Assembly: GCF_900141885.1 (NCBI RefSeq)
Contig: NZ_FQYY01000001.1
Span: 62,001 to 126,000 of the forward strand
From: Mesonia phycicola
GTDB lineage: Bacteria > Bacteroidota > Bacteroidia > Flavobacteriales > Flavobacteriaceae
Direction: 5' to 3'
DNA: 64,000 nucleotides
This document shows, in pieces, positions 1 through 64,000 of this stretch. The notes beneath the pieces were generated by a model. The model did not search any database. It was given only the letters and a program-made list of their open reading frames with translations, and was not told where the DNA came from. The stretch's first letter is position 1. Each line of letters opens with the position of its first letter. Made by a program: the position numbers and the translations under genes.

Positions 1-1110
1 AGAACCACCTGCTCTCATAAACTCCATTTTTTGTGGAGTAAGTGCAGAAGAGATATCTTTTACCTCTTTCCCTTCGCTGTCGTATAATTTTTTTGTTTTT
101 GTATTGATGGTAAATACAGAACCTGTATCTACAGAGTATTCTTGTTTTAAAATAGGCTCTCCTTCTTCATTCAAAATTAGATTGCCATTATCATCTGTTT
201 GCTTTACCCAGTTTTTAAGATCTATACCAATACCTCCTGTTACCCCTACTGTGGTTAAGAAAATAGGAGAAATACCGTTAGTTCCTGCTACTATAGGCGC
301 CATATTGATAAATGGCACATAAGGGCTTGCTTGTTTCCCTATCCAAAGTGCTACGTTGTTTACTCCAGACATACGAGATGATCCTACACCCATTGTTCCT
401 TTTTCTGCAAGTAACATTACACGTTTATCTGGATGCGCCTCTTTTATTGCAAGAAGTTCTTTTTGTTTTTCTTCATTAAACTCAAACATACACTTACCGT
501 GTAATTCACGGTCAGATCTTGAGTGAGCCTCTTTTCCTGGAGATAATAAATCTGTAGAAATATCACCAACTCCAGCAACATAAGTAACTACTTTTATTTC
601 TTCTTCTACCTCAGGTAGTTTTGTAAAAAACTCTGCCTGAGCATAACTTTCTAAAATTTCTTTAGCTATAGTGTTACCATTTTTATAGGCAGTACCTAAA
701 CGCTCCATATCTGCTTCGTAAAGAAAAACTTGCGTTTTAAGTACAATAGCAGCTTCTTTTGCTATAGCTTCGTCTGCTTCTAGAGCCAAATCAAGTAGCA
801 CCTTTGTAGATGGTCCCCCTTTCATGTGAGAAAGCTGCTCAAAAGCAAAAGCCGGTGTAATTTCTTCCACTTTGGCTTCTTCTAAGATAATCTCTTTTAA
901 AAATTCAGCTTTTACCTGAGCGGCACTTGTGGTACCTGGTAAAATGTTATAAATAAAAAAATTGAGTGAATCTTCACGATGTGGATGATTTACGTCTTTG
1001 ATCTGCGCAATAATTTCTGCAGTTAAATTAGCTCCATCAATTGGTAATGGTTTTAAATCTTCTGCTTTGCGTTCTTCAATTTGCTTTAAATATGCGTTAT
1101 ATTCTGTCAT
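1..1110 (-). CDS. acnB: Aconitate hydratase B, N-terminal 370 residues (partial)
   Basis: This reading frame begins with ATG at 1110 and stays open to the left edge, so only the first 370 codons are present. The protein starts MTEYNAYLKQIEERKAEDLK and has the HEAT-like N-terminal helical region followed by the swivel domain (GTMGVGSSRMSG near residue 240), the order typical of AcnB (bifunctional aconitate hydratase 2 / 2-methylisocitrate dehydratase). It would interconvert citrate and isocitrate in the TCA cycle, in the cytoplasm. The Fe-S cysteines of AcnB lie in the C-terminal part, outside the window. A good promoter precedes it (1157-1186). A second aconitase of the AcnA type is encoded at 12070-14334. 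Confidence 0.93.
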   Translation of the reverse strand, partial: MTEYNAYLKQIEERKAEDLKPLPIDGANLTAEIIAQIKDVNHPHREDSLNFFIYNILPGTTSAAQVKAEFLKEIILEEAKVEEITPAFAFEQLSHMKGGPSTKVLLDLALEADEAIAKEAAIVLKTQVFLYEADMERLGTAYKNGNTIAKEILESYAQAEFFTKLPEVEEEIKVVTYVAGVGDISTDLLSPGKEAHSRSDRELHGKCMFEFNEEKQKELLAIKEAHPDKRVMLLAEKGTMGVGSSRMSGVNNVALWIGKQASPYVPFINMAPIVAGTNGISPIFLTTVGVTGGIGIDLKNWVKQTDDNGNLILNEEGEPILKQEYSVDTGSVFTINTKTKKLYDSEGKEVKDISSALTPQKMEFMRAGGS

Positions 1111-1544
1111 AGGATATCTTAGGTGAAAGAAAATAATTAAATTTTTTCAAATGTTGCGAATTTAAGCAATTATTTATCATAATCAAAAAGTATTTTAAAA
1201 GCTAAGCCACAACACTTAATTACATACATATCAATAATTTAAATTTATAAATTCTTCTTTTTATTCTATTTCATCAAAAAAAATTTACATCCATTTATTG
1301 CTTAAATAATTAAAACTATAGTTTAAAATATCTACCATTACCTTATATCGAGAGGAAATCTAAAGTAATATGGCTAAGTACTTATATTTAGTATTTTTAT
1401 ATTTCTATTATTCATGTTACATACTTCTATTACCTATTAAAATGTTGTAATTGTCTATATTTTACTTTCTTTTGCAGCCTGTTAATTTTCTGATATTAAG
1501 AAAAAAGAATTCTACACAATAATCTCATAATTTATAAATAACAT
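1111..1544. other. Intergenic region, 434 bp, between acnB and the kinase gene
   Basis: This AT-rich divergent spacer separates acnB (minus) from the kinase gene at 1545 (plus). Its left part holds the acnB promoter. I found no open frame of note, no strong hairpin and no convincing -33/-7 pair for the plus-strand gene. Confidence 0.6.
1157..1186 (-). promoter_or_regulatory. Promoter of acnB (Bacteroidota type)
   Basis: On the minus strand TTG at 1186-1184 is followed after exactly 19 bp by TAAATTCG at 1164-1157, one base off the Bacteroidota -7 consensus TAnnTTTG. This predicts a leader of about 40 nt before the acnB ATG at 1110. Confidence 0.55.
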
Positions 1545-2522
1545 ATGAAGACCTTTTCTGCTATTACTTCTACTCTTTCTGAAAAAGAATTAGGTGATTT
1601 TGTGATTGAACAATACCAGCTTGATAAAAATTTTACTTGTTCTTTGTTTAGAACCGGCATGAATCACACTTACCTTATTACCTATCAAGATACTACATAC
1701 GTTTTAAGAGTGTATTGTTTTAATTGGAGAAGCAAGCAAGAAATTACGGAAGAGCTAGAACTTTTAACTCTATTACAGAAAAATAACTTGAGTATATCTT
1801 ATCCTCTTCCAGATAAAGACAACCAAGTAATACAAGAAATTAAGGCACCAGAAGGTGTTAGATATGCAGTACTTTTTTCGTTTGCTAAAGGAGAAAAAAT
1901 AAGATTTTTAAAAGAAGATACTTGTTTTGCTATTGGTTCTTTAATGTCTAAAATACATAACACTACTTTAAACAAATCTATTAACAGAATAACTTACAAC
2001 CAACAAACTCTTATTAAATTACCTTTAGATAGAGTAAAAAATTACTTTTCTGAAGAATTACCTGAAATGAAATTTATATCTAATTTTCAAAAAACGTTTC
2101 AAGATTCAGAGTTTAAAGAAACACCAAAAGGAATAGTTCATTTAGATATTTGGTACGATAATATGGCTATTACAGAAGAAAAAGAGATTACTATTTTTGA
2201 TTTCGATTTTTGTGGTAACGGTTCTTTAGTTTTAGATGTGGCATATTTTTGTAAACAGTTGTTTTTTATTGAAGCAGATAAAGCGCAATATGAGTTAAAA
2301 TACCAAAGTTTTTTAGAAGGTTATCAAAAAAACAGAATTTTATCTTCAGAAGAAATTAAATTAATACCAAAAGCAGGCGCTGCTATTTTTATCTTTTATT
2401 TAGGCATTCAAGCACAAAGGTTTGATTGGTCTAATATTTTTCTTACCAAAAATTACCTAACTATGTACATTGGCAGAATACAGTCTTGGCTTAAATATCA
2501 CCAAACACAAGAACCTAACTGA
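1545..2522 (+). CDS. APH-fold phosphotransferase (aminoglycoside/homoserine/choline kinase-like)
   Basis: This 325-residue cytoplasmic protein has the kinase-like fold of the APH family. A glycine-poor N-lobe contains TYVLRVY (residues 51-57), the catalytic loop is H199-L-D201-x4-N206, and the metal-binding DFD lies at 219-221. Such enzymes phosphorylate small hydroxylated molecules (homoserine, choline, sugars, aminoglycosides), and the substrate cannot be told from the sequence. It lies 155 bp upstream of the carotenoid regulator, on the same strand and with no clear terminator between them, so a link to that operon is possible but unproven. Nothing in it points specifically to antibiotic resistance. 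Confidence 0.75.
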   Translation: MKTFSAITSTLSEKELGDFVIEQYQLDKNFTCSLFRTGMNHTYLITYQDTTYVLRVYCFNWRSKQEITEELELLTLLQKNNLSISYPLPDKDNQVIQEIKAPEGVRYAVLFSFAKGEKIRFLKEDTCFAIGSLMSKIHNTTLNKSINRITYNQQTLIKLPLDRVKNYFSEELPEMKFISNFQKTFQDSEFKETPKGIVHLDIWYDNMAITEEKEITIFDFDFCGNGSLVLDVAYFCKQLFFIEADKAQYELKYQSFLEGYQKNRILSSEEIKLIPKAGAAIFIFYLGIQAQRFDWSNIFLTKNYLTMYIGRIQSWLKYHQTQEPN

Positions 2523-2600
2523 TTAACAATTAAATAAATAACCTATTCTTTCTAATTTAATTTTTATACTGAATTAGATCATTTTCAGCTAAAAAAACAA

Positions 2601-2673
2601 AACTGTTTAACTTTTTAACTTATTTTTTAAACAAAATTGATTTTTATAGATTAAGTTTGGCTATCTAATAAAA
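2601..2673 (+). promoter_or_regulatory. Candidate promoter and operator region of the merR-crt operon
   Basis: TAAGTTTG near 2653-2660 matches the -7 element TAnnTTTG about 18 bp before the ATG at 2678. Upstream lie two TTTAAC units at 2606-2611 and 2614-2619, and a TTTAAAC at 2626-2632. These could be subsites for the MerR-type regulator encoded just downstream. No TTG stands at the ideal 19 bp spacing, so the -33 element is uncertain. Confidence 0.4.
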
Positions 2674-2677
2674 TAAA

Positions 2678-3568
2678 ATGGCCTACATAAAAAAACAATT
2701 CAGCATTAAAGATTTAGAAATGCTTAGCGGTATTAAAGCTCATACGCTAAGAATGTGGGAAAAACGTTATGATGTTTTAAAACCCAACAGAACAGAAACT
2801 AACATCAGAACTTATGAGCTAGATGACTTACAGAGATTATTAAACATTTCTTTTTTAAATGAAAATGGTTACAAAATTTCTAGAATTTCAAAATTAGATA
2901 CTTTAGAAATTAATGAGCTTGTAAAAAATATTTCTTCTACCAATAAAAATGAAGATAGAGCTATAAAGTCTCTTACTCTATCTATGTATAACTTTGATCA
3001 AAGGTTATTTTTTGAAACTTATAATAGTTTATTAAAGACAAAAACTTTTAGAGAAATTTTTCAAGAGGTATTTATTCCATTTTTAAACAAAATAGGTTTA
3101 CTATGGCAAACAAATTCTATAGATCCTATTCATGAGCATTTTATCTCTAACTTAATTAAGCAAAAATTACTTCTTAATATAGAACAACTTCAGCAGCAAA
3201 ACCCTAGTAACACCTCTAAAAACTTTGTGTTATTTCTACCTGAAGATGAAATACACGATCTAGGGATATTATACATACACTTTGAAATTTTACTACACGG
3301 TTATCAAGCAATTTACTTAGGCCATAGTTTACCATTAGAAAATTTAAATTTTGTAAAAAACATTTATAACAACATCCATTTTGTAAGTTATTTTACGGTT
3401 AAACCAGATGATGTAGACGATTATTTAAGCAAATTTCAATCACATATATTAGACGAAATTGACTGTAATTACTGGGTTTTAGGTAAAAAATTAACTACTG
3501 CTACTCATAAACCATCAGATAAAATCACCTTTTTCAATTCTATTGAAGAGTTAACAAGAAAATTATAA
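2678..3568 (+). CDS. MerR-family, B12-binding (CarH/CarA-like) transcriptional regulator of carotenoid genes
   Basis: Residues 6-75 form a MerR winged helix (FSIKDLEMLSGIKAHTLRMW). Residues 95-170 match the helical cobalamin-cap domain, and 182-296 a Rossmann-type B12-binding domain. It carries the cobalamin lower-ligand motif E191-x-H193-xx-G196 and also W143-x9-E153-H154. In CarH-type photoreceptors the Trp and the Glu-His pair of the latter motif surround the adenosyl group of coenzyme B12. It is the first gene before crtI, with one base between stop and start, so it is probably an autoregulated repressor of carotenoid synthesis. Light and/or B12 sensing is inferred from the motifs and not demonstrated. 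The family and the context fit well. Confidence 0.88.
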   Translation: MAYIKKQFSIKDLEMLSGIKAHTLRMWEKRYDVLKPNRTETNIRTYELDDLQRLLNISFLNENGYKISRISKLDTLEINELVKNISSTNKNEDRAIKSLTLSMYNFDQRLFFETYNSLLKTKTFREIFQEVFIPFLNKIGLLWQTNSIDPIHEHFISNLIKQKLLLNIEQLQQQNPSNTSKNFVLFLPEDEIHDLGILYIHFEILLHGYQAIYLGHSLPLENLNFVKNIYNNIHFVSYFTVKPDDVDDYLSKFQSHILDEIDCNYWVLGKKLTTATHKPSDKITFFNSIEELTRKL

Positions 3569-3569
3569 T

Positions 3570-5030
3570 ATGAAAAAAATAATACTTATTGGTTCAGGGT
3601 TTTCTTCACTAGCTGCTTCTTGCTACTTAGCAAAAATGGGATATGAGGTTGAAATATTTGAAAAAAATAATACGGTTGGTGGTAGAGCTAGGCAATACAT
3701 AAAAGACGGTTTTACTTTTGATATAGGCCCAACCTGGTATTGGATGCCAGATGTTTTTGAACGTTTTTTTAACGACTTTCAATTAAAACCAGAAAACTTT
3801 TACGAGCTTATAAAATTAGACCCTGCTTATCAAGTATATTTTGATGTTAACGACTCTATTACTATTGGAGATACGTTAGAAAAAATATATGCCTCTTTTG
3901 AAGAAGTTGAAAGTGGTAGCTCTAAAAAACTTAGAAAATTTATAGAAAAGGCTAGAAACAATTATGATATTGCTATAAAAGATTTAGTATACAGACCCGG
4001 AGTTTCTCCTCTAGAATTAATTACTCCTCAAACAGCTACCAAATTAAATCAATTTTTTAGCACAATTGCTAAAGATGTAAGAAAAGAATTTAAAAACCCT
4101 AAGCTTATACAAGTACTCGAGTTTCCTGTATTATTTTTAGGTGCTAAACCAAGTGATACTCCTGCATTTTATAGTTTTATGAATTTTGCAGATTTTGGCT
4201 TAGGCACTTGGCACCCAAAAGGTGGTATGTATCAGGTAATTTTAGCAATTAATAAATTAGCAAAAGACTTAGGCGTAAAAATTAATGTAAATGAAAACGT
4301 AGAAAAAATTACTGTTGCCAATCAAAAAGCTACAGGTATAATTTCTAACGGAAAAAAACACGAAGCAGATATTGTTTTAAGCGGTGCAGACTATCACCAT
4401 ACAGAGACATTATTAGATCAAAAATATAGACAATATTCAGAAGCGTATTGGAGTAAAAAGACTTTTGCTCCCTCTTCCCTACTATTTTACGTTGGTTTTG
4501 ATAAAAAAATAAAAAATGTAGAACACCATACACTTTTTTTTGATGTAGACTTTAAAAAGCATGCGCAAGCAATTTACGATGATAATGAATGGCCAGAAAA
4601 CCCATTATTTTACGCTAGTTTCCCTTCTAAAACAGATAAAGAAGTAGCTCCAGAAGACAAAGAAGCAGGTATTTTTTTAATACCAATTGCTCCAGGTTTA
4701 AAAGACACAGAAGCTTTAAGAGAAAGTTATTTTCATAAAATAGTAGACCGTTTTGAAAAAATAACTCAGCAAAAGATAAAAAATAATATTATCTTCAAAA
4801 AAAGCTATTGCGTAAATGATTTTATAGAAGATTACAACTCTTATAAAGGGAATGCTTACGGTATGGCAAACATACTTTTACAAACCGCCTTTTTAAGACC
4901 AAAATTAAAAAGCAAAAAAGTAAAAGGAATGTACTTTACCGGTCAATTAACCGTACCAGGACCAGGAGTTCCGCCTTCCTTAATTTCGGGGAAATTAGTG
5001 GCAGATTTAATTAAAAAACACGAAGATTAA
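3570..5030 (+). CDS. crtI: Phytoene desaturase
   Basis: This is a 486-residue FAD-dependent desaturase that converts 15-cis-phytoene to lycopene at the membrane. The N-terminal dinucleotide-binding motif is IGSGFSSLAASCYL (residues 7-20), followed by VGGRAR. The C-terminal end has the CrtI signature region TGQLTVPGPGVPPSLISGK, which closes the FAD site. Length is normal for CrtI (about 490). The ATG follows the regulator's stop codon by one base, and crtB starts 4 bp downstream, so it is the second gene of a tight operon. The related diapophytoene desaturases (CrtN) are less likely because crtB, crtZ and crtY follow. Confidence 0.95.
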   Translation: MKKIILIGSGFSSLAASCYLAKMGYEVEIFEKNNTVGGRARQYIKDGFTFDIGPTWYWMPDVFERFFNDFQLKPENFYELIKLDPAYQVYFDVNDSITIGDTLEKIYASFEEVESGSSKKLRKFIEKARNNYDIAIKDLVYRPGVSPLELITPQTATKLNQFFSTIAKDVRKEFKNPKLIQVLEFPVLFLGAKPSDTPAFYSFMNFADFGLGTWHPKGGMYQVILAINKLAKDLGVKINVNENVEKITVANQKATGIISNGKKHEADIVLSGADYHHTETLLDQKYRQYSEAYWSKKTFAPSSLLFYVGFDKKIKNVEHHTLFFDVDFKKHAQAIYDDNEWPENPLFYASFPSKTDKEVAPEDKEAGIFLIPIAPGLKDTEALRESYFHKIVDRFEKITQQKIKNNIIFKKSYCVNDFIEDYNSYKGNAYGMANILLQTAFLRPKLKSKKVKGMYFTGQLTVPGPGVPPSLISGKLVADLIKKHED

Positions 5031-5034
5031 TTTT

Positions 5035-5874
5035 ATGAAATCTATTTTTGATAACGTTTCTATGCAATGTAGCCAAGCGGTAACTAATAGCTATAGTACC
5101 TCTTTTTCTACTGCCACAAAACTGCTAGCTCCGTCTATACGCCAAGATATTTACAATATTTATGGTTTTGTGAGATTTGCAGATGAAATAGTAGATACTT
5201 TTCACGATTATAACAAAGAGCAGCTTTTTAATGATTTTGAAAAAGAAATGTATAAGGCTATTGAAAATAAAATTAGTTTAAATCCTATTTTAAACGCATT
5301 TCAGCATACAGTGCATAAATATTCTATTGAGCCTAAAATGTATGAGTCTTTCATGAAAAGTATGAGAATGGATTTGCACAAATCTACTTATCTAACACAA
5401 CAAGAATACAAAGATTATATTTATGGAAGCGCAGATGTTGTAGGCTTAATGTGTTTAAAAGTATTTGTAAAAGGAGACCAAGAGAAATACAACAATCTTA
5501 AGAATGACGCTATGCGTTTAGGTTCTGCTTTTCAAAAAGTAAATTTTCTTAGAGATTTAAAAGCAGACTTTGAAGAGTTAAGCAGAACTTACTTTCCCAA
5601 TACTAATTTAGAACAGCTAGATGAAGCTTCTAAAAATAAAATTATTAAAGAAATTGAAGATGATTTTAACCAAGCATTAATTGGAATTGCAAAATTACCT
5701 GTAGAAGCTAAATTGGGAGTATATACTGCGTATATTTACTACTTAAAACTATTAAAAAAACTAAAAGCTACTCCTTCTTTAGAAATTAGAACTAAAAGAA
5801 TTAGAGTTCCTAATTATCAAAAAGCAGGACTTTTAGCTAAATGTTATGTATCATATAGACTAAATCTTATTTAA
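5035..5874 (+). CDS. crtB: Phytoene synthase
   Basis: This 279-residue squalene/phytoene synthase-family enzyme condenses two geranylgeranyl diphosphates into phytoene. Both Asp-rich Mg-diphosphate motifs are visible: DEIVD at 50-54 and DLKAD at 174-178, the latter in the usual QKVNFLRD context. It is translationally packed between crtI (4 bp gap) and crtZ (1 bp gap). The GGPP synthase that supplies the substrate is not in this window. Confidence 0.95.
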   Translation: MKSIFDNVSMQCSQAVTNSYSTSFSTATKLLAPSIRQDIYNIYGFVRFADEIVDTFHDYNKEQLFNDFEKEMYKAIENKISLNPILNAFQHTVHKYSIEPKMYESFMKSMRMDLHKSTYLTQQEYKDYIYGSADVVGLMCLKVFVKGDQEKYNNLKNDAMRLGSAFQKVNFLRDLKADFEELSRTYFPNTNLEQLDEASKNKIIKEIEDDFNQALIGIAKLPVEAKLGVYTAYIYYLKLLKKLKATPSLEIRTKRIRVPNYQKAGLLAKCYVSYRLNLI

Positions 5875-5875
5875 A

Positions 5876-6325
5876 ATGCAAACTATATATTGGATTCTTA
5901 TTTTTTTAGGAACCTTCTTTTTTATGGAGTTTATGGCGTGGTTCACACACAAATATATTATGCACGGATTTTTGTGGAGTTTACACAAAGATCATCATCA
6001 TAAAGATCACGGGAGTTGGTGGGAACGTAACGATTTGTTCTTTGTTTTTTATGCTTTAGTTAGTATAGGTTGTTTTCTACTTTGGGAGTATAAAGATGTT
6101 TGGTTTACTTTACCAATTGGCTTAGGTATTTTGGCGTATGGTATTGCTTATTTTACAGTACACGATATTTTTATTCATCAAAGATTTAAAATATTTAGAA
6201 ATGCCGATAATTGGTATGCTAAAGGTATAAGACGTGCTCACAAAATTCACCATAAACATTTAGGTAAAGGTGATGGAGAAAACTTTGGGATGCTAATTGT
6301 ACCTTTTAAATATTTTAAAAAGTAA
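5876..6325 (+). CDS. crtZ: Beta-carotene hydroxylase (zeaxanthin-forming)
   Basis: This is a 149-residue fatty-acid-hydroxylase-superfamily membrane enzyme of bacterial CrtZ type. The di-iron histidine set is complete: H25-x4-H30, H37-xx-HH41, H96-x4-H101 and H122-xx-HH126. Several hydrophobic segments (about 3-22, 54-70 and 77-96) anchor it in the inner membrane. It hydroxylates both rings of beta-carotene to give zeaxanthin. The next gene, the cyclase, starts 10 bp downstream. No ketolase (CrtW) is present here, so zeaxanthin is the predicted end product of this operon. Confidence 0.93.
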   Translation: MQTIYWILIFLGTFFFMEFMAWFTHKYIMHGFLWSLHKDHHHKDHGSWWERNDLFFVFYALVSIGCFLLWEYKDVWFTLPIGLGILAYGIAYFTVHDIFIHQRFKIFRNADNWYAKGIRRAHKIHHKHLGKGDGENFGMLIVPFKYFKK

Positions 6326-6335
6326 GTTTTAATAA

Positions 6336-7469
6336 ATGCATCACCATCACTTTGATTATATAATTATAGGTAACGGGCTAGCTGGTTTACAGCTAGCCTT
6401 AGCTTTTAATAGAGATGCATACTTTAAAATAAAAAAAATAGCATTACTAGACAAAAACCTAAAAAATACCAACGATAAAACTTGGTGCTTTTGGGAAAAA
6501 AATAAAGGAAATTGGGATCATATAGTTTATAAAAATTGGAAAGAAGGTAATGTGATTACTTCTGCTAAAAAAACAGAATTTAAGTTAGACCCCTATCAAT
6601 ATAAAATGATAAGAGCTATAGATTTTTACCAAGATGCTTTTAGCAACTTAACATCTAACCCTCAGTTTACTTTTATTCAAGAAGAAGTACAAGAAACAAC
6701 TGGCTTACAAGTAATTACTTCTGAAGCTAGTTATACAGCAAATCATATTTTTGATAGCAGAATACCTACAGCATATTTTAAAAAAGAAGATAAGCATACC
6801 AGAATTTATCAGCATTTTAAAGGTTGGATGATAGAAACAAAACAGCCTACTTTTAATACTGAAAAATTCACTATGATGGATTATAGATTGAAATGGAAAG
6901 ATTCTACAAGCTTTACTTATGTATTACCTATTTCTTCAACAAAAGCATTTATAGAGTATACCTTTTTTACCCCTTTTACTACAGAAGAAGAAATTTATAA
7001 CCTTCAGCTAAAAAAATATATTTCTGAAATTTTAAAAATTGAAGATTATAAAATTTTAGAAACAGAAAAAGGAATTATCCCTATGACAGATTTTCCTTTT
7101 CATACATATAATACTTCTAATCTCACTAAAATAGGTACTGCGGGAGGTTGGGTAAAAGCATCTACAGGTTATTCTTTTAAACATACAGAAAAAAAAGTAG
7201 CACTTATTTTAGAAAATTTAAAAAATAAGCACTCTGTAACTAAAGGTTTGTATTCTTATAAATACCAATATTTTGATAAAATCTTCTTGAAAGTTTTAGA
7301 GCAAGAAAACAATAAAGGAGAATGGATTTTTAGTCAATTTTATGCTAAAAATTCTATTAAAAATATTTTTAAGTATTTAGATGAAGAAACTACTACACTG
7401 CAAGATTTAAAAATTATGAACTCTCTATTTTCTTCTGCATTTATAAAAGCTTTTTTTAAAACTTTATAA
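6336..7469 (+). CDS. crtY: Lycopene beta-cyclase
   Basis: This 377-residue CrtY/L-type flavoprotein cyclises both ends of lycopene to beta-carotene. The N-terminal nucleotide-binding motif is DYIIIGNGLAGLQLA (residues 7-21), the CrtY-like DKTWCFW stands at 47-53, and GTAGGWVKASTGYSF forms the conserved C-terminal flavin-site region. The protein begins MHHHHFDY, a natural run of four histidines. It is the last gene of the crt operon and ends only 2 bp from the end of the convergent thioredoxin gene, leaving no room for a separate terminator. Confidence 0.93.
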   Translation: MHHHHFDYIIIGNGLAGLQLALAFNRDAYFKIKKIALLDKNLKNTNDKTWCFWEKNKGNWDHIVYKNWKEGNVITSAKKTEFKLDPYQYKMIRAIDFYQDAFSNLTSNPQFTFIQEEVQETTGLQVITSEASYTANHIFDSRIPTAYFKKEDKHTRIYQHFKGWMIETKQPTFNTEKFTMMDYRLKWKDSTSFTYVLPISSTKAFIEYTFFTPFTTEEEIYNLQLKKYISEILKIEDYKILETEKGIIPMTDFPFHTYNTSNLTKIGTAGGWVKASTGYSFKHTEKKVALILENLKNKHSVTKGLYSYKYQYFDKIFLKVLEQENNKGEWIFSQFYAKNSIKNIFKYLDEETTTLQDLKIMNSLFSSAFIKAFFKTL

Positions 7470-7471
7470 GT

Positions 7472-8032
7472 TTACTCTTCAACTAATTTTTCTAACACAG
7501 TGGTAAACCTATCACTATTCCAATTTGCAGTACCCACCTTATCAAAAACAATTTTTCCTTTTTTAGATAGCACATACGCTGTAGGTAAAGCAGAAGATTG
7601 AAGATTTTCTGGCACATTACTTTTACTGTAATATACAGGGAAATTGTAGTTATTCTTTTTCATAAATGCCTCTACTTTTAACGGCTCATCATTAGTGATA
7701 AAGTAAAAATCTATTTGTGAGTTGTATTGTTGGTATAACTCTTCTAAATCTGGCATTTCTGCAATACACGGTGGGCACCAAGTAGCCCAATAATTAATAA
7801 AAACTACTTTATTTTTAGAGGTTTCAAAATTAAATCTTGCTCCGTACCTATCTTCTAAACTCCAATAATAATTAATTACTTCTCGTTGGTTTTGCGGTGC
7901 AACTTCTGCAGGTGTAGAGGCTAAAATTTTATTTACAAATACACTTACAGAGGTTCTTGTTTGTGGTATAGTTAGTAAAATTATTACAACTACTATTAAA
8001 ATATTACTCCAATGTTTTCTTATAAATTTCAT
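7472..8032 (-). CDS. TlpA-like thioredoxin-family protein, membrane anchored
   Basis: One N-terminal transmembrane segment (residues about 9-23) is followed by an extracytoplasmic thioredoxin fold with the active site W85-CPPC-89. It is probably a periplasmic disulfide reductase or oxidoreductase of the TlpA/ResA group, with partner unknown. I chose the ATG at 8032 (MKFIRKHW). An upstream in-frame GTG at 8056 would place the extra codons inside the terminator hairpin of the preceding gene and adds nothing family-like. The ATG lies only about 10 nt beyond the T-run of that hairpin, so expression must depend on read-through or on a promoter inside the upstream gene. Confidence 0.85.
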   Translation of the reverse strand: MKFIRKHWSNILIVVVIILLTIPQTRTSVSVFVNKILASTPAEVAPQNQREVINYYWSLEDRYGARFNFETSKNKVVFINYWATWCPPCIAEMPDLEELYQQYNSQIDFYFITNDEPLKVEAFMKKNNYNFPVYYSKSNVPENLQSSALPTAYVLSKKGKIVFDKVGTANWNSDRFTTVLEKLVEE

Positions 8033-8041
8033 AAATGCAAA

Positions 8042-8070
8042 ATAAAAAACTCCCACATAAAGTGAGAGTT
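8042..8070 (-). terminator. Rho-independent terminator after the first PepSY-like gene
   Basis: On the minus strand a 9-bp stem (AACTCTCAC with GTGGGAGTT, one G-U pair) with a 5-nt loop is followed by a T-rich tract. It lies 21 bp after the stop of the gene at 8091-8525 and about 10 bp before the start of the thioredoxin gene. Confidence 0.7.
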
Positions 8071-8090
8071 TATCTTGATTTAAATTTAAA

Positions 8091-8525
8091 TTATTTTGTT
8101 TCTCTTAATAGCTTTCCGTTTGCAGAGTATACCAAATCTATTTCGTCATTCCACTTTTCTACCTCTACGTAATAAGTAGTTTTACTGCCTTCTGTAATCT
8201 CTTCTACATCGTCAATACTATAACCAGAGTAATTGTTTTTAATATTCTTGCTTACTATTGCAGGCAGATTTCTTGCACTAATTTCTTTTTCTGTTTTTAA
8301 AACTTTTGCATTGGCAGAATACCAAATTTCGTAATCATCTCTACTTACTTCGAACTCTACTTTATAATACTCTAAATCTTTTTCCCATTCTACATCTGTT
8401 GCATTTTGATAAGAATTTTGAAAATTAGTTCTTATTTGTTGCGGTACTTCTGTAGGCAAAAGGTCTTGCGCATTTGCAGAGATTGCCATTAAACTTAATA
8501 CTCCTAAAATTTTTAAAGTCTTCAT
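8091..8525 (-). CDS. Secreted PepSY-like (DUF2874) domain protein
   Basis: This 144-residue protein has a clear signal peptide (MKTLKILGVLSLMAISANAQ) and two PepSY-like repeats. Each repeat has the pattern of an A/T-x-D-VEW start, a Y-x-V-E-F/V strand and W/V-YSANGK or WYSANAK (about residues 41-80 and 100-140). It is periplasmic, possibly binding or inhibiting an envelope component, and the exact role of the family is unknown. It is divergent from the two-component operon and shares a 130-bp regulatory region with it. A lipoprotein with the same domain lies just beyond the kinase gene, so both are probable regulon members. Confidence 0.8.
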   Translation of the reverse strand: MKTLKILGVLSLMAISANAQDLLPTEVPQQIRTNFQNSYQNATDVEWEKDLEYYKVEFEVSRDDYEIWYSANAKVLKTEKEISARNLPAIVSKNIKNNYSGYSIDDVEEITEGSKTTYYVEVEKWNDEIDLVYSANGKLLRETK

Positions 8526-8573
8526 AGTTTTATTTTTTTAATTCGGTACAAATAAAAGAGGCAAAACTGAAAT

Positions 8574-8638
8574 GAATTAGGAATAAAATCAATTAACATA
8601 GTATTCCCAATTCTTTCTAGATTTAGCTTGTATTTTTG
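8574..8638. promoter_or_regulatory. Divergent operator/promoter region of the PepSY gene and the response-regulator operon
   Basis: An inverted repeat with arms GAATTAGGAATA (8574-8585) and TATTCCCAATTC (8602-8613), matching 11 of 12, lies between the divergent genes. Each arm contains the box TTCC(C/T)AATTC pointing at its gene. Eighteen bases from the last base of each box stands a -7 element: TATTTTTG at 8631-8638 for the regulator gene and TTTATTTG at 8556-8549 for the PepSY gene. The same box recurs at 10627-10636. The boxes replace the usual -33 element, which suggests activation by the response regulator. Confidence 0.55.
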
Positions 8639-8654
8639 TTTTAAATAGTTTTTT

Positions 8655-9332
8655 ATGAAAATTCTAATTATTGAAGATGAAGAGCAGATGCTTCAAAATA
8701 TGAAGCAAACTTTAGAAAAAGAAGATTATTTAGTAGAAACTGCTACAGATTATGATTCTGCATTTTCTAAAATTGGAGTGTATGATTATGACTGCATTTT
8801 ATTAGATATTTCTCTTCCCGGAAAAAACGGATTAGAAATTTTAAGAGAATTAAAATCTAGAGGAATTACCGATGGAGTAATAATTGTTTCTGCAAAAAAT
8901 TCTTTAGAAGATAAGATTGAAGGTTTAAATTTAGGAGCAGATGATTATCTGCCTAAACCTTTTCATATGGCAGAACTAAATGCTAGAATCAAAGCTATTT
9001 TTAGAAGAAGAAAATTAAAAGGAAGCAACCAACTAAAAATTGGTAATCTATCTATAAAAATTGATAGCCAAGCAGTAAGTGTTGCAGACAAAGAACTTAC
9101 GCTTAACAGAAAAGAGTTTGATATTTTGTTTTACTTAGCCTCTAACAAAGACCGTTTGGTAAATAAATCTTCTTTAGCAGAACACGTTTGGGGAGACCAT
9201 ATTGACCAAGCAGATAGCTTTGATTTTATTTACTCTCAAATAAAAAATCTAAGAAAAAAACTCAGCACAAATAATGCAGAAGTAGAGTTAAAATCTATTT
9301 ATGGCATAGGCTATAAATTAACAGCTTCATGA
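8655..9332 (+). CDS. OmpR-family two-component response regulator
   Basis: This 225-residue protein has a receiver domain (1-118) with the acidic pocket EDE at 7-9, phospho-acceptor D51 in LLDISLPG and K102 in PKPF, followed by a winged-helix Trans_reg_C domain (about 125-222) ending in YGIGYKL. Its stop overlaps the kinase start by 4 bp, a usual sign of coupled translation. The TTCCCAATTC box in its own promoter, and in front of both PepSY genes, suggests it controls itself and them. The signal is unknown. PepSY neighbours suggest envelope or metal stress. Confidence 0.93.
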   Translation: MKILIIEDEEQMLQNMKQTLEKEDYLVETATDYDSAFSKIGVYDYDCILLDISLPGKNGLEILRELKSRGITDGVIIVSAKNSLEDKIEGLNLGADDYLPKPFHMAELNARIKAIFRRRKLKGSNQLKIGNLSIKIDSQAVSVADKELTLNRKEFDILFYLASNKDRLVNKSSLAEHVWGDHIDQADSFDFIYSQIKNLRKKLSTNNAEVELKSIYGIGYKLTAS

Positions 9333-10594
9333 AATTATTAAGCTACACCACTAGGTATTTTGCAGGGCTACTACTTTTAGCCCTTTCTGTGTTTACCACT
9401 ATTTTTTACTTTCAGATGTTAGATGAAATTTACGATAGTTTAGACGACGGGCTGCAAAACCAAAAAATACTAGTGATTAATAGAGCTAAAAAAAATCCTG
9501 AAATACTTAATAAAAATAAATTTGAAGATGGTTATTATACTATCCACAAAGTAAAATATGAACAAATAAAAGAAGTTAGAGATATTTACAGAGATACGCT
9601 CATGTATATGTTGAATGAAAAAGATTATGAACCTGTAAGACTTCTAGAAACCGTTTTTGAGCAAGAAGGTAATTATTACAAATTAAAAGTAATTACCTCT
9701 ATGGTTGAAGAGGATGATTTAATTGAAGACCTACTCTACTCTATTTTATTTCTTTACTTAGGCCTTGTACTATGTATCTTAGTACTTAATAATTTCATTT
9801 TAAAAAGACTTTGGAAACCATTTTACTCATTACTAAATAAGCTTAAAAATTTTAATATAGAAAAACAAGAGCTTATTACTTTTGAAGAAACCAACATTCA
9901 AGAATTTAAGCTGCTTAATAAAAATATAGACCGACTTTTAAAAAAATCTATAGATAGTTTTAAAGCTCAGCAACAGTTTATAGAAAATGCTTCTCACGAG
10001 TTGCAAACTCCACTAGCTATTAGCATTAACAAATTAGAACTTTTGGCAGAAAACGAAAAATTATCTGAAGAACAAATGCATATTCTTGCTACTACTTTAG
10101 ATAATTTAGAACGAATGACTAGGTTAAATAAATCTCTTTTATTACTCTCTAAAATTGAAAACAAACAATTTATTGAAGAAGAAAATATACAACTAAGTAA
10201 AGTTTTAGATAAAATATCTATTGAATTTTCAGATTTATTAGAGCATAAAAACATCACTCTAAATAAAAATTTTGAAAGTGATATTGCCATTAAAATGAAT
10301 AAAGATTTAGCTATAATTTTATTTACCAATCTTATTAAAAACGCTATTCTTCATTCAGAAAAAAATAGTGAGATAGAAGTTAAAATTGCTTCAAATAAAG
10401 TTAGCATCAGTAATTACTCAACAACCACAGAACTAAATCCAAATAAACTCTATACTAGATTTTATAAAACTGGCAATAATAAAAACTCTACCGGTTTAGG
10501 CTTAGCTATTGCCAAAGCAATTACAGATAAATATGCTTTGTCTCTTACCTACCATTATAATAAAAGACATCATTTTACAGTGAATTTTGACTAA
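9329..10594 (+). CDS. Two-component sensor histidine kinase
   Basis: This 421-residue membrane kinase has transmembrane segments at about 11-29 and 134-155 enclosing a roughly 100-residue sensor loop outside the membrane. After a linker region comes the H-box FIENASHELQTPLA with H223, an N-box (FTNLIKNAILHS) and the G2 box STGLGLAIAK. The D-x-G of the G1 box is replaced by ISNYS, as in many Bacteroidota kinases. It pairs with the regulator gene it overlaps. The sensor loop has no recognisable domain. Confidence 0.92.
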   Translation: MKLLSYTTRYFAGLLLLALSVFTTIFYFQMLDEIYDSLDDGLQNQKILVINRAKKNPEILNKNKFEDGYYTIHKVKYEQIKEVRDIYRDTLMYMLNEKDYEPVRLLETVFEQEGNYYKLKVITSMVEEDDLIEDLLYSILFLYLGLVLCILVLNNFILKRLWKPFYSLLNKLKNFNIEKQELITFEETNIQEFKLLNKNIDRLLKKSIDSFKAQQQFIENASHELQTPLAISINKLELLAENEKLSEEQMHILATTLDNLERMTRLNKSLLLLSKIENKQFIEEENIQLSKVLDKISIEFSDLLEHKNITLNKNFESDIAIKMNKDLAIILFTNLIKNAILHSEKNSEIEVKIASNKVSISNYSTTTELNPNKLYTRFYKTGNNKNSTGLGLAIAKAITDKYALSLTYHYNKRHHFTVNFD

Positions 10595-10626
10595 AAAATA
10601 TTAAATAACCTTCTGGAAATTAATAC

Positions 10627-10661
10627 TTCCCAATTCTATACAGATTTGTTTCTGATTTTAG
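10627..10661 (+). promoter_or_regulatory. Response-regulator box and -7-like element of the PepSY lipoprotein gene
   Basis: TTCCCAATTC at 10627-10636 is identical to the box in front of the response-regulator gene. Eighteen bases after its last base stands GATTTTAG (10654-10661), which matches TATTTTTG at six of eight positions. The downstream start is the ATG at 10685. Confidence 0.5.
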
Positions 10662-10684
10662 CATCAAATAAAAAAATAGAAACA

Positions 10685-11131
10685 ATGAAAAATTTATCAC
10701 TGATTACCATTAGCCTTTTAATTTTAACAAGCTGCAACCAAGATGACGATTACTCTTCTACAGATGTTCCTTCTATTGTAGCAAGTACTTTTCAAACCAA
10801 TTTTTCTAATGCTAAAGATTTAGAATGGGAAATGATTGGAGAAAATTATGAAGCAGATTTTGAAATAGACAACATAGATCATTCTGCAATTATCAATGAA
10901 CAAGGAGAATTAATAAAATACAAATATGACAGTCAATTTATTAACCTTCCGCAGCCATTACAAGATTCATTAACTACAAACTACAATCAAAATCAAATTG
11001 ACGATGTAGAAACACTTAAGATAGAAAGTGACACTTATTATCAACTAGAAATTGATCAACCTTCTATTGATTTAGAAAAGGTTTACAATGAAGACGGTAG
11101 TGAAAATGAAACAATTATATACTGGGATTAA
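10685..11131 (+). CDS. PepSY-like domain lipoprotein
   Basis: I place the start at the ATG at 10685 (MKNLSLITISLLILTSCNQD), giving 148 residues with a lipobox LTSC and lipidation at C17. An in-frame ATG at 10646 lies inside the promoter-like region and would bury the signal peptide. The mature part has two PepSY-like units (DLEWEMIGENYEADFEI and a second near IDDVETLKI). It is anchored in the envelope, and its function is unknown. It follows the kinase gene by 90 bp, has its own copy of the regulator box, and is a paralogue of the protein at 8091-8525. Confidence 0.78.
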   Translation: MKNLSLITISLLILTSCNQDDDYSSTDVPSIVASTFQTNFSNAKDLEWEMIGENYEADFEIDNIDHSAIINEQGELIKYKYDSQFINLPQPLQDSLTTNYNQNQIDDVETLKIESDTYYQLEIDQPSIDLEKVYNEDGSENETIIYWD

Positions 11132-11143
11132 AAATGAATAGTT

Positions 11144-11995
11144 ATGAAAACAGAAATGAAAATTATACTCGGCATATTTTTAATGATAGGATTAACCATA
11201 TTTGCTTTCAATAAAAAAAATATAATTAATCAAAAAGAAGAAGTTAGTGAAAACTACTCTATTACCAATCGTTGGGAGTTACCTAAGATTTTAGAAGAAG
11301 TTTCAGGCATTTCTTGGATTGGTAATGAAAAGATTGCGTGTATTCAAGACGAAGATGGTAGTATTTTTATATACAACTTAAAGACTTCTAACATTGAAAA
11401 GCAAATAGATTTTGCTAATCACGGTGATTATGAAGATATTGTTACTTATAAAAATGATGCTTTTGTTCTAAGAAGTGACGGAATCATTTTTATGATTAAA
11501 GATTACCTACAAGACCCTAAAGTTACTCAACACGCTACGTTTAATGACACAGAACGTAATGTTGAAGGACTTGCTTTAGATGAAGATCATCAAAGATTAT
11601 TATTAGCGGTAAAAGATGAAAAAAATAAAGACAAGAATTTTAAAGGAGTTTATGCTTTTGATATTGATACCAAAAAATTCAATTTTGATCCAGTTTATAA
11701 AATTGAATTAAAAGATGAAATTTTTAAAAACATACATTCTAAAAAAACGCATAAAATTATGAGACCTTCTGCCATCAGTTTTTCTAGTAATAAAGAAAAG
11801 GTATTATATTTAGATGGCGCAGACCCTAAATTGTTGGTTACAGACAAAAAAGGAAAACTATCTAAACTTTATAAATTAAACGAAGATATTTTTTACCAAC
11901 CAGAAGGAATTACTTTTAGCAAAAATGGAAGAATGTTTATTGCTAATGAAGGTAAAAAAAACAAACCTAACATTTTAGAAGTAGTATTAAACTAA
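11144..11995 (+). CDS. SdiA-regulated-family beta-propeller protein
   Basis: This 283-residue protein has an N-terminal hydrophobic anchor (about 5-21). The body resembles the SdiA-regulated / esterase-like phytase family: LEEVSGISWIGNEKIACIQDE, then NHGDYEDIV, NVEGLALD, RPSAISF and QPEGITF, which are the blade-start motifs of a calcium-type propeller. It is probably exported and membrane-attached, and no activity is established for this family. It starts 12 bp after the PepSY lipoprotein gene, so the two are likely co-transcribed. The start could instead be the Met four codons in. Confidence 0.75.
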   Translation: MKTEMKIILGIFLMIGLTIFAFNKKNIINQKEEVSENYSITNRWELPKILEEVSGISWIGNEKIACIQDEDGSIFIYNLKTSNIEKQIDFANHGDYEDIVTYKNDAFVLRSDGIIFMIKDYLQDPKVTQHATFNDTERNVEGLALDEDHQRLLLAVKDEKNKDKNFKGVYAFDIDTKKFNFDPVYKIELKDEIFKNIHSKKTHKIMRPSAISFSSNKEKVLYLDGADPKLLVTDKKGKLSKLYKLNEDIFYQPEGITFSKNGRMFIANEGKKNKPNILEVVLN

Positions 11996-12018
11996 TAATA
12001 TTAAATAAGCTTTAAAAC

Positions 12019-12050
12019 AAAAAACTCCTGCTTTTGGCAGGAGTTTTTTT
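12019..12050. terminator. Bidirectional terminator between the SdiA-regulated gene and acnA
   Basis: A perfect stem of at least 11 bp (AAAACTCCTGC with GCAGGAGTTTT), with loop TTTTG and A/T runs on both sides, lies between two convergent genes. Confidence 0.88.
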
Positions 12051-12069
12051 ATTACAAACAAAGAGTAAA

Positions 12070-14334
12070 TTATGCGTTTAACTTTTTTATTAAGTTAAGT
12101 GCAGAACCTTCTTTATACCAATCTATTTGATTAGAATTGTAAGTATGATTAGTTTTAATCACATCTTTAGTACCATCTGAATGAACAATTTCTACAGTAA
12201 GAGGTTTCCCTTCAGCAAAGTCTTTAAGATCTATAAAGTTAAATGTATCATCTTCTTGTATTAAGTCATAATCACTTTCATTATCAAAAGTAAGACCTAA
12301 CATCCCTTGCTTTTTAAGATTTGTTTCGTGAATACGTGCAAAAGATTTAACGATAACCACTTTAACCCCTAAGTGTCTTGGCTCCATTGCTGCGTGCTCT
12401 CTTGAAGAACCCTCTCCGTAGTTATGGTCACCAATTACTACTGTAGGTATTTTTTTCTCTTTATACTCACGTTGTGTATCTGGCACACCTCCATACTCTC
12501 CTGTCAACTGACTTTTTACAAAGTTAGTTTTCATATTAAATGCATTAACAGCACCAATTAAACAGTTGTTAGAGATATTATCTAAATGCCCTCTATAACG
12601 CAACCAAGGTCCTGCCATAGAAATATGATCTGTGGTACATTTACCGTGTGCTTTAATTAATAATTTAGCACCTAATAAATTTTCACCATCCCAAGGTTCA
12701 AACGGAGTTAATAACTCTAAACGCTCACTATCTTCAGCAACTTTAATTTCTACGCCACTACCATCTTCCATAGGAGCTACATAACCAGCATCTTCTACTT
12801 CAAAACCATTAGTCGGTAATTCAATTCCTTTAGGTTCATCTAACATTACTTCTTCTCCATCTTCGTTAATTAACTTATCACGAGTAGGATCAAAATCTAG
12901 ACGACCAGAAATTGCTATTGCTGCTACCATTTCTGGAGAACCAACAAAAGCGTGAGTATTAGGGTTACCATCTGCACGTTTAGAGAAGTTACGGTTAAAA
13001 GAGTGTACTATTGTATTTTTCTCTTCCCCTTTACGGTCACTTCTATCCCACTGCCCTATACAAGGTCCGCAAGCATTAGTAAATACCGTAGCATCTAAAT
13101 CTTCAAATATTTTTAATAATCCGTCACGATCTGCAGTATATCTAATTTGCTCTGATCCTGGATTAATACCAAAGTCTGATTTTGGTTTTAAGTTTTTATC
13201 TAAAGCTTGTTGAGCTATAGAAGCTGCTCTTGTTAAATCTTCATAAGAAGAGTTAGTACAAGAACCTATTAGTCCCCAATCTACATTAATTGGCCAATCA
13301 TTTTCTTTAGCTTTTTCTTTCATTTCTGAAATAGGTGTAGCTAAATCTGGAGTAAATGGTCCGTTTAAGTGAGGTCTAAGCTCTGTTAAGTTAATTTCTA
13401 TAACTTCATCAAAGTATAATTCTGGATTTGCATAAACCTCATCATCACCAGTTAAATGCTCACGTACCTCGTTAGCTGCATCTGCAACATCGTTACGGTC
13501 TGTAGCTCTTAAAAAGCGCTCCATAGAGTCATCGTAACCAAAAGTAGAAGTGGTTGCTCCAACTTCTGCTCCCATATTACAAATGGTACCTTTACCAGTA
13601 CAAGACATAGATTTAGCACCTTCGCCAAAATATTCAATAATAGCTCCAGTACCACCTTTTACAGTTAAAATACCAGCTACTTTTAAAATTACATCTTTAG
13701 CGGCAGTCCAACCATTAAGTTTACCGGTTAATTTTACACCAATAAGTTTAGGGAATTTTAACTCCCAAGGCATACCTGCCATTACATCTACTGCATCTGC
13801 ACCACCAACACCAACAGCTACCATACCTAAACCACCAGCGTTTACTGTGTGAGAGTCTGTACCAATCATCATTCCGCCAGGGAAAGCATAATTTTCTAAA
13901 ACTACTTGGTGAATAATACCTGCTCCTGGTTTCCAGAAGCCAATTCCGTATTTATTAGATACAGAACCTAAAAAATCAAAAACCTCGTTACTGGTCTCGT
14001 TAGCTCTTTTTAAATCTTTTTTAGCACCTTGCTTAGCTTGAATTAAGTGATCACAATGTACTGTAGTTGGAACTTCTACTTTTTTCTTTCCAGCTTGCAT
14101 AAATTGCAGTAATGCCATTTGTGCCGTTGCATCTTGACAAGCAATTCTGTCTGGTGAAAAATTAACGTAGTCTTTTCCTCTTCCGTAAGCTTTGTCAGCT
14201 TCTACATCCCAAAGGTGAGAATAAAGGATTTTTTCTGAAAGTGTTAAAGGTTTACCCACAACTTCACGTGCTTTACCAACACGCTCCGCCATTTGAGCAT
14301 AAACCTTCTTGATCATATCAATATCGTATGCCAT
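12070..14334 (-). CDS. acnA: Aconitate hydratase, AcnA / mitochondrial-type
   Basis: This 754-residue aconitase isomerises citrate and isocitrate through a [4Fe-4S] cluster. The cluster cysteines are visible in [11 protein letters not shown] and [10 protein letters not shown], and the C-terminal swivel domain has [15 protein letters not shown]. Length and sequence resemble the mitochondrial-type enzyme rather than AcnB, whose gene lies about 11 kb to the left. The gene stands alone, with the terminator at 12019-12050 downstream. Upstream on the minus strand TAATTTCG at 14369-14362 is a possible -7 element without a good -33. Confidence 0.96.
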
Positions 14335-14617
14335 AGGTCTTATTTGTTTTTTGAACGTCTACGAAATTACGAGTTTTTATTGTAAATGTAAAATATTCAC
14401 TAATTAGCGTGAAAACCATAAAAAAATCTAAAAAAAATAGACTTTCTTTAAAATATTACAAATATCGCAAAAAATAAAATTATTTTTGAGAAATCCGTAA
14501 TCTAAACGATGTAGATTATTAGATTATCAATTTTAAGAAAAGGATTTGAAGCTCAACTAGATAAAACGTCTATAACGTTATAGGAAAAAAGTATAATTTG
14601 ATTTGATTCTAAATAAT

Positions 14618-15571
14618 TTACAGTAATTCTGCTATTATTTTTTCTTCTGTTAAGCCTTCAGCTTCAGCTTTGTAGTTTTTTATAATTCTATGACGAAGAA
14701 TTCCTTCTGCAACAGCTTTTACATCTTCTATATCTGGAGAAAATTTACCTTTAGTGGCTGCATTAGCTTTTGCTGCTAATATTAAGTTTTGAGACGCTCT
14801 TGGCCCTGCTCCCCAATCTATAAACTCTTTTACTATAGCTGGAGCAAACTCTCCATGAGGTCTAGTTTTAGCTACCAATTTTACAGCATATTCTATTACA
14901 TTATCTGCAACGGGTATTCTTCTTATTAATTGCTGAAAATCTACTATTTCTTGAGCAGTAAATAATGGATTAATAGTGATTTTATGATTGGCGGTAGTGC
15001 TTTTTACCACATCTATTTCTTCTTGAAAAGTAGGGTACTGAAGAAATATAGAGAACATAAACCTATCTAACTGAGCTTCTGGTAATGGGTAAGTACCTTC
15101 TTGCTCAATAGGGTTTTGTGTTGCTAATACAAAGTATGGTTTTGATAATTGGTAATTTTTACCAGAAACTGTTACTGTTTTCTCTTGCATTGCCTCTAAA
15201 AGTGCAGCTTGAGTTTTAGGTGGCGTACGGTTAATCTCATCTGCCAAAACTATATTAGAAAAAATAGGACCTTTAATAAATTTGAAATTTCTAGTGTCAT
15301 CTAAAATTTCTGACCCTAAAATATCACTTGGCATTAAGTCTGGTGTAAATTGAATTCTTTTAAATTCTAAACCTAATGCTTGAGATATGGTATTTACCAT
15401 TAATGTTTTAGCCAAGCCTGGCACTCCAATTAATAAAGCGTGACCACCTGCAAAAATAGATAGTAAAATTTCATTTACTACCTTATCTTGACCTATAATC
15501 TTTTTTGCAATTTCTTTTTTAAGACCTGCATATTTACTTACTAATTGCTCTACCGCCTTGACATCTGACAT
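14618..15571 (-). CDS. MoxR-family AAA+ ATPase
   Basis: This 317-residue cytoplasmic AAA_3 ATPase has Walker A GVPGLAKT (residues 49-56), Walker B VLADEINR and the sensor region LATQNPIEQEGTYPLPEAQLD, followed by a C-terminal lid. MoxR proteins act as chaperones that mature or insert partner proteins, often with VWA-domain proteins. None is adjacent here. It is the last gene of the operon with three parvulin-like folding factors, 11 bp after the preceding stop, which suggests a part in envelope protein quality control. Confidence 0.9.
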   Translation of the reverse strand: MSDVKAVEQLVSKYAGLKKEIAKKIIGQDKVVNEILLSIFAGGHALLIGVPGLAKTLMVNTISQALGLEFKRIQFTPDLMPSDILGSEILDDTRNFKFIKGPIFSNIVLADEINRTPPKTQAALLEAMQEKTVTVSGKNYQLSKPYFVLATQNPIEQEGTYPLPEAQLDRFMFSIFLQYPTFQEEIDVVKSTTANHKITINPLFTAQEIVDFQQLIRRIPVADNVIEYAVKLVAKTRPHGEFAPAIVKEFIDWGAGPRASQNLILAAKANAATKGKFSPDIEDVKAVAEGILRHRIIKNYKAEAEGLTEEKIIAELL

Positions 15572-15582
15572 AAGTTATCTTT

Positions 15583-17028
15583 TTAGTTTTTTAACCAATT
15601 ACTATTAAAATCACAATCTCTATAAATACCGTTAATTTTAACGTAGGTTTCACTAATTTTTTCTGTCTGCCATTCTTCAATAGCATTAAATTGTTTTTCT
15701 CTTAAAGCTAACTCTTTAATTTTAGTGTAATCTTTAGAGTAGTCTGCAATATGTTCTGGGTAACGCTCTGTAAGGGTTATAATTTTAAAGAATTTTTGTC
15801 CTGTTCTGGTTTGATCCATCAATACTAAAGAAACTTCTCCTTTCTTTAAGTTATTTACTTTATCATAAATTAATGGGTCTATATCTGTAAGTTCAAAACG
15901 TGTATCTCCAGATTGTGGGTTAATTAATTGCCCTCCATCTCCTCTAGTTTCTTTTTCTTCAGAATATTTTCTTGCTGCAGCATCAAAAGTTATTTTACCG
16001 CTAACAATTTCTTCTCTAATCTCTGTTATTTTAGTTTTTGCAGCTTCTACAGTTGCTGATGTAACTTGAGGTATCATAATAATATGACGAATGTCTAATT
16101 GTTGTCCTCTTATTTTATCTAATTGAACAATATGATATCCAAATTGAGATTTAAAAGGTTTGCTTACCTCTCCCTCTCTTAAACTAAAAGCTATTTGTTT
16201 AAAATCTTTATCTAGAGGGTCTTCTCTAGTTATAGTCATTTGCCCACCTTTAGAGCTAGTAGCATCTTGAGAATATAAAACTGCTTTTGTAGCAAAGCTA
16301 GAGCCTTCATTTACAATATCATTTCTAATATCATTAAGTTTTGCTACTACTTTATCTTCTTCTTCTTTTGGTACCTCTGGTTTAATTACCAATTGTGCAA
16401 TTTCTACCTCATCTCCAAATTTTGGACGCTCGTCTTCTGGTATTTTATCAAAGAAAACTCTTACTTCTTCTGGTGTAATTTCTACGTTTTCTATTATTTT
16501 TTCTTGCATTGCACTAGCAAGTCTTCTTTCTTTATTTATTTTAAAAAGCTCATCTCTTAAGGCTTGCTCGTCTTCTTTTCTATAAAACTCTAAAAGCTTA
16601 TCTAAACTACCTATTTGACTTACCATTCTAGATAATTGCTGATCTGACATACTTGTGATTTCTGCATCACTTACAAATATAGTAGAATCTAATAATGCGT
16701 GGTGTGCGTAAAGTTTATTCTCCATTATTCTACCTGCTAATTGGCAGTTAGAAATTTCACTAGAAGATACTCCTTGTACTTCTGCATCTTCTCGCATTTT
16801 GGTTATATCACTATCTAAAATTAAATAATCACCAATTACTGCTGCAATACCATCTGCTTTTCTTCTAACAAAAGGTTTTACAGAGTCTATTTTTTTTTCT
16901 ATTTCTCTAGTAAGGTTATCTTTATCTGTAATTACTAGCGTAGAATCTTGTTGTGTAATTTGTGCATTTGCTGCGGTAAGGCTTATAAATGCAAATGCTA
17001 ATAAGTATAACTTAGTTGTAAATTTCAA
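15583..17028 (-). CDS. SurA-like periplasmic peptidyl-prolyl isomerase
   Basis: This 481-residue protein has a signal peptide (MKFTTKLYLLAFAFISLTAANAQ), an N-terminal SurA-type chaperone region, then two parvulin domains: about 205-305 with SKGGQM and FKSQFGYHIVQ, and about 310-415 with RGDGGQ. It is expected to escort outer-membrane proteins through the periplasm. Its start overlaps the end of the preceding lipoprotein gene by 17 bp. It is the third parvulin-like protein in this operon and the one closest to SurA in layout. Confidence 0.88.
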   Translation of the reverse strand: MKFTTKLYLLAFAFISLTAANAQITQQDSTLVITDKDNLTREIEKKIDSVKPFVRRKADGIAAVIGDYLILDSDITKMREDAEVQGVSSSEISNCQLAGRIMENKLYAHHALLDSTIFVSDAEITSMSDQQLSRMVSQIGSLDKLLEFYRKEDEQALRDELFKINKERRLASAMQEKIIENVEITPEEVRVFFDKIPEDERPKFGDEVEIAQLVIKPEVPKEEEDKVVAKLNDIRNDIVNEGSSFATKAVLYSQDATSSKGGQMTITREDPLDKDFKQIAFSLREGEVSKPFKSQFGYHIVQLDKIRGQQLDIRHIIMIPQVTSATVEAAKTKITEIREEIVSGKITFDAAARKYSEEKETRGDGGQLINPQSGDTRFELTDIDPLIYDKVNNLKKGEVSLVLMDQTRTGQKFFKIITLTERYPEHIADYSKDYTKIKELALREKQFNAIEEWQTEKISETYVKINGIYRDCDFNSNWLKN

Positions 17029-17872
17029 ATTTATTATTTTTTAGTGCGTCTTTAGTAATCTCTTTTTCAAATTCTTTTGATAGCTCAATCTTTCTTCTAT
17101 TGAGTATAATTTGCTTTACGGTTGGTTTAGCATATTCAAAAGGTGCATTTTTATTTCTAAATAAAACTTTTTCAATTTTAATCAAATATACGCCTAAAGA
17201 ATCTGCTTGTTGCAAAAACTTACCATCTTTTAAAAATTCTTTACTTTCATCTTGGTTAAGTATTTCTAATTGTTTGTAAAAATTTTTGCCGGTTACCCAA
17301 ACAGAATCGTTTAAAGAAAATGCCTTAAACTTTAAGGTTTCTTTTTCTAAATCAAGTTTATCTTCTTTATTAAATCGGTTAAATTTTGTTTTTATTACCT
17401 CTAGATTTGGATAATTTTTATTTAAATAAATGTATCTAAACTTAACTAAATCTTGATTTAATTTAAAATTGTTACCATTTTCATTAAAATATTGAAGCAG
17501 TTTTTCTTCTTGTATGAAAGTATCTATTTGTTTAGACAATATCAAGTCTTTATACGCTGCGGTATAAAGCTCTGATCTGTAATCTTTCACCATTTTATCA
17601 AATTCTTTCTGCTTTTCTATAGGCAAGTTAAATTTTGCTTGATCTAACAAAAGCTGATCTGTTGCCCAATTTTTTATATAATTAGATACAAATAATGCGC
17701 TATCTTCTTGTGTTAAATTGTTTGGTAATAAATTTACAAGATCTTCCTTGTATAAATAAGATTGGTTTACTCTAGCCAGCGGTTCTCTTGTTTCTGTTTG
17801 CTGAAAATAGCTACAACTTGCAATAATAAGTATGGTAGATAAACTGAGTATGTAATTTTTTAGTCTACTCAA
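17012..17872 (-). CDS. SurA/parvulin-related lipoprotein without a visible catalytic domain
   Basis: This 286-residue lipoprotein (lipobox IASC, about residues 17-20) has an N-terminal SurA-like helical part (ARVNQSYLYKEDLVNLLPNN). The central region shows no clear parvulin signature. It is sandwiched in the operon, overlapping the gene before it by 8 bp and the next by 17 bp. It is likely a chaperone-type partner of the two isomerases. The assignment rests mostly on context and on the N-terminal resemblance. Confidence 0.65.
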   Translation of the reverse strand: MSRLKNYILSLSTILIIASCSYFQQTETREPLARVNQSYLYKEDLVNLLPNNLTQEDSALFVSNYIKNWATDQLLLDQAKFNLPIEKQKEFDKMVKDYRSELYTAAYKDLILSKQIDTFIQEEKLLQYFNENGNNFKLNQDLVKFRYIYLNKNYPNLEVIKTKFNRFNKEDKLDLEKETLKFKAFSLNDSVWVTGKNFYKQLEILNQDESKEFLKDGKFLQQADSLGVYLIKIEKVLFRNKNAPFEYAKPTVKQIILNRRKIELSKEFEKEITKDALKNNKFEIYN

Positions 17873-19796
17873 ATTCTTGTTTTAATTTTGATAATACTTC
17901 TTGATTTACCTGTATGGTATGCTTGGCTTTTAAACTGTTTATCCAGTTTTTTTCTAACTCTGCTTGGTATTTAGATACTACTTGACCTCTAGCTTCTTCA
18001 AAAGATAGTAATTTGGCTTTATTAATATGATCTAATTGAATTACAACAAACATGCCATTATTTTGGTACAATTTACTAACGCCTTTTTTTGCTTTAAAAT
18101 TGTTTGGCAAAGCACTATCTGTAGGAGTAAATTCTCCTGAATTAAAAATTACGTCTTGGTAAGCCTCTTCTACCTCTTGTAATTCTTTCTTTTTTAAGTC
18201 TTTTCTTACACTTTTCATTACAGCTTTATTTGCTGCAGAAGCAATAGTACCATTATAAGTAATTGGACTTTTAAACTCTGATTGATGTTGGTTATAATAA
18301 TTTTGTAGAGCTACAGAATCACTTTTTGCTGCATTCCATACTTTTTTCTCCATCAAATCAAATAACAACAATCCGTTTCTATATTCTTCTATTACATTAG
18401 CATAATCTGGATCTACATCTTCTAAATTATCTCTGTGATAATCTCTGTAAAAATTATTTTTAAAATCATTATACCAATCTATTAGTGCTTCTGTATTGTT
18501 TTTATACCCTGAAGATTGTTTTTGGCGTTTTACTAGATAGTTTGCAAAATCTTCATAAGTTTTACCTTCTTGTTTGATGGCTATCAAATTTTTCTTCGGA
18601 AGATTTTTAAGGTTAGCTACCTCTATAGGTTCTTTAGAAAAATCTACTTTTAAATTGTTTTTAAAGTAAGACAAACTTGCATCATCTTCTATTAAATTAT
18701 AAGTACTTTTTATACGTGCTAATACTTCAGACTCTATTAACTTAGACCTGCTGTCTTGTTTAATATCTTTTTCTAACTTAAACTTCTCTTCTTCAAAACT
18801 ACCTACAACATCTTTTTCTATAAGTTTTATAATATGCCAACCAAACTTAGTTTTTATTGGCTTAGATATTTGATTAGGCTCTGTTAATGCAAATGCTGCA
18901 TTTTCAAATATTTCTGAGTTAAGTCTCCCTCTAGGAAACGGACTTAATTTACCTCCATTTACTGCAGTATTTTTATCTGCACTATATTGTTTTGCTAAAT
19001 CTTCAAACAAAGCTCCTTCTTGAAGTTGTTTGTATAATTGATTTATTTGTTTTTCTGCTGCTGCATCATCATTTTTAGATTCAATCATAATGTGTGCAAT
19101 AGTCACCATTCCCTCATCTTTTCTTCTACCATTCACTTTTATTAAGTGGTAGCCAAAACTACTTCTTACTGGCATAGAAATTTCACCTATTTTAGTATTA
19201 TAAGCACCACTCTCAAAAGGGTATACCATATTAAATACGCCAAACCAACCTAAATCTCCTCCGTTAGATTGAGCTGAAGGGTCTTCAGAGTATTTTTTTG
19301 CAATTTCTGCAAAAGATTGATCTGTATTTAAAAGCTCTGTTCTAACCTTAATTGCTTTCTTGTATGCAGCTAAAGTATCTGCTGGAGAAGCATCTGATTT
19401 AAGCATAAATAAAATATGACTTGCATTAACTTCTTCTTTTAATCTTGCATAAGCTTCTTCTAATAATTGAGTAGAAGCTTCACTTTGATTAATAAATTTT
19501 CTGGCTAATTGCTTCTTGTAGATATTATATTCTCCCTTAAAAGTAGGTAATGTGTCTAGTTTTAGCTCTTCTGCCTCTAGAACTTTTAATTTGTAATCTA
19601 TAAATAAATTTAAATATTCATCTACATCTCTATCTTCTTCTTCTTCAATTAAAGATAGATTTTTAGAAAAAACCCTACTAAATTCTTCAGCATAAACAGG
19701 TTGACTATCAATAGTTAACAACACATCTTTAGATTGCTGTGCAAACAGGTTAATTGCTACAAATAAACAAGGTAACAGTAAAAAAAGTTTTTTCAT
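17865..19796 (-). CDS. Periplasmic peptidyl-prolyl isomerase with two parvulin domains
   Basis: This 643-residue exported protein (signal peptide MKKLFLLLPCLFVAINLFAQ) has two rotamase domains. One covers about 125-225 (ASHILFML, SNGGDLGWFG, RSSFGYHLIKV) and one about 230-330 (IAHIMIES, NGGKLSPFPRG, KTKFGWHIIKL). A long C-terminal half (about 340-643) has a third parvulin-like stretch (NNGMFVVIQLDHINKAKLLS). It probably assists outer-membrane protein folding. It is the first gene of the operon, behind a near-ideal promoter at 19819-19848. Confidence 0.9.
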   Translation of the reverse strand: MKKLFLLLPCLFVAINLFAQQSKDVLLTIDSQPVYAEEFSRVFSKNLSLIEEEEDRDVDEYLNLFIDYKLKVLEAEELKLDTLPTFKGEYNIYKKQLARKFINQSEASTQLLEEAYARLKEEVNASHILFMLKSDASPADTLAAYKKAIKVRTELLNTDQSFAEIAKKYSEDPSAQSNGGDLGWFGVFNMVYPFESGAYNTKIGEISMPVRSSFGYHLIKVNGRRKDEGMVTIAHIMIESKNDDAAAEKQINQLYKQLQEGALFEDLAKQYSADKNTAVNGGKLSPFPRGRLNSEIFENAAFALTEPNQISKPIKTKFGWHIIKLIEKDVVGSFEEEKFKLEKDIKQDSRSKLIESEVLARIKSTYNLIEDDASLSYFKNNLKVDFSKEPIEVANLKNLPKKNLIAIKQEGKTYEDFANYLVKRQKQSSGYKNNTEALIDWYNDFKNNFYRDYHRDNLEDVDPDYANVIEEYRNGLLLFDLMEKKVWNAAKSDSVALQNYYNQHQSEFKSPITYNGTIASAANKAVMKSVRKDLKKKELQEVEEAYQDVIFNSGEFTPTDSALPNNFKAKKGVSKLYQNNGMFVVIQLDHINKAKLLSFEEARGQVVSKYQAELEKNWINSLKAKHTIQVNQEVLSKLKQEFE

Positions 19797-19818
19797 TTTT
19801 TCTATTTTAAGAAGTGCT

Positions 19819-19848
19819 CAAAAATAAAAAATTATAAAGGTTTTACAA
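19819..19848 (-). promoter_or_regulatory. Promoter of the parvulin-moxR operon
   Basis: On the minus strand TTG (19848-19846), 19 bp and TATTTTTG (19826-19819) match the Bacteroidota consensus exactly. The predicted leader before the ATG at 19796 is about 15 nt. Confidence 0.7.
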
Positions 19849-19951
19849 GCTATTATTTAACGCTAAAATTTTAAATTAAGTATAATAGCTTAGTTTTTAA
19901 ACATTCCACTTAAATACTACTATATTATTAAGTATCTTTCTATAAAAAAAT

Positions 19952-20428
19952 ATGACAGAAGAAGATAAAAACTTTATGAGAAGAGCTATTTCTTTAGCTC
20001 AAGAAGGAATGAATGCAAATGCTGGCGGACCGTTTGGTGCTGTTGTAGTTAAAAATGGAGAAATTATTGCTGAAGGTTACAACAAAGTAACTTCTACCAA
20101 CGACCCGACTGCGCACGCAGAAGTAACTGCTATTAGAAAAGCTTGTGAAAATTTAAAAACATTTCAATTAGACGATTGTATTTTATATACCTCTTGTGAA
20201 CCTTGCCCTATGTGTTTAGGCGCTATTTATTGGGCTAGATTTAAAAAAGTATATTATGCGTTAGAGCAGACAGATGCCGCTACAATTGGTTTTGATGATG
20301 CGTTTATTTATAAAGAAATAGAATTACAACCTGAAAACAGATCTATACCTTTTGCTGCTATTTTAAGAGAAGAAGCTTTACCCGTTTTTCAAGAATGGGA
20401 TAAAAAAGAAAATAGAACTAAGTATTAA
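19952..20428 (+). CDS. guaD: Guanine deaminase, cytidine-deaminase fold
   Basis: This 158-residue zinc deaminase has H55-A-E57 and P-C85-PM-C88, the zinc ligands and catalytic Glu of the CDA fold. The stretches GGPFGAVVVK, NDPTAHAEVTAIRKAC and LGAIYWARF, and the C-terminal FIYKEIELQPENRSIPF, closely match Bacillus GuaD, which converts guanine to xanthine. The tRNA-adenosine deaminase TadA is the main alternative, but the domain-swapped C-terminus here is of GuaD type. It stands alone and ends 8 bp from the convergent HxlR gene. Confidence 0.85.
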   Translation: MTEEDKNFMRRAISLAQEGMNANAGGPFGAVVVKNGEIIAEGYNKVTSTNDPTAHAEVTAIRKACENLKTFQLDDCILYTSCEPCPMCLGAIYWARFKKVYYALEQTDAATIGFDDAFIYKEIELQPENRSIPFAAILREEALPVFQEWDKKENRTKY

Positions 20429-20436
20429 GATTTTAA

Positions 20437-20748
20437 TTACAGAGAGTTAATTTCTCTACCCCATTGATCTAAACTTTTTAAAATTTGTTCTAACGACGCT
20501 CCTTTTTTAGTTAATTGGTATTCAACTTTAGGAGGAACGGTAGCGTAAATTTTTCTTGATACTAAATCATCTTTCTCTAACTCTCTAACTGTTTGTGTAA
20601 ACATTTTGTTAGAAATATTGGGTATTTTTTTTTGTAATACTCCAGATCTTAAAGCACCATCTAGTAAATGAAAAAGTACTAACGGCTTCCATTTAGTACC
20701 AATTAAATTCATGGTTTTGTTAAGAGGACAATAAATTTCATTCATCAT
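20437..20748 (-). CDS. HxlR-family transcriptional regulator
   Basis: This 103-residue winged-helix protein has CPLNKTMNLIGTKWKPLVLFHL (Cys7 region and helix 1), then ISNKMFTQTVRELEKDDLV, the recognition helix and wing typical of HxlR/YodB regulators. Family members often sense quinones, aldehydes or hypochlorite through a conserved N-terminal cysteine, and here C7 is a candidate. It is divergent from a VOC-family gene over a 118-bp spacer with an inverted repeat (20789-20813), so it probably controls that gene. Confidence 0.88.
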   Translation of the reverse strand: MMNEIYCPLNKTMNLIGTKWKPLVLFHLLDGALRSGVLQKKIPNISNKMFTQTVRELEKDDLVSRKIYATVPPKVEYQLTKKGASLEQILKSLDQWGREINSL

Positions 20749-20788
20749 AAAAACGCAAATTATTAATAATCAACATATAACTCTTTTA

Positions 20789-20813
20789 GTAACCTATATA
20801 ACATTTAGGTAAC
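20789..20813. promoter_or_regulatory. Candidate HxlR operator (inverted repeat)
   Basis: GTAACCTA (20789-20796) and TAGGTAAC (20806-20813) form an inverted repeat matching at 7 of 8 positions around a 9-bp spacer. It is located between the divergent HxlR and VOC genes and ends 3 bp before the -33 element of the VOC promoter. Confidence 0.45.
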
Positions 20814-20816
20814 TTA

Positions 20817-20847
20817 TTGTTTAGCAACCAAATATAAACTAGTTTTG
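20817..20847 (+). promoter_or_regulatory. Promoter of the VOC-family gene
   Basis: TTG at 20817-20819, a 20-bp spacer and TAGTTTTG at 20840-20847 fit the Bacteroidota promoter. The ATG lies 20 bp further, at 20867. Confidence 0.65.
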
Positions 20848-20866
20848 CTCATATAAAAATTAAATT

Positions 20867-21379
20867 ATGAATAGAAACGAAACATATCCAAAATCATTTT
20901 CTCACATAGGTATAACTGTACCCAACATTAAAGAAGCTGTAAAATTTTATGCTGAAGTTATGGGTTGGTACGTTATTATGGAGCCATCTGTGGTTAAAAA
21001 AGAAAAAGAAACCGCTATAGGCCAAATGTGCATAGATGTTTTTGGTGAAGATTGGGAAGAATTTGAAATTGCACATATGTCTACCTCAGATGGTATTGGT
21101 ATTGAGCTTTTTTCTTTTCCGCACGGAGTAAAAGAAGCCCCAGAATTTAATCCGTTTAATACAGGATTATTTCATTTTTGTATTCAAGATCCAGAAATTG
21201 AAAAACTTATAGAAAAAATTGTTGCTGCAGGAGGTAAGCAACGTATGCCTATTAGAGAATACTACCCTAATGAAAAACCATACAAAATGTGTTATGTAGA
21301 AGATCCATTTGGAATTGTATTTGAAATTTACACGCATAGTTATGAGCTTACCTACTCTTCTGGAGCGTATGCTAACTAA
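20867..21379 (+). CDS. VOC-family (glyoxalase/dioxygenase-like) protein
   Basis: This 170-residue protein has two beta-alpha-beta-beta-beta modules of the vicinal-oxygen-chelate fold. The first starts SFSHIGITVPNIKEAVKFYAE, with H13 a likely metal ligand, and the second starts TGLFHFCIQD. The final VEDPFGIVFEIYTH supplies the last Glu ligand. It may act as a glyoxalase, dioxygenase or epimerase, and the substrate is unknown. The divergent HxlR regulator suggests induction by a reactive carbonyl or quinone, which is inference only. A terminator follows at 21384-21420. Confidence 0.82.
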   Translation: MNRNETYPKSFSHIGITVPNIKEAVKFYAEVMGWYVIMEPSVVKKEKETAIGQMCIDVFGEDWEEFEIAHMSTSDGIGIELFSFPHGVKEAPEFNPFNTGLFHFCIQDPEIEKLIEKIVAAGGKQRMPIREYYPNEKPYKMCYVEDPFGIVFEIYTHSYELTYSSGAYAN

Positions 21380-21383
21380 TACA

Positions 21384-21420
21384 AAAACAGGCTTTGCAAT
21401 TAATTACAAAGCCTGTTTGT
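21384..21420 (+). terminator. Terminator after the VOC-family gene
   Basis: An inverted repeat of about 11 bp (AACAGGCTTTG with CAAAGCCTGTT) has a loop of about 8 nt and flanking A- and T-rich bases. It starts 5 bp after the stop codon. Confidence 0.7.
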
Positions 21421-21511
21421 TATTATATATTATGGTAAAAAAAATAGAATTACACAATATATTTATATATATTAGAGTTACATAAATACTAACATCTAAC
21501 TACTTGTTATT

Positions 21512-22123
21512 ATGAAAAATACCATAAAAATTTTATTATTAGTATGCTCCGTAAGTTTATTTGCATTTACCACTCCTCCTACAGAAAAAACAATTAAAAT
21601 TGTTATAGATGCTGGTCACGGTGGCAAAGATGCAGGTTCTTATTCTGAAGAAATTTCTGAAAGTCAAATAGTTTTTAATATTACCCAAAAGATTAAAGAA
21701 CTACATCAAGATAAAAATGTAGAGATTTATTTTACGAGAGATAATAATGAATTTATTTCTTTAGAAGAAAGAGTAGAATTTATTAATAATATAAAGCCAG
21801 ATTTAGTATTATCATTACACACAAATGCTTCTAATAATACCACAAATACTGGTTTCGAAATTTATTTTACTAAAAATAATAAATTCAAAGACCAGAATTA
21901 CAACTTTGCCAGTAAACTAGCAAGTCACTTGGCATTTCAAAACACATCTTTAGGAAAGGTTTCTATAAAAAATGCTAATTTCAAAATAATAAAAGATAGT
22001 AATGCTCCAGCTTTATTGATAGAGTTAGGATTTTTATCTAATCCTGATGAAAAACACTTTTTAAATTCTGAAGAAGGACAGCTTGAAATAGCAAATACAA
22101 TTCTTACGTTTATAGAGAAATAA
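21512..22123 (+). CDS. N-acetylmuramoyl-L-alanine amidase (Amidase_3)
   Basis: This 203-residue exported zinc amidase has a signal peptide (residues 1-19, MKNTIKILLLVCSVSLFAF). Motifs are IVIDAGHGGKDAG (first zinc His), a Glu ligand in the SEEISESQ region, LVLSLHTNAS (second zinc His) and LLIELGFLSNPDE (catalytic Glu). It would cleave the peptide stem from peptidoglycan in the periplasm. No SPOR or LysM targeting domain is present, so it is a bare catalytic amidase. Confidence 0.92.
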   Translation: MKNTIKILLLVCSVSLFAFTTPPTEKTIKIVIDAGHGGKDAGSYSEEISESQIVFNITQKIKELHQDKNVEIYFTRDNNEFISLEERVEFINNIKPDLVLSLHTNASNNTTNTGFEIYFTKNNKFKDQNYNFASKLASHLAFQNTSLGKVSIKNANFKIIKDSNAPALLIELGFLSNPDEKHFLNSEEGQLEIANTILTFIEK

Positions 22124-22144
22124 TAATAGTTTACAAAAAAACAG

Positions 22145-22178
22145 AAAGTCCTGAAAACAAAATCAGGACTTTTTTTAT
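22145..22178 (+). terminator. Terminator between the amidase and exporter genes
   Basis: A perfect 10-bp stem (AAAGTCCTGA with TCAGGACTTT) with an 8-nt loop is followed by a T-run on the plus strand. Its 3' end touches the stop region of the convergent exporter gene, which may share it. Confidence 0.8.
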
Positions 22179-23401
22179 TTATTAATCAATACTAAAGATC
22201 TCTTTTCTTTCAACCTAAATCTTAATAAAAGTAAAGAACTAATAGAAAGAGAAACAATAATAATTATTGCTAAAGGCAGCATACTTGGGCCTGTAAATTT
22301 GCTAATGATAAAAGAAGCAATGGCACCAAATATCATTTTAAAACTTCCTACTAAGGCAGATGCCCTACCAGCTCTTTTTGTAAATGGAAATAATGATAAT
22401 GCGGTTGTATTAGGGTTTTGAAAACCAAGTAAAAATAAAATAAGAAACAGTATAATAATAGTGGTATAAAAATTAGCTACCCAAAAACCATTTATTAAAA
22501 ACAATATTGCCAATGCAACTAGAAGGTAACTAATTTTTAAGGTAATATTAAACGTAGTATCATGTTTTAGTACTAATCTGTTTAGTTGACTACCAATAAT
22601 TAACCCAGCAGCATTCATACCAAACAACCAACCAAATTCTGTTTCAGATAAATGAAAATTATCCATAAATAAACTTGGTGCATTACTTATATAAGCAAAC
22701 ATTGCCCCAATTGTTAAACTTCCTGCTAGAGAAAAAGTAAAGAATATTTTATTTTCTAAAATACCTTTATACTTTAAAAAAACTTGTTTTACGTGTAATT
22801 TTACCGTTCTATCTGGCTCTATACTTTCTGGCAAAAATTTGTAAACACTTATAAACATTAAACCAGCAAATACAGCTAAAATTAAAAAAATACTATGCCA
22901 AGAAAAGTGCGTAATTACTATTCCGCCTATTGTAGGTGCAATTATAGGAGCGCCACCCATTATTAACATTAAAAAAGACATTGCTCTTGCTACTTCTTGT
23001 GGCGGAAAAATATCTCTCACTACTGCTTTAGAAGCTACCATCCCTGCAGATGAGCCTGCTGCTAAAAAAAATCTAGAAATAATTAACCAATAAAGATTAG
23101 GAGAATAAAAACAACTTAAAGCAGCTATAATATAAATTACTAAACCTATTAGTAATGGTTTTTTTCTTCCAAATTTATCCATTATTGGCCCATAAGCCAA
23201 TTGGCCTAAAGCAATACCAATAAAATAACTAGTTAAAGAAAAACCTACTTGCGCTTTTGTTGTAGTAAACTCTTGCGCTATACTTTGAAAACTTGGCAAG
23301 TACATATCTATAGAGAAAGGCCCTAAAGCTATAAGTGTACCTAGTACCAGTAATATTATTTTTTCTCGTTTTTTGTCACGAATTGTAAAGTCATGCTGCA
23401 T
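22175..23401 (-). CDS. MFS drug/metabolite exporter, Bcr/CflA family
   Basis: This 408-residue inner-membrane protein has 12 predicted transmembrane helices. The MFS motif GPIMDKFGRKKPLLIGL follows helix 2, and SFSLTSYFIGIALGQLAYGP and the VRDIFPPQEVARAMSFLM loop are typical of the Bcr/CflA branch of the DHA1 family. It likely exports small hydrophobic or amphipathic compounds by proton antiport, with substrate unknown. It stands as a single gene, convergent with the amidase. Confidence 0.88.
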   Translation of the reverse strand: MQHDFTIRDKKREKIILLVLGTLIALGPFSIDMYLPSFQSIAQEFTTTKAQVGFSLTSYFIGIALGQLAYGPIMDKFGRKKPLLIGLVIYIIAALSCFYSPNLYWLIISRFFLAAGSSAGMVASKAVVRDIFPPQEVARAMSFLMLIMGGAPIIAPTIGGIVITHFSWHSIFLILAVFAGLMFISVYKFLPESIEPDRTVKLHVKQVFLKYKGILENKIFFTFSLAGSLTIGAMFAYISNAPSLFMDNFHLSETEFGWLFGMNAAGLIIGSQLNRLVLKHDTTFNITLKISYLLVALAILFLINGFWVANFYTTIIILFLILFLLGFQNPNTTALSLFPFTKRAGRASALVGSFKMIFGAIASFIISKFTGPSMLPLAIIIIVSLSISSLLLLRFRLKEKRSLVLINK

Positions 23402-23530
23402 TATGCAAATTTCGGATAACCCGAATTGATTTGCACAACTAATATTTTTTTTAACAATTTATTAGTATTTAACTACCTAAGAGAGTACAAGTAATTTAAT
23501 AATTAAATTTAAACTGATATAGTTGTTAGC

Positions 23531-24571
23531 TTACAAAGCTTTCAAGTGCATATCTTTTCTTTGGGAAGACTCTCTATCTCTAAATTCACACTTTAGTATT
23601 ACTTGTTTTTTAATGGTATTATTTTCTACCGATGGGTTATTCATTTCTTCTAAAATAATTTTCATTATTTCTTCTCCCATTTCTTTGAGCGGTTGATAAA
23701 CGGCAGAGATACTTGGCTTAAATAATTTAAATAACACTTCATCATCATAAGTATAAATACCTATTTTATCTAATAGGTCTGAAAAATTATCTTTTAAAAT
23801 TTCTATACCTAATCTTGCTAAGTAACCAGTTGCAAAAAATATTGCATCGTACTCTAGTGTTGCTAAAGCCTGTTTTAATTTATTTTCTCTATTTCTTAAT
23901 GTTTTATCTTCAAATGGTAGTTGTAATATGTATTCTTTTAAATTGTTTTCTTTCACTACTGTTTTATAACCTTCTAATCTACCTACAAGTTGTGTTTGAT
24001 TGCTTTGCGGAGTTATAAATAATATTTTTTTAAAACCATTATCTATTAACTTTTTGGTAACTGTTTGCGATGTAGAAAAATTTTCTGTAACAACGAAATT
24101 AGAATTTATATCTTTAAAATACCTATCTATTAGCACCAATGGAAACTCATCATCTATTAACTTCTGTACTTCGTTTTGTACATTAGGAGAAGGCGCTAAA
24201 ACAAAGCCTGCAATATTACGATCTCTAAAAAGGTTTATAAACTTAATTGTTTTATCATCTCTATTATTATTACTGCAAAAGATTAAGTGATAACCATTTC
24301 CGTGAGCTATTTCTTCTATAATTCTTGCTAGTTTAGAATAAATATTTTCAACAATAACAACTATTATTTTAGATTTTCCAGTTCTTAAAGTTTGAGCTAA
24401 GAGGTTGGGCCTATACCCTATCTCATCACAATATTCTTTAATTTTTTTTGTTTGCTTTTCTGAAATTCTTTTTTCTTCTGCTTTTCCGTTTAAAACAAAT
24501 GAAACAGTTGCTATAGATACCCCCATATCTAGAGCTATACTTTTTAAAGTATGTCTTTTATTGACACTCAT
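23531..24571 (-). CDS. LacI-family transcriptional regulator
   Basis: This 346-residue regulator has a LacI helix-turn-helix at the N-terminus (TLKSIALDMGVSIATVSFVLNG, residues 8-29), a hinge helix with RPNLLAQTLRTGKS, then a periplasmic-binding-protein-like ligand domain (about 65-335). LacI proteins normally sit next to sugar-uptake genes. Here the neighbours are a Bcr-type exporter and trxB, so its target must be elsewhere or be the exporter on the same strand, 129 bp downstream. Confidence 0.92.
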   Translation of the reverse strand: MSVNKRHTLKSIALDMGVSIATVSFVLNGKAEEKRISEKQTKKIKEYCDEIGYRPNLLAQTLRTGKSKIIVVIVENIYSKLARIIEEIAHGNGYHLIFCSNNNRDDKTIKFINLFRDRNIAGFVLAPSPNVQNEVQKLIDDEFPLVLIDRYFKDINSNFVVTENFSTSQTVTKKLIDNGFKKILFITPQSNQTQLVGRLEGYKTVVKENNLKEYILQLPFEDKTLRNRENKLKQALATLEYDAIFFATGYLARLGIEILKDNFSDLLDKIGIYTYDDEVLFKLFKPSISAVYQPLKEMGEEIMKIILEEMNNPSVENNTIKKQVILKCEFRDRESSQRKDMHLKAL

Positions 24572-24661
24572 AGTAAATTTCTTTGATTATAAACTAAACA
24601 GTAATAATTACATAAAAATATACATTTAATCTTATTTTTTAACGTTTAAACTATATTTTTT

Positions 24662-24696
24662 ACAAAAAAAAAGGATTGCTATAAAGCAACCCTTTT
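24662..24696 (-). terminator. Terminator of trxB
   Basis: On the minus strand a 12-bp stem (AAAAGGGTTGCT with AGCAATCCTTTT, one G-U pair) with loop TTAT is followed by a run of T. It begins 23 bp after the trxB stop. Confidence 0.85.
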
Positions 24697-24719
24697 ATAT
24701 AAATTATTTTTAAGTATTA

Positions 24720-25691
24720 TTAAGCAGATACTTCTTCTTTACTTTCTATAGCTGCTAAGTAACGTTCTGCATCTAAAGCAGCCATACAACCTGTACCTGC
24801 TGCAGTTACTGCTTGTCTATATTCTTTATCTTGTACATCTCCACTAGCAAAAACACCTGGTAAATTTGTTTTTGTAGATTTACCTTGTGTAATTAAATAG
24901 CCATCTTCGTGCATATCTAACTGGCCTTTAAACACCTCTGTATTAGGTTTGTGCCCAATAGCAATAAATAGTCCTGTGATGTTTATTTCTTCTTTTTCTC
25001 CAGTTACGTTGTTTAAAATACGTAAACCTTCTACTACTTGTTCTCCTAAAACCTCATCTACTTGAGAGTTGTAACGTAGATCTATATTTTTAGTATTTGT
25101 TACTCGGTGTTGCATTGCTTTAGACGCTCTCATTTCGTCTTTTCTTACCAACATAGTTACTTTAGAACAAATATTTGCTAGATAAGTAGCTTCTTCTGCA
25201 GCAGTATCACCTCCACCTACAATAGCAACTTCTTGGTTTTTGTAGAAAAAGCCATCACAAACTGCACACGCAGAAACACCACCACCTCTTAATCTTTGTT
25301 CACTAGGTAAGCCTAAATATTTAGCAGTTGCCCCTGTAGAAATAATTACAGTTTCTGCTTCTACCCAAGTAGAGTTATCTATACAAGCTTTGTGTATACC
25401 TCCAACTTCTTTACTAAATTCTACCTCTGTTACCATCCCTATTCTTACCTCTGTACCAAAACGCTCTGCTTGCTTTTGAAGTTGCATCATCATAGTTGGT
25501 CCATCAATACCTTCAGGGTAACCAGGGAAATTATCTACTTCTGTAGTTGTGGTTAATTGCCCTCCAGGCTCCATCCCTGTATACATAATTGGTTTTAAAT
25601 CTGCTCTAGATGCATATATTGCGGCTGTATAACCTGCAGGCCCAGAACCTATTATCAAACACTTGATACGTTCTAATTTATTGTCTGACAT
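24720..25691 (-). CDS. trxB: Thioredoxin reductase (NADPH)
   Basis: The start is placed at the ATG at 25691 (MSDNKLERIKCLIIGSG), giving 323 residues. An in-frame start 54 bases earlier adds a tail unlike the family and lies in the promoter region. The FAD motif IIGSGPAGYTAAIYAS, the redox pair CAVC in SACAVCDGFF, the NADPH motif GGGDTAAEEA and the closing GVFASGDVQD are all present. The enzyme reduces thioredoxin in the cytoplasm. Upstream TACATTTA, with a TTG 21 bp before it, is a plausible promoter. Confidence 0.94.
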   Translation of the reverse strand: MSDNKLERIKCLIIGSGPAGYTAAIYASRADLKPIMYTGMEPGGQLTTTTEVDNFPGYPEGIDGPTMMMQLQKQAERFGTEVRIGMVTEVEFSKEVGGIHKACIDNSTWVEAETVIISTGATAKYLGLPSEQRLRGGGVSACAVCDGFFYKNQEVAIVGGGDTAAEEATYLANICSKVTMLVRKDEMRASKAMQHRVTNTKNIDLRYNSQVDEVLGEQVVEGLRILNNVTGEKEEINITGLFIAIGHKPNTEVFKGQLDMHEDGYLITQGKSTKTNLPGVFASGDVQDKEYRQAVTAAGTGCMAALDAERYLAAIESKEEVSA

Positions 25692-25826
25692 AATTGTTTC
25701 ATTTTTAGAATTGTAAATGTAATAAGTTTCATAAAAAACTACCAATAAAAATCTTGAAGACTTTGTTATATTACTATAAAGAAAAACGATTTATAGGTTT
25801 TAAACATATAATTTATAGAGTAAGGC

Positions 25827-25855
25827 TTGTGCATCTTATTATTTTGATAAATTTG
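25827..25855 (+). promoter_or_regulatory. Promoter of the tryptophan 2,3-dioxygenase gene
   Basis: TTG at 25827-25829, an 18-bp spacer and TAAATTTG at 25848-25855 fit the Bacteroidota consensus. The ATG is at 25874, so the leader is only about 12 nt. Confidence 0.65.
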
Positions 25856-25873
25856 CTATAAATTATTTAGAAG

Positions 25874-26788
25874 ATGAGTAAAGAAGAATTGATTTCTAAA
25901 CTTGAAGAAAAATACAACGATTTAGGTGAGAATACAGAAACTTACCTAAAAGGATTACTTCAAGCTAAACCTATTAATTATTGGGATTATATTCAAGTAG
26001 ATACTTTACTTTCTTTACAGAAGCCCCGTACCAATTTTAAAGATGAAGAAATCTTTATAATGTACCACCAAATAACAGAGTTGGTTTTAAAATTAATGAT
26101 TCACGAGCTTAAACAACTCACAGGCGACCATAACCCTACTGAAGCTATTATTATTGAAAAGGTTTCACGCTTAAGAAGATATACTAGTATGTTAATGACT
26201 TCTTTTGATGTGATGAGATTTGGCTTGAATTATGATGATTATAATACTTTTAGATCTACTTTAGCTCCTGCAAGTGGTTTTCAAAGTGCTCAGTTTAGAT
26301 ATTTAGAAATCTATACTACTCCATTAATTAATTTAATAAACGAAAAAGGGAAAAGTAGATTAACAGAAAACCCTACTACAGAAGATTATTTTAGTAATAT
26401 TTACTGGCGTGATGCTGGATATAATAGAAAGACTGGGAAAGAGACATTAACTTTACGTCTTTTTGAAGAAAAATATTTAGATAGTTTTATTTCTTTAGCT
26501 AAAAAAATAGAAGGTAAAACGTTAGCAGATAAATTTCTTCAATTTAAAAACCCTTCTGAAGAGCTTAAGAAAGCAATGAGAGATTTTGATCATTTTTATA
26601 ATATTGAATGGCCAATGGCTCACTTAAAAACAGCTCAACACTACCTTGATAGTAAAGGAGAAAATAAAACTGCAACAGGAGGCTCTGAATGGAAAAAATA
26701 CCTGCACCCAAAATATCAGCAAAGAAAATTTTTTCCTTTTTTATGGACAGAAGAAGACATTGTTAACTGGGGGAGTGAAACAGAATAA
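25874..26788 (+). CDS. Tryptophan 2,3-dioxygenase family protein
   Basis: This 304-residue heme dioxygenase-like helical protein has FIMYHQITEL around the distal H65, FRSTLAPASGFQSAQFRYLE (R127 and the FQSxQFR signature at 136-142), and a C-terminal MAHLKTAQHYLD with ATGGSEWKKYL, where the heme ligand and the substrate-binding threonine of TDO lie. It would open the indole ring of tryptophan to N-formylkynurenine. No other kynurenine-pathway gene is in the window. The main sequence motifs are kept, though the overall sequence is divergent from the well-known enzymes. Confidence 0.85.
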   Translation: MSKEELISKLEEKYNDLGENTETYLKGLLQAKPINYWDYIQVDTLLSLQKPRTNFKDEEIFIMYHQITELVLKLMIHELKQLTGDHNPTEAIIIEKVSRLRRYTSMLMTSFDVMRFGLNYDDYNTFRSTLAPASGFQSAQFRYLEIYTTPLINLINEKGKSRLTENPTTEDYFSNIYWRDAGYNRKTGKETLTLRLFEEKYLDSFISLAKKIEGKTLADKFLQFKNPSEELKKAMRDFDHFYNIEWPMAHLKTAQHYLDSKGENKTATGGSEWKKYLHPKYQQRKFFPFLWTEEDIVNWGSETE

Positions 26789-26803
26789 TTTCTACCACAA
26801 AAA

Positions 26804-26862
26804 ATGCAGTTAACAAAAAACGGCTCAAAAATAATTTTTGAGCCGTTTTTTGTTAACTGCAT
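26804..26862. terminator. 59-bp perfect palindrome, bidirectional terminator
   Basis: Two 29-base arms (26804-26832 and 26834-26862) are exact reverse complements around one central base. Each arm contains CGGCTCAAAAA next to an A6/T6 tract, so a terminator hairpin with a U-run can form in either direction. The rest of the arms (TGCAGTTAAC) extends the pairing well beyond what a terminator needs. It lies between the convergent dioxygenase and Sua5-family genes. Confidence 0.9.
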
Positions 26863-26867
26863 ATTTA

Positions 26868-27485
26868 TTACAAATCAATATCTCCTTTACCTTCTCTAAT
26901 AATTTCTGGTGTATCTGTTGTTAAATCTACTACAGTAGATGCTACATTATCTCCATAACCACCATCTATTACTAAATCTACCAACTTATCCCATTTTTCT
27001 AAAATTAACTCTGGGTCTGTTGTATATTCTATCACCTCATCTTCATCTTTAATAGAAGTAGAAACAATAGGGTTACCTAACTTATTTACTATAGCTTGGC
27101 AAATAGAATTATCTGGAACACGTATACCTACTGTTTTTTTCTTTTTAAATACAGATGGCAAATTATTGCTTCCTGGAAGAATAAAAGTATACGGCCCTGG
27201 TAAATTTCTCTTTAAAATTTTAAACGTACTATTATCTATCTGTTTTGCATATTCTGATAGATTACTTAGATCTTCACAAATAAAAGAAAAGTTAGCCTTA
27301 TCTAACTTTACTCCTTTAATTTTTGCAATTTTTTCTAATGCTGAATTATTAGTAATATCACAACCTAAACCATACACGGTATCTGTTGGATAAATTATTA
27401 AACCGCCTTTTTTAAGTACACTTACCACCTTTGCTATGTCTTTAGCATTGGGATTTTCTTCATAAATTTTAATCAACTCTGCCAT
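26868..27485 (-). CDS. Sua5/YciO/YrdC-family protein (threonylcarbamoyl-AMP synthase-like)
   Basis: This 205-residue protein has the YrdC fold. KGGLIIYPTDTVYGLGCDITN (residues 26-46) is the nucleotide-binding entrance, followed by KLDKANFSFICED, GPYTFILPGSNNLP and TVGIRVPDN. TsaC/Sua5 enzymes make threonylcarbamoyl-AMP for the t6A modification of ANN-decoding tRNAs. It lacks the extra C-terminal Sua5 domain, so it is TsaC- or YciO-sized, and the YciO subgroup is a real alternative. It is a single gene behind the shared palindromic terminator. Confidence 0.85.
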   Translation of the reverse strand: MAELIKIYEENPNAKDIAKVVSVLKKGGLIIYPTDTVYGLGCDITNNSALEKIAKIKGVKLDKANFSFICEDLSNLSEYAKQIDNSTFKILKRNLPGPYTFILPGSNNLPSVFKKKKTVGIRVPDNSICQAIVNKLGNPIVSTSIKDEDEVIEYTTDPELILEKWDKLVDLVIDGGYGDNVASTVVDLTTDTPEIIREGKGDIDL

Positions 27486-27541
27486 GGTTTTCCTTTTTTT
27501 GAAAAATTACGAAAAAATAAAAATATATGCTTCCAATTAAA

Positions 27542-28930
27542 TTATAAATTAAGACGCAACTCTTCAAATAACTGAGTAGCGGCTTTAAAAAATTCATTCT
27601 TAATTTTGTTTTGTTTTAATTGTGCACTTATTAATTTATTTTCTCTAGAGTTTATTAAAAAAATAGAACTCTCGCCTACTTCAAACAAACGTTTTTCAGA
27701 ATTTACCATTACCTCACTATCATCTACAATAGTTTGCACAATTTCTATTTGCTCTTGCAAACTCACAATTTCTGCTTCTATAGATTTTACTTTATTGGTT
27801 AATTTCCATTCTTGTTGGCTCAGTTTATATTCTGTATTTTCTCTTTTTACTTTTGCCAAACGTAGTTCTCCTCTTTCTTTTCTTAAAAATAAAGGAAACT
27901 TTACTTTAACCCCAGCTTTGTAGTTACTCGTGTTTAAATAGTTTAATTGATCTACTTCTGATGTAAGAAAATTATATTGTACATCTATAGTAGGTAAAAG
28001 ATTATTTTTACTAAGTTTTATATCTAAATCATAAGACTCTAAATCATACTCTAAAGATTTTAACTCTGGATGATCTTCTAGATTTTCTGCATTACCCAAA
28101 TAGTTTTCTATCCCTAAACTATTTAAAATACTTTCTTTAGTAATAAAAGGTGTTAAATTATCTTCTAATTCTACGGGTACATCATCTATCCATAAATAAT
28201 TAGAAAGTTTTAATTTTGCCTTTTGCAATTTTAATGATGCTTGTGATAGATCTAACTCACGAGTTTTTACTGTTATTTTAGTTTCTACGGTATCTATTGC
28301 AGGAGTTTCTCCTAATTCACTAGATCTAGAAATACCTTGATAACGCACTTTAGCATTCTCTAAAAACTCAGTGTACACTTCTTTATTATCAAAATAATAT
28401 TTCCAATCTGCGTATGCTTTGGCTGCTTCAGCAAGAATACTATTTATTAAAATATCTCTTTCTAATTCATTTTTATTCTGAAGTATTTTAGCTTGTCGTA
28501 AAGCATTCATTCTATCATTATAAAGTAATCCCTTGGCAAGTTTTATACTTACCCCTGCACTCCACAAACCATCTTCTGGTGTTGTGTTTTGAGGGTTTAG
28601 GTAATACCCATCATTTTGCTGATAGTCTGCCTTTACATCTATACCGTACCAAGTTGGTATGGTAAAACTACCATCCCAAAGAGAATAATATTCTGTACCA
28701 TTAAAGTTTTTTTCTTTTACACCTCCTTCTAATTTAGGATCAAAAGAACCTCTTGCTTTTAGTAACTTTGCTTCTGCTTCAGAGAGTTTTAAATTTGCTT
28801 GAGCTACAACAGGATGGTACTTTTTTACCATTGCCAAAAACTCTTCTAATGAGAAATTTTTATTCATTTCTTGAGATTGTACTGTAACATTAACCCCAAG
28901 TAATAATAGTATTATTATTAACTTTCTCAT
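27542..28930 (-). CDS. TolC-family outer-membrane efflux protein
   Basis: The start is the ATG at 28930 (MRKLIIILLLLGVNVTVQSQ), which begins one base after the preceding stop and opens with a signal peptide; 462 residues follow. An earlier in-frame start would lie inside hlyD and hide the signal. Two OEP repeats with long helices are visible (FSLEEFLAMVKKYHPVVAQANLKLSEAEAKL near the start, and a second near residues 285-440). It forms the outer-membrane duct of a tripartite exporter with the ABC and HlyD proteins encoded upstream. Confidence 0.9.
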   Translation of the reverse strand: MRKLIIILLLLGVNVTVQSQEMNKNFSLEEFLAMVKKYHPVVAQANLKLSEAEAKLLKARGSFDPKLEGGVKEKNFNGTEYYSLWDGSFTIPTWYGIDVKADYQQNDGYYLNPQNTTPEDGLWSAGVSIKLAKGLLYNDRMNALRQAKILQNKNELERDILINSILAEAAKAYADWKYYFDNKEVYTEFLENAKVRYQGISRSSELGETPAIDTVETKITVKTRELDLSQASLKLQKAKLKLSNYLWIDDVPVELEDNLTPFITKESILNSLGIENYLGNAENLEDHPELKSLEYDLESYDLDIKLSKNNLLPTIDVQYNFLTSEVDQLNYLNTSNYKAGVKVKFPLFLRKERGELRLAKVKRENTEYKLSQQEWKLTNKVKSIEAEIVSLQEQIEIVQTIVDDSEVMVNSEKRLFEVGESSIFLINSRENKLISAQLKQNKIKNEFFKAATQLFEELRLNL

Positions 28931-28931
28931 A

Positions 28932-30293
28932 TTAGGATTTTGTTTTTCCTTTAGCTTCCTTTTGTTGGGTTTTATCGTAATAATTTGGAGGAAAACCATT
29001 TAACTTTCTCCAAATTTCAAACCAAATTGGCACATCTTCTAACAAAGCTAAAGTTCTTGCTCCAGAACCAACACGTAAGGCATCTGGCCATTGATGCTCT
29101 GCATTAGGTTCTGGTTTTAGTAAAATTCTATACTTACCATTATCACTTATAAAACTTTCTATAGCTACTACTTGTGCGCCGTAAGTACCGTAAGAGGCAT
29201 TAGGCCAACCACTAAAAACAATTGCAGGCCAACCATCAAATTGTACACGAACGTGGTCTCCTATACCTATTAATGGTAAATCTATTGGTTCTACGTAAGT
29301 TTCTACAGCTATTTCTATATTAGAAGGCATAATATTTACTAATTTTTCTCCTTCTTTAAAGGTTTCTCCTAAACCAGAAATAATGGCTTTGTTTATATAC
29401 CCACTTTGTGGTGCTCTTACAAAATATAAGCCTTTTCTTATTTCATAATTACTTAAAGAGTTTTCTAGCTTACTTACTTGTGCTTCTGCATCAAACTTAG
29501 AGGAAACGGTAGATGAAATATCACTCTCTATTTTACTTATTTTATTAGCATACTCAGCCTCAATACGGTTAATCTCCATTTGTGCATTAAGCAGTTCATT
29601 TTTACTAGTTAGTAGCTTGCTTTCTAGATCTATTACTTTTGCTTGACTTTCTTGTAGTTTAGATTGTTTAATTTCAAAATCTAGTCTAGACTTTAAACCT
29701 TCTTCTAATAAAGATTGTGTACGAGTATATTGTTTTTTTGCAATAGATAAATTTACCTCTGCTGCAGTTAAAGAAATACTATCACTAACTATTTTTAATT
29801 TGGCTTGCTTGAGTTTATTTTTGGTTTGTTCCATTTTTAAAACTCGCTCTTTTCTTGCAGAACCTAACTGGTTTTTTAAAGCATCTGTTTTTTGCTCATA
29901 AGCTTTTACTGAGTTAGATTTAGATGAAATTTGATCTCCTGTTCTCTCTATAAGTTGCGGATCAAAATAATCGTTTTTAATTTCTGAAATTTGTAAGATT
30001 GTATCTCCTTTTTCTACAAAATCTCCTTCTTTTACATACCATTTTTCAATTTTACCAGGAATAGGTGACTGTATAGTTTGTGGTCTTTGGTCTGGCCTTA
30101 AGGTAGTAACATACCCATTGCTATTAATAGTTTGCGTCCACGGAAAAAATAATAGTATTAATAAAAAAATACTGGTACCTAATATAATTCTAGAAAGTAA
30201 GTGATGTATATTTTTATTTACTATCATTGAGTATGCGTTAAACTTAGAAAAACGCGTATCTCTTTCAAGTTCATTATTTGTTAAATTTAGCAT
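28932..30293 (-). CDS. HlyD-family membrane fusion protein
   Basis: This 453-residue adaptor has a short cytoplasmic tail, one transmembrane helix (about 33-51), a biotinyl/lipoyl-like half-motif (IQSPIPGKIEKWYVKEGDFV, residues 75-94), a long coiled-coil hairpin (about 115-285), then the second half-motif (VRAPQSGYINKAIISGLGET) and a beta-barrel domain. It would link the inner-membrane ABC partner to the TolC protein. Layout and size match HlyD of type I secretion systems. It begins 9 bp after the ABC gene. Confidence 0.92.
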   Translation of the reverse strand: MLNLTNNELERDTRFSKFNAYSMIVNKNIHHLLSRIILGTSIFLLILLFFPWTQTINSNGYVTTLRPDQRPQTIQSPIPGKIEKWYVKEGDFVEKGDTILQISEIKNDYFDPQLIERTGDQISSKSNSVKAYEQKTDALKNQLGSARKERVLKMEQTKNKLKQAKLKIVSDSISLTAAEVNLSIAKKQYTRTQSLLEEGLKSRLDFEIKQSKLQESQAKVIDLESKLLTSKNELLNAQMEINRIEAEYANKISKIESDISSTVSSKFDAEAQVSKLENSLSNYEIRKGLYFVRAPQSGYINKAIISGLGETFKEGEKLVNIMPSNIEIAVETYVEPIDLPLIGIGDHVRVQFDGWPAIVFSGWPNASYGTYGAQVVAIESFISDNGKYRILLKPEPNAEHQWPDALRVGSGARTLALLEDVPIWFEIWRKLNGFPPNYYDKTQQKEAKGKTKS

Positions 30294-30302
30294 TTTGTAA
30301 GT

Positions 30303-31895
30303 TTAGTTTAAATTAACGGCTTTCATTCTACTACTAGCTGGTTCTTTACTAGCTAAAAGCATAGTTATTTCTTGTTCTCTAGCATACTCCATTAATACCT
30401 GAATATCTTCATCTGAAAAAATAAACTCTTCTTCAATTAATAAAAGTTCTGGTTTTTTTAACAACACTCTAATTAAACAAATTTTTTGTGTTAGCGTATG
30501 GCTTAACATTCTAGTGCCTGGATATACGTAGGTATTTACCGTATCTGGCAAATTTTTAATTTCTTCTAATACTTGAAAATTCTCTAGTAAATCATACACA
30601 GATTTTTCGTCTATTTCTGCATTATTTAAAGTTATGTTTTGCCAAATAGTACCATCAAAAAGATAATTACTATTAAGCACCAAGCCTATTTTACTTCTAT
30701 ATAAATCTAGATTTACGCTAGAGATTTCTTTTCTATCTAAATAAATTTTTCCATTGGTAGTTTTTTTCATTCCTCCTAAAAAATGAAAGAGGTCATAAAT
30801 TTGTAAATGACTACCTACTATATTTAAAAGTTCTCCTTTATCTATGTGTAGATCGTTAATTTTAGAATAGTTAATCTCTAATTTCTCTGTATTTATTGGA
30901 AAAATTGATAAGTCTTTAGAATTACCTTCTGCTTTTCTGTCTATTTTTTTAGAGCTTACTTCATCTATTTTTTCTACTGCTGTAACTACATCATAAAGAG
31001 TTTCTAAACTAAAACCTATTTTATCTATAGAGTTAATAATTAGTAGAATTATAATTTCTGAAGCAACAAATTGCCCTATATTCATTTGCTGATTTAAAAC
31101 TAACAAACCACCAATAAGTAGTAACCCTAGAGTAATAATCAACTTAAAACCAACCATTTGCTTAAACTGATTTTTCACAATTTTAAAGTGTGCTTGTCTA
31201 TACGTTAGGTATTGCTCTACTAATTCATTATTTTTCTCTTGCTCATACTCATTAGAAGTATTTTTAAAAGTTTTATAATTAGAAGCTACTTGCTGTATCC
31301 AGAAGGCAATTTTATATTTTGCTTTAGACTCTTTAATACTAGTATCTACCGCCTTTTTTAAACTTAGTTTAAAAAAGATATACAGTAAAACAACTAACAA
31401 CATCCCTAATGCTATAAAAAACGGATGGTAAAATGAAAGTAGTAACAACCCGAAGATTATTTGAATTACTGCTGCAGGAAAATCTAATAATAATTTCTCC
31501 ATTCCCTTTTGAAGTGTTAACACATCAAAAAATCTATTAGAAAGTTCTGGTGGGTATCTGCCTTCTAACTCACTCACTCTCATTTTAGGGAATTTGTATA
31601 TAAAATCAAAAGATGCTCTAGCAAAAATCTTCTCTTCTATATTTTCTACAATATCTAATTGCAGTACTTGCAATACTCCTACAAAACCTACACCAAGTGT
31701 TACTAATACGGTTAGTAAAATCCAAGAACTAGAAACTTGAGCTCCTTGTAGTAAGTTAATTATGGCTTGAATACCTAATGGTAAAGTTAGGCTTATAAGT
31801 CCGGCAAAAATGGCGTAATATAAAACTTGAAGTATATCTTTACGCTCCAGTTTTAAAAGGTTAAATAGCTTTGCCCAAGGTGATATAGAATTCAT
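30303..31895 (-). CDS. ABC transporter half-protein with degenerate ATPase domain (type I secretion-like)
   Basis: This 530-residue protein has an ABC type-1 membrane domain (about 20-305, five or six helices) and a C-terminal nucleotide-binding-domain fold (about 335-530). The ATPase motifs are lost. The Walker A position reads GSHLQIYD (361-368) with no GK[ST], the Q-loop reads VLNSNYLFDG without the Gln, the signature reads LSHTLTQ (464-470), Walker B ends IEEE (487-490) instead of DE, and the H-loop His is replaced in LLASKEP. There is no peptidase domain. It sits in an intact tetR-abc-hlyD-tolC operon with no frameshift, so this is not simple decay. It may need a second, active ABC partner, or may work without ATP hydrolysis. 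Confidence 0.85.
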   Translation of the reverse strand: MNSISPWAKLFNLLKLERKDILQVLYYAIFAGLISLTLPLGIQAIINLLQGAQVSSSWILLTVLVTLGVGFVGVLQVLQLDIVENIEEKIFARASFDFIYKFPKMRVSELEGRYPPELSNRFFDVLTLQKGMEKLLLDFPAAVIQIIFGLLLLSFYHPFFIALGMLLVVLLYIFFKLSLKKAVDTSIKESKAKYKIAFWIQQVASNYKTFKNTSNEYEQEKNNELVEQYLTYRQAHFKIVKNQFKQMVGFKLIITLGLLLIGGLLVLNQQMNIGQFVASEIIILLIINSIDKIGFSLETLYDVVTAVEKIDEVSSKKIDRKAEGNSKDLSIFPINTEKLEINYSKINDLHIDKGELLNIVGSHLQIYDLFHFLGGMKKTTNGKIYLDRKEISSVNLDLYRSKIGLVLNSNYLFDGTIWQNITLNNAEIDEKSVYDLLENFQVLEEIKNLPDTVNTYVYPGTRMLSHTLTQKICLIRVLLKKPELLLIEEEFIFSDEDIQVLMEYAREQEITMLLASKEPASSRMKAVNLN

Positions 31896-31897
31896 AT

Positions 31898-32575
31898 TTA
31901 TTTTAGGGAGTTGAAAATTAAGTTTTGAAAAAATTTGGTTATTGGTTCTTCGTCTGTCTCTTTAAAGTCTGATAAATGTTTAAAGTGTTGATGTAAAAAA
32001 TTTTGTTTTAAAGCTCCTTGTATTACTGTGTTAGATAGTGTTAACGGATAGCAGTAACTAGGGTTATAGTTTAATATAATTTTGCTAAGCCTCTCTACCA
32101 ATCTTCTATAGATTATAAAATAGCCATTTTCATTTTCTTCATCTACATCTTTGGTATGAAATGCTTTAGAGTATTCTTGCACAATTATATAATGAAGCTC
32201 TTCTTCATTTATAAAGCCAAAAGTTTCGTCTCTTCTTGGAGTTTCTGTAATAGCGATTATGGCTCTTTTTAAAACATCTTCTTTATCTTCTATATTATTG
32301 GTTCTAAAAACTAATTTATACTCTAACCAACCCCAATACCATGATATTAAATACAGCATTAGCATATGCTTGTTTTCAAAATAACGGTATACAGAACTCT
32401 CATTAGAGTTTATTTTTTTAGCTAATTTTTTAAAGGTGAATTTTTCTAAACCCTCTTGCCTTATTAATTGTATAGAGTATTCTAATATTCTTCTTCCCAA
32501 TTTTGAAGATTGAGGATCTTTAATGTAGATTTTCTCTGGTATGGTTAACGTTAAACTTGAAAGTATTGTGCTCAT
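31898..32575 (-). CDS. TetR/AcrR-family transcriptional regulator
   Basis: This 225-residue protein has the TetR DNA-binding domain at residues about 25-75 (LGRRILEYSIQLIRQEGLEKF, then FKKLAKKINSNESSVYRYFENKHMLMLYL) and a helical ligand domain that is not conserved. It is the first gene of the tetR-abc-hlyD-tolC operon, with a 2-bp gap to the ABC gene, so it likely controls its own operon. A palindrome sits directly next to the -7 element in the promoter (32602-32614). Confidence 0.92.
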   Translation of the reverse strand: MSTILSSLTLTIPEKIYIKDPQSSKLGRRILEYSIQLIRQEGLEKFTFKKLAKKINSNESSVYRYFENKHMLMLYLISWYWGWLEYKLVFRTNNIEDKEDVLKRAIIAITETPRRDETFGFINEEELHYIIVQEYSKAFHTKDVDEENENGYFIIYRRLVERLSKIILNYNPSYCYPLTLSNTVIQGALKQNFLHQHFKHLSDFKETDEEPITKFFQNLIFNSLK

Positions 32576-32593
32576 CTATAAAATTTTTACTCA

Positions 32594-32614
32594 CAAATTT
32601 AAAAGTAATACTTT
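32594..32614 (-). promoter_or_regulatory. Promoter -7 element and candidate TetR operator of the export operon
   Basis: On the minus strand TAAATTTG (32601-32594) is a perfect -7 element. Immediately upstream, in the spacer, lies the 13-bp palindrome AAAGTATTACTTT (32614-32602). No TTG is found at the usual -33 distance. A repressor bound here would block the polymerase. Confidence 0.5.
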
Positions 32615-32631
32615 CATTTTAATTTTCAGCA

Positions 32632-32672
32632 TAAAAAAATAGCTTTAAGATATTTTAACACAAAAGCTATTT
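32632..32672 (-). terminator. Terminator of the Tudor-like (DUF2945) gene
   Basis: On the minus strand a 9-bp stem of AATAGCTTT with AAAGCTATT has a loop of about 16 nt and is followed by a T-run. It lies about 20 bp after the stop codon at 32694. Confidence 0.6.
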
Positions 32673-32693
32673 ATTCATCTGAATTTTAATCAC

Positions 32694-32903
32694 TTATTCT
32701 CTCTCTACTTCATCTTCTAACTTTAATACAGAGCTACCATCTTTTTGCTTAATTAATAAGGCTTTATTGCCTTGTTCTCCTTTTCTGGTAACTTCACTAC
32801 CGTTAATGGTTTTGGTTATTTTTTTACTGTAGGTTTTTTCTACTTTACCTGTAGCGGTACCATTACCCCATTTCCATTTCACATTGCTTCCTTCTTTTAT
32901 CAT
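32694..32903 (-). CDS. Small DUF2945 / HVA1 Tudor-like protein
   Basis: This 69-residue protein matches the DUF2945 (hypervirulence-associated Tudor) family: GSNVKWKWGNGTATGKVEKTY at the start, an ITKTINGSEVTRKG middle, and ALLIKQKDGSSVLKLEDEV at the end. It is a single SH3/Tudor-like barrel, probably cytoplasmic. No molecular function is established for the bacterial family. It is a separate gene with its own terminator, between the helicase and the export operon. Confidence 0.78.
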   Translation of the reverse strand: MIKEGSNVKWKWGNGTATGKVEKTYSKKITKTINGSEVTRKGEQGNKALLIKQKDGSSVLKLEDEVERE

Positions 32904-32973
32904 CTTTTTTTAAATAAAAGATAAGAAGACAAATAATAACCGTATACTTAAATAACAGTATTTTAACGAGTTA

Positions 32974-35295
32974 CTAAAGTACTTTTAGCTTAGCAAATCG
33001 TAATAACAGTTTTCTCATTCCTCCGTTTTCAAAATCTATTTCAGCTTTTTTATCTTGCCCTACACCTTCTATACTTAATACTTTCCCTTTACCAAAACGC
33101 ATATGATCTACTTCTTGCCCAACTTCTAGCTGAACTAAATTAGTATTGGTTTTTGCTACAGATGGAGCGTCTACTGGCCTCAATCTTCTTAGTTTTTGAA
33201 GTTCAGATTGAGTTGGTTTGTGCGCTGGTGGCGGTGTACCTTTTTGGGGTTTATTTTGCCTAAATTTACTTTTATCTACTTCTCCAAAAATATCATTATC
33301 TATTAAAGGTTTGTATTTATAATCATCTTGCGGAATCATATAATCTAGAAACTGATCATCTATTTCATCTATAAATCTACTAGGCTCAGCATCTATTAAT
33401 TTACCCCATCTAAATCTAGATTGTACATAAGTTAAGTAAGCTTGTTTTTCTGCTCTGGTTAATGCCACATAAAACAAACGTCTTTCTTCTTCTAACTCAG
33501 ACCTTGTGTTCATACTCATTCCAGAAGGAAACAAATCTTCTTCTAAACCTACAATATACACGTACGGAAATTCTAGTCCCTTCGCTAAGTGAATAGTCAT
33601 TAATGCTACTCTATCTTCATCTGGAGTTTCTTGATCTAGATCTGTCATTAAAGCTACATCTTCTAAAAATTCTGCTAGCGTACCATTAGCATCTGCTAAT
33701 TCTTTTTGACCATCTACAAAATCTTGAATACCATTAAGCAGCTCTTCTATATTTTCTATTCTTGCTACCCCTTCTGGTGTACCGTCTTTTTTTAATTCTT
33801 GCAGCAGACCTGTTTTTTTAGCAACTGTCTCTGCTACTACAAAGGCATCTTGTTGCTGAGCCATTACTGCAAAACTTTTAATCATATTACTAAAGTTTTT
33901 CAGCTTTGCTTTAGTACCACCATTTATTTTAAGGTCTATTCTATCTATATTTTCTATTACTTCAAAAATAGAACGCTTGTAATGGTTGGCTGCTAATACT
34001 AGCTTATCCATAGTAGTAGCACCAATACCTCTAGCAGGAAAATTGATTATTCTCTTTAAAGCTTCTTCATCATTAGGGTTTATTAGTAACCTTAAATAAG
34101 CTAAAACATCTTTAATTTCTTTACGTTGGTAAAATGAAAGTCCTCCATAAATTCTATACGGAATGTCTTTTTTACGCAAAGCATCTTCCATTGCACGACT
34201 CTGCGCATTGGTTCTGTACAAAATAGCAAAATCTCCATTTTGTAACTGATGTTCCATCTTATTTTCAAAAATAGAGCTAGCTACAAATCTACCTTCTTCT
34301 CCGTCATTTAATAAACGGTTTACTACAATTTTTGGTCCATCATCATTAGCCGTCCAAACAACTTTATCTAGTTTAGTTTTATTCTTGTCTATAATAGAGT
34401 TTGCTGCCTCTACTATATTTTTTGTAGAACGATAGTTTTGCTCTAGCCTATACATTTCTACATTATCATAATCTTTTTGAAAATTTAAAATGTTATTAAT
34501 ATTTGCTCCCCTAAAGGCATAAATACTCTGCGCATCATCACCAACCACACAAATATTTTGAAACTTATCACTTAATGCTCTAACAATTAAGTATTGAGAG
34601 TGATTGGTATCTTGGTACTCATCTACCAAAATATACCTAAATCTATTTTGATATTTTTGTAATACATCTGGAAATCTATTTAATAACTCGTTGGTTTTCA
34701 ATAATAAATCATCAAAATCCATTGCTCCTGCTTTAAAGCATCTTTCTACATAATTTTGATAGATTTCTCCTAAACGCGGACGTTTAGCCATGGCGTCTGC
34801 CTCTTGTAACTCTCCGTTTTGAAAGTAAGCTTTTACGGTTATTAAACTGTTTTTATAAGAAGAAATACGAGAGTAAACTTGTTTATATTTATATACATCT
34901 TTATCTAAGCTCATTTCTTTTATAATAGCAGAAATTAAACGCTGAGAATCTTGTGTATCGTAAATGGTAAAATTAGAAGGATAACCTAGTTTATCTGCTT
35001 CCATTCGTAGAATCTTGGCAAAAATAGAGTGAAATGTTCCCATCCATAAGTTTTTTGCCTCGCTACTCCCTACAATAGAAGAAATACGATGCTTCATCTC
35101 TCTTGCTGCTTTGTTGGTAAAGGTGAGAGAAAGAATATTAAAAGGATCTACCCCTTGACTCATTAAATAAGCAATACGGTAGGTTAATACTCTAGTTTTA
35201 CCAGAACCGGCACCAGCAATTACAATCATTGCTCCATCTTTTTGTAATACAGGAGCTCTTTGCGCATCATTTAATTCAGCTAAATAATTTTCCAA
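32974..35295 (-). CDS. UvrD/PcrA-type ATP-dependent DNA helicase
   Basis: This 773-residue superfamily 1A helicase has Walker A GAGSGKT (28-34), TFTNKAAREM, GTFHSIFAKILR, Walker B VDEYQDTN, the QNYRS motif, and VALMTIHLAKGLEFPYVYI near the end. The C-terminal Tudor-like tail (LEVGQEVDHMRFGKGKV) is typical of PcrA/UvrD. It acts in repair and in resolving replication or transcription conflicts. The start is a TTG at 35295: the frame is closed by a TAA 15 bases earlier, and the nearby ATG triplet cluster is in another frame. Confidence 0.93.
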   Translation of the reverse strand: MENYLAELNDAQRAPVLQKDGAMIVIAGAGSGKTRVLTYRIAYLMSQGVDPFNILSLTFTNKAAREMKHRISSIVGSSEAKNLWMGTFHSIFAKILRMEADKLGYPSNFTIYDTQDSQRLISAIIKEMSLDKDVYKYKQVYSRISSYKNSLITVKAYFQNGELQEADAMAKRPRLGEIYQNYVERCFKAGAMDFDDLLLKTNELLNRFPDVLQKYQNRFRYILVDEYQDTNHSQYLIVRALSDKFQNICVVGDDAQSIYAFRGANINNILNFQKDYDNVEMYRLEQNYRSTKNIVEAANSIIDKNKTKLDKVVWTANDDGPKIVVNRLLNDGEEGRFVASSIFENKMEHQLQNGDFAILYRTNAQSRAMEDALRKKDIPYRIYGGLSFYQRKEIKDVLAYLRLLINPNDEEALKRIINFPARGIGATTMDKLVLAANHYKRSIFEVIENIDRIDLKINGGTKAKLKNFSNMIKSFAVMAQQQDAFVVAETVAKKTGLLQELKKDGTPEGVARIENIEELLNGIQDFVDGQKELADANGTLAEFLEDVALMTDLDQETPDEDRVALMTIHLAKGLEFPYVYIVGLEEDLFPSGMSMNTRSELEEERRLFYVALTRAEKQAYLTYVQSRFRWGKLIDAEPSRFIDEIDDQFLDYMIPQDDYKYKPLIDNDIFGEVDKSKFRQNKPQKGTPPPAHKPTQSELQKLRRLRPVDAPSVAKTNTNLVQLEVGQEVDHMRFGKGKVLSIEGVGQDKKAEIDFENGGMRKLLLRFAKLKVL

Positions 35296-35444
35296 GTCAT
35301 CATCATTTTAGAGGCGTGAATTTACCATTTTTTACTAAAAACAAACAGGAGTTACAAAGGTTAATTATAAACAAAAGTCTTTTGAAGTTTATGAAGAACA
35401 TTAAAAATTAAATAACTTAGCTTTTCTTATCAATTTTAATATTT

Positions 35445-37049
35445 ATGAATAATATTTTAGAGTTTCTGTCTTCTATATCTTGGTGGCAGTGGGTTATTTT
35501 TGCAATTTTAGTAATTGCCATTAAAGATGTGTTTTTTAACAAAACGCATACCATAAAGCATAATTTCCCCGTAGTTGGCCATTTTAGGTATATTTTAGAA
35601 AGCATAGGCCCTGAGTTAAGACAATATATTGTTGCTAATAATAGAGAAGAACTTCCTTTTAATAGAATTGAACGAGGCTGGATTTACGCTTCTGCAAAAA
35701 ATGAAAATAATTACGAGGGTTTTGGTACCGATCAAGACATTTTTCAGAACAATTACATTTTTGTAAAAAATGCAATGATGCCTTATAAGCTTCCAGAAAA
35801 TCATATTAATAAAGAAGACCCTTACTTTTTACCTTGCGCTAAAGTAATGGGGTTACACCATAAAAGAAAAAAACCGTTTAGACCAGCTTCTATAATTAAT
35901 GTTTCTGCCATGAGTTTTGGTAGTCTTTCTGCCAAAGCAATTTCTTCTTTAAATGAAGGTGTAAAAAAAGCATATGCTTATCACAATACGGGTGAAGGCG
36001 GTTTATCTCCATATCACAAACACGGCGGAGATATTATTTTTCAAATAGGGACAGGTTATTTTGGAGTGAGAGATGAAAATGGAAAATTTTCTGTAGATCA
36101 TTTGGTGAAATTAGTAGAAGAAAACCCTTGTATAAGAGCTATAGAAGTAAAATTATCTCAAGGAGCTAAACCAGGAAAAGGTGGCGTTTTACCAGGTTCT
36201 AAAATCACTAAAGAAATTGCTGAAATTAGAAAAGTACCTTTAGGTAAAGATGTGGTATCTCCTCCCTACCACACTGCTTTTGAAGGAAACCAAGGCTTGA
36301 TAGATTTTATTGAAGAAATTGCTAATAAAACAGGTTTGCCTGTAGGTGTAAAAGCTGCTATTGGTAAATTAGAAGGATGGGAGAATATTGCCAAATTAAT
36401 GAAAGAACAAGATAAAGGACCAGATTTTATTACCGTAGATGGTGGTGAAGGTGGTACGGGAGCAGCTCCACCAAGTTTTGCAGACCACGTATCTGTACCT
36501 TGGGTGTATGCTTTTAGAAATATATACAAGATTTTTAAGAGAAATGATTTAGCAGATAAAATTGTATTTATTGGCAGTGGTAAATTAGGTTTTCCTTCTA
36601 AAGCGGCTATGGCTTTTGCTATGGGTGTAGATTGTATTAATGTTGCTAGAGAGGCTATGCTTAGTGTAGGTTGTATACAAGCTAAATCTTGCCACACTAA
36701 TACTTGCCCAACTGGTGTTGCTACCCAAAGTAAATGGTTGCAGGCTGGTATTAATGTAAAAGACAAGTCTGAAAGGGTGAATTACTATTTTAAAAATTTT
36801 AGAAAAGAATTGTTAGAGGTAACTCACTCTTCTGGCTACGAGCATCCGTGTCAATTTACGATGGATGATGTAGACATAAATCTTAGTGATCAAGACTTTA
36901 CAAAAACTCTTGCTGCATCTTATGCATATAATAAAATTAAAGTTCCTTTTGAAGGGGTTTCTTCTTTACAAAATTGTGAGTATCTTGGCGGAAATTATAA
37001 CAAACAAGCGTCTAAAAAATCTTTTGATAAAGAGGACGTACGCTATTAA
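35445..37049 (+). CDS. FMN-binding glutamate synthase-like protein, membrane anchored
   Basis: This 534-residue protein has an N-terminal transmembrane helix (about 15-30) and a central FMN barrel of the GltB synthase domain (COG0069), with SAMSFGSLSAKA, HNTGEGGLSPYH and DGGEGGTGAAP. The Cys triplet C410-x5-C416-x4-C421 is the [3Fe-4S] site seen in GltB. It lacks the amidotransferase and GXGXG domains, so it cannot be a full glutamate synthase, and the reaction of such stand-alone proteins is unknown. It is followed after 7 bp by a small membrane-anchored protein, probably in one operon. Confidence 0.88.
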   Translation: MNNILEFLSSISWWQWVIFAILVIAIKDVFFNKTHTIKHNFPVVGHFRYILESIGPELRQYIVANNREELPFNRIERGWIYASAKNENNYEGFGTDQDIFQNNYIFVKNAMMPYKLPENHINKEDPYFLPCAKVMGLHHKRKKPFRPASIINVSAMSFGSLSAKAISSLNEGVKKAYAYHNTGEGGLSPYHKHGGDIIFQIGTGYFGVRDENGKFSVDHLVKLVEENPCIRAIEVKLSQGAKPGKGGVLPGSKITKEIAEIRKVPLGKDVVSPPYHTAFEGNQGLIDFIEEIANKTGLPVGVKAAIGKLEGWENIAKLMKEQDKGPDFITVDGGEGGTGAAPPSFADHVSVPWVYAFRNIYKIFKRNDLADKIVFIGSGKLGFPSKAAMAFAMGVDCINVAREAMLSVGCIQAKSCHTNTCPTGVATQSKWLQAGINVKDKSERVNYYFKNFRKELLEVTHSSGYEHPCQFTMDDVDINLSDQDFTKTLAASYAYNKIKVPFEGVSSLQNCEYLGGNYNKQASKKSFDKEDVRY

Positions 37050-37056
37050 ATAGACT

Positions 37057-37578
37057 ATGCAAGAGATGGACATTTCACAGATTATCTTTTATGTATTACC
37101 TGCAGTGATTGTAGGTATAATTTCTTTTTACTTTTTTAGTAATTATATGACTAATGAAGAAAACCGTAGAATTTATGAACTAAAAAGAGAAAACTCTAAA
37201 AATGCATTACCACAACGTTTACAAGCGTTAGAAAGAATGACTTTGTTTTTAGAAAGAATTCATCCTGGTAGTTTATTAATTAGAGTAAAGCCTATTGGAA
37301 ATAACAAGCATGATTATGAAAATTTATTAATAAGAAATATTGAGCAAGAATTTGAGCATAATTTAGCTCAGCAAATTTATGTTAGTGAGAAGTGTTGGGG
37401 TGCTATAAAAGCTACTAAAAATGCTACTATCTCTTTAATTAGACAAACTAATATGAGTGAGAAAGTAGATTCTCCAGATAAATTGAGAGAAATGATTTTA
37501 TCTGATTTAGTTGATAAAAAAGCGCCTAGTGAAACTGGTCTTGCTTTCTTAAAAAATGAGGTTAGAGAAATTTGGTAA
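37057..37578 (+). CDS. Conserved membrane-anchored protein of unknown function
   Basis: This 173-residue protein has one N-terminal transmembrane helix (about 8-28) and a soluble cytoplasmic part (LQALERMTLFLERIHPGSLLIRVKP, later AQQIYVSEKCWGAIKATKN). I recognise no enzyme motif. It sits 7 bp after the glutamate synthase-like gene and is the second gene of that unit. The start could instead be the Met three codons in. Directly after the stop comes an interspersed repeat. Confidence 0.65.
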   Translation: MQEMDISQIIFYVLPAVIVGIISFYFFSNYMTNEENRRIYELKRENSKNALPQRLQALERMTLFLERIHPGSLLIRVKPIGNNKHDYENLLIRNIEQEFEHNLAQQIYVSEKCWGAIKATKNATISLIRQTNMSEKVDSPDKLREMILSDLVDKKAPSETGLAFLKNEVREIW

Positions 37579-37583
37579 TTTCT

Positions 37584-37682
37584 GCGTTAGGGATTGAAGG
37601 ATTTGTTTGAGCTCTTTTTGTTTACATGGGAATGTAAACAAAAAAGCGAGTCATGAAAGCCCGACCCTTTGGGTAACGCCCC
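37584..37682. repeat. Interspersed structured repeat, copy 1
   Basis: About 99 bp lie between two convergent genes, starting 5 bp after one stop and ending 5 bp before the other. It shares GCGTTAGGGAT at the left, AGCCCGACCC and GGGTAACGCC at the right, and a central hairpin, with the element at 55821-55910. Here the hairpin is TTTGTTTACAT-GGGA-ATGTAAACAAA. Outer ends GCGTTA and TAACGC can pair, and ACCC-TTT-GGGT makes a small second hairpin. It probably also acts as a terminator. Confidence 0.75.
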
Positions 37683-37687
37683 TAAAA

Positions 37688-38596
37688 TTAAATTTTTAAT
37701 TCGTTTACTTTTATTTTTAAAGCTTTATCGTTAGCGTATTTAAAACCTAAATCCCACCACTCTGTCATTAATTTTTTATCAAACACTAATGAGTTTTCTG
37801 TAAGCTTAGAAGGGGTGTAAAATAAATTTAATATTACATTTTTGTTATTTGCTGCAAGTTTACCTTCTATAATATTGCTTCTTTCTACTTGGTCTAATAC
37901 AAACCCAAAAAGGTTTAACATTAATGAAAAGGGATTTTTACCAAGCACTTTGTTGTGCTCCATATTTTCTGACTCTAATATAATTGCATCTATCTCTGTT
38001 GCACCGCGCCTTATAGCTTCTCTAATAGAAACCATACTACCAAAACCACCATCTGCGTATTCGTACCCGTTTTTTTTGACCAAGCTCATAAACGGAATAT
38101 AATTACAGCTTATCCAAATCCAATCACAAAACTCTTCATAATCAAAATCTTTAATAGATTTATATTCTACATTATTTTTTGTAAGATTAGAAACGGTGAC
38201 AACCACATCTTTTCCGCTATTTTTTACTTGAAGAAACTCTTCTTTAGTAATTTTGTTGGCTATTAATTTTCTAAGATTTTTACTCTCTCCAAAGGTTCTT
38301 TTCTTCTTTATAAATTGAAGAACAGTGTTTAAAAAATTAATACTCACATACTCTCTACCATCTTTTTTCTGAATTTTAAACGGGTTTAAACTAAAGATAC
38401 TTTTTTGGTTTACATTGGTATAAACTTGGTGTAGTTTATCTATATCGTTAGCAGCCAAATGGGTGAGCAACAAACTCCCTGTAGATGAGCCTACAAAAAT
38501 ATCGTACTCTTTATGCTGTACTTTAGTTAAATGAGCTGCTACGCCACCTGCAAAAGCACCTTTACTACCACCTCCAGAAATTACTAAAGCTCTCAT
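37688..38596 (-). CDS. Patatin-like phospholipase
   Basis: This 302-residue protein has the patatin catalytic set: the oxyanion motif GGGSKGAF (8-15), the nucleophile motif G36-S-S38-T-G40 and the second dyad member D182 in the YADGG motif. No signal peptide is visible, so it is cytoplasmic or membrane-associated and would hydrolyse acyl chains of lipids. Its start overlaps the stop of the M1 peptidase gene by 4 bp, indicating translational coupling. Confidence 0.88.
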   Translation of the reverse strand: MRALVISGGGSKGAFAGGVAAHLTKVQHKEYDIFVGSSTGSLLLTHLAANDIDKLHQVYTNVNQKSIFSLNPFKIQKKDGREYVSINFLNTVLQFIKKKRTFGESKNLRKLIANKITKEEFLQVKNSGKDVVVTVSNLTKNNVEYKSIKDFDYEEFCDWIWISCNYIPFMSLVKKNGYEYADGGFGSMVSIREAIRRGATEIDAIILESENMEHNKVLGKNPFSLMLNLFGFVLDQVERSNIIEGKLAANNKNVILNLFYTPSKLTENSLVFDKKLMTEWWDLGFKYANDKALKIKVNELKI

Positions 38597-40677
38597 TTAT
38601 CTAAAATTTTATTAAGTGTGTTTAATTGTTTTTGTGGTAATTTATCTTTTACACTGTAAAAAATTGCTCTGTGCTGCTCATTGCTAGCTAATTGAGCTAA
38701 TAATTCTTTACAAAATTTTCTAAATCGCCATACGTGATGGGTTGCCCCTTGCGCTAAATCTAGATAATTTTGCTCTGTAAATGAATTTATTTGATACAAA
38801 AATCCGAATGCATTTTCTCTAATTTCATATGCGTAAGAAGGACTTGTATAACCTGATAATTCTTTATAAAATTTGCTGTTATTTTCTGGCTGAAATTCTG
38901 GGGTTACTAAACTTAAGGTTAACCAAAGTAATCTAATATTTTTATTACTAAAGCCTTCTACGTTTTGTAATTTGGTTAAATACTTGTTTCTATTTTCTGG
39001 AAAATTTTGCCACAAATTAAACAATGCTTGCTCTTGCGTTAAGTACGAGCTATCGTTTAATAAACCTTCGTATTTTTTTTGAAGACTTACAGGTATTTGA
39101 GTTAAATAAGTAGATATAGCTTGCCTTACTAATACATTATTGGTTTCAAAAGCTTTTCTGTATAGAGGAAGAACATCTTCTGGGTTTTCTTTTGCTAATT
39201 GAGCTACTACTTCTTGGCCTAAATAATCGTTTACCGGGAAGTTTAATAATTTGTTTAAAGCTTCATACTTATCACTTATAGAAATGGTTCTAACAGCTAT
39301 AGAAGAAAGGTATTTCTCCATAAATCCAGATTTTTTAAGGGAATTTAGAACCTGTGAAGATTTAAAAGCAGATTGCTCTAACCAGTCTTCTTCAAAAGAA
39401 GATAAATCTTCACCGCTAGTTTTCTCTATTTCTGCAATAAAATCTTTGGTTTCTACATTTTGATAAGCATATTTCTCTAAATAGTTTTTCACGCCTTTTT
39501 TAAAGGCTTCTTCTCCTACTTTTTCTCTTAAAATATGTAATGCCCAAGCTCCTTTTTGGTAAAAAGTAAGCGAGCTTGCCTTATCGTTTTTTAAAGCTTC
39601 CCCTTTACCTGCATCACTTAGCTCTTTTAGTTTTTCTGCGTTTTGATAAAGTTTAAAATAAAAATAATCGTCTCCAAAAATCTCTCTTTCTGCTAATAAG
39701 GCATAATAAGTAGCAAAACCTTCTTGCAACCAATGGTGTGTGCCAGATTTTTCTGTTACTAAATCTCCAAACCATTGGTGTGCTAATTCGTGGGCATTTA
39801 CGTTTACATAATTTCTATCTACATACCCTATTTGGTCTACCATAAACATGTCTGAAAAAATAGTTGCTGTGGTATTTTCCATTCCGGCATATAAAAAATC
39901 TCTTACAGGAATTTGTTTGTAGTTTTGCCAAGGGTATGGTACTCCAATTTCTTTTTCGTAAAAATCTAAAATTTTTCTAGAGTTTTTATACGTCCACTCT
40001 ACCTTAGCTTCATCTTTAGGCTCATAATATAGTTTAATAGGAATATTACCCGTAGAAGTTAATTCTTTTACTTTGTAATTACCTACTGCTACAGCTACCA
40101 AATAACTACTCATGGGATTATTCATATTAAATTCCCAAAGTTTTTCTTTTCCTTTATTTTTAGTGTTGGTTAATTTACCATTTGCAATAACGGTATAATT
40201 TTCTGGCACTTGGTAAGCTAGATCAAATTCAATTTTATCATTCATATCATCTAAACTAGGTAGCCAATGGGAGGTGTATTTACCTTGACCTTGTGTCCAG
40301 ATTTGATTACTCGCATTATTATCCCAACCAACAAAATATAAGGCTTGTTTTGGTATTGCTTGGTAGGTAAAGCTGACTTGATAAGTTTTACCTGCTTCAA
40401 AATTATCTATAAAATAAATTTTATTTTCTTCGGAAGTAATTATTGGTTTAAAGTTAGATTTTTTAAAAATTTCTACCGTTGTATTTACTGCATCTAGGTA
40501 TATAGAATCTGTATTTTTTAGAATTTTAAATTCTACTTGAAGCGTACCTTCTACACTTTTTGTTTGTGGTAATAAATGAATAGTTCCTGAAATTCTCTGT
40601 ATATCTAGCTTTTCTGTTTGTTGCGCTTCAACAAAAAATAAACTTAGAAAACATATAAAACAAAATACCTTTTGCAT
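38593..40677 (-). CDS. M1-family zinc aminopeptidase, exported
   Basis: This 694-residue metallopeptidase has a signal peptide (residues 1-18). The exopeptidase motif GMENTTATIF is followed by the zinc site H296-E-L-A-H300 with E319 in WLQEGFATYY. A C-terminal HEAT-like helical region follows (about 440-694). It probably trims N-terminal residues from peptides in the periplasm. It is the first gene of a pair with the patatin. A -7-like TATTTTCG lies upstream (40706-40699, minus). Confidence 0.92.
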   Translation of the reverse strand: MQKVFCFICFLSLFFVEAQQTEKLDIQRISGTIHLLPQTKSVEGTLQVEFKILKNTDSIYLDAVNTTVEIFKKSNFKPIITSEENKIYFIDNFEAGKTYQVSFTYQAIPKQALYFVGWDNNASNQIWTQGQGKYTSHWLPSLDDMNDKIEFDLAYQVPENYTVIANGKLTNTKNKGKEKLWEFNMNNPMSSYLVAVAVGNYKVKELTSTGNIPIKLYYEPKDEAKVEWTYKNSRKILDFYEKEIGVPYPWQNYKQIPVRDFLYAGMENTTATIFSDMFMVDQIGYVDRNYVNVNAHELAHQWFGDLVTEKSGTHHWLQEGFATYYALLAEREIFGDDYFYFKLYQNAEKLKELSDAGKGEALKNDKASSLTFYQKGAWALHILREKVGEEAFKKGVKNYLEKYAYQNVETKDFIAEIEKTSGEDLSSFEEDWLEQSAFKSSQVLNSLKKSGFMEKYLSSIAVRTISISDKYEALNKLLNFPVNDYLGQEVVAQLAKENPEDVLPLYRKAFETNNVLVRQAISTYLTQIPVSLQKKYEGLLNDSSYLTQEQALFNLWQNFPENRNKYLTKLQNVEGFSNKNIRLLWLTLSLVTPEFQPENNSKFYKELSGYTSPSYAYEIRENAFGFLYQINSFTEQNYLDLAQGATHHVWRFRKFCKELLAQLASNEQHRAIFYSVKDKLPQKQLNTLNKILDK

Positions 40678-40839
40678 GATTTTTAATAATTCTTGCTTCG
40701 AAAATACAAAACTTAACTATTACTTTTAAAAAACGTATTTTTTTCATGTAAAAACATTGTCTGCAATACCCTTAGTATTTTTATAAACGAAAAAATATTA
40801 TTTTCTATTTTTGAAATTATTAACACTAACTATTTCTAG

Positions 40840-41277
40840 ATGAATTTATCTACTCAAAAAACACCCGCTTGGTTTTGGGTTATTGCATTATTGCTTTTAT
40901 TATGGAACTTAATGGGAGTTGGTTCTTTTATATTTCATACATTTTTAATGCAAGGTGAAACGTTAGAATTACTACCTGAAAAAGAAAAAGCTTTGTACGG
41001 AGAATACCCGCTATGGACACATATTGTTTTTGCAATAGCAACGTTAAGCGCTCTCATTGCTAATATTTTACTTTTAATAAAAAAGAAAATGGCTATCAAC
41101 TTTTTTATAATCTCTTTAATAGCAATAATTATACAGATGTTTCATAATCTATTTTTAACTAGTGCTGTTGATGTTTATGGAGTTGAAGCCTACATAATGC
41201 CTATTTTAGTAATTATAATAGCTTTTTTTGAGGTTTGGTTTTCTAAAAAACTATTTCAAAAAGGAATTTTAAAGTAA
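40840..41277 (+). CDS. Four-helix integral membrane protein of unknown function
   Basis: This 145-residue inner-membrane protein has four transmembrane segments (about 11-33, 56-78, 83-105 and 115-135) with few charged residues between. The N-terminus reads KTPAWFWVIALLLLLWNLMG, a form seen in small flavobacterial membrane proteins often mislabelled as sugar transporters. I find no functional motif. It is a single gene with a terminator directly after it. Confidence 0.65.
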   Translation: MNLSTQKTPAWFWVIALLLLLWNLMGVGSFIFHTFLMQGETLELLPEKEKALYGEYPLWTHIVFAIATLSALIANILLLIKKKMAINFFIISLIAIIIQMFHNLFLTSAVDVYGVEAYIMPILVIIIAFFEVWFSKKLFQKGILK

Positions 41278-41280
41278 AAT

Positions 41281-41320
41281 AAACTCCTGTTAAGAGTTGT
41301 AATTATTAACAGGAGTTTTC
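41281..41320. terminator. Bidirectional terminator between convergent genes
   Basis: A perfect 12-bp stem (AAACTCCTGTTA with TAACAGGAGTTT) has a loop of about 14 nt. It lies 3 bp after the small membrane protein gene and touches the stop of the YD-repeat lipoprotein gene. Confidence 0.8.
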
Positions 41321-42378
41321 TAATAATACATTATATCTCTATACTCTACATAGCCCACTTCTTTATTATCTCCCATACTCTGTATACTTTCTTTTTTTAC
41401 CCAATTATGTTTATTATCATATTCATATTTGAAAGAAGTTTCTATACAATTTCTATTAGACATACAGGTTTTTGTATTTGTAAGATTCCTATTTTCATCA
41501 TAAGTATATGTTACATTTTGATAAATCTCTCCTTTTCTATAAATTTTTTCTTCTACTAATAATTTTTTTTGATTAAACGTATATATTTTTTTGTAGTAAT
41601 CTTTTCCTTTATAAATCTTATTATAATAAATCACATTTTTATTTTCATCATATTTTGTAGTGATAGTATCTTGAGAAGTAGCTATTTGAGTACTATCTAA
41701 ACTTCCATTTTTTCTGTAATAGTAATGCTCATTGTAAGATGTGTCAAAATTATTACTTTTTAATTTCTTTTTAATTTTATGGTAATCATCTACATATTCA
41801 TAAGTATAAACTGTAGATAACTCTTTAGGATTATTAAAATTAAAAGTGTCGCCTAGCTTTTTATAGCCTTCTTCTTTTATAACACGATCTTTATCGTCAT
41901 AAGTATATTTTCTAGCACCTCTTTTACTTTCTGTTTCTAGAAGATTTCCATTTTTATCGTATTTATTTCTATAAACAATTTCAATAGAATCTTTTGACAT
42001 GTCTTTATCTACCAACACCTTTCCTAAAGAGTCATAAGTAACTGTAGTAGTTCTTTTAACTTTACCATTAAAAAAGAAAGAGCCCACATAAAATATATTT
42101 TTCTCCATAAATCTCCCTTCTTTATCATAATTCACTTCAAAAGATTTGTTCTTCTTTTTAGTGGAATTAACATTAGCTAGAGGAATTTTGGTATAATAAG
42201 TAACCTTTTTCACTTCTCCGTATAAATTATAATCTTCTTTACTTACTTCATCGGTATCATCAAAATTATCGAATAAAGGAAAATTATAATTATTCACTTT
42301 ACCTGAGTTTGTTTTTGGTAAACAACTCACAAATAAAAACAGAAGAATAATACCGCTAATAATTGTATTTTTTTTCAT
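41320..42378 (-). CDS. YD-repeat (RHS-like) lipoprotein
   Basis: I take the ATG at 42378 (MKKNTIISGIILLFLFVSCLP), giving 352 residues with a lipobox FVSC. An in-frame TTG five codons earlier overlaps the upstream gene. The protein is built of RHS/YD-like units of about 20 residues: YDKEGRFMEK, YDSLGKVLVD, YDKNGNLLET, YDDKDRVIKE, YDENKNVIYY, YDENRNLTNT. These would form a beta-rich cell-surface or periplasmic structure. There is no toxin domain at the end. It is the last gene of the CFFCG-ABC cluster, 4 bp after the previous stop. Confidence 0.72.
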   Translation of the reverse strand: MKKNTIISGIILLFLFVSCLPKTNSGKVNNYNFPLFDNFDDTDEVSKEDYNLYGEVKKVTYYTKIPLANVNSTKKKNKSFEVNYDKEGRFMEKNIFYVGSFFFNGKVKRTTTVTYDSLGKVLVDKDMSKDSIEIVYRNKYDKNGNLLETESKRGARKYTYDDKDRVIKEEGYKKLGDTFNFNNPKELSTVYTYEYVDDYHKIKKKLKSNNFDTSYNEHYYYRKNGSLDSTQIATSQDTITTKYDENKNVIYYNKIYKGKDYYKKIYTFNQKKLLVEEKIYRKGEIYQNVTYTYDENRNLTNTKTCMSNRNCIETSFKYEYDNKHNWVKKESIQSMGDNKEVGYVEYRDIMYY

Positions 42379-42382
42379 CTTT

Positions 42383-42820
42383 CTAATTTTCAATTATTTT
42401 CACATCGCTCATTATAAAATTACAATGATTAATGTCTTCTTTATTTAATTTAAAAGTTCCTTCTACAGTAATTATCATATCCGTTTTTAAATTCTGCTCT
42501 TCAGCAAATTGAAGTTCTATTATGGTTTCTGGGCCTGCCATTCCGCAAAAAAAGCAACTAGCCATAGGCTGTTTAGACAATAAATAAGATTTACTATTTT
42601 CTAATAAATCGAGCACATAGCCTTTTATTTGTATTTTTTTATTTTCTAATTTTTTAACAGATTCTCCAAATTCTGGAACAAGAAATTTATCTCCGAATTC
42701 ATCTAAAAATTTATACTCAAAGTTTACATCTGTAAGATCTTTCCAGTCTTTTTTAAGGTTTTGGCTGTAAGAAGTTAGTGCTAGCAATAAGCATATACTA
42801 ACTAAAAGTTTATTTTTCAT
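42383..42820 (-). CDS. Secreted CFFCG-motif protein of the ABC cluster (DUF3299-like)
   Basis: This 145-residue protein has a signal peptide (cut near SYSQ, residue 20) and a small beta-barrel-like domain. The motif ASC89-FF-C92-GMAGPETIIEL is conserved in proteins linked to FtsX/LolE-type ABC transporters. In proteobacteria, DUF3299 proteins stand beside such transporters in zinc-responsive operons. The match here is by motif and context and is not certain. The cysteine pair may bind a metal. It overlaps the permease gene by 11 bp. Confidence 0.6.
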   Translation of the reverse strand: MKNKLLVSICLLLALTSYSQNLKKDWKDLTDVNFEYKFLDEFGDKFLVPEFGESVKKLENKKIQIKGYVLDLLENSKSYLLSKQPMASCFFCGMAGPETIIELQFAEEQNLKTDMIITVEGTFKLNKEDINHCNFIMSDVKIIEN

Positions 42821-44027
42821 TAGATAATATTTTTGAAACGTTAATGGTAAATATAGATTTGATATTGAATAATGTAGCCATTACCAATAAGAGTAAAATA
42901 GCAACAAAAAGATAGGCATCTATTAATGTTAAAATGTTTTGCTCTAGCACATAATTATAATTTACAGCAATGTAATGGTATAAATAAGCCCCTCCAAAAT
43001 TGCTTAATACCAAACCTAATAGATAACCTAGTAATACAATTATTAATCCTTCATAAAAAACTACTAGTACAAGCTGAAACCAATTTGCCCCATACACTCT
43101 CATTAAAGCCAACTCATACCTTCTTTCGTTTACTATTTTATATAAACTAATATAAATACTAAAAACAGAAATGAATAGTACCGCTATTGCTATTAATTGT
43201 ATTACTTGTACGCCAATACCTGTATATTTAAATAATTTTTCTAGCTGATATTTAGTTAGAGCTGCTTGCATATTTGTTTTCTCGTTAATAGATCGAGGTA
43301 ATTGCAAAAATCCCATAGGACTTCTAAACTTTACTAATACAGAGGTAATTTCTTTAGGTGCTTCGTGGTCATGATCTTGATGATCTTCTTCATGTGATTC
43401 TTCTTCGTGCTTGTGTAGATCCCAAATACTAGCTAATGGGGTTACTATTAAATTATCTATTACAGAATTACTGGCTGGATAAATCCCTACTACTTTTAAC
43501 GAATGGTTGTCGTGAGACTCTACACTTTCTTCCATTAAACCGTGACTGCTAATTAAAACATCGTTTAATTTCAAATTATGTTTTTTCGCAACATTTGCTC
43601 CCAAAACCACCTCTAAAGCGCTAGAAGCTTCTCTACCTTTTTCTACTTTTTCTATCTCATATAAAGTTTTAAACTCTTCTGTAGTACCTACAATTCTAGA
43701 ACCTTTATAATTATCTCCGTAAGAAATGGGTATAGCTTTACTTATAAGCGGATTTTTAGTAAGATACTCTACATCTTTTAATAAAATATTTCCGGTAGGA
43801 TTATCTATGTGTAGCACCGATGACAAAATTAACTGTAACGGACTCCCTTTTGCCCCAACTACCATATCTATAGCGGTAGAATTTTTAGTAAGTTTTGCTG
43901 ATATTTGTTGCTGAAACTGAAAAGAAAAAGATATTAAAGCTACACTAAGCGCTAATAAAATAATAGCTAGACAAGAATTTAAAGGCTTACTTAAAAAGTT
44001 TTTATAGCTAATTTTAAAAATATTCAT
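42810..44027 (-). CDS. FtsX/LolE/MacB-type ABC transporter permease with His-rich loop
   Basis: This 405-residue inner-membrane protein has one N-terminal helix (about 17-37), a large periplasmic MacB-PCD-like domain, and three C-terminal helices (about 275-297, 315-345 and 365-390). The periplasmic domain carries a 17-residue His/acid-rich insert at 205-221, with six His (205, 207, 212, 216, 219 and 221) and eight acidic residues, fit to bind divalent metals such as zinc. It overlaps the ATPase gene by 4 bp, so the two form a transporter or mechanotransmission unit. Confidence 0.85.
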   Translation of the reverse strand: MNIFKISYKNFLSKPLNSCLAIILLALSVALISFSFQFQQQISAKLTKNSTAIDMVVGAKGSPLQLILSSVLHIDNPTGNILLKDVEYLTKNPLISKAIPISYGDNYKGSRIVGTTEEFKTLYEIEKVEKGREASSALEVVLGANVAKKHNLKLNDVLISSHGLMEESVESHDNHSLKVVGIYPASNSVIDNLIVTPLASIWDLHKHEEESHEEDHQDHDHEAPKEITSVLVKFRSPMGFLQLPRSINEKTNMQAALTKYQLEKLFKYTGIGVQVIQLIAIAVLFISVFSIYISLYKIVNERRYELALMRVYGANWFQLVLVVFYEGLIIVLLGYLLGLVLSNFGGAYLYHYIAVNYNYVLEQNILTLIDAYLFVAILLLLVMATLFNIKSIFTINVSKILSNEK

Positions 44028-44650
44028 AGCTCTATCATTTTTGAAAATTCTGGTACAATACGCTTATCGTGTGTTACCAAAATTAAATTAGAGCCACTTC
44101 TTTTTGCAGTCGCTTTTAGCAAATTAATTACCTTACGGCTATTGGTATCGTCTAAGCTTGAAGTTGGCTCGTCTGCTAGAATTATAGACGGGTTATTGAT
44201 TACTGCCAATGCAATAGAAGCTCGCTGTTTTTGCCCTTCACTTAATGCAAACATCCGTTGGTGCATCAAATCTGCTATTCCTAAATCTTCTAAAATAGTT
44301 TTAATAGCAGAGCTTTCTACTTTAGATTTTGAAAATAATATTTTGGCTTGAATATTTTCAATTAGACTTAACGATTGTATAAAATTAGATTTCTGAAATA
44401 CTAAGCCTATATGTTTTCTTCTAAAATTATCTTTTTCTCGTTCAGAAAAGGTATGTATTGCTGTATTATTTATAAAAATTTCTCCAGATAAAGGCTTTAA
44501 AAGCAAAGACAATAATTTTAACAAGGTTGTTTTCCCTTTTCCAGAATCACCTATAATCACTAAGTCTTCTTCTTGGTCTAAAGAAATATCAGGAAACTTC
44601 ATACCGTTTTTAGAGTGGTACGAAAATTCTAAATTTTTTGTTTGTATCAT
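44024..44650 (-). CDS. ABC transporter ATPase, LolD/MacB type
   Basis: This 208-residue ATPase has Walker A GDSGKGKTTL (about 33-42), the Q-loop VFQKSNFI, a signature close to LSGGQ but reading LSEGQKQR, Walker B SIILADEPTSSLDD and the H-loop ILVTHD. All catalytic residues are kept. It energises the permease encoded next, with which it overlaps. Nothing in the sequence indicates lipoprotein sorting in particular, and the operon context favours a metal-related role. Confidence 0.9.
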   Translation of the reverse strand: MIQTKNLEFSYHSKNGMKFPDISLDQEEDLVIIGDSGKGKTTLLKLLSLLLKPLSGEIFINNTAIHTFSEREKDNFRRKHIGLVFQKSNFIQSLSLIENIQAKILFSKSKVESSAIKTILEDLGIADLMHQRMFALSEGQKQRASIALAVINNPSIILADEPTSSLDDTNSRKVINLLKATAKRSGSNLILVTHDKRIVPEFSKMIEL

Positions 44651-44822
44651 TAAATTAAATTGTAATTATAAAATTTTAAATTATTCTTATAACTAAGACA
44701 TTACGAATAACTTTTTAAAAAAATCCGCAAAAGCTTAATAGTGAATATTTTAAATAACCTAAATAGTAAACAATAACAGACCTTTATATTAATCTGTCTA
44801 CTCTTTACTTATAAAATTAAAA

Positions 44823-45137
44823 TTACAAACTAGGTGGCGCTCTTAATTGAAATGATAACAGGTTTAAATTATCTGTGGTAGTAGATAATAAAGCAAAACC
44901 TGCAAAGAAGAAAGATGTATAAATAACAATTTTAAAAAACGTAAAATCTACTTCGGGAGTTTTATATAAATGAAAATTACAAATTTTACAATCTATAGGT
45001 TTCAATAAATCTGTATGAATGTTTTTTTTTGAATGCTCTTGCAAATCGTGAGAAAAACAATGTACAGAAGGAAGAATAAGCACTACCATTAAATTGATAA
45101 TGCTGCTAATTAAAAATATGTTTTTAACCTTCTTCAA
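44823..45137 (-). CDS. Small membrane protein with His/Cys motifs
   Basis: This 104-residue protein has two hydrophobic segments (about 8-24 and 66-86) around a loop rich in possible metal ligands: H26, C27, H30, H35, H41, C50-xx-C53 and H56. It ends with LRAPPSL, a C-terminal form seen in small Bacteroidota proteins encoded near metal-related TonB receptors. It is 172 bp upstream of the ABC ATPase gene on the same strand and could be the first member of that group. Its function is unknown. Confidence 0.6.
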   Translation of the reverse strand: MKKVKNIFLISSIINLMVVLILPSVHCFSHDLQEHSKKNIHTDLLKPIDCKICNFHLYKTPEVDFTFFKIVIYTSFFFAGFALLSTTTDNLNLLSFQLRAPPSL

Positions 45138-45207
45138 AAGTGTTTTTTAAAATTTCTTTAAATTTAGAATAATTTTAAGACAAGAAAAGGAAATTACAAG
45201 AAAATCC

Positions 45208-45215
45208 TATCTTCG
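45208..45215 (+). promoter_or_regulatory. Candidate -7 element of recG (nearly leaderless)
   Basis: TATCTTCG fits TAnnTTTG with one change and ends 5 bp before the recG ATG at 45221, so the transcript would start at or very near the start codon. No clear TTG is found at 19 bp upstream. Confidence 0.4.
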
Positions 45216-45220
45216 CTTTT

Positions 45221-47326
45221 ATGAATGCTAATACCCTACAAACACCCATAGATTATCTAAAAGGAGTAGGTCCTAATCGTGCTGCTTTACTTCGTAAAGA
45301 AGTTGGTATTCATACCTTTCAAGATTTACTCAATTTTTTCCCTAATAGATATATAGATAAAACTAAGTATTACAAAATCAACGAAATTCAGCGTAATTCT
45401 GCAGAAATTCAGATTATAGGTAAAATTGTTCATCTAAAAACAGTTGCGCAAAAAAGAGGTAAACGCCTTGTTGCAAGCTTTGTAGATAATACCGGTAAAA
45501 TAGAATTAGTTTGGTTTCGCGGACATAAATGGATTCAAGAAAATATTCAATTAAATGAGCCTTATGTAATTTTTGGTAAAGTAAATTATTATAATGGTAT
45601 TTACTCGATGCCACACCCAGAAATGGAGCTACTAAAAGAGCACCAAAAGCAAATGAAAATTGCTATGCAACCGCTCTACCCTTCTACAGAAACACTTTCT
45701 AAACGTGGAGTTACCAATCGTGCGGTTATCAAAATGATACAGCAAGTATTTGTAGAAAATAAAAAAGGTTTTGTAGAAACGTTGCCAGATTATTTACGAA
45801 AAGAATTAAAACTTATTTCTAAAAGCGAGGCTTTATTCAATATTCATTTTCCGCAATCTCCAGAAAAATTAGCACAAGCTCAATTTAGATTGAAGTTTGA
45901 AGAACTATTTTACGTTCAGCTTCAATTATTAATGAAAAACTTACTTCATAAAAGAAAAATAAAAGGATTTAAATTTACAGAAGTAGGTAATTATTTTAAC
46001 GAATTTTACAGTAAACACTTACCTTTTGAGTTAACCAATGCTCAAAAAAGGGTTATAAAAGAAATAAGAAACGATTTAGGTACTGGTGCCCAAATGAATA
46101 GATTACTACAAGGTGATGTAGGTTCTGGTAAAACTATTGTTGCTTTAATGAGTTGTTTATTAGCCTTAGATAATGGTTTTCAGGCAAGTTTAATGGCGCC
46201 AACCGAAATTTTGGCCACACAGCATTTTCAAGGTTTGTCTGAGCTTTGTGCAGAAATGAATATAGAAATTGCTTTACTCACCGGCTCTAGCAAAACAAAA
46301 GAAAGACGAATAATCCATGAAAAACTTGAAAATGGAGAACTCGATATTTTAATTGGTACACACGCATTATTAGAAGATAAAGTAAAATTTAAAAACTTAG
46401 GTTTAGCTATTATTGATGAGCAGCACCGTTTTGGTGTAGCACAACGTGCTAAGTTGTGGAAAAAAAATATAAATCCGCCTCATATTTTAGTAATGACGGC
46501 CACTCCCATACCAAGAACATTAGCAATGAGTTTGTATGGAGATTTAGATATTTCTGTGATTGATGAGTTACCTCCAGGCAGAAAAGCTATTAAAACCGTA
46601 CATAGGTATGATAATAATCGTTTAAAAGTATTTGCTTTTATTAGAGATGAAATAAAAAAAGGCCGACAGATTTATGTGGTTTACCCGTTAATTCAAGAAT
46701 CTGAAAAAATGGATTATAAAGATTTAATGGATGGGTATGAAAGTATTGCTAGAGAATTTCCGCAGCCAGAATTTCAAATTTCTATTGTTCACGGCCAAAT
46801 GAAACCTGCCGACAAAGATTATGAGATGAATAGGTTTGTAAAAGGCGAAACACAAATTATGGTGGCCACCACCGTAATAGAAGTTGGCGTAAACGTACCT
46901 AATGCAAGTGTGATGATTATAGAAAGTGCCGAGCGTTTTGGCCTTTCTCAATTACATCAGCTTCGTGGGCGCGTGGGTCGTGGTGCAGAGCAAAGTTTTT
47001 GTATTTTAATGACGGGGCACAAACTTTCTAGCGATAGTAAAACTAGACTAGAAACCATGACACAAACCAACGATGGTTTTGAAATTGCAGAGGTAGATTT
47101 AAAATTACGTGGGCCAGGAGATTTAATGGGTACGCAACAAAGCGGTGTGCTTAATTTGCAAATTGCAGATATTGTAAAAGACAATCAGATTTTAAAATCT
47201 GCACGTTACCACGCTATGAAAATTTTAAAAGATGACCAACAGTTACAAAAAGAAGAAAACAGAATTGTAAATTATACTTACCAGCAAATTGCAAAAAACA
47301 AAACCATCTGGAACTATATTAGCTAA
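45221..47326 (+). CDS. recG: ATP-dependent DNA helicase RecG
   Basis: This 701-residue helicase has a wedge/OB domain (about 60-160), Walker A in LLQGDVGSGKTIVAL (about 293-307), the DEQHRFGVAQR box, TATPIPRTLAMSLYGDLDIS, and RGRVGRGAEQSFC near the end, all standard for RecG. It remodels stalled replication forks and branched recombination intermediates. Its stop overlaps the start of the AEC transporter gene by one base. Confidence 0.96.
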   Translation: MNANTLQTPIDYLKGVGPNRAALLRKEVGIHTFQDLLNFFPNRYIDKTKYYKINEIQRNSAEIQIIGKIVHLKTVAQKRGKRLVASFVDNTGKIELVWFRGHKWIQENIQLNEPYVIFGKVNYYNGIYSMPHPEMELLKEHQKQMKIAMQPLYPSTETLSKRGVTNRAVIKMIQQVFVENKKGFVETLPDYLRKELKLISKSEALFNIHFPQSPEKLAQAQFRLKFEELFYVQLQLLMKNLLHKRKIKGFKFTEVGNYFNEFYSKHLPFELTNAQKRVIKEIRNDLGTGAQMNRLLQGDVGSGKTIVALMSCLLALDNGFQASLMAPTEILATQHFQGLSELCAEMNIEIALLTGSSKTKERRIIHEKLENGELDILIGTHALLEDKVKFKNLGLAIIDEQHRFGVAQRAKLWKKNINPPHILVMTATPIPRTLAMSLYGDLDISVIDELPPGRKAIKTVHRYDNNRLKVFAFIRDEIKKGRQIYVVYPLIQESEKMDYKDLMDGYESIAREFPQPEFQISIVHGQMKPADKDYEMNRFVKGETQIMVATTVIEVGVNVPNASVMIIESAERFGLSQLHQLRGRVGRGAEQSFCILMTGHKLSSDSKTRLETMTQTNDGFEIAEVDLKLRGPGDLMGTQQSGVLNLQIADIVKDNQILKSARYHAMKILKDDQQLQKEENRIVNYTYQQIAKNKTIWNYIS

Positions 47327-48228
47327 TGAATAATTTTATTTTAATTGCCATTGCTATTCTTGCTGGTGCAGCTGCTAGAAAGTTTAAAAAATTACCACAA
47401 AACAGCTATGTTGCGGTAAATTTTTGGGTAATCTATATTGCTTTGCCTGCAATTGCTTTAAAATATATTCCGCAAATAAAATGGAGTACAGAGCTAATTA
47501 TTCCGTTTGCTATGCCACTTTTTATATTTGGGCTCAGTTTTATTTTTATTGAAATTATATCCCGTTTTATTCAGCTAAATAAAGCTACCAAAGCAGTTTT
47601 AATATTATTAAGCGGTTTGGGTAATACTTCTTTTTTAGGTTTTCCGCTTACGGAAGCTTATTATGGCAAAGAAGGTCTAGAAATAGCTATTTTATGTGAT
47701 CAAAGTTCTTTTTTAATAGTATCTACTTTAGGCGTTTTTATAGCAGCAAAAGCAAGTGATACAGGAAATTTCAGTATTTCATCTATTGTAAAAAAAGTAA
47801 TCAGCTTCCCTCCTTTTTTGGCTTTTATTGCTGCATTTACGCTTCCGCAGTTGGTAGACTTATCTCCAATAAATCCATTATTAGATATTTTAGGAGCCAC
47901 TTTAGTGCCTATGGCACTATTTTCTGTTGGATTACAACTTCAATTAAAAGACTGGAAAGCAGATGTGAGATTGGTAAGTTTATCTTTACTTTTTAGATTA
48001 TTTATCGCTCCACTTAGCGTTTTTATAATTCTATTTGCTTTAAACATTTCTTCACTCACAGCAAAAGTTAGCGTTTTTGAAGCTTCTATGTCGCCAATGG
48101 TAACGCCAACAATTATTGCTGCTCAATATGGATTGAATAATAAACTTGCGAGCCTAATTTTAGGTATAGGTATTATTATTGGTTTCTTTTCAACCTTTAT
48201 GTGGTCAGAAATTATTCAATTTTTATAG
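47326..48228 (+). CDS. AEC-family (auxin efflux carrier-like) transporter
   Basis: This 300-residue inner-membrane protein has about ten helices arranged as two inverted five-helix units: LNKATKAVLILLSGLGNTSFLGFPL in the first half and SLTAKVSVFEASMSPMVTPTII in the second. Members move dicarboxylates such as malate, or related anions, and the substrate here is unknown. It starts on the last base of the recG stop, so it is co-transcribed with recG. It ends 1 bp from the convergent lipoprotein gene. Confidence 0.85.
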   Translation: MNNFILIAIAILAGAAARKFKKLPQNSYVAVNFWVIYIALPAIALKYIPQIKWSTELIIPFAMPLFIFGLSFIFIEIISRFIQLNKATKAVLILLSGLGNTSFLGFPLTEAYYGKEGLEIAILCDQSSFLIVSTLGVFIAAKASDTGNFSISSIVKKVISFPPFLAFIAAFTLPQLVDLSPINPLLDILGATLVPMALFSVGLQLQLKDWKADVRLVSLSLLFRLFIAPLSVFIILFALNISSLTAKVSVFEASMSPMVTPTIIAAQYGLNNKLASLILGIGIIIGFFSTFMWSEIIQFL

Positions 48229-48229
48229 T

Positions 48230-48673
48230 TTATTCTTCCTGTTTAAAAACAAAATCTATAGAATTTTTATCATCAGAAATAGTGGCTTTCAATAAATCTT
48301 GATCTAACTGATAACTAATCACCTTCGGAAATTCATTCTCTTTATTTTCTGCAGAAAAACTTTCTACATTTGTTTTAGTAACTAGAAAATCAACTGCTTC
48401 TTCGTTAACACCTTCAACCCTTAACACCCAATCTTCATTTACTTTTAATAAGGTTAGTTCTTCTTTAAAAACAGTATCATTTTCAACCAACGTAAACCCT
48501 AACCCTTTATATTTTTCAGAAGTAACTCTTTGCCAATACTCATAAGTTTGTTCTATTTTTTTTCCATTAGTTCTTGTCCAATTTCCTACTAGCCAATCAT
48601 AATTAACAGAAGATTCTTGGCAGCTATTCAGCAATAAGCAACACGTAAATAAGTATAAAATATGCTTTTTCAT
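48230..48673 (-). CDS. Lipoprotein of the DUF6265 type
   Basis: This 147-residue protein has a lipobox (LNSC, near residue 18). It is followed by NYDWLVGNWTRTNGKKIEQTYEYWQRVTS, a lipocalin-like start seen in the DUF6265 group, and beta-rich sequence to the end. It is probably an envelope lipoprotein that binds a small ligand or stabilises another protein. No enzymatic motif is visible. Confidence 0.65.
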   Translation of the reverse strand: MKKHILYLFTCCLLLNSCQESSVNYDWLVGNWTRTNGKKIEQTYEYWQRVTSEKYKGLGFTLVENDTVFKEELTLLKVNEDWVLRVEGVNEEAVDFLVTKTNVESFSAENKENEFPKVISYQLDQDLLKATISDDKNSIDFVFKQEE

Positions 48674-48851
48674 TTCATCTAAATAATTTCTAAAATTTAC
48701 ATAAAAATCTTCAAAAGTAACTCCTTATCTTATCTTAGATTTTGCCAAAATTAATATTATCTTTGCGCACTTAAATTATCTTTTAATTAGCAGAAAGATT
48801 ATTCTATATTAGCTTTTAGAATTACACCTTTTTAGATAAAATTACGTATAA

Positions 48852-51278
48852 ATGAAAATTTCTTATAACTGGGTAAAACAGTTTATCAAAACAGATTGGA
48901 ATGCAGAACAAACCGAAGAGCTTCTTACCGATTTAGGTTTAGAAGTAGAAGGTATTGAAAATTTTGAGTCTGTTAAAGGTGGTTTAAACGGTATTGTTGT
49001 TGGTCATGTACTTACTTGTGAGCAACATAGTAACGCAGACCGCTTACGTGTTACTACAGTAGATATTGGCGCAGAAGAACCCGTACAAATTGTATGCGGC
49101 GCTCCTAATGTTGCTGCCGGGCAAAAAGTACCTGTTGCAACTGTAGGCACCACTTTATATGATGATAAACAAGAACCTTGGAAAATAAAAAAAGGTAAAA
49201 TAAGAGGAGAAGTAAGTCTTGGTATGATTTGCGCCGAAGATGAGTTAGGTCTAGGTAAAGGTCATGATGGTATTATGGTTTTAGCTGAAGATTTAAAACC
49301 TGGTACTCCATTAAACGAAATTTTCGAGGTAGAAACAGACCAAGTTTTTGAAATTGGGCTAACGCCTAACAGAGCAGATGCTATGAGCCATTATGGCGTT
49401 GCTCGAGATTTAAAAGCTGGTTTATTACAAAAAGAAATAAACACCCCTTTAGACTCTCCTTCTGTTAGTAGCTTTCACGTAGAAAATAGAAGTAGAAGAA
49501 TTACTATAGAGGTAGAAGATTATAACCTTGCGCCTCGCTATTGTGGGGTAACTATTTCTGGTGTAAAAGTAGGTCCTTCACCTGCTTGGCTTCAAAATAG
49601 ATTAAAAGCAATAGGGATTGCTCCAAAAAATAATGTTGTAGATGTTACTAATTATGTATTACACGAATTAGGGCAACCTCTTCACGCTTTTGATGCAGAC
49701 CATATTACAGATAATAAAATTGAAGTAAAAACTCTTCCTGCAGGAACTAAATTTACAACTTTAGACGAGGTAGAAAGAGAATTACACGAAGAAGATTTAA
49801 TGATTTGTGACGCAGAAAAACCATTATGTATTGCTGGTGTTTTTGGAGGATTAAATTCTGGTGTAACCGAGCGTACTTCTAACATATTTTTAGAAAGTGC
49901 TTATTTTAACCCAGTAAGCGTTCGTAAAACTGCAAAACGTCACGGTTTAAACACCGATGCTTCTTTTAGATTTGAAAGAGGAATTGACCCTAATACTACA
50001 GAATACGCTTTAAAAAGAGCAGTTCTATTAATACAAAAAACCGCAGGTGGTTTAGTAACTAGTGATATAGATGATATTTATCCTAAAAAAATAGAAGACT
50101 TCCAAGTATTTTTAACATTTGATAAAATTAATAATCTAATAGGTCAAGAAATAGATCCTGGTACTATCAAATCTATTTTAGCTTCTTTAGAAATTAGAGT
50201 AAACAACGTTACAGAAAGTGGTTTAGGTCTTACTATTCCTGCTTACCGAGTAGACGTGCAACGTGAAGTAGATGTTATTGAAGAAATTTTACGTGTATAT
50301 GGTTACAATAACGTAGAATTTAATGATAAACTAAATGCTTCTATATCTAACTCTACTAGATTTGAAGATTACCGTATACAAAATATTGTAGCAGATCAAT
50401 TAGTAGGGCAAGGATTTTACGAGGCAATGTCTAACTCACTAACAACAAAAGATTACATTGCTTTAGTAGATGATTTAAACGAAGAGCATAATGTAGAAAT
50501 GCTTAACCCATTAAGTCAAGATTTGGCCGTAATGCGTCAATCTTTACTTTTTAGCGGTTTAGAAGCTATTTCTTATAACATAAACAGAAAAAACAACAAC
50601 ATTAAATTGTTTGAGTTTGGTAAAACCTACCATAACTTTAACTCTGGAAGAGAAGAACATAAACATCTTTCTTTATTTATAAGTGGTAATCGTAAAGAAG
50701 AACGCTGGAACTCTTTACCACAAAAAAGTGATTTCTTTTATGCTAAAGGAGTTATTAATGCAATAATAGAAAAATTAGGAATTGTAGATACCAAATACAT
50801 ACCTACTACTAATTCTATTTTTTCTGAAGGTTTAAGCATTAGCGCTAGAAAGAAAAAAATTGTAGAGTTTGGAGTGGTTAAAAAATCAATATTAAAAAGT
50901 TTTGATATTGAGCAAGAAGTAATTTATGTAGATTTTAATTGGGATTTAATTATTGAATTTGTAAAAGGAAAGAAAATTCAATTTCAAGCTATCCCTAAAT
51001 TTCCGTCTTCAAGAAGAGATTTTGCATTGCTATTAGACGAAAATGTAACTTTTAGTGATATTTATGAAATTGCAACAAAAACAGAACGTAAACTTTTACA
51101 AAATGTAGAGTTGTTTGATGTTTATGAAGGTGATAATTTACCAAATAGCAAGAAGAGTTATGCTGTAAGCTTCACTTTTCTAGATGAAAATAAAACCCTT
51201 ACAGATAAACAAGTAGATAAAATAATGAGTAAACTACAGCAACAATTTGAAAAACAATTAGGTGCTAGTTTAAGATAA
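48852..51278 (+). CDS. pheT: Phenylalanine-tRNA ligase beta subunit
   Basis: This 808-residue protein has the standard bacterial PheT order: an N-terminal segment (MKISYNWVKQFI), a tRNA-binding OB domain (about 40-150, GIVVGHVLTCEQHSNADRL), the B3/4 editing domain (about 215-395), the B5 domain (about 410-480), the catalytic-like core and the C-terminal FDX-ACB anticodon-binding domain (about 710-805). It works with PheS, which is encoded elsewhere. A -7 element TATCTTTG lies at 48758-48765, giving a leader of about 80 nt. The terminator at 51301-51338 follows. Confidence 0.96.
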   Translation: MKISYNWVKQFIKTDWNAEQTEELLTDLGLEVEGIENFESVKGGLNGIVVGHVLTCEQHSNADRLRVTTVDIGAEEPVQIVCGAPNVAAGQKVPVATVGTTLYDDKQEPWKIKKGKIRGEVSLGMICAEDELGLGKGHDGIMVLAEDLKPGTPLNEIFEVETDQVFEIGLTPNRADAMSHYGVARDLKAGLLQKEINTPLDSPSVSSFHVENRSRRITIEVEDYNLAPRYCGVTISGVKVGPSPAWLQNRLKAIGIAPKNNVVDVTNYVLHELGQPLHAFDADHITDNKIEVKTLPAGTKFTTLDEVERELHEEDLMICDAEKPLCIAGVFGGLNSGVTERTSNIFLESAYFNPVSVRKTAKRHGLNTDASFRFERGIDPNTTEYALKRAVLLIQKTAGGLVTSDIDDIYPKKIEDFQVFLTFDKINNLIGQEIDPGTIKSILASLEIRVNNVTESGLGLTIPAYRVDVQREVDVIEEILRVYGYNNVEFNDKLNASISNSTRFEDYRIQNIVADQLVGQGFYEAMSNSLTTKDYIALVDDLNEEHNVEMLNPLSQDLAVMRQSLLFSGLEAISYNINRKNNNIKLFEFGKTYHNFNSGREEHKHLSLFISGNRKEERWNSLPQKSDFFYAKGVINAIIEKLGIVDTKYIPTTNSIFSEGLSISARKKKIVEFGVVKKSILKSFDIEQEVIYVDFNWDLIIEFVKGKKIQFQAIPKFPSSRRDFALLLDENVTFSDIYEIATKTERKLLQNVELFDVYEGDNLPNSKKSYAVSFTFLDENKTLTDKQVDKIMSKLQQQFEKQLGASLR

Positions 51279-51300
51279 ATTATTTTAAAGTATTTTATAA

Positions 51301-51338
51301 AAAAATCCGATGGCTAATAGAAGCTATCGGATTTTTTT
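51301..51338. terminator. Bidirectional terminator between pheT and the fasciclin gene
   Basis: An 11-bp stem (AAAAATCCGAT with ATCGGATTTTT) extends inward with GCT-AGC pairing and is flanked by A and T runs. It lies between convergent genes. Confidence 0.85.
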
Positions 51339-51356
51339 ATGTCTTGTATTACTATA

Positions 51357-51917
51357 TTACATTTTAGGCAATAATACAGTATCTATAACATGAATAACTC
51401 CGTTAGATTGATTTACATCTGCAATAGTTACCGTTGCTATATTACCAGAAGCATCCTTTATTTTTAATTTTTTACCATCCATCATCATAGTAATAGAAGA
51501 TCCGTTCACTGTTTCTACATTTACCTTACCTCCATTTTTCTTTATCATTTTAGCAATATCTTTAGCAGACCAGTTACCTGCAACTACGTGATAAGTTAAA
51601 ATACTTTGCAAAACAGGCTTATTTTCTGCTTTCATCAAATTCTCAACTGTACCTTCTGGTAAATGAGAAAAAGCTGTATTTGTAGGAGCAAAAACAGTAA
51701 AAGGTCCGTCTCCTTGCAATGTCTCTACTAAATCTGCTGCTTTTACAGCCACTACAAGTGTTGTGTGATCTTTAGAGTTAACAGCATTTTCTATAATATT
51801 TTTTGTAGGATACATTTCTGCCCCACCAACCATTTTTGTTTTTTGAGAGTAACCCGTTGCACTAATTACAAGAGCAAGAATAGCGAAAGATGATTTAATT
51901 GATTTTGAAATTTTCAT
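51357..51917 (-). CDS. Secreted fasciclin (FAS1) domain protein
   Basis: This 186-residue protein has a signal peptide (residues about 1-24, ending ATGYSQ) and one FAS1 domain. The H1 motif DGPFTVFAPTNTAFSHLPEGT and the YH motif ILTYHVVAGNWSAKD are clear, and the end reads ADVNQSNGVIHVIDTVLLP. FAS1 proteins mediate adhesion or matrix contacts. It is a single gene whose upstream region is the 323-bp spacer shared with lysA. Confidence 0.9.
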   Translation of the reverse strand: MKISKSIKSSFAILALVISATGYSQKTKMVGGAEMYPTKNIIENAVNSKDHTTLVVAVKAADLVETLQGDGPFTVFAPTNTAFSHLPEGTVENLMKAENKPVLQSILTYHVVAGNWSAKDIAKMIKKNGGKVNVETVNGSSITMMMDGKKLKIKDASGNIATVTIADVNQSNGVIHVIDTVLLPKM

Positions 51918-52240
51918 AATTTATTATTTGTATTTGATTTGTAGTATAGAAACGCTTTTAACAGATATCTGGATTTTTAAAATTTCATTTTATGCTTTCT
52001 TTAACAAAAACAAAATCTTTTAAAAAAGTTAGTTTCTAATATATCAATACATTAAGCAATAAAACTAAAAAGACATATTATTTAATTAAGACTATAATAA
52101 AGTAAAATAATGCTCACTTTTATGCCAATCTTATTTATAATAATATGAGTAAATAATCAATTTTTATTTTAATTTCGCTTCCTTAATATTAGAGGCTTTC
52201 TCAAATATTTTCGTTTTACATTAATCGTATAAATTTAACC
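51918..52240. other. Intergenic region, 323 bp, between the fasciclin gene and lysA
   Basis: This very AT-rich divergent spacer has no open frame of note and no riboswitch-like conserved block that I recognise. TAATTTCG at 52170-52177 is a weak -7 match for lysA, lacking a clear TTG at the usual distance. Confidence 0.55.
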
Positions 52241-53446
52241 ATGAAAAACAAAGACCTTTTAAAAATTGCAGAAGAATTTGGCAACCCAGTGTATGTATAT
52301 GACAGTGAAAAAATAATAGCTCAATATAAACGCTTAACCAATGCATTTAAACAGGTAAAAAATTTAAAGGTTAATTATGCAGTAAAAGCCTTATCTAACA
52401 TTAACGTATTAAAATTGCTAACTAATGAAGGAAGCGGTTTAGATACAGTATCTATACAAGAAGTTCAGTTAGGTTTAAAAACTGGAATAGCACCAGAAAA
52501 AATTATTTTTACTCCTAATGGTGTTTCTATTAGTGAAATTGAAGAAGCCGTAAAACTAGGGGTTCAAATAAATATTGATAATTTATCTGTTTTAGAGCAA
52601 TTTGGCTCTAAACACCCAACCATACCTGTTTGTATACGTATAAACCCGCATATTATGGCGGGAGGTAACTCTAATATCTCTGTTGGTCATATTGACTCTA
52701 AATTTGGTATCTCTATTCACCAGATGCCACATTTACTTAGAATAGTAGAAAACACAGGAATGAATATAAACGGTATACACATGCATACCGGAAGTGATAT
52801 TTTAGATATTGAAGTATTTTTATATGCTTCTGAGATTCTTTTTGAAGCAGCAGAAAATTTTAAAAATTTAGAGTTTTTAGACTTCGGTAGTGGTTTTAAA
52901 GTGCCTTACCATGAGAATGATATAGAAACAAATATTGAAGAGCTTGGAGAAAAACTAAGTAAAAAGTTTAACGCCTTTTGTAAAAAATACGGTAAAGAAT
53001 TAACCTTAGCCTTTGAGCCTGGTAAATTTTTAGTAAGTGAGTCTGGTTTTTTCTTAGTAAAAGTAAACTCTATAAAGCAAACAACCTCTACAGTCTTTGC
53101 ACAAGTAGATTCTGGTTTTAATCACTTAATTAGACCTATGCTTTACGGCTCTAAGCACGAAATAGTAAATATTACTCACCCAACTAAAAATAAGCGTTTT
53201 TACTCTGTAGTAGGTTATATTTGTGAGACAGATACCTTTGCTACCAATAAACGTATTGCCGAGATTACTGAAGGAGACATTCTAGCATTTAAAAATGCTG
53301 GTGCGTATTGTTTTTCTATGGCAAGCAATTATAATTCTCGTTTTAGACCTGCTGAAGTTTTATGGCATAAAGGAGAAGCTAAACTTATTAGAAAGAGAGA
53401 GACTTTTGAAGATTTAATAGCTAATCAAGTAGAAGTAGAATTGTAG
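52241..53446 (+). CDS. lysA: Diaminopimelate decarboxylase
   Basis: This 401-residue PLP enzyme of fold type III converts meso-diaminopimelate to lysine, the last step of lysine synthesis. The PLP lysine is K49 in YAVKALSN, the glycine-rich phosphate loop is near LDFGSGFKVPYH, and the active-site Cys lies in GYICETDTFA. The length is normal and it is not fused to an aspartokinase. No other lysine gene is adjacent. A small DUF2007 gene follows 75 bp downstream. Confidence 0.94.
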   Translation: MKNKDLLKIAEEFGNPVYVYDSEKIIAQYKRLTNAFKQVKNLKVNYAVKALSNINVLKLLTNEGSGLDTVSIQEVQLGLKTGIAPEKIIFTPNGVSISEIEEAVKLGVQINIDNLSVLEQFGSKHPTIPVCIRINPHIMAGGNSNISVGHIDSKFGISIHQMPHLLRIVENTGMNINGIHMHTGSDILDIEVFLYASEILFEAAENFKNLEFLDFGSGFKVPYHENDIETNIEELGEKLSKKFNAFCKKYGKELTLAFEPGKFLVSESGFFLVKVNSIKQTTSTVFAQVDSGFNHLIRPMLYGSKHEIVNITHPTKNKRFYSVVGYICETDTFATNKRIAEITEGDILAFKNAGAYCFSMASNYNSRFRPAEVLWHKGEAKLIRKRETFEDLIANQVEVEL

Positions 53447-53521
53447 TAAATTAGTTAATTTCTACTTAAACCAAATTTCAATTAGTTGTATTAATCATAA
53501 CGTAGAGTAAAAAAATTAGAA

Positions 53522-53764
53522 ATGGGTACAGATAATGCAACTTATGAAAATATTTACACAGGATCTGAAGTAAATATTCAATATTTACAAGAAGTTTTAC
53601 GTAAAGCTAGTATAAACTCAATTGTAAAAAATAATTTTGAATCTGGATTAAGAGCAGGGTTTGGCGGTGGTTTGTCAGGGCAAGTGCAATTATTTGTACA
53701 AAAATCACACGCTAATGAAGCTATTAAAATTGTAAAAGCTACTTTCCCTGAAACAGAAAATTAA
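53522..53764 (+). CDS. Small DUF2007 (putative signal-transducing) protein
   Basis: This 80-residue protein has the DUF2007 shape: YENIYTGSEVNIQYLQEVLRKASI, then VQLFVQKSHANEAIKIVKATF, a ferredoxin-like beta-alpha-beta fold similar to a single GlnB-like half. It is cytoplasmic and its role is unknown. It may be co-transcribed with lysA and is followed by a strong terminator. Confidence 0.78.
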   Translation: MGTDNATYENIYTGSEVNIQYLQEVLRKASINSIVKNNFESGLRAGFGGGLSGQVQLFVQKSHANEAIKIVKATFPETEN

Positions 53765-53786
53765 ACTATTTTACACAACTAGTAAT

Positions 53787-53825
53787 AAAAAAAGTCCCAA
53801 TGAAGTTTCATTGGGACTTTTTTTA
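53787..53825. terminator. Terminator after the DUF2007 gene
   Basis: A long perfect stem of AAGTCCCAATGAA with TTCATTGGGACTT is flanked by A and T runs, so it can stop transcription in both directions between convergent genes. Confidence 0.88.
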
Positions 53826-53845
53826 TATTGAAAAATGTATTTTGT

Positions 53846-54361
53846 TTATAAAACAGTATAAGGTATGTTAGTAAAGCTACCTCCTGTAATTTCTACAGTT
53901 AAAACTTCTACGCTACCATCTTCTGCAGTTACTTCTCTAAGAGCTGTGTAAGAGAATGTACCAGAAATAGTTAATAAATCGCTATTTATATTAGTTATAA
54001 CAATATTATCAGATTCATCTTCACCGTTAGTTACATAACCATTAGAATTGCCTGCTGCAAAATATGATCCTACACCTACTTCTGAAGTTAAAACGTAATC
54101 ACCCTCAGCGTTTCCTTGAATAATAATTGAAATTCCCTCTCCATCTAGCTTTCCTCCTGAAATAGAAATAAAATCATCTGTAATACTTGCTGCAGCAGCA
54201 TCTGCTACAAAAGTTTCACCATTAATTGTAGCTGTAAAGTTAGAGCTATTATTTTGAGCGGCATCTAAATCACCAAACTCACCTTCTAAAGGTTCATTAT
54301 CACAAGAAATTGCAACAAAAGCAACAAGTGCTAAAAAAATAGGGTATAATGTTTTTTTCAT
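53846..54361 (-). CDS. Lipoprotein of the DUF6252 type
   Basis: This 171-residue protein has a lipobox (AISC, Cys near residue 20) and an acidic beta-rich body: NFTATINGETFVADAAAASI, then ISIIIQGNAEGDYVLT and LLTISGTFSYTAL. This pattern is found in flavobacterial surface or periplasmic lipoproteins assigned to DUF6252. No enzyme motif is seen and its function is unknown. Confidence 0.7.
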   Translation of the reverse strand: MKKTLYPIFLALVAFVAISCDNEPLEGEFGDLDAAQNNSSNFTATINGETFVADAAAASITDDFISISGGKLDGEGISIIIQGNAEGDYVLTSEVGVGSYFAAGNSNGYVTNGEDESDNIVITNINSDLLTISGTFSYTALREVTAEDGSVEVLTVEITGGSFTNIPYTVL

Positions 54362-54411
54362 AAGTGTGTTATAAATTGGGTAAACACAAACTTAATTAAA
54401 ATTATGTTAAA

Positions 54412-55734
54412 TTAAAATTTTGTTTTCGGCACTCTTAACAATAATATTACACCTATCACAAAAAATAAGATTAAAAAGAGAATGGAGTAGCGAATACTCC
54501 CCGTGATTTGAGCTATAAATCCATAAGAAAACATCCCTATCACAATTCCTATTTTTTCTGAAACATCGTAAAAACTAAAATAAGAAGCGGTATCTATTGC
54601 ATTTTCTGGCAATAATTTAGAGTAAGTAGATCTAGAAAGTGATTGTATACCTCCCATTACTAAACCTACAAAGGCTGCGGTACCATAAAATTGATAAGGT
54701 GTTGTTACAAAATAAGCATAAGAGCAAATCCCTATCCATAATATATTAATACAAATTAGTGTATTTATATTTCCAAATTTACTGGAAGCTCTTGAGGTTA
54801 AGAACGCACCTAAAATTGCCACTAATTGAATTAGTAAAATACTTACAATCAAACCAATGGTAGTATCTTGGTCTCCCCACTCTAACTCTTCTATTCCAAA
54901 ATAAGTTGCAATTAACATAATGGTTTGTACTGCCATGCTATACACAAAGAATGCATATAGATATCTTCTTAACCTTAAATTTTCTTTTATACTTAATCCT
55001 ATTTTCTTTAATTCTTTAAAACCATTAAATAGTACGTTTTTGGTTAAACGTTGTTTATCTTCTCTGTTACCTTTTGGCAGGTAATAATAGGTGTATTGAC
55101 TAAAGGCTATCCACCATACTCCTGTTAATACAAATGATAATCTGGTTGGTAAACCTTCATCTTTAAAGCCAAAGGTCTCATAAAACATAATCATACATAA
55201 ACATACAACTAGCAGAATTACACTACCTAAGTACCCTAAAGAATAACCTTTGGCACTAATTTTATCTTGCTGCTCTGGGAAAGCTATATCTGGCAAATAT
55301 GAATTATAAAATACTAAACTACCCCAAAAGCCTATTAAGGCAAAAAAATAGCAGAGTAAACCAAACCAAAGTTCGTCTAAATTAAACCAGTATAAACCTA
55401 TACAAGAAAAGGCACCTAGGTAACAAAAGAATTTCATAAAGTTCTTTTTATTACCTACATAATCTGCTATACCACTTAAAAATGGACTTAAAAATGAAAC
55501 GGTAAGAAAAGCAACTCCAGTAACATAACTTATAAGGGTATCATTATTAAAATCTACTCCTAAAAAAGTAACGGTATCACTAATTATCTTTCCATCTTTT
55601 TTTATAATGGTTAATGCGCCATAAAATATTGGAAAGATAGCTGATGAAATTACCAAACTATACACTGAATTTGCCCAATCGTAAAATGCCCAAGCATTCA
55701 GTAATTTTTTATCTCCTTTTGGTAATTTATGCAT
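54412..55734 (-). CDS. MFS transporter, UMF1 (Atg22-like) family
   Basis: This 440-residue inner-membrane protein has about 12 transmembrane helices. The N-terminal LLNAWAFYDWANSVYSLVI is the hallmark of the UMF1/Atg22 family, and FLSPFLSGIADYVGNKKNFM is the MFS loop after helix 2. The yeast relative exports amino acids from the vacuole, and the bacterial substrates are not established. It is a single gene, with the terminator of the upstream ABC-F gene ending 33 bp before its start. Confidence 0.88.
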   Translation of the reverse strand: MHKLPKGDKKLLNAWAFYDWANSVYSLVISSAIFPIFYGALTIIKKDGKIISDTVTFLGVDFNNDTLISYVTGVAFLTVSFLSPFLSGIADYVGNKKNFMKFFCYLGAFSCIGLYWFNLDELWFGLLCYFFALIGFWGSLVFYNSYLPDIAFPEQQDKISAKGYSLGYLGSVILLVVCLCMIMFYETFGFKDEGLPTRLSFVLTGVWWIAFSQYTYYYLPKGNREDKQRLTKNVLFNGFKELKKIGLSIKENLRLRRYLYAFFVYSMAVQTIMLIATYFGIEELEWGDQDTTIGLIVSILLIQLVAILGAFLTSRASSKFGNINTLICINILWIGICSYAYFVTTPYQFYGTAAFVGLVMGGIQSLSRSTYSKLLPENAIDTASYFSFYDVSEKIGIVIGMFSYGFIAQITGSIRYSILFLILFFVIGVILLLRVPKTKF

Positions 55735-55766
55735 TTTAAGATTTTTTTAATAAGTGCTAAAAATAG

Positions 55767-55800
55767 AAAAACCTTTCTAAAAATTTAGAAAGGTTTTTTA
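55767..55800. terminator. Terminator between the ABC-F and UMF1 genes
   Basis: A 14-bp stem of AAAAACCTTTCTAA with TTAGAAAGGTTTTT around a 4-nt loop is flanked by A/T runs. It is located beyond the repeat at 55821-55910, so an ABC-F transcript would run through the repeat before stopping here. Confidence 0.8.
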
Positions 55801-55820
55801 TTATTTACTAAAAGTTAATT

Positions 55821-55910
55821 TGCGTTAGGGATGGTAGCGGCATCCTTTTTTTGCTTTTGCAAGTGGCAAAAAAAGATATAGCGTACAGCCCGACCCGTTA
55901 GGGTAACGCC
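55821..55910. repeat. Interspersed structured repeat, copy 2
   Basis: About 90 bp match the element at 37584-37682 at both ends (GCGTTAGGGAT, AGCCCGACCC and GGGTAACGCC). Here the central hairpin is TTTTTTTGC with GCAAAAAAA, differing in sequence from copy 1 but not in shape, and the small right hairpin is ACCC-GTTA-GGGT. It directly abuts the stop codon of the ABC-F gene at 55911. Confidence 0.75.
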
Positions 55911-57539
<1,629 letters not shown>

Positions 57540-57648
57540 CTATTGAAATTTTTTGCAAAAATAGTTAATTAAGTTGATAACCTGAAATATTAACTTTTTA
57601 ACTTTTCTATTTAACTCATGATTAACAACTGTTAGTCAAGTATTATTT

Positions 57649-57656
57649 TAACTTTG
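57649..57656 (+). promoter_or_regulatory. Candidate -7 element of the DUF4369-like lipoprotein gene
   Basis: TAACTTTG matches TAnnTTTG exactly and lies 24 bp before the ATG at 57681. The -33 TTG is not clear. Confidence 0.4.
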
Positions 57657-57680
57657 AGGTTGAAATCACCCTAACTACTT

Positions 57681-59105
57681 ATGAGACATCTATTATTTTT
57701 GTCTATATCTTTCTTATTGTTTTCTTGTAACAGCAATAATAAAGAGAATACTCCCAGTTCTACTCACATTGGAGGAGAAATTGTGAATAGCAATGAAGCT
57801 TACCTTACTTTAGAGAAAGATGGTTATTTTATAGACTCTATCCCTATTGAAAAAAACGGAAAATTTTCTTATAATTTAAAAGATAGCAATTTTACTCCTG
57901 GTTTATATACTTTTAGACATAGCCCAGAAGGACAAGTTTTTTATATTGAAAAAGGAGATAGTTTATTATTTAGATTAAATACTAAAGATTTTGACGAGTC
58001 TTTAATGTATACTGGTGATAAAGCGGAAGAGAATAATTTTTTAATGGAAATGTATCTTTTAAATGAAAAAGATAACGAACTCATTTATTCTTATTATAAA
58101 ATTAGTCCAGAAAAGTTTGCCGAAAAAACAGATTCTATCAAGAACCTTAGAATGAAGCAACTTACTAATTTAGAAAAAGAGAATGAATTTTCTCCAGAAT
58201 TTATTTCTCTTGCTAAAAAATCTATTGAATATGAGTATTATGATTTAAGAGAACGTTATGCGTACCTTATTAACAAATACTTTAATGAATTTAGAAATAA
58301 AATTCCTCAAGAATTTTTCTCTTACAGAAACGAAGCCAACTTTAATGACAAAAAATTACAATCTTACTATATATACCAACGTTTTTTAGATAATTACCTT
58401 AAAAATAAAGCTATTGAGCGCTGTGTATCTTTGCCAAATTCTACAGATTGTTTTAATACCAATAGTGTAAAAAACTTAAAAAGCAGATTAATAATCTCTG
58501 ATAGTATTTTTAAAATTGAATACCTGAGAAATAGATTTATTACCAGATTTGCTAAAAAACAAATAAATACCGCAAAAAACAATCAGCAAATAGACTCTAC
58601 GCTTAAATTGGTAAAGAGTTTTAAATTTCCTGATGATAATTATAATGAATTAGTAAATCTTGGTAGACTTCAAAAAAACTACTTTGTAGGTAGTGATGTT
58701 TCACAATCTAAATTAACAAAACCTAATTCAGAAAAAATTATATTAAAAAACATTTTAAGCAAACCTACCATTACTTTTACTTGGTCTATTTACAAAGCTG
58801 CACATCCAAAACAGCACCAGCGTATTAATGAATTAAGAAATAGGTACCCTGAGATAGATTTTTTAGGGGTAAACATAGATGAAGAAGAATCTTTTACACT
58901 TTGGCTAAAAATTCTTGATAATTTTGATTACAACAAAGACTATGAAGTAAAAATTAGAGACCGCGGAAAAAATATTGAGTTCTATAAAAATTTTAGTAAT
59001 AAGATTTTACTTATCAATAAAAATGGAATTATAGAAAAATCTAACTTAAATATCTTTGATCCTAATTTTGAAAATCAACTCCTTGAGTATTTAAATCAGA
59101 TATAA
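57681..59105 (+). CDS. Lipoprotein with DUF4369-like N-terminus and cysteine-less thioredoxin fold
   Basis: This 474-residue protein has a lipobox (LFSC, Cys at 16). The N-terminal part (GGEIVNSNEAYLTLEKDGYFIDSIPIEKNG) is like the DUF4369 domain of Bacteroidota TlpA-like proteins. After a helical middle, the end (about 355-474, TITFTWSIYKAAHPKQ, then YPEIDFLGVNIDEEES and ILLINKNGIIEKSNL) follows a thioredoxin fold, but the place of the CxxC motif is IYKA with no cysteine. It is therefore not a redox enzyme and may be a chaperone or binding protein in the envelope. Confidence 0.72.
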   Translation: MRHLLFLSISFLLFSCNSNNKENTPSSTHIGGEIVNSNEAYLTLEKDGYFIDSIPIEKNGKFSYNLKDSNFTPGLYTFRHSPEGQVFYIEKGDSLLFRLNTKDFDESLMYTGDKAEENNFLMEMYLLNEKDNELIYSYYKISPEKFAEKTDSIKNLRMKQLTNLEKENEFSPEFISLAKKSIEYEYYDLRERYAYLINKYFNEFRNKIPQEFFSYRNEANFNDKKLQSYYIYQRFLDNYLKNKAIERCVSLPNSTDCFNTNSVKNLKSRLIISDSIFKIEYLRNRFITRFAKKQINTAKNNQQIDSTLKLVKSFKFPDDNYNELVNLGRLQKNYFVGSDVSQSKLTKPNSEKIILKNILSKPTITFTWSIYKAAHPKQHQRINELRNRYPEIDFLGVNIDEEESFTLWLKILDNFDYNKDYEVKIRDRGKNIEFYKNFSNKILLINKNGIIEKSNLNIFDPNFENQLLEYLNQI

Positions 59106-59110
59106 AGCAA

Positions 59111-59144
59111 AAAAAAAGCTCTTCCATTTAGAAGAGCTTTTTTT
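59111..59144. terminator. Bidirectional terminator between the lipoprotein and transaldolase genes
   Basis: A stem of AAAAGCTCTTC with GAAGAGCTTTT and a loop of about 6 nt has A and T runs on both sides. It lies between convergent genes. Confidence 0.87.
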
Positions 59145-59154
59145 ATGTTTTTAG

Positions 59155-59811
59155 TTATTGATTACCTTTTTTGTAATCTGCTAAAAATTTCTCTAAACCA
59201 ATATCTGTTAAAGGGTGTTTTAATAAACCGTTTATAGAGCTTAAAGGTCCCGTCATTACATCTGCTCCAATTTTTGCACAATCTATAATGTGCATTGTAT
59301 GCCTTACAGAAGCAGCTAAAATTTCTGTAGCAAAACCATAATTATCATAAATCAACCTAATTTCTGCAATTAAATTTAAGCCGTCTGCAGAGATATCATC
59401 TAATCTACCTATAAAAGGAGAAACATAGGTTGCTCCTGCTTTTGCTGCTAAAAGTGCTTGCCCTGCAGAAAAAACCAATGTACAATTAGTTTTTATCCCT
59501 TTATCACTAAAATATTTAATGGCTTTAATACCATCTTTAATCATAGGTACTTTTACAACTATTTGATTATCTAATTGGGCTAACTCTTCCCCTTCTTTAA
59601 TAATATCTTCATAACTAGTACCAATTACCTCTGCACTAACATCACCTTCAACAATTTCACAAATTTTCTTGTAGTGATTAATTATATTTTCTTTACCCGT
59701 AATGCCTTCTTTAGCCATTAACGATGGGTTGGTGGTAACCCCATCTAACACACCTAATTCTTGCGCTTCTTTAATTTGATCTAAATTTGCTGTATCAATA
59801 AAAAACTTCAT
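59155..59811 (-). CDS. Transaldolase, small (TalC/FSA-like) type
   Basis: This 218-residue beta-alpha barrel has D6 in [23 protein letters not shown], the Schiff-base lysine K87 in VVKVPM, and [29 protein letters not shown]. This region matches the short transaldolases of bacteria such as Bacillus, while fructose-6-phosphate aldolase differs here. It transfers dihydroxyacetone units in the non-oxidative pentose phosphate pathway. It is a single gene, 35 bp after the SDR stop. Confidence 0.92.
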
Positions 59812-59846
59812 CGTGTTTTGTTAATTTTAAAGTTATACTAGTAAAG

Positions 59847-60653
59847 TTACAGTTTATAATGTTTCATTAGCATTTTTTCATACATTTTATCTGGTAAAAT
59901 ATGCTTTAAAGCAATACTAAATTTTTGTAATGCCTCGCCTACTTTATAATGTATTTTTGGTTTTTTTTGCTGCATAACTTCAAAAACCTTTTTTGCCATT
60001 TTTATAGGATCTTCTCCTTTATCTACATGCTCATCCATCAGTTTTAAAGTATTTCCGTAATTTTCTTCATACGGAGAGTCTTTAACAACTGGCGCATGAA
60101 AACGTCCTGCTGCAATATTGGTAGCAAAATCACCAGGAGCTATATTTGTCATCTTTATATTAAACTCTCTTAACTCCATTCTAAAAGCTTCTGTAGTTAA
60201 CTCTAATGCGCCTTTAGTGGCAGAGTAAATTCCGCGGTAAGGTAAGCCCATATATCCAGCAATAGAAGTTATATTAATAATAAAACCATCTTTTTGCTCT
60301 CTCATTATTGGCAAAACAGCTTTAATTACATTTATAACTCCAAAATAGTTAGTATCAAAAACTCTTCTAATTTCTTGATCTGGGGTTTCTTCTAATGGGC
60401 CTGTAATACCCATACCTGCATTATTTACAAGGTAGTCTATTCTTTTTTCTTTCAGAATAATTTCTTGAACCGCAGAGGTTATGGTTTCTGGTTTGGTAAC
60501 ATCTAATGCTACAAATTGAACACCGTTTAATTCTTTTTGTTTAGGGTTTCTACTAGTACCGTAAACTTTATACCCTTTATCTACTAAAAACTCTCCTATA
60601 GATTTACCTATACCAGAAGAGGCTCCTGTAATTAAAACAACTTTATTTGCCAT
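59847..60653 (-). CDS. Short-chain dehydrogenase/reductase
   Basis: This 268-residue classical SDR has the NAD(P) motif T9-GASSGIG-16, NNAG at 77-80, S130 and the catalytic pair Y143-SAT-K147. Its C-terminal region (residues about 185-268, with YKVGEALQKFSIALKHILPD) is of the membrane-peripheral type seen in 17-beta-HSD-like SDRs. The substrate is unknown. It is 106 bp downstream of the SRP RNA gene on the same strand and may share a transcript with transaldolase. Confidence 0.9.
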   Translation of the reverse strand: MANKVVLITGASSGIGKSIGEFLVDKGYKVYGTSRNPKQKELNGVQFVALDVTKPETITSAVQEIILKEKRIDYLVNNAGMGITGPLEETPDQEIRRVFDTNYFGVINVIKAVLPIMREQKDGFIINITSIAGYMGLPYRGIYSATKGALELTTEAFRMELREFNIKMTNIAPGDFATNIAAGRFHAPVVKDSPYEENYGNTLKLMDEHVDKGEDPIKMAKKVFEVMQQKKPKIHYKVGEALQKFSIALKHILPDKMYEKMLMKHYKL

Positions 60654-60759
60654 AAATTCTAAAAATAGAAAAGCAAATATCGCTTATTTATAAGAAAGCT
60701 TAAAATTTAACGTTAAGAATAAAATGAGAGAAAATACGTGGGAATATTGCATAAAAAAA

Positions 60760-60857
60760 GGCAAGCTACCCACATCACACCGCTACGACCATCTACCCTT
60801 GCTGCGTTCCCGCCCTGGGGGAATTCGACAGGAGCTGGTTGTGTGGGACTTGCCGGG
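60760..60857 (-). ncRNA. ffs: Signal recognition particle RNA (4.5S-type)
   Basis: On the minus strand the RNA begins near GGCAAGTCCCACAC and ends GTAGCTTGCC, so 5' GGCAAG and 3' CTTGCC close a long hairpin. The core contains GGGCGGGAACGCAGCAAGG, the symmetric and asymmetric loops recognised by Ffh, as in Bacteroidota SRP RNAs. The size of about 95-98 nt is that of a minimal SRP RNA without the Alu domain. A run of T follows at 60759-60753 as terminator, and a perfect promoter stands upstream. Exact ends are estimates. Confidence 0.9.
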
Positions 60858-60859
60858 TG

Positions 60860-60889
60860 CAAATATACAAGGTTTATCTATTTCTGCAA
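60860..60889 (-). promoter_or_regulatory. Promoter of the SRP RNA
   Basis: On the minus strand TTG (60889-60887), a 19-bp spacer and TATATTTG (60867-60860) match the Bacteroidota consensus. The -7 ends 5 bp before the 5' GGCAAG of the RNA, as expected for transcription start at the mature end. Confidence 0.75.
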
Positions 60890-60942
60890 GCATTTTTTAG
60901 CATGAAATAACTAAATTAGCCAATGTTTAAAAAACTAATTAC

Positions 60943-61983
60943 ATGAGATTTCATAACTTACTGAATTTGTTATTATTGAGTACTGTACTTTTTTCTTGCG
61001 GAGAAAAAACTGTAGATAATTCTAAAAACTTTTCTCTAAAAATTGGAGAAAACAAAGAAATTATACAAGAAGGAAGCCCCGTAAAAATTACAATTCAACA
61101 AAAATCAACAAAAAAAATTGATTCAATTACCTATAAATATGCCGATAAGTCTATCGCTTCTAAAAATAACACCATCGCTTTTGGGCTTCCGTTAGGTAAA
61201 AACACACTAGAAGCTACTATATATACAGAAGGAGATGTGATTAAGGTATCAGAAGAAGTTGTTGTACACAGTAAAACGCCTACTCAACTGTATTCTTACG
61301 AGATTGTAAATACTTATCCACATGATATTGATGCCTACACACAAGGATTAGAGTTTTTTAATGACACTCTTTATGAAAGTACTGGACTAAATGGAAAATC
61401 TTCTCTTAGAAAGGTAGATCTAGAAACAGGGAAAGTTCTAAAAAAAGTAGATTTAGCTAAAACATATTTTGGAGAAGGACTTACTATTTTAAATGATAAA
61501 ATCTATCAACTAACCTGGCGCTCTGGTGATGGTTTAATTTACGACTTAAATACTTTTGAAAGATTAGAGATTTTTCAATACAACAATAGTAAAGAAGGTT
61601 GGGGTTTATGCAATGATGGAAATTTACTTTACAAAAGTGATGGCACAGAAAAAATTTGGATACTAGACCCTAAAACTCTTGAAGAGAAAAGCTATATTCA
61701 GCCAGTTACACACAAATCTACCTCTACAAGATTAAATGAGCTAGAATGGGTAGATGGTAAAATTTATGCAAATACCTACCAAAGAGATGGTGTGGCTGTT
61801 ATAGACCCAAAAACCGGAGCTATAGAAGGTATTATTGATTTTAGAGGTTTAAGAGATAAAGTTACTCAGCACCCTAAATTAGACGTGCTTAATGGTATAG
61901 CTTATAACCCTAACACTAAGAAATTATATGTTACTGGTAAAAACTGGGACAAGTTATTTGAGGTGAAAATTATTAAAAAATAG
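60943..61983 (+). CDS. Glutaminyl-peptide cyclotransferase (plant/bacterial type), lipoprotein
   Basis: This 346-residue lipoprotein (lipobox LFSC near residue 19) has a short beta-rich domain (about 30-115) before a five-bladed propeller of the glutamine cyclotransferase family: YPHDIDAYTQGLEF, YESTGLNGKSSLRKVDLETG, YFGEGLTILNDKIYQLTW, GWGLCNDGNLLYKSDG, LNELEWVDGKIYANTY and LNGIAYNPNTKKLYVTGKNW. The enzyme turns N-terminal Gln into pyroglutamate and so protects secreted proteins, probably at the periplasmic face. The next gene starts 6 bp downstream. Confidence 0.9.
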   Translation: MRFHNLLNLLLLSTVLFSCGEKTVDNSKNFSLKIGENKEIIQEGSPVKITIQQKSTKKIDSITYKYADKSIASKNNTIAFGLPLGKNTLEATIYTEGDVIKVSEEVVVHSKTPTQLYSYEIVNTYPHDIDAYTQGLEFFNDTLYESTGLNGKSSLRKVDLETGKVLKKVDLAKTYFGEGLTILNDKIYQLTWRSGDGLIYDLNTFERLEIFQYNNSKEGWGLCNDGNLLYKSDGTEKIWILDPKTLEEKSYIQPVTHKSTSTRLNELEWVDGKIYANTYQRDGVAVIDPKTGAIEGIIDFRGLRDKVTQHPKLDVLNGIAYNPNTKKLYVTGKNWDKLFEVKIIKK

Positions 61984-61989
61984 ATTTAA

Positions 61990-63522
61990 ATGAAATACAT
62001 ATATCCTCTACTTTTATTGTGTTCTATTGTTTTATGGAGCTCTTGTAGAAACGATTTTGAAACACAACCTAGTACTGGTAATTTAGAGTTTTCTAAAGAT
62101 ACCGTTTACCTAGATACGGTATTTTCTGGTATTGGCTCAAGCACTTATAATCTTACTGTTTATAATAGAAGTGATGAAGATATAACCATCCCTAGCATAA
62201 AATTATCTAAAGGAGAAAGCTCTAACTACAGGTTAAACGTAGACGGATTGCCAGGAAAATCTTTTGAAAACATAGACATACTAGCAAAAGACAGTATTTT
62301 TGTTTTTATAGAATCTACCACAAACATTGACAATTATAGCCAAGAAAACCAATTTTTACTAACAGACGCTATAGAGTTTGATACAGAGGCTTACCTACAA
62401 AAAGTGGAGTTAGTAACGCTAATACAAGACGCTATTTTTCTTTATCCTGAAAAATTTAACGATGGCTCCACAGAAAGCCTATCATTCGGTTTTGACGAAG
62501 AAGGCAATGAAATTTTAATTGACGGCTTTTTCTTAGATGATACCGAATTAACCATGACTAACGAAAAACCTTACGTAATATATGGCTATGCAGCAGTACC
62601 AGGCAATCGTACATTATCTATAGATGCTGGTGCTAGAATTCACTTTCATGCAGACAGCGGTATAATAGTAGCTAATAATGGCTCATTACATGTAAACGGT
62701 AATTTAAGTTCAGACCAAGAAAACTTAGAAAACGAAGTTATTTTTGAAGGAGACCGATTAGAGCCTGATTTTAGTGAAGTTGCAGGCCAATGGGGAGCAA
62801 TTTGGTTAACAGAAGGAAGCACCAATAACATTATTAATTATGCAACCATAAAAAATGCTACTGTTGGTCTTTTGATGGACTCTAACGATGGTAGCAGTAA
62901 CCCTACGCTTACCATTAAAAATTCTAAAATTTACAACTCTTCTAATGTTGGTTTATTAGCTAGAACTGGGTTTATAGAAGGTGAAAATCTCGTGATTAAT
63001 AAAGCAGGACAAAGCTCTCTAAACCTATCTTTAGGAGGCCAATATAACTTCACAAATTGCACTTTTGCTAATTATTGGACGGGAAGCTTTAGATCTTACC
63101 CTTCTGTTTTAGTAGAAAATTACTTAGAAACAACAGATGAAATTTTTGTTTCAGATTTAATACAAGCAAATTTTTATAATTGTATTATTTATGGAAATGA
63201 AAATAAAGAGTTGTTTTTTAATGAAAGAGAAGAAGCTGCTTTTAATTATAAATTTGAAAATTGCTTAATCAAATACAATAACTTTGGAAGTTCTACTGAC
63301 GATATTGATTTTGAAGATGAAACTCTTTTTCCTGGTTGCATTGTAAATGAAGAACCTAACTTTTTAGCTCCTGAAGATAATGAACTAATGATAAATGAAG
63401 AGTCTGCAGCCAATAGCCTTGCAAATCCTTCTACTTCAACCTCTACAGACATTTTAGGGGTTTCAAGAGGTAGCAATCCCGATACTGGTGCTTATGAAAG
63501 TATTATTTTCCCTGAAGAATAA
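61990..63522 (+). CDS. Right-handed beta-helix lipoprotein of unknown function
   Basis: This 510-residue lipoprotein (lipobox WSSC, Cys near 19) has an N-terminal Ig-like region (about 35-135), then a parallel beta-helix (about 190-400) with asparagine-rich turns: IIVANNGSLHVNGNL, NIINYATIKNATVG, NPTLTIKNSKIYNSSNVG, NFTNCTFANYW. It ends with DILGVSRGSNPDTGAYES, typical of beta-helix surface proteins. It is probably envelope-bound and may bind polysaccharide. It is co-transcribed with the cyclotransferase gene. Confidence 0.8.
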   Translation: MKYIYPLLLLCSIVLWSSCRNDFETQPSTGNLEFSKDTVYLDTVFSGIGSSTYNLTVYNRSDEDITIPSIKLSKGESSNYRLNVDGLPGKSFENIDILAKDSIFVFIESTTNIDNYSQENQFLLTDAIEFDTEAYLQKVELVTLIQDAIFLYPEKFNDGSTESLSFGFDEEGNEILIDGFFLDDTELTMTNEKPYVIYGYAAVPGNRTLSIDAGARIHFHADSGIIVANNGSLHVNGNLSSDQENLENEVIFEGDRLEPDFSEVAGQWGAIWLTEGSTNNIINYATIKNATVGLLMDSNDGSSNPTLTIKNSKIYNSSNVGLLARTGFIEGENLVINKAGQSSLNLSLGGQYNFTNCTFANYWTGSFRSYPSVLVENYLETTDEIFVSDLIQANFYNCIIYGNENKELFFNEREEAAFNYKFENCLIKYNNFGSSTDDIDFEDETLFPGCIVNEEPNFLAPEDNELMINEESAANSLANPSTSTSTDILGVSRGSNPDTGAYESIIFPEE

Positions 63523-63540
63523 AAGAAAAATAACCTCATA

Positions 63541-63574
63541 AAAAAAGCCTGCTAAAATTAGCAGGCTTTTTTTA
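63541..63574. terminator. Bidirectional terminator between convergent genes
   Basis: A perfect 12-bp stem (AAAAAAGCCTGC with GCAGGCTTTTTT) with a loop of about 9 nt is flanked by A/T runs. It lies between the beta-helix gene and the DUF2059 gene. Confidence 0.87.
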
Positions 63575-63587
63575 TATGTTGATTTAC

Positions 63588-64000
63588 TTATTGTGCAGAG
63601 TACTTCTGAAAAATATTTTGAAACTTCATCATTAATCCCTGAGTTAAGCTTATATTTTTAGCTAAAACTTGAGGCGTAGCACTTAAAACACTTTTACCTG
63701 CAGGAGTTTGGTAAAACTCTATCATTTTCTCTAAATCCTCTTTAGGCACGTTCTCAATATAAACATCTACCAACTGAGAATACATTCCATCTAATTCAGC
63801 TTTAATTTCGCTTTTGAAAGCTTCCTTATTTCTATCTGGTAAACCTGCAGCCATTTGGTCAATGTAAGGACTTATAGCATCTTCACTACCGGTATTCAAC
63901 TTAACAAAATTCAGTAATTCTTTTTTAAACTCCGTCTCTTCTTGTGCAAAACCAGAGAAACTTAAGCCTACAAAAGCAACAGCGATTAATAACTTTTTCA
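63588..64000 (-). CDS. Exported DUF2059 domain protein (first base beyond the window)
   Basis: The frame runs through the right edge. The last three bases (TCA, read as TGA on the minus strand) are the end of the ATG at 64001 and the first base of the next codon, so only one base is missing. The predicted protein starts MKKLLIAVAFVGLSFSGFAQ, a signal peptide, and ends with the DUF2059 domain (EDLEKMIEFYQTPAGKSVLS). It would be periplasmic and is of unknown function. A shorter start at 63899 (TTG) would cut off the signal peptide. Confidence 0.82.
   Translation of the reverse strand, partial: KKLLIAVAFVGLSFSGFAQEETEFKKELLNFVKLNTGSEDAISPYIDQMAAGLPDRNKEAFKSEIKAELDGMYSQLVDVYIENVPKEDLEKMIEFYQTPAGKSVLSATPQVLAKNISLTQGLMMKFQNIFQKYSAQ

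Follow-up and report, generated by a model that had tools for sequence, protein, structure and literature searches.

A pseudo-ABC protein in a conserved export operon

The window, that is, the whole 64,000-nucleotide stretch of Mesonia phycicola DNA that was analysed, carries on its minus strand an operon of four genes encoding a TetR-family regulator, an ABC-exporter-like protein, a HlyD-type adaptor and a TolC-type channel. As the preliminary description of this DNA had it, the genes are separated by 2, 9 and 1 bp and the ABC gene is open over 530 codons; the frame begins with an ATG, and the 1-bp value takes TolC to start at MRKLI, 28930. The genes, together with the domains and motif sites of the ABC protein, are listed below.

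31898-32575, minus strand: TetR-family regulator, first gene of the operon (PF00440, E=1.2e-7)
30303-31895, minus strand: ABC-exporter-like protein, 530-codon frame
30942-31895, minus strand: transmembrane domain (TMD) of the ABC protein, aa 1-318, with PF00664 at aa 27-288 and six long helices; the portion retained in relatives without a nucleotide-binding domain (NBD)
31260-31280, minus strand: coupling helix 2 region, NYKTFKN (model helix 207-212), placed by the model and a variability scan; drifted in NBD-less relatives
30303-30941, minus strand: pseudo-NBD, aa 319-530 and the stop codon (PF00005, E=1.8e-7; motif alignments), with its ATPase motifs gone
30792-30815, minus strand: Walker A site, GSHLQIYD, aa 361-368, from motif alignment
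30486-30506, minus strand: signature site, LSHTLTQ, aa 464-470, from motif alignment
30426-30446, minus strand: Walker B site, LLLIEEE, aa 484-490, with Asp replaced by Glu and the Glu position retained
28932-30293, minus strand: HlyD-type periplasmic adaptor (PF13533 and PF13437 above cut-off; TIGR01843 at E=4.6e-25, below its cut-off)
27542-28930, minus strand: TolC-type outer-membrane channel (PF02321, E=9.7e-40), start taken at MRKLI within the longest frame from 28999

Alignment of the window protein with the three intact exporters encoded in its genome showed that the Walker A Lys/Ser, the signature Gly-Gly, the Walker B Asp, the Q-loop Gln (region NSNYLFDGT, aa 408-416) and the H-loop His (region LLASKEP, aa 513-519) are all gone. 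The Walker B Asp is a Glu here, and the catalytic-Glu position that follows is still Glu. The earlier claim that all ATPase motifs are lacking was therefore correct for Walker A, the signature, the Q-loop Gln and the H-loop His, and overstated for the Glu position after Walker B. Judged by its sequence, the window protein is not an ATPase. Chance or sequencing error is an unlikely cause of the motif loss, because all 10 carriers in the genus, the window's genome included, are without the motifs.

The predicted fold is nevertheless that of an ABC exporter. PF00664 matched at E=2.4e-11 (44.3 bits against a Pfam cut-off of 28) and PF00005 matched above its Pfam cut-off, while no SbmA/BacA model in Pfam matched the window protein. 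All NCBIfam cut-offs were missed (best 108.3 against 853.3 bits), including those of the curated type I secretion models TIGR03375 (90.6 against 693.1 bits) and TIGR01842 (83.5 against 510.15). An AlphaFold2 model built from the window protein and 49 relatives (mean pLDDT 82.5) presented six long helices (18-52, 57-104, 117-156, 159-205, 216-267 and 273-314), coupling helices at 107-110 and 207-212, and an NBD-like order of strands and helices. Its best Foldseek matches in the PDB were the type IV exporters PCAT1, TM287/288, ABCB10, TmrAB and HlyB, aligned over nearly the full chain.

The operon is conserved in Flavobacteriaceae. Among 80 named loci, the complete TetR-ABC-HlyD-TolC order was found in 70, with TetR immediately 5' of the ABC gene in 73 and no recognised TetR directly upstream of an ABC-HlyD-TolC set in the other seven. 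HlyD and TolC follow in 77, and the remaining three loci end at contig ends. In each of the 10 genus carriers the frame is open, with TetR and HlyD neighbours that overlap it or are no more than 10 bp away. No gene for a transport substrate was recognised.

Age of the motif loss and selection on the protein

A homologue was present in 30 of the 60 genomes searched, the window's own counted. Within the genus, 10 of 16 genomes carry the gene; all 10 copies lack the motifs, with Walker A missing in every one, and the nine others share 55-82% identity with the window protein. The copy in genome G006 is identical to the protein of Mesonia sp. HuA40, which makes Mesonia the probable genus. The Zunongwangia pacifica homologue (65% identical over the best segment) is without Walker A too. 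In the four pairs with usable dS (L008/L009, L008/L010, L009/L010 and L002/L005; dS was saturated in many others), omega was 0.037, 0.050, 0.056 and 0.111 for the pseudo-NBD and 0.016-0.023 for the TMD. The pseudo-NBD is thus under purifying selection, weaker than that on the TMD, which bears out the earlier proposal that the protein is kept by selection and is far from the near-neutral ratio that had been named as a sign against it.

The preliminary description had also looked to homologues with intact motifs as a possible mark of a recently decayed allele. Near-complete motifs do occur in a deep group of the family (see below), but the nearer relatives share the loss, and a recent decayed allele is ruled out by the common loss throughout the genus together with the low omega. 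Because many of these nearer relatives are likewise without the signature, the Walker B Asp-Glu and the H-loop His, the motif loss is an old, common loss of function rather than recent decay.

Stages of motif loss in NBD-holding relatives

Across the phylum, 97 of 395 sampled genomes hold a family member (E 1e-60). The NBD-holding members were reduced to 236 distinct proteins, comprising 28 from eight deep families (the deep group) and 208 others. In the deep group, the Walker A Lys is present in all 28 proteins, the second signature Gly in 22, the Walker B DE in 26 and the H-loop His in 21, and 11 of the 28 have the full set of Lys, signature Ser and Gly, DE and His. Outside it, the Walker A Lys is still found in 193 of the 208, as opposed to two proteins with the second signature Gly, three with DE and two with the His. 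The Q-loop Gln is absent from all 28 deep-group proteins as well, and for this reason was not used to date the loss. Thirteen of the 208 have neither Lys nor Arg at the Walker A site, namely 11 members of the window's clade, L163, and L328, where the absence may be an alignment fault. The window's clade has therefore lost Walker A on top of the catalytic motifs.

In a tree of 85 TMDs, a branch of length 1.01 (support 100/100) separated 15 deep rows from the remaining 70, which fits a single loss of the catalytic motifs shared by every class-level member. When plasmid relatives and distant exporters were added, the basal order was not settled and the 70 rows no longer formed one group.

The plasmid relatives are ABC-HlyD-TolC operons of the same family borne by plasmids of Sphingomonadales (Alphaproteobacteria), with ABC genes at the following positions.

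L348, 4929-6647: family ABC gene, Sphingomonadales plasmid
L349, 3953-5659: family ABC gene, Sphingomonadales plasmid
L350, 4001-5683: family ABC gene, Sphingomonadales plasmid
L351, 4001-5680: family ABC gene, Sphingomonadales plasmid

Two of the four copies (L348 and L349) were checked for motifs and are without the Walker A Lys, the Walker B DE and the H-loop His. All four branch close to the poorly settled base of the family, so the ATPase may have been lost separately in this plasmid lineage. In L349, on Sphingobium plasmid pHAL16, a DUF2309 gene (1357-3909) stands immediately 5' of the motif-less operon. Another record, L347 (NZ_CP081938.1), bears the label of a Riemerella anatipestifer plasmid. 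Its family operon has housekeeping genes next to it, among them murB, rsmI and a MurF-alanine racemase fusion, and the record may be a chromosomal piece under a wrong label.

An N-terminal extension of ~100-260 aa precedes the TMD in many deep members and in some at class level (L153, L155-L159, L162, L187, L191 and L193-L195). No Pfam family scored above cut-off in the extensions of the four proteins examined (L153, L156, L157 and L162).

Relatives without a nucleotide-binding domain

In three other families of the class, the searches matched 66 of 151 genomes, 101 of 120 and 139 of 150, respectively; about 24, 25 and 52 of these matches, as estimated from listed frame lengths, are NBD-less. 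Such relatives lay beyond the reach of the preliminary description, and they alter the meaning of the finding. Ninety-four loci were classed as NBD-less; after exclusion of L314 and of L333, a 271-aa fragment, the remaining 92 represent 86 distinct TMD-only proteins of 329-385 aa from 84 genomes. HlyD lies directly downstream in 92 of 92, with many gene overlaps. For TetR the figure is 27 of 92, counting genes recognised no more than 600 bp upstream; the flanks of these 92 loci often extend over only 1.5 kb. Four of the proteins were run against Pfam, and PF00664 was the sole match above cut-off, with neither an NBD nor an SbmA model.

In the 85-TMD tree the NBD-less proteins form one clade (support 100/99) nested among NBD-holders; the script's NBD-less label there also took in L314, which stands apart. 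The clade persists (100/99) with plasmid relatives and distant exporters added. Several independent NBD losses had been suspected from genus codes that include both kinds, but the trees give a single clade. L314 (3532-5025, genome G784) was rejected as a second NBD loss since a frameshifted NBD was found downstream; it is an NBD-holding member split by a frameshift just past the TMD, either a recent break or an assembly error.

Both forms can occur in one genome, as in G770 (two NBD-less and one NBD-holding member; L315, L316 and L317) and G738 (one of each; L318 and L319), and therefore the two are not simple replacements of each other. The family NBD was not found elsewhere in any of the 20 NBD-less genomes examined (of 84) at E 1e-18, whereas it was recovered in all five NBD-holding control genomes at 45-100% identity; relocation of the NBD was rejected on these grounds. 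The search bears on the family NBD and leaves room for an ATPase of another family acting in trans. The matches in the 20 genomes were about 20-30% identical and nearly all lay in frames of 588-844 aa, with two weak matches in short frames (266 aa in G749 and 292 aa in G504).

Coupling helices, acidic positions and the proposed energy source

To compare the two forms, variability was scanned in all 13-residue windows of the TMD using 60 thinned NBD-holding and 31 NBD-less rows. The six largest rises from NBD-holding to NBD-less all fell at 202-222, over coupling helix 2. R205 is present in 188 of 198 NBD-holding, 24 of 27 deep and 17 of 86 NBD-less proteins, and F210 in 195 of 198, 19 of 27 and 14 of 86, respectively, with Tyr in its place in 51 of the 86; K211 has become Arg in 83 of 86. 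None of the 11 members of the window's clade has R205 and 8 of them keep F210; the window protein itself retains F210/K211 without R205. Coupling helix 1, which is variable in every group, showed no rise in the NBD-less proteins, and a cytoplasmic stretch of TM3 with NRFF and QK is almost invariant there. In the NBD-less proteins coupling helix 2 has drifted rather than vanished.

Six acidic TMD positions (84, 117, 124, 189, 280 and 302) are 92-100% kept in the NBD-less proteins, including Glu 280 near the start of the sixth long model helix (86 of 86). In the ATPase-like deep group, conservation is 70-100% at five of the six as well, so these residues are candidates for ion coupling and not proof of it. 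The exception is E84, conserved at 22% in the deep group and mostly Asp there; apart from this position, no gain of acidic residues, and no gain of a glutamate ladder, was seen alongside the loss of the ATPase.

Judged by the sequences alone, then, the catalytic motifs have been lost while the TMD, HlyD and TolC are retained, and another lineage has dropped the whole NBD with its export operon intact. We tentatively propose, at close to an even chance, an ATP-independent tripartite exporter that parallels SbmA and is most likely driven by an ion gradient, the energy source being what we infer. The gene product would be the inner-membrane translocator of a TetR-linked pseudo-ABC, HlyD and TolC exporter and would split no ATP of its own. 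The TMD dimer alone would still move or hold the substrate and pass it to HlyD-TolC, and by analogy with SbmA the work would most likely be paid for by an ion gradient acting through the conserved acidic TMD residues. The pseudo-NBD that the window's species retains would be a remnant still packed on the TMD, with a structural or regulatory function. A non-ATPase role was the better of the two ideas offered earlier, given the motif loss and the NBD-less relatives.

The main rival to an ion-gradient-driven exporter is a passive role, in which the pseudo-ABC dimer would serve as a gated pore or as a membrane anchor that positions HlyD-TolC, with the substrate moving down its own gradient and no energy coupling. 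Such a role is consistent with the retention of the TMD core and the HlyD pairing without a motor, and no gained charged residues mark an ion path. The HlyB/HlyD complex, moreover, is reported to hold three ABC transporters (Zhao et al. 2022, cited in PMC11026475), from which it may follow that not every subunit need be an engine. The constraint on the TMD core, seen most clearly at the invariant Glu 280, nonetheless seems stronger than an anchor would need, and we consider the passive role unlikely, if the most credible of the alternatives.

Search for a partner ABC subunit

The preliminary description had proposed an exporter working with a second ABC subunit encoded elsewhere and called for a search for a conserved partner gene. 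A single intact exporter served as query with a threshold of 60 bits, and no second exporter-type ORF was detected in flanks of up to 6 kb (several cut short by contig ends) at any of the 80 named loci. Each of the 16 genus genomes has three full-length PF00664 exporters of similar size whether or not the operon is present, orthology of this core having been judged by size and score rather than by tree. What the 10 operon carriers have in common beyond these is the operon gene alone; two of them also encode an additional large exporter (716 aa in one, 733 aa in the other). A fourth match, weak and partial in one case, turned up in two of the six non-carriers. No ABC partner therefore co-occurs with the operon in this census, and neither the proposed subunit nor a partner gene was found.

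A heteromeric exporter would require the window protein to pair with an intact exporter of its genome for ATP hydrolysis, or a separate ATPase to dock in trans in the NBD-less relatives. Heterodimeric exporters with a degenerate partner include TM287/288 and TmrAB, both among the best fold matches, and the window's genome has three exporters of intact length. The two short ABC frames of G749 and G504 could supply such an ATPase, and docking is compatible with the lack of a rise in variability at coupling helix 1 and with the F210-to-Tyr and K211-to-Arg replacements. Because coupling helix 2 is changed rather than lost, the trans-ATPase alternative carries somewhat more weight and the ATP-independent reading somewhat less. 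Against it stand the empty flanks, the lack of an exporter common to the 10 carriers, the loss of R205 from the window's clade and most NBD-less proteins, and the failure to find the family NBD elsewhere in the 20 genomes. A second ABC subunit is disfavoured by these observations, and we regard heteromeric action as quite improbable.

Less probable again is an ATP-binding switch, in which the Walker A retained by most relatives would bind nucleotide and gate the TMD without hydrolysis, the ability having been lost in the window's clade. The persistence of the Walker A Lys in 193 of 208 proteins against an almost complete loss of the catalytic motifs suggests that these relatives still bind nucleotide, but a switch is inapplicable both to the window protein, whose Walker A is gone, and to the NBD-less members. 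Finally, a pseudogene in decay, which the lost motifs and the faster change of the NBD than of the TMD might suggest, is refuted by the low omega in both domains, by the open frame with closely packed neighbours in all genus carriers and by the spread of family members across the phylum.

Comparison with known systems and implications

In the abstract of a large review, the energised components named are ABC, RND and MFS transporters. No description of the present exporter family came up in the open-access papers searched. Compared with a type IV ABC exporter, the window protein has the ABC_membrane TMD and is without intact Walker A, signature, Walker B and H-loop. Type I secretion and peptidase-type exporters (HlyB, PrtD, LssB, PCAT1 and NHLM) share with it the TMD and NBD fold, PCAT1 and HlyB being among the best Foldseek matches, as well as HlyD and TolC partners in one operon; the window's family differs in its lost NBD motifs, its scores far below the NCBIfam cut-offs and its TetR linkage. 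Heterodimeric exporters with a degenerate site (TM287/288, TmrAB and BmrCD) likewise include a chain whose catalytic motifs are poor, and they resemble the window protein closely in fold, but that chain works with an active partner chain, of which none was found here in the 80 loci or the genus census, and in a homodimer of the window protein both sites would be dead.

The one parallel found for ABC-exporter-type translocators that gave up ATP is SbmA/BacA. PMC13316013 describes SbmA as driven by protons, its ABC-type TMD having lost the NBD and the coupling helices; SbmA/BacA (SLiPT) proteins use no ATP and are held there to descend from a full-length ABC transporter. An ABC-exporter-type TMD without an NBD is also what the 86 distinct NBD-less relatives have, while the window protein keeps a pseudo-NBD. 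The differences are that SbmA imports peptides and uses a glutamate ladder, whereas the present family sits in a HlyD-TolC operon, matches PF00664 and no SbmA model, keeps an altered coupling helix 2 and still displays intermediate stages of the loss.

It is plausible, though somewhat less so than ATP-independent export as such and short of an even chance, that the family represents a second case, independent of SbmA, in which an ABC exporter became a transporter not run on ATP, here as the inner-membrane part of a HlyD-TolC export machine that spans the envelope, and with the stages of the change still living: near-intact motifs, Walker A only, no motifs and no NBD. The conversion of SbmA from a primary to a secondary pump has been inferred from its end product and full-length relatives; if the proposal holds, this family would offer the intermediates of such a conversion side by side, and a tripartite exporter built on an ABC chassis without an ATPase. 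The motif losses described here also suggest that many Bacteroidota genes annotated as 'ABC transporter ATP-binding protein' do not encode ATPases.
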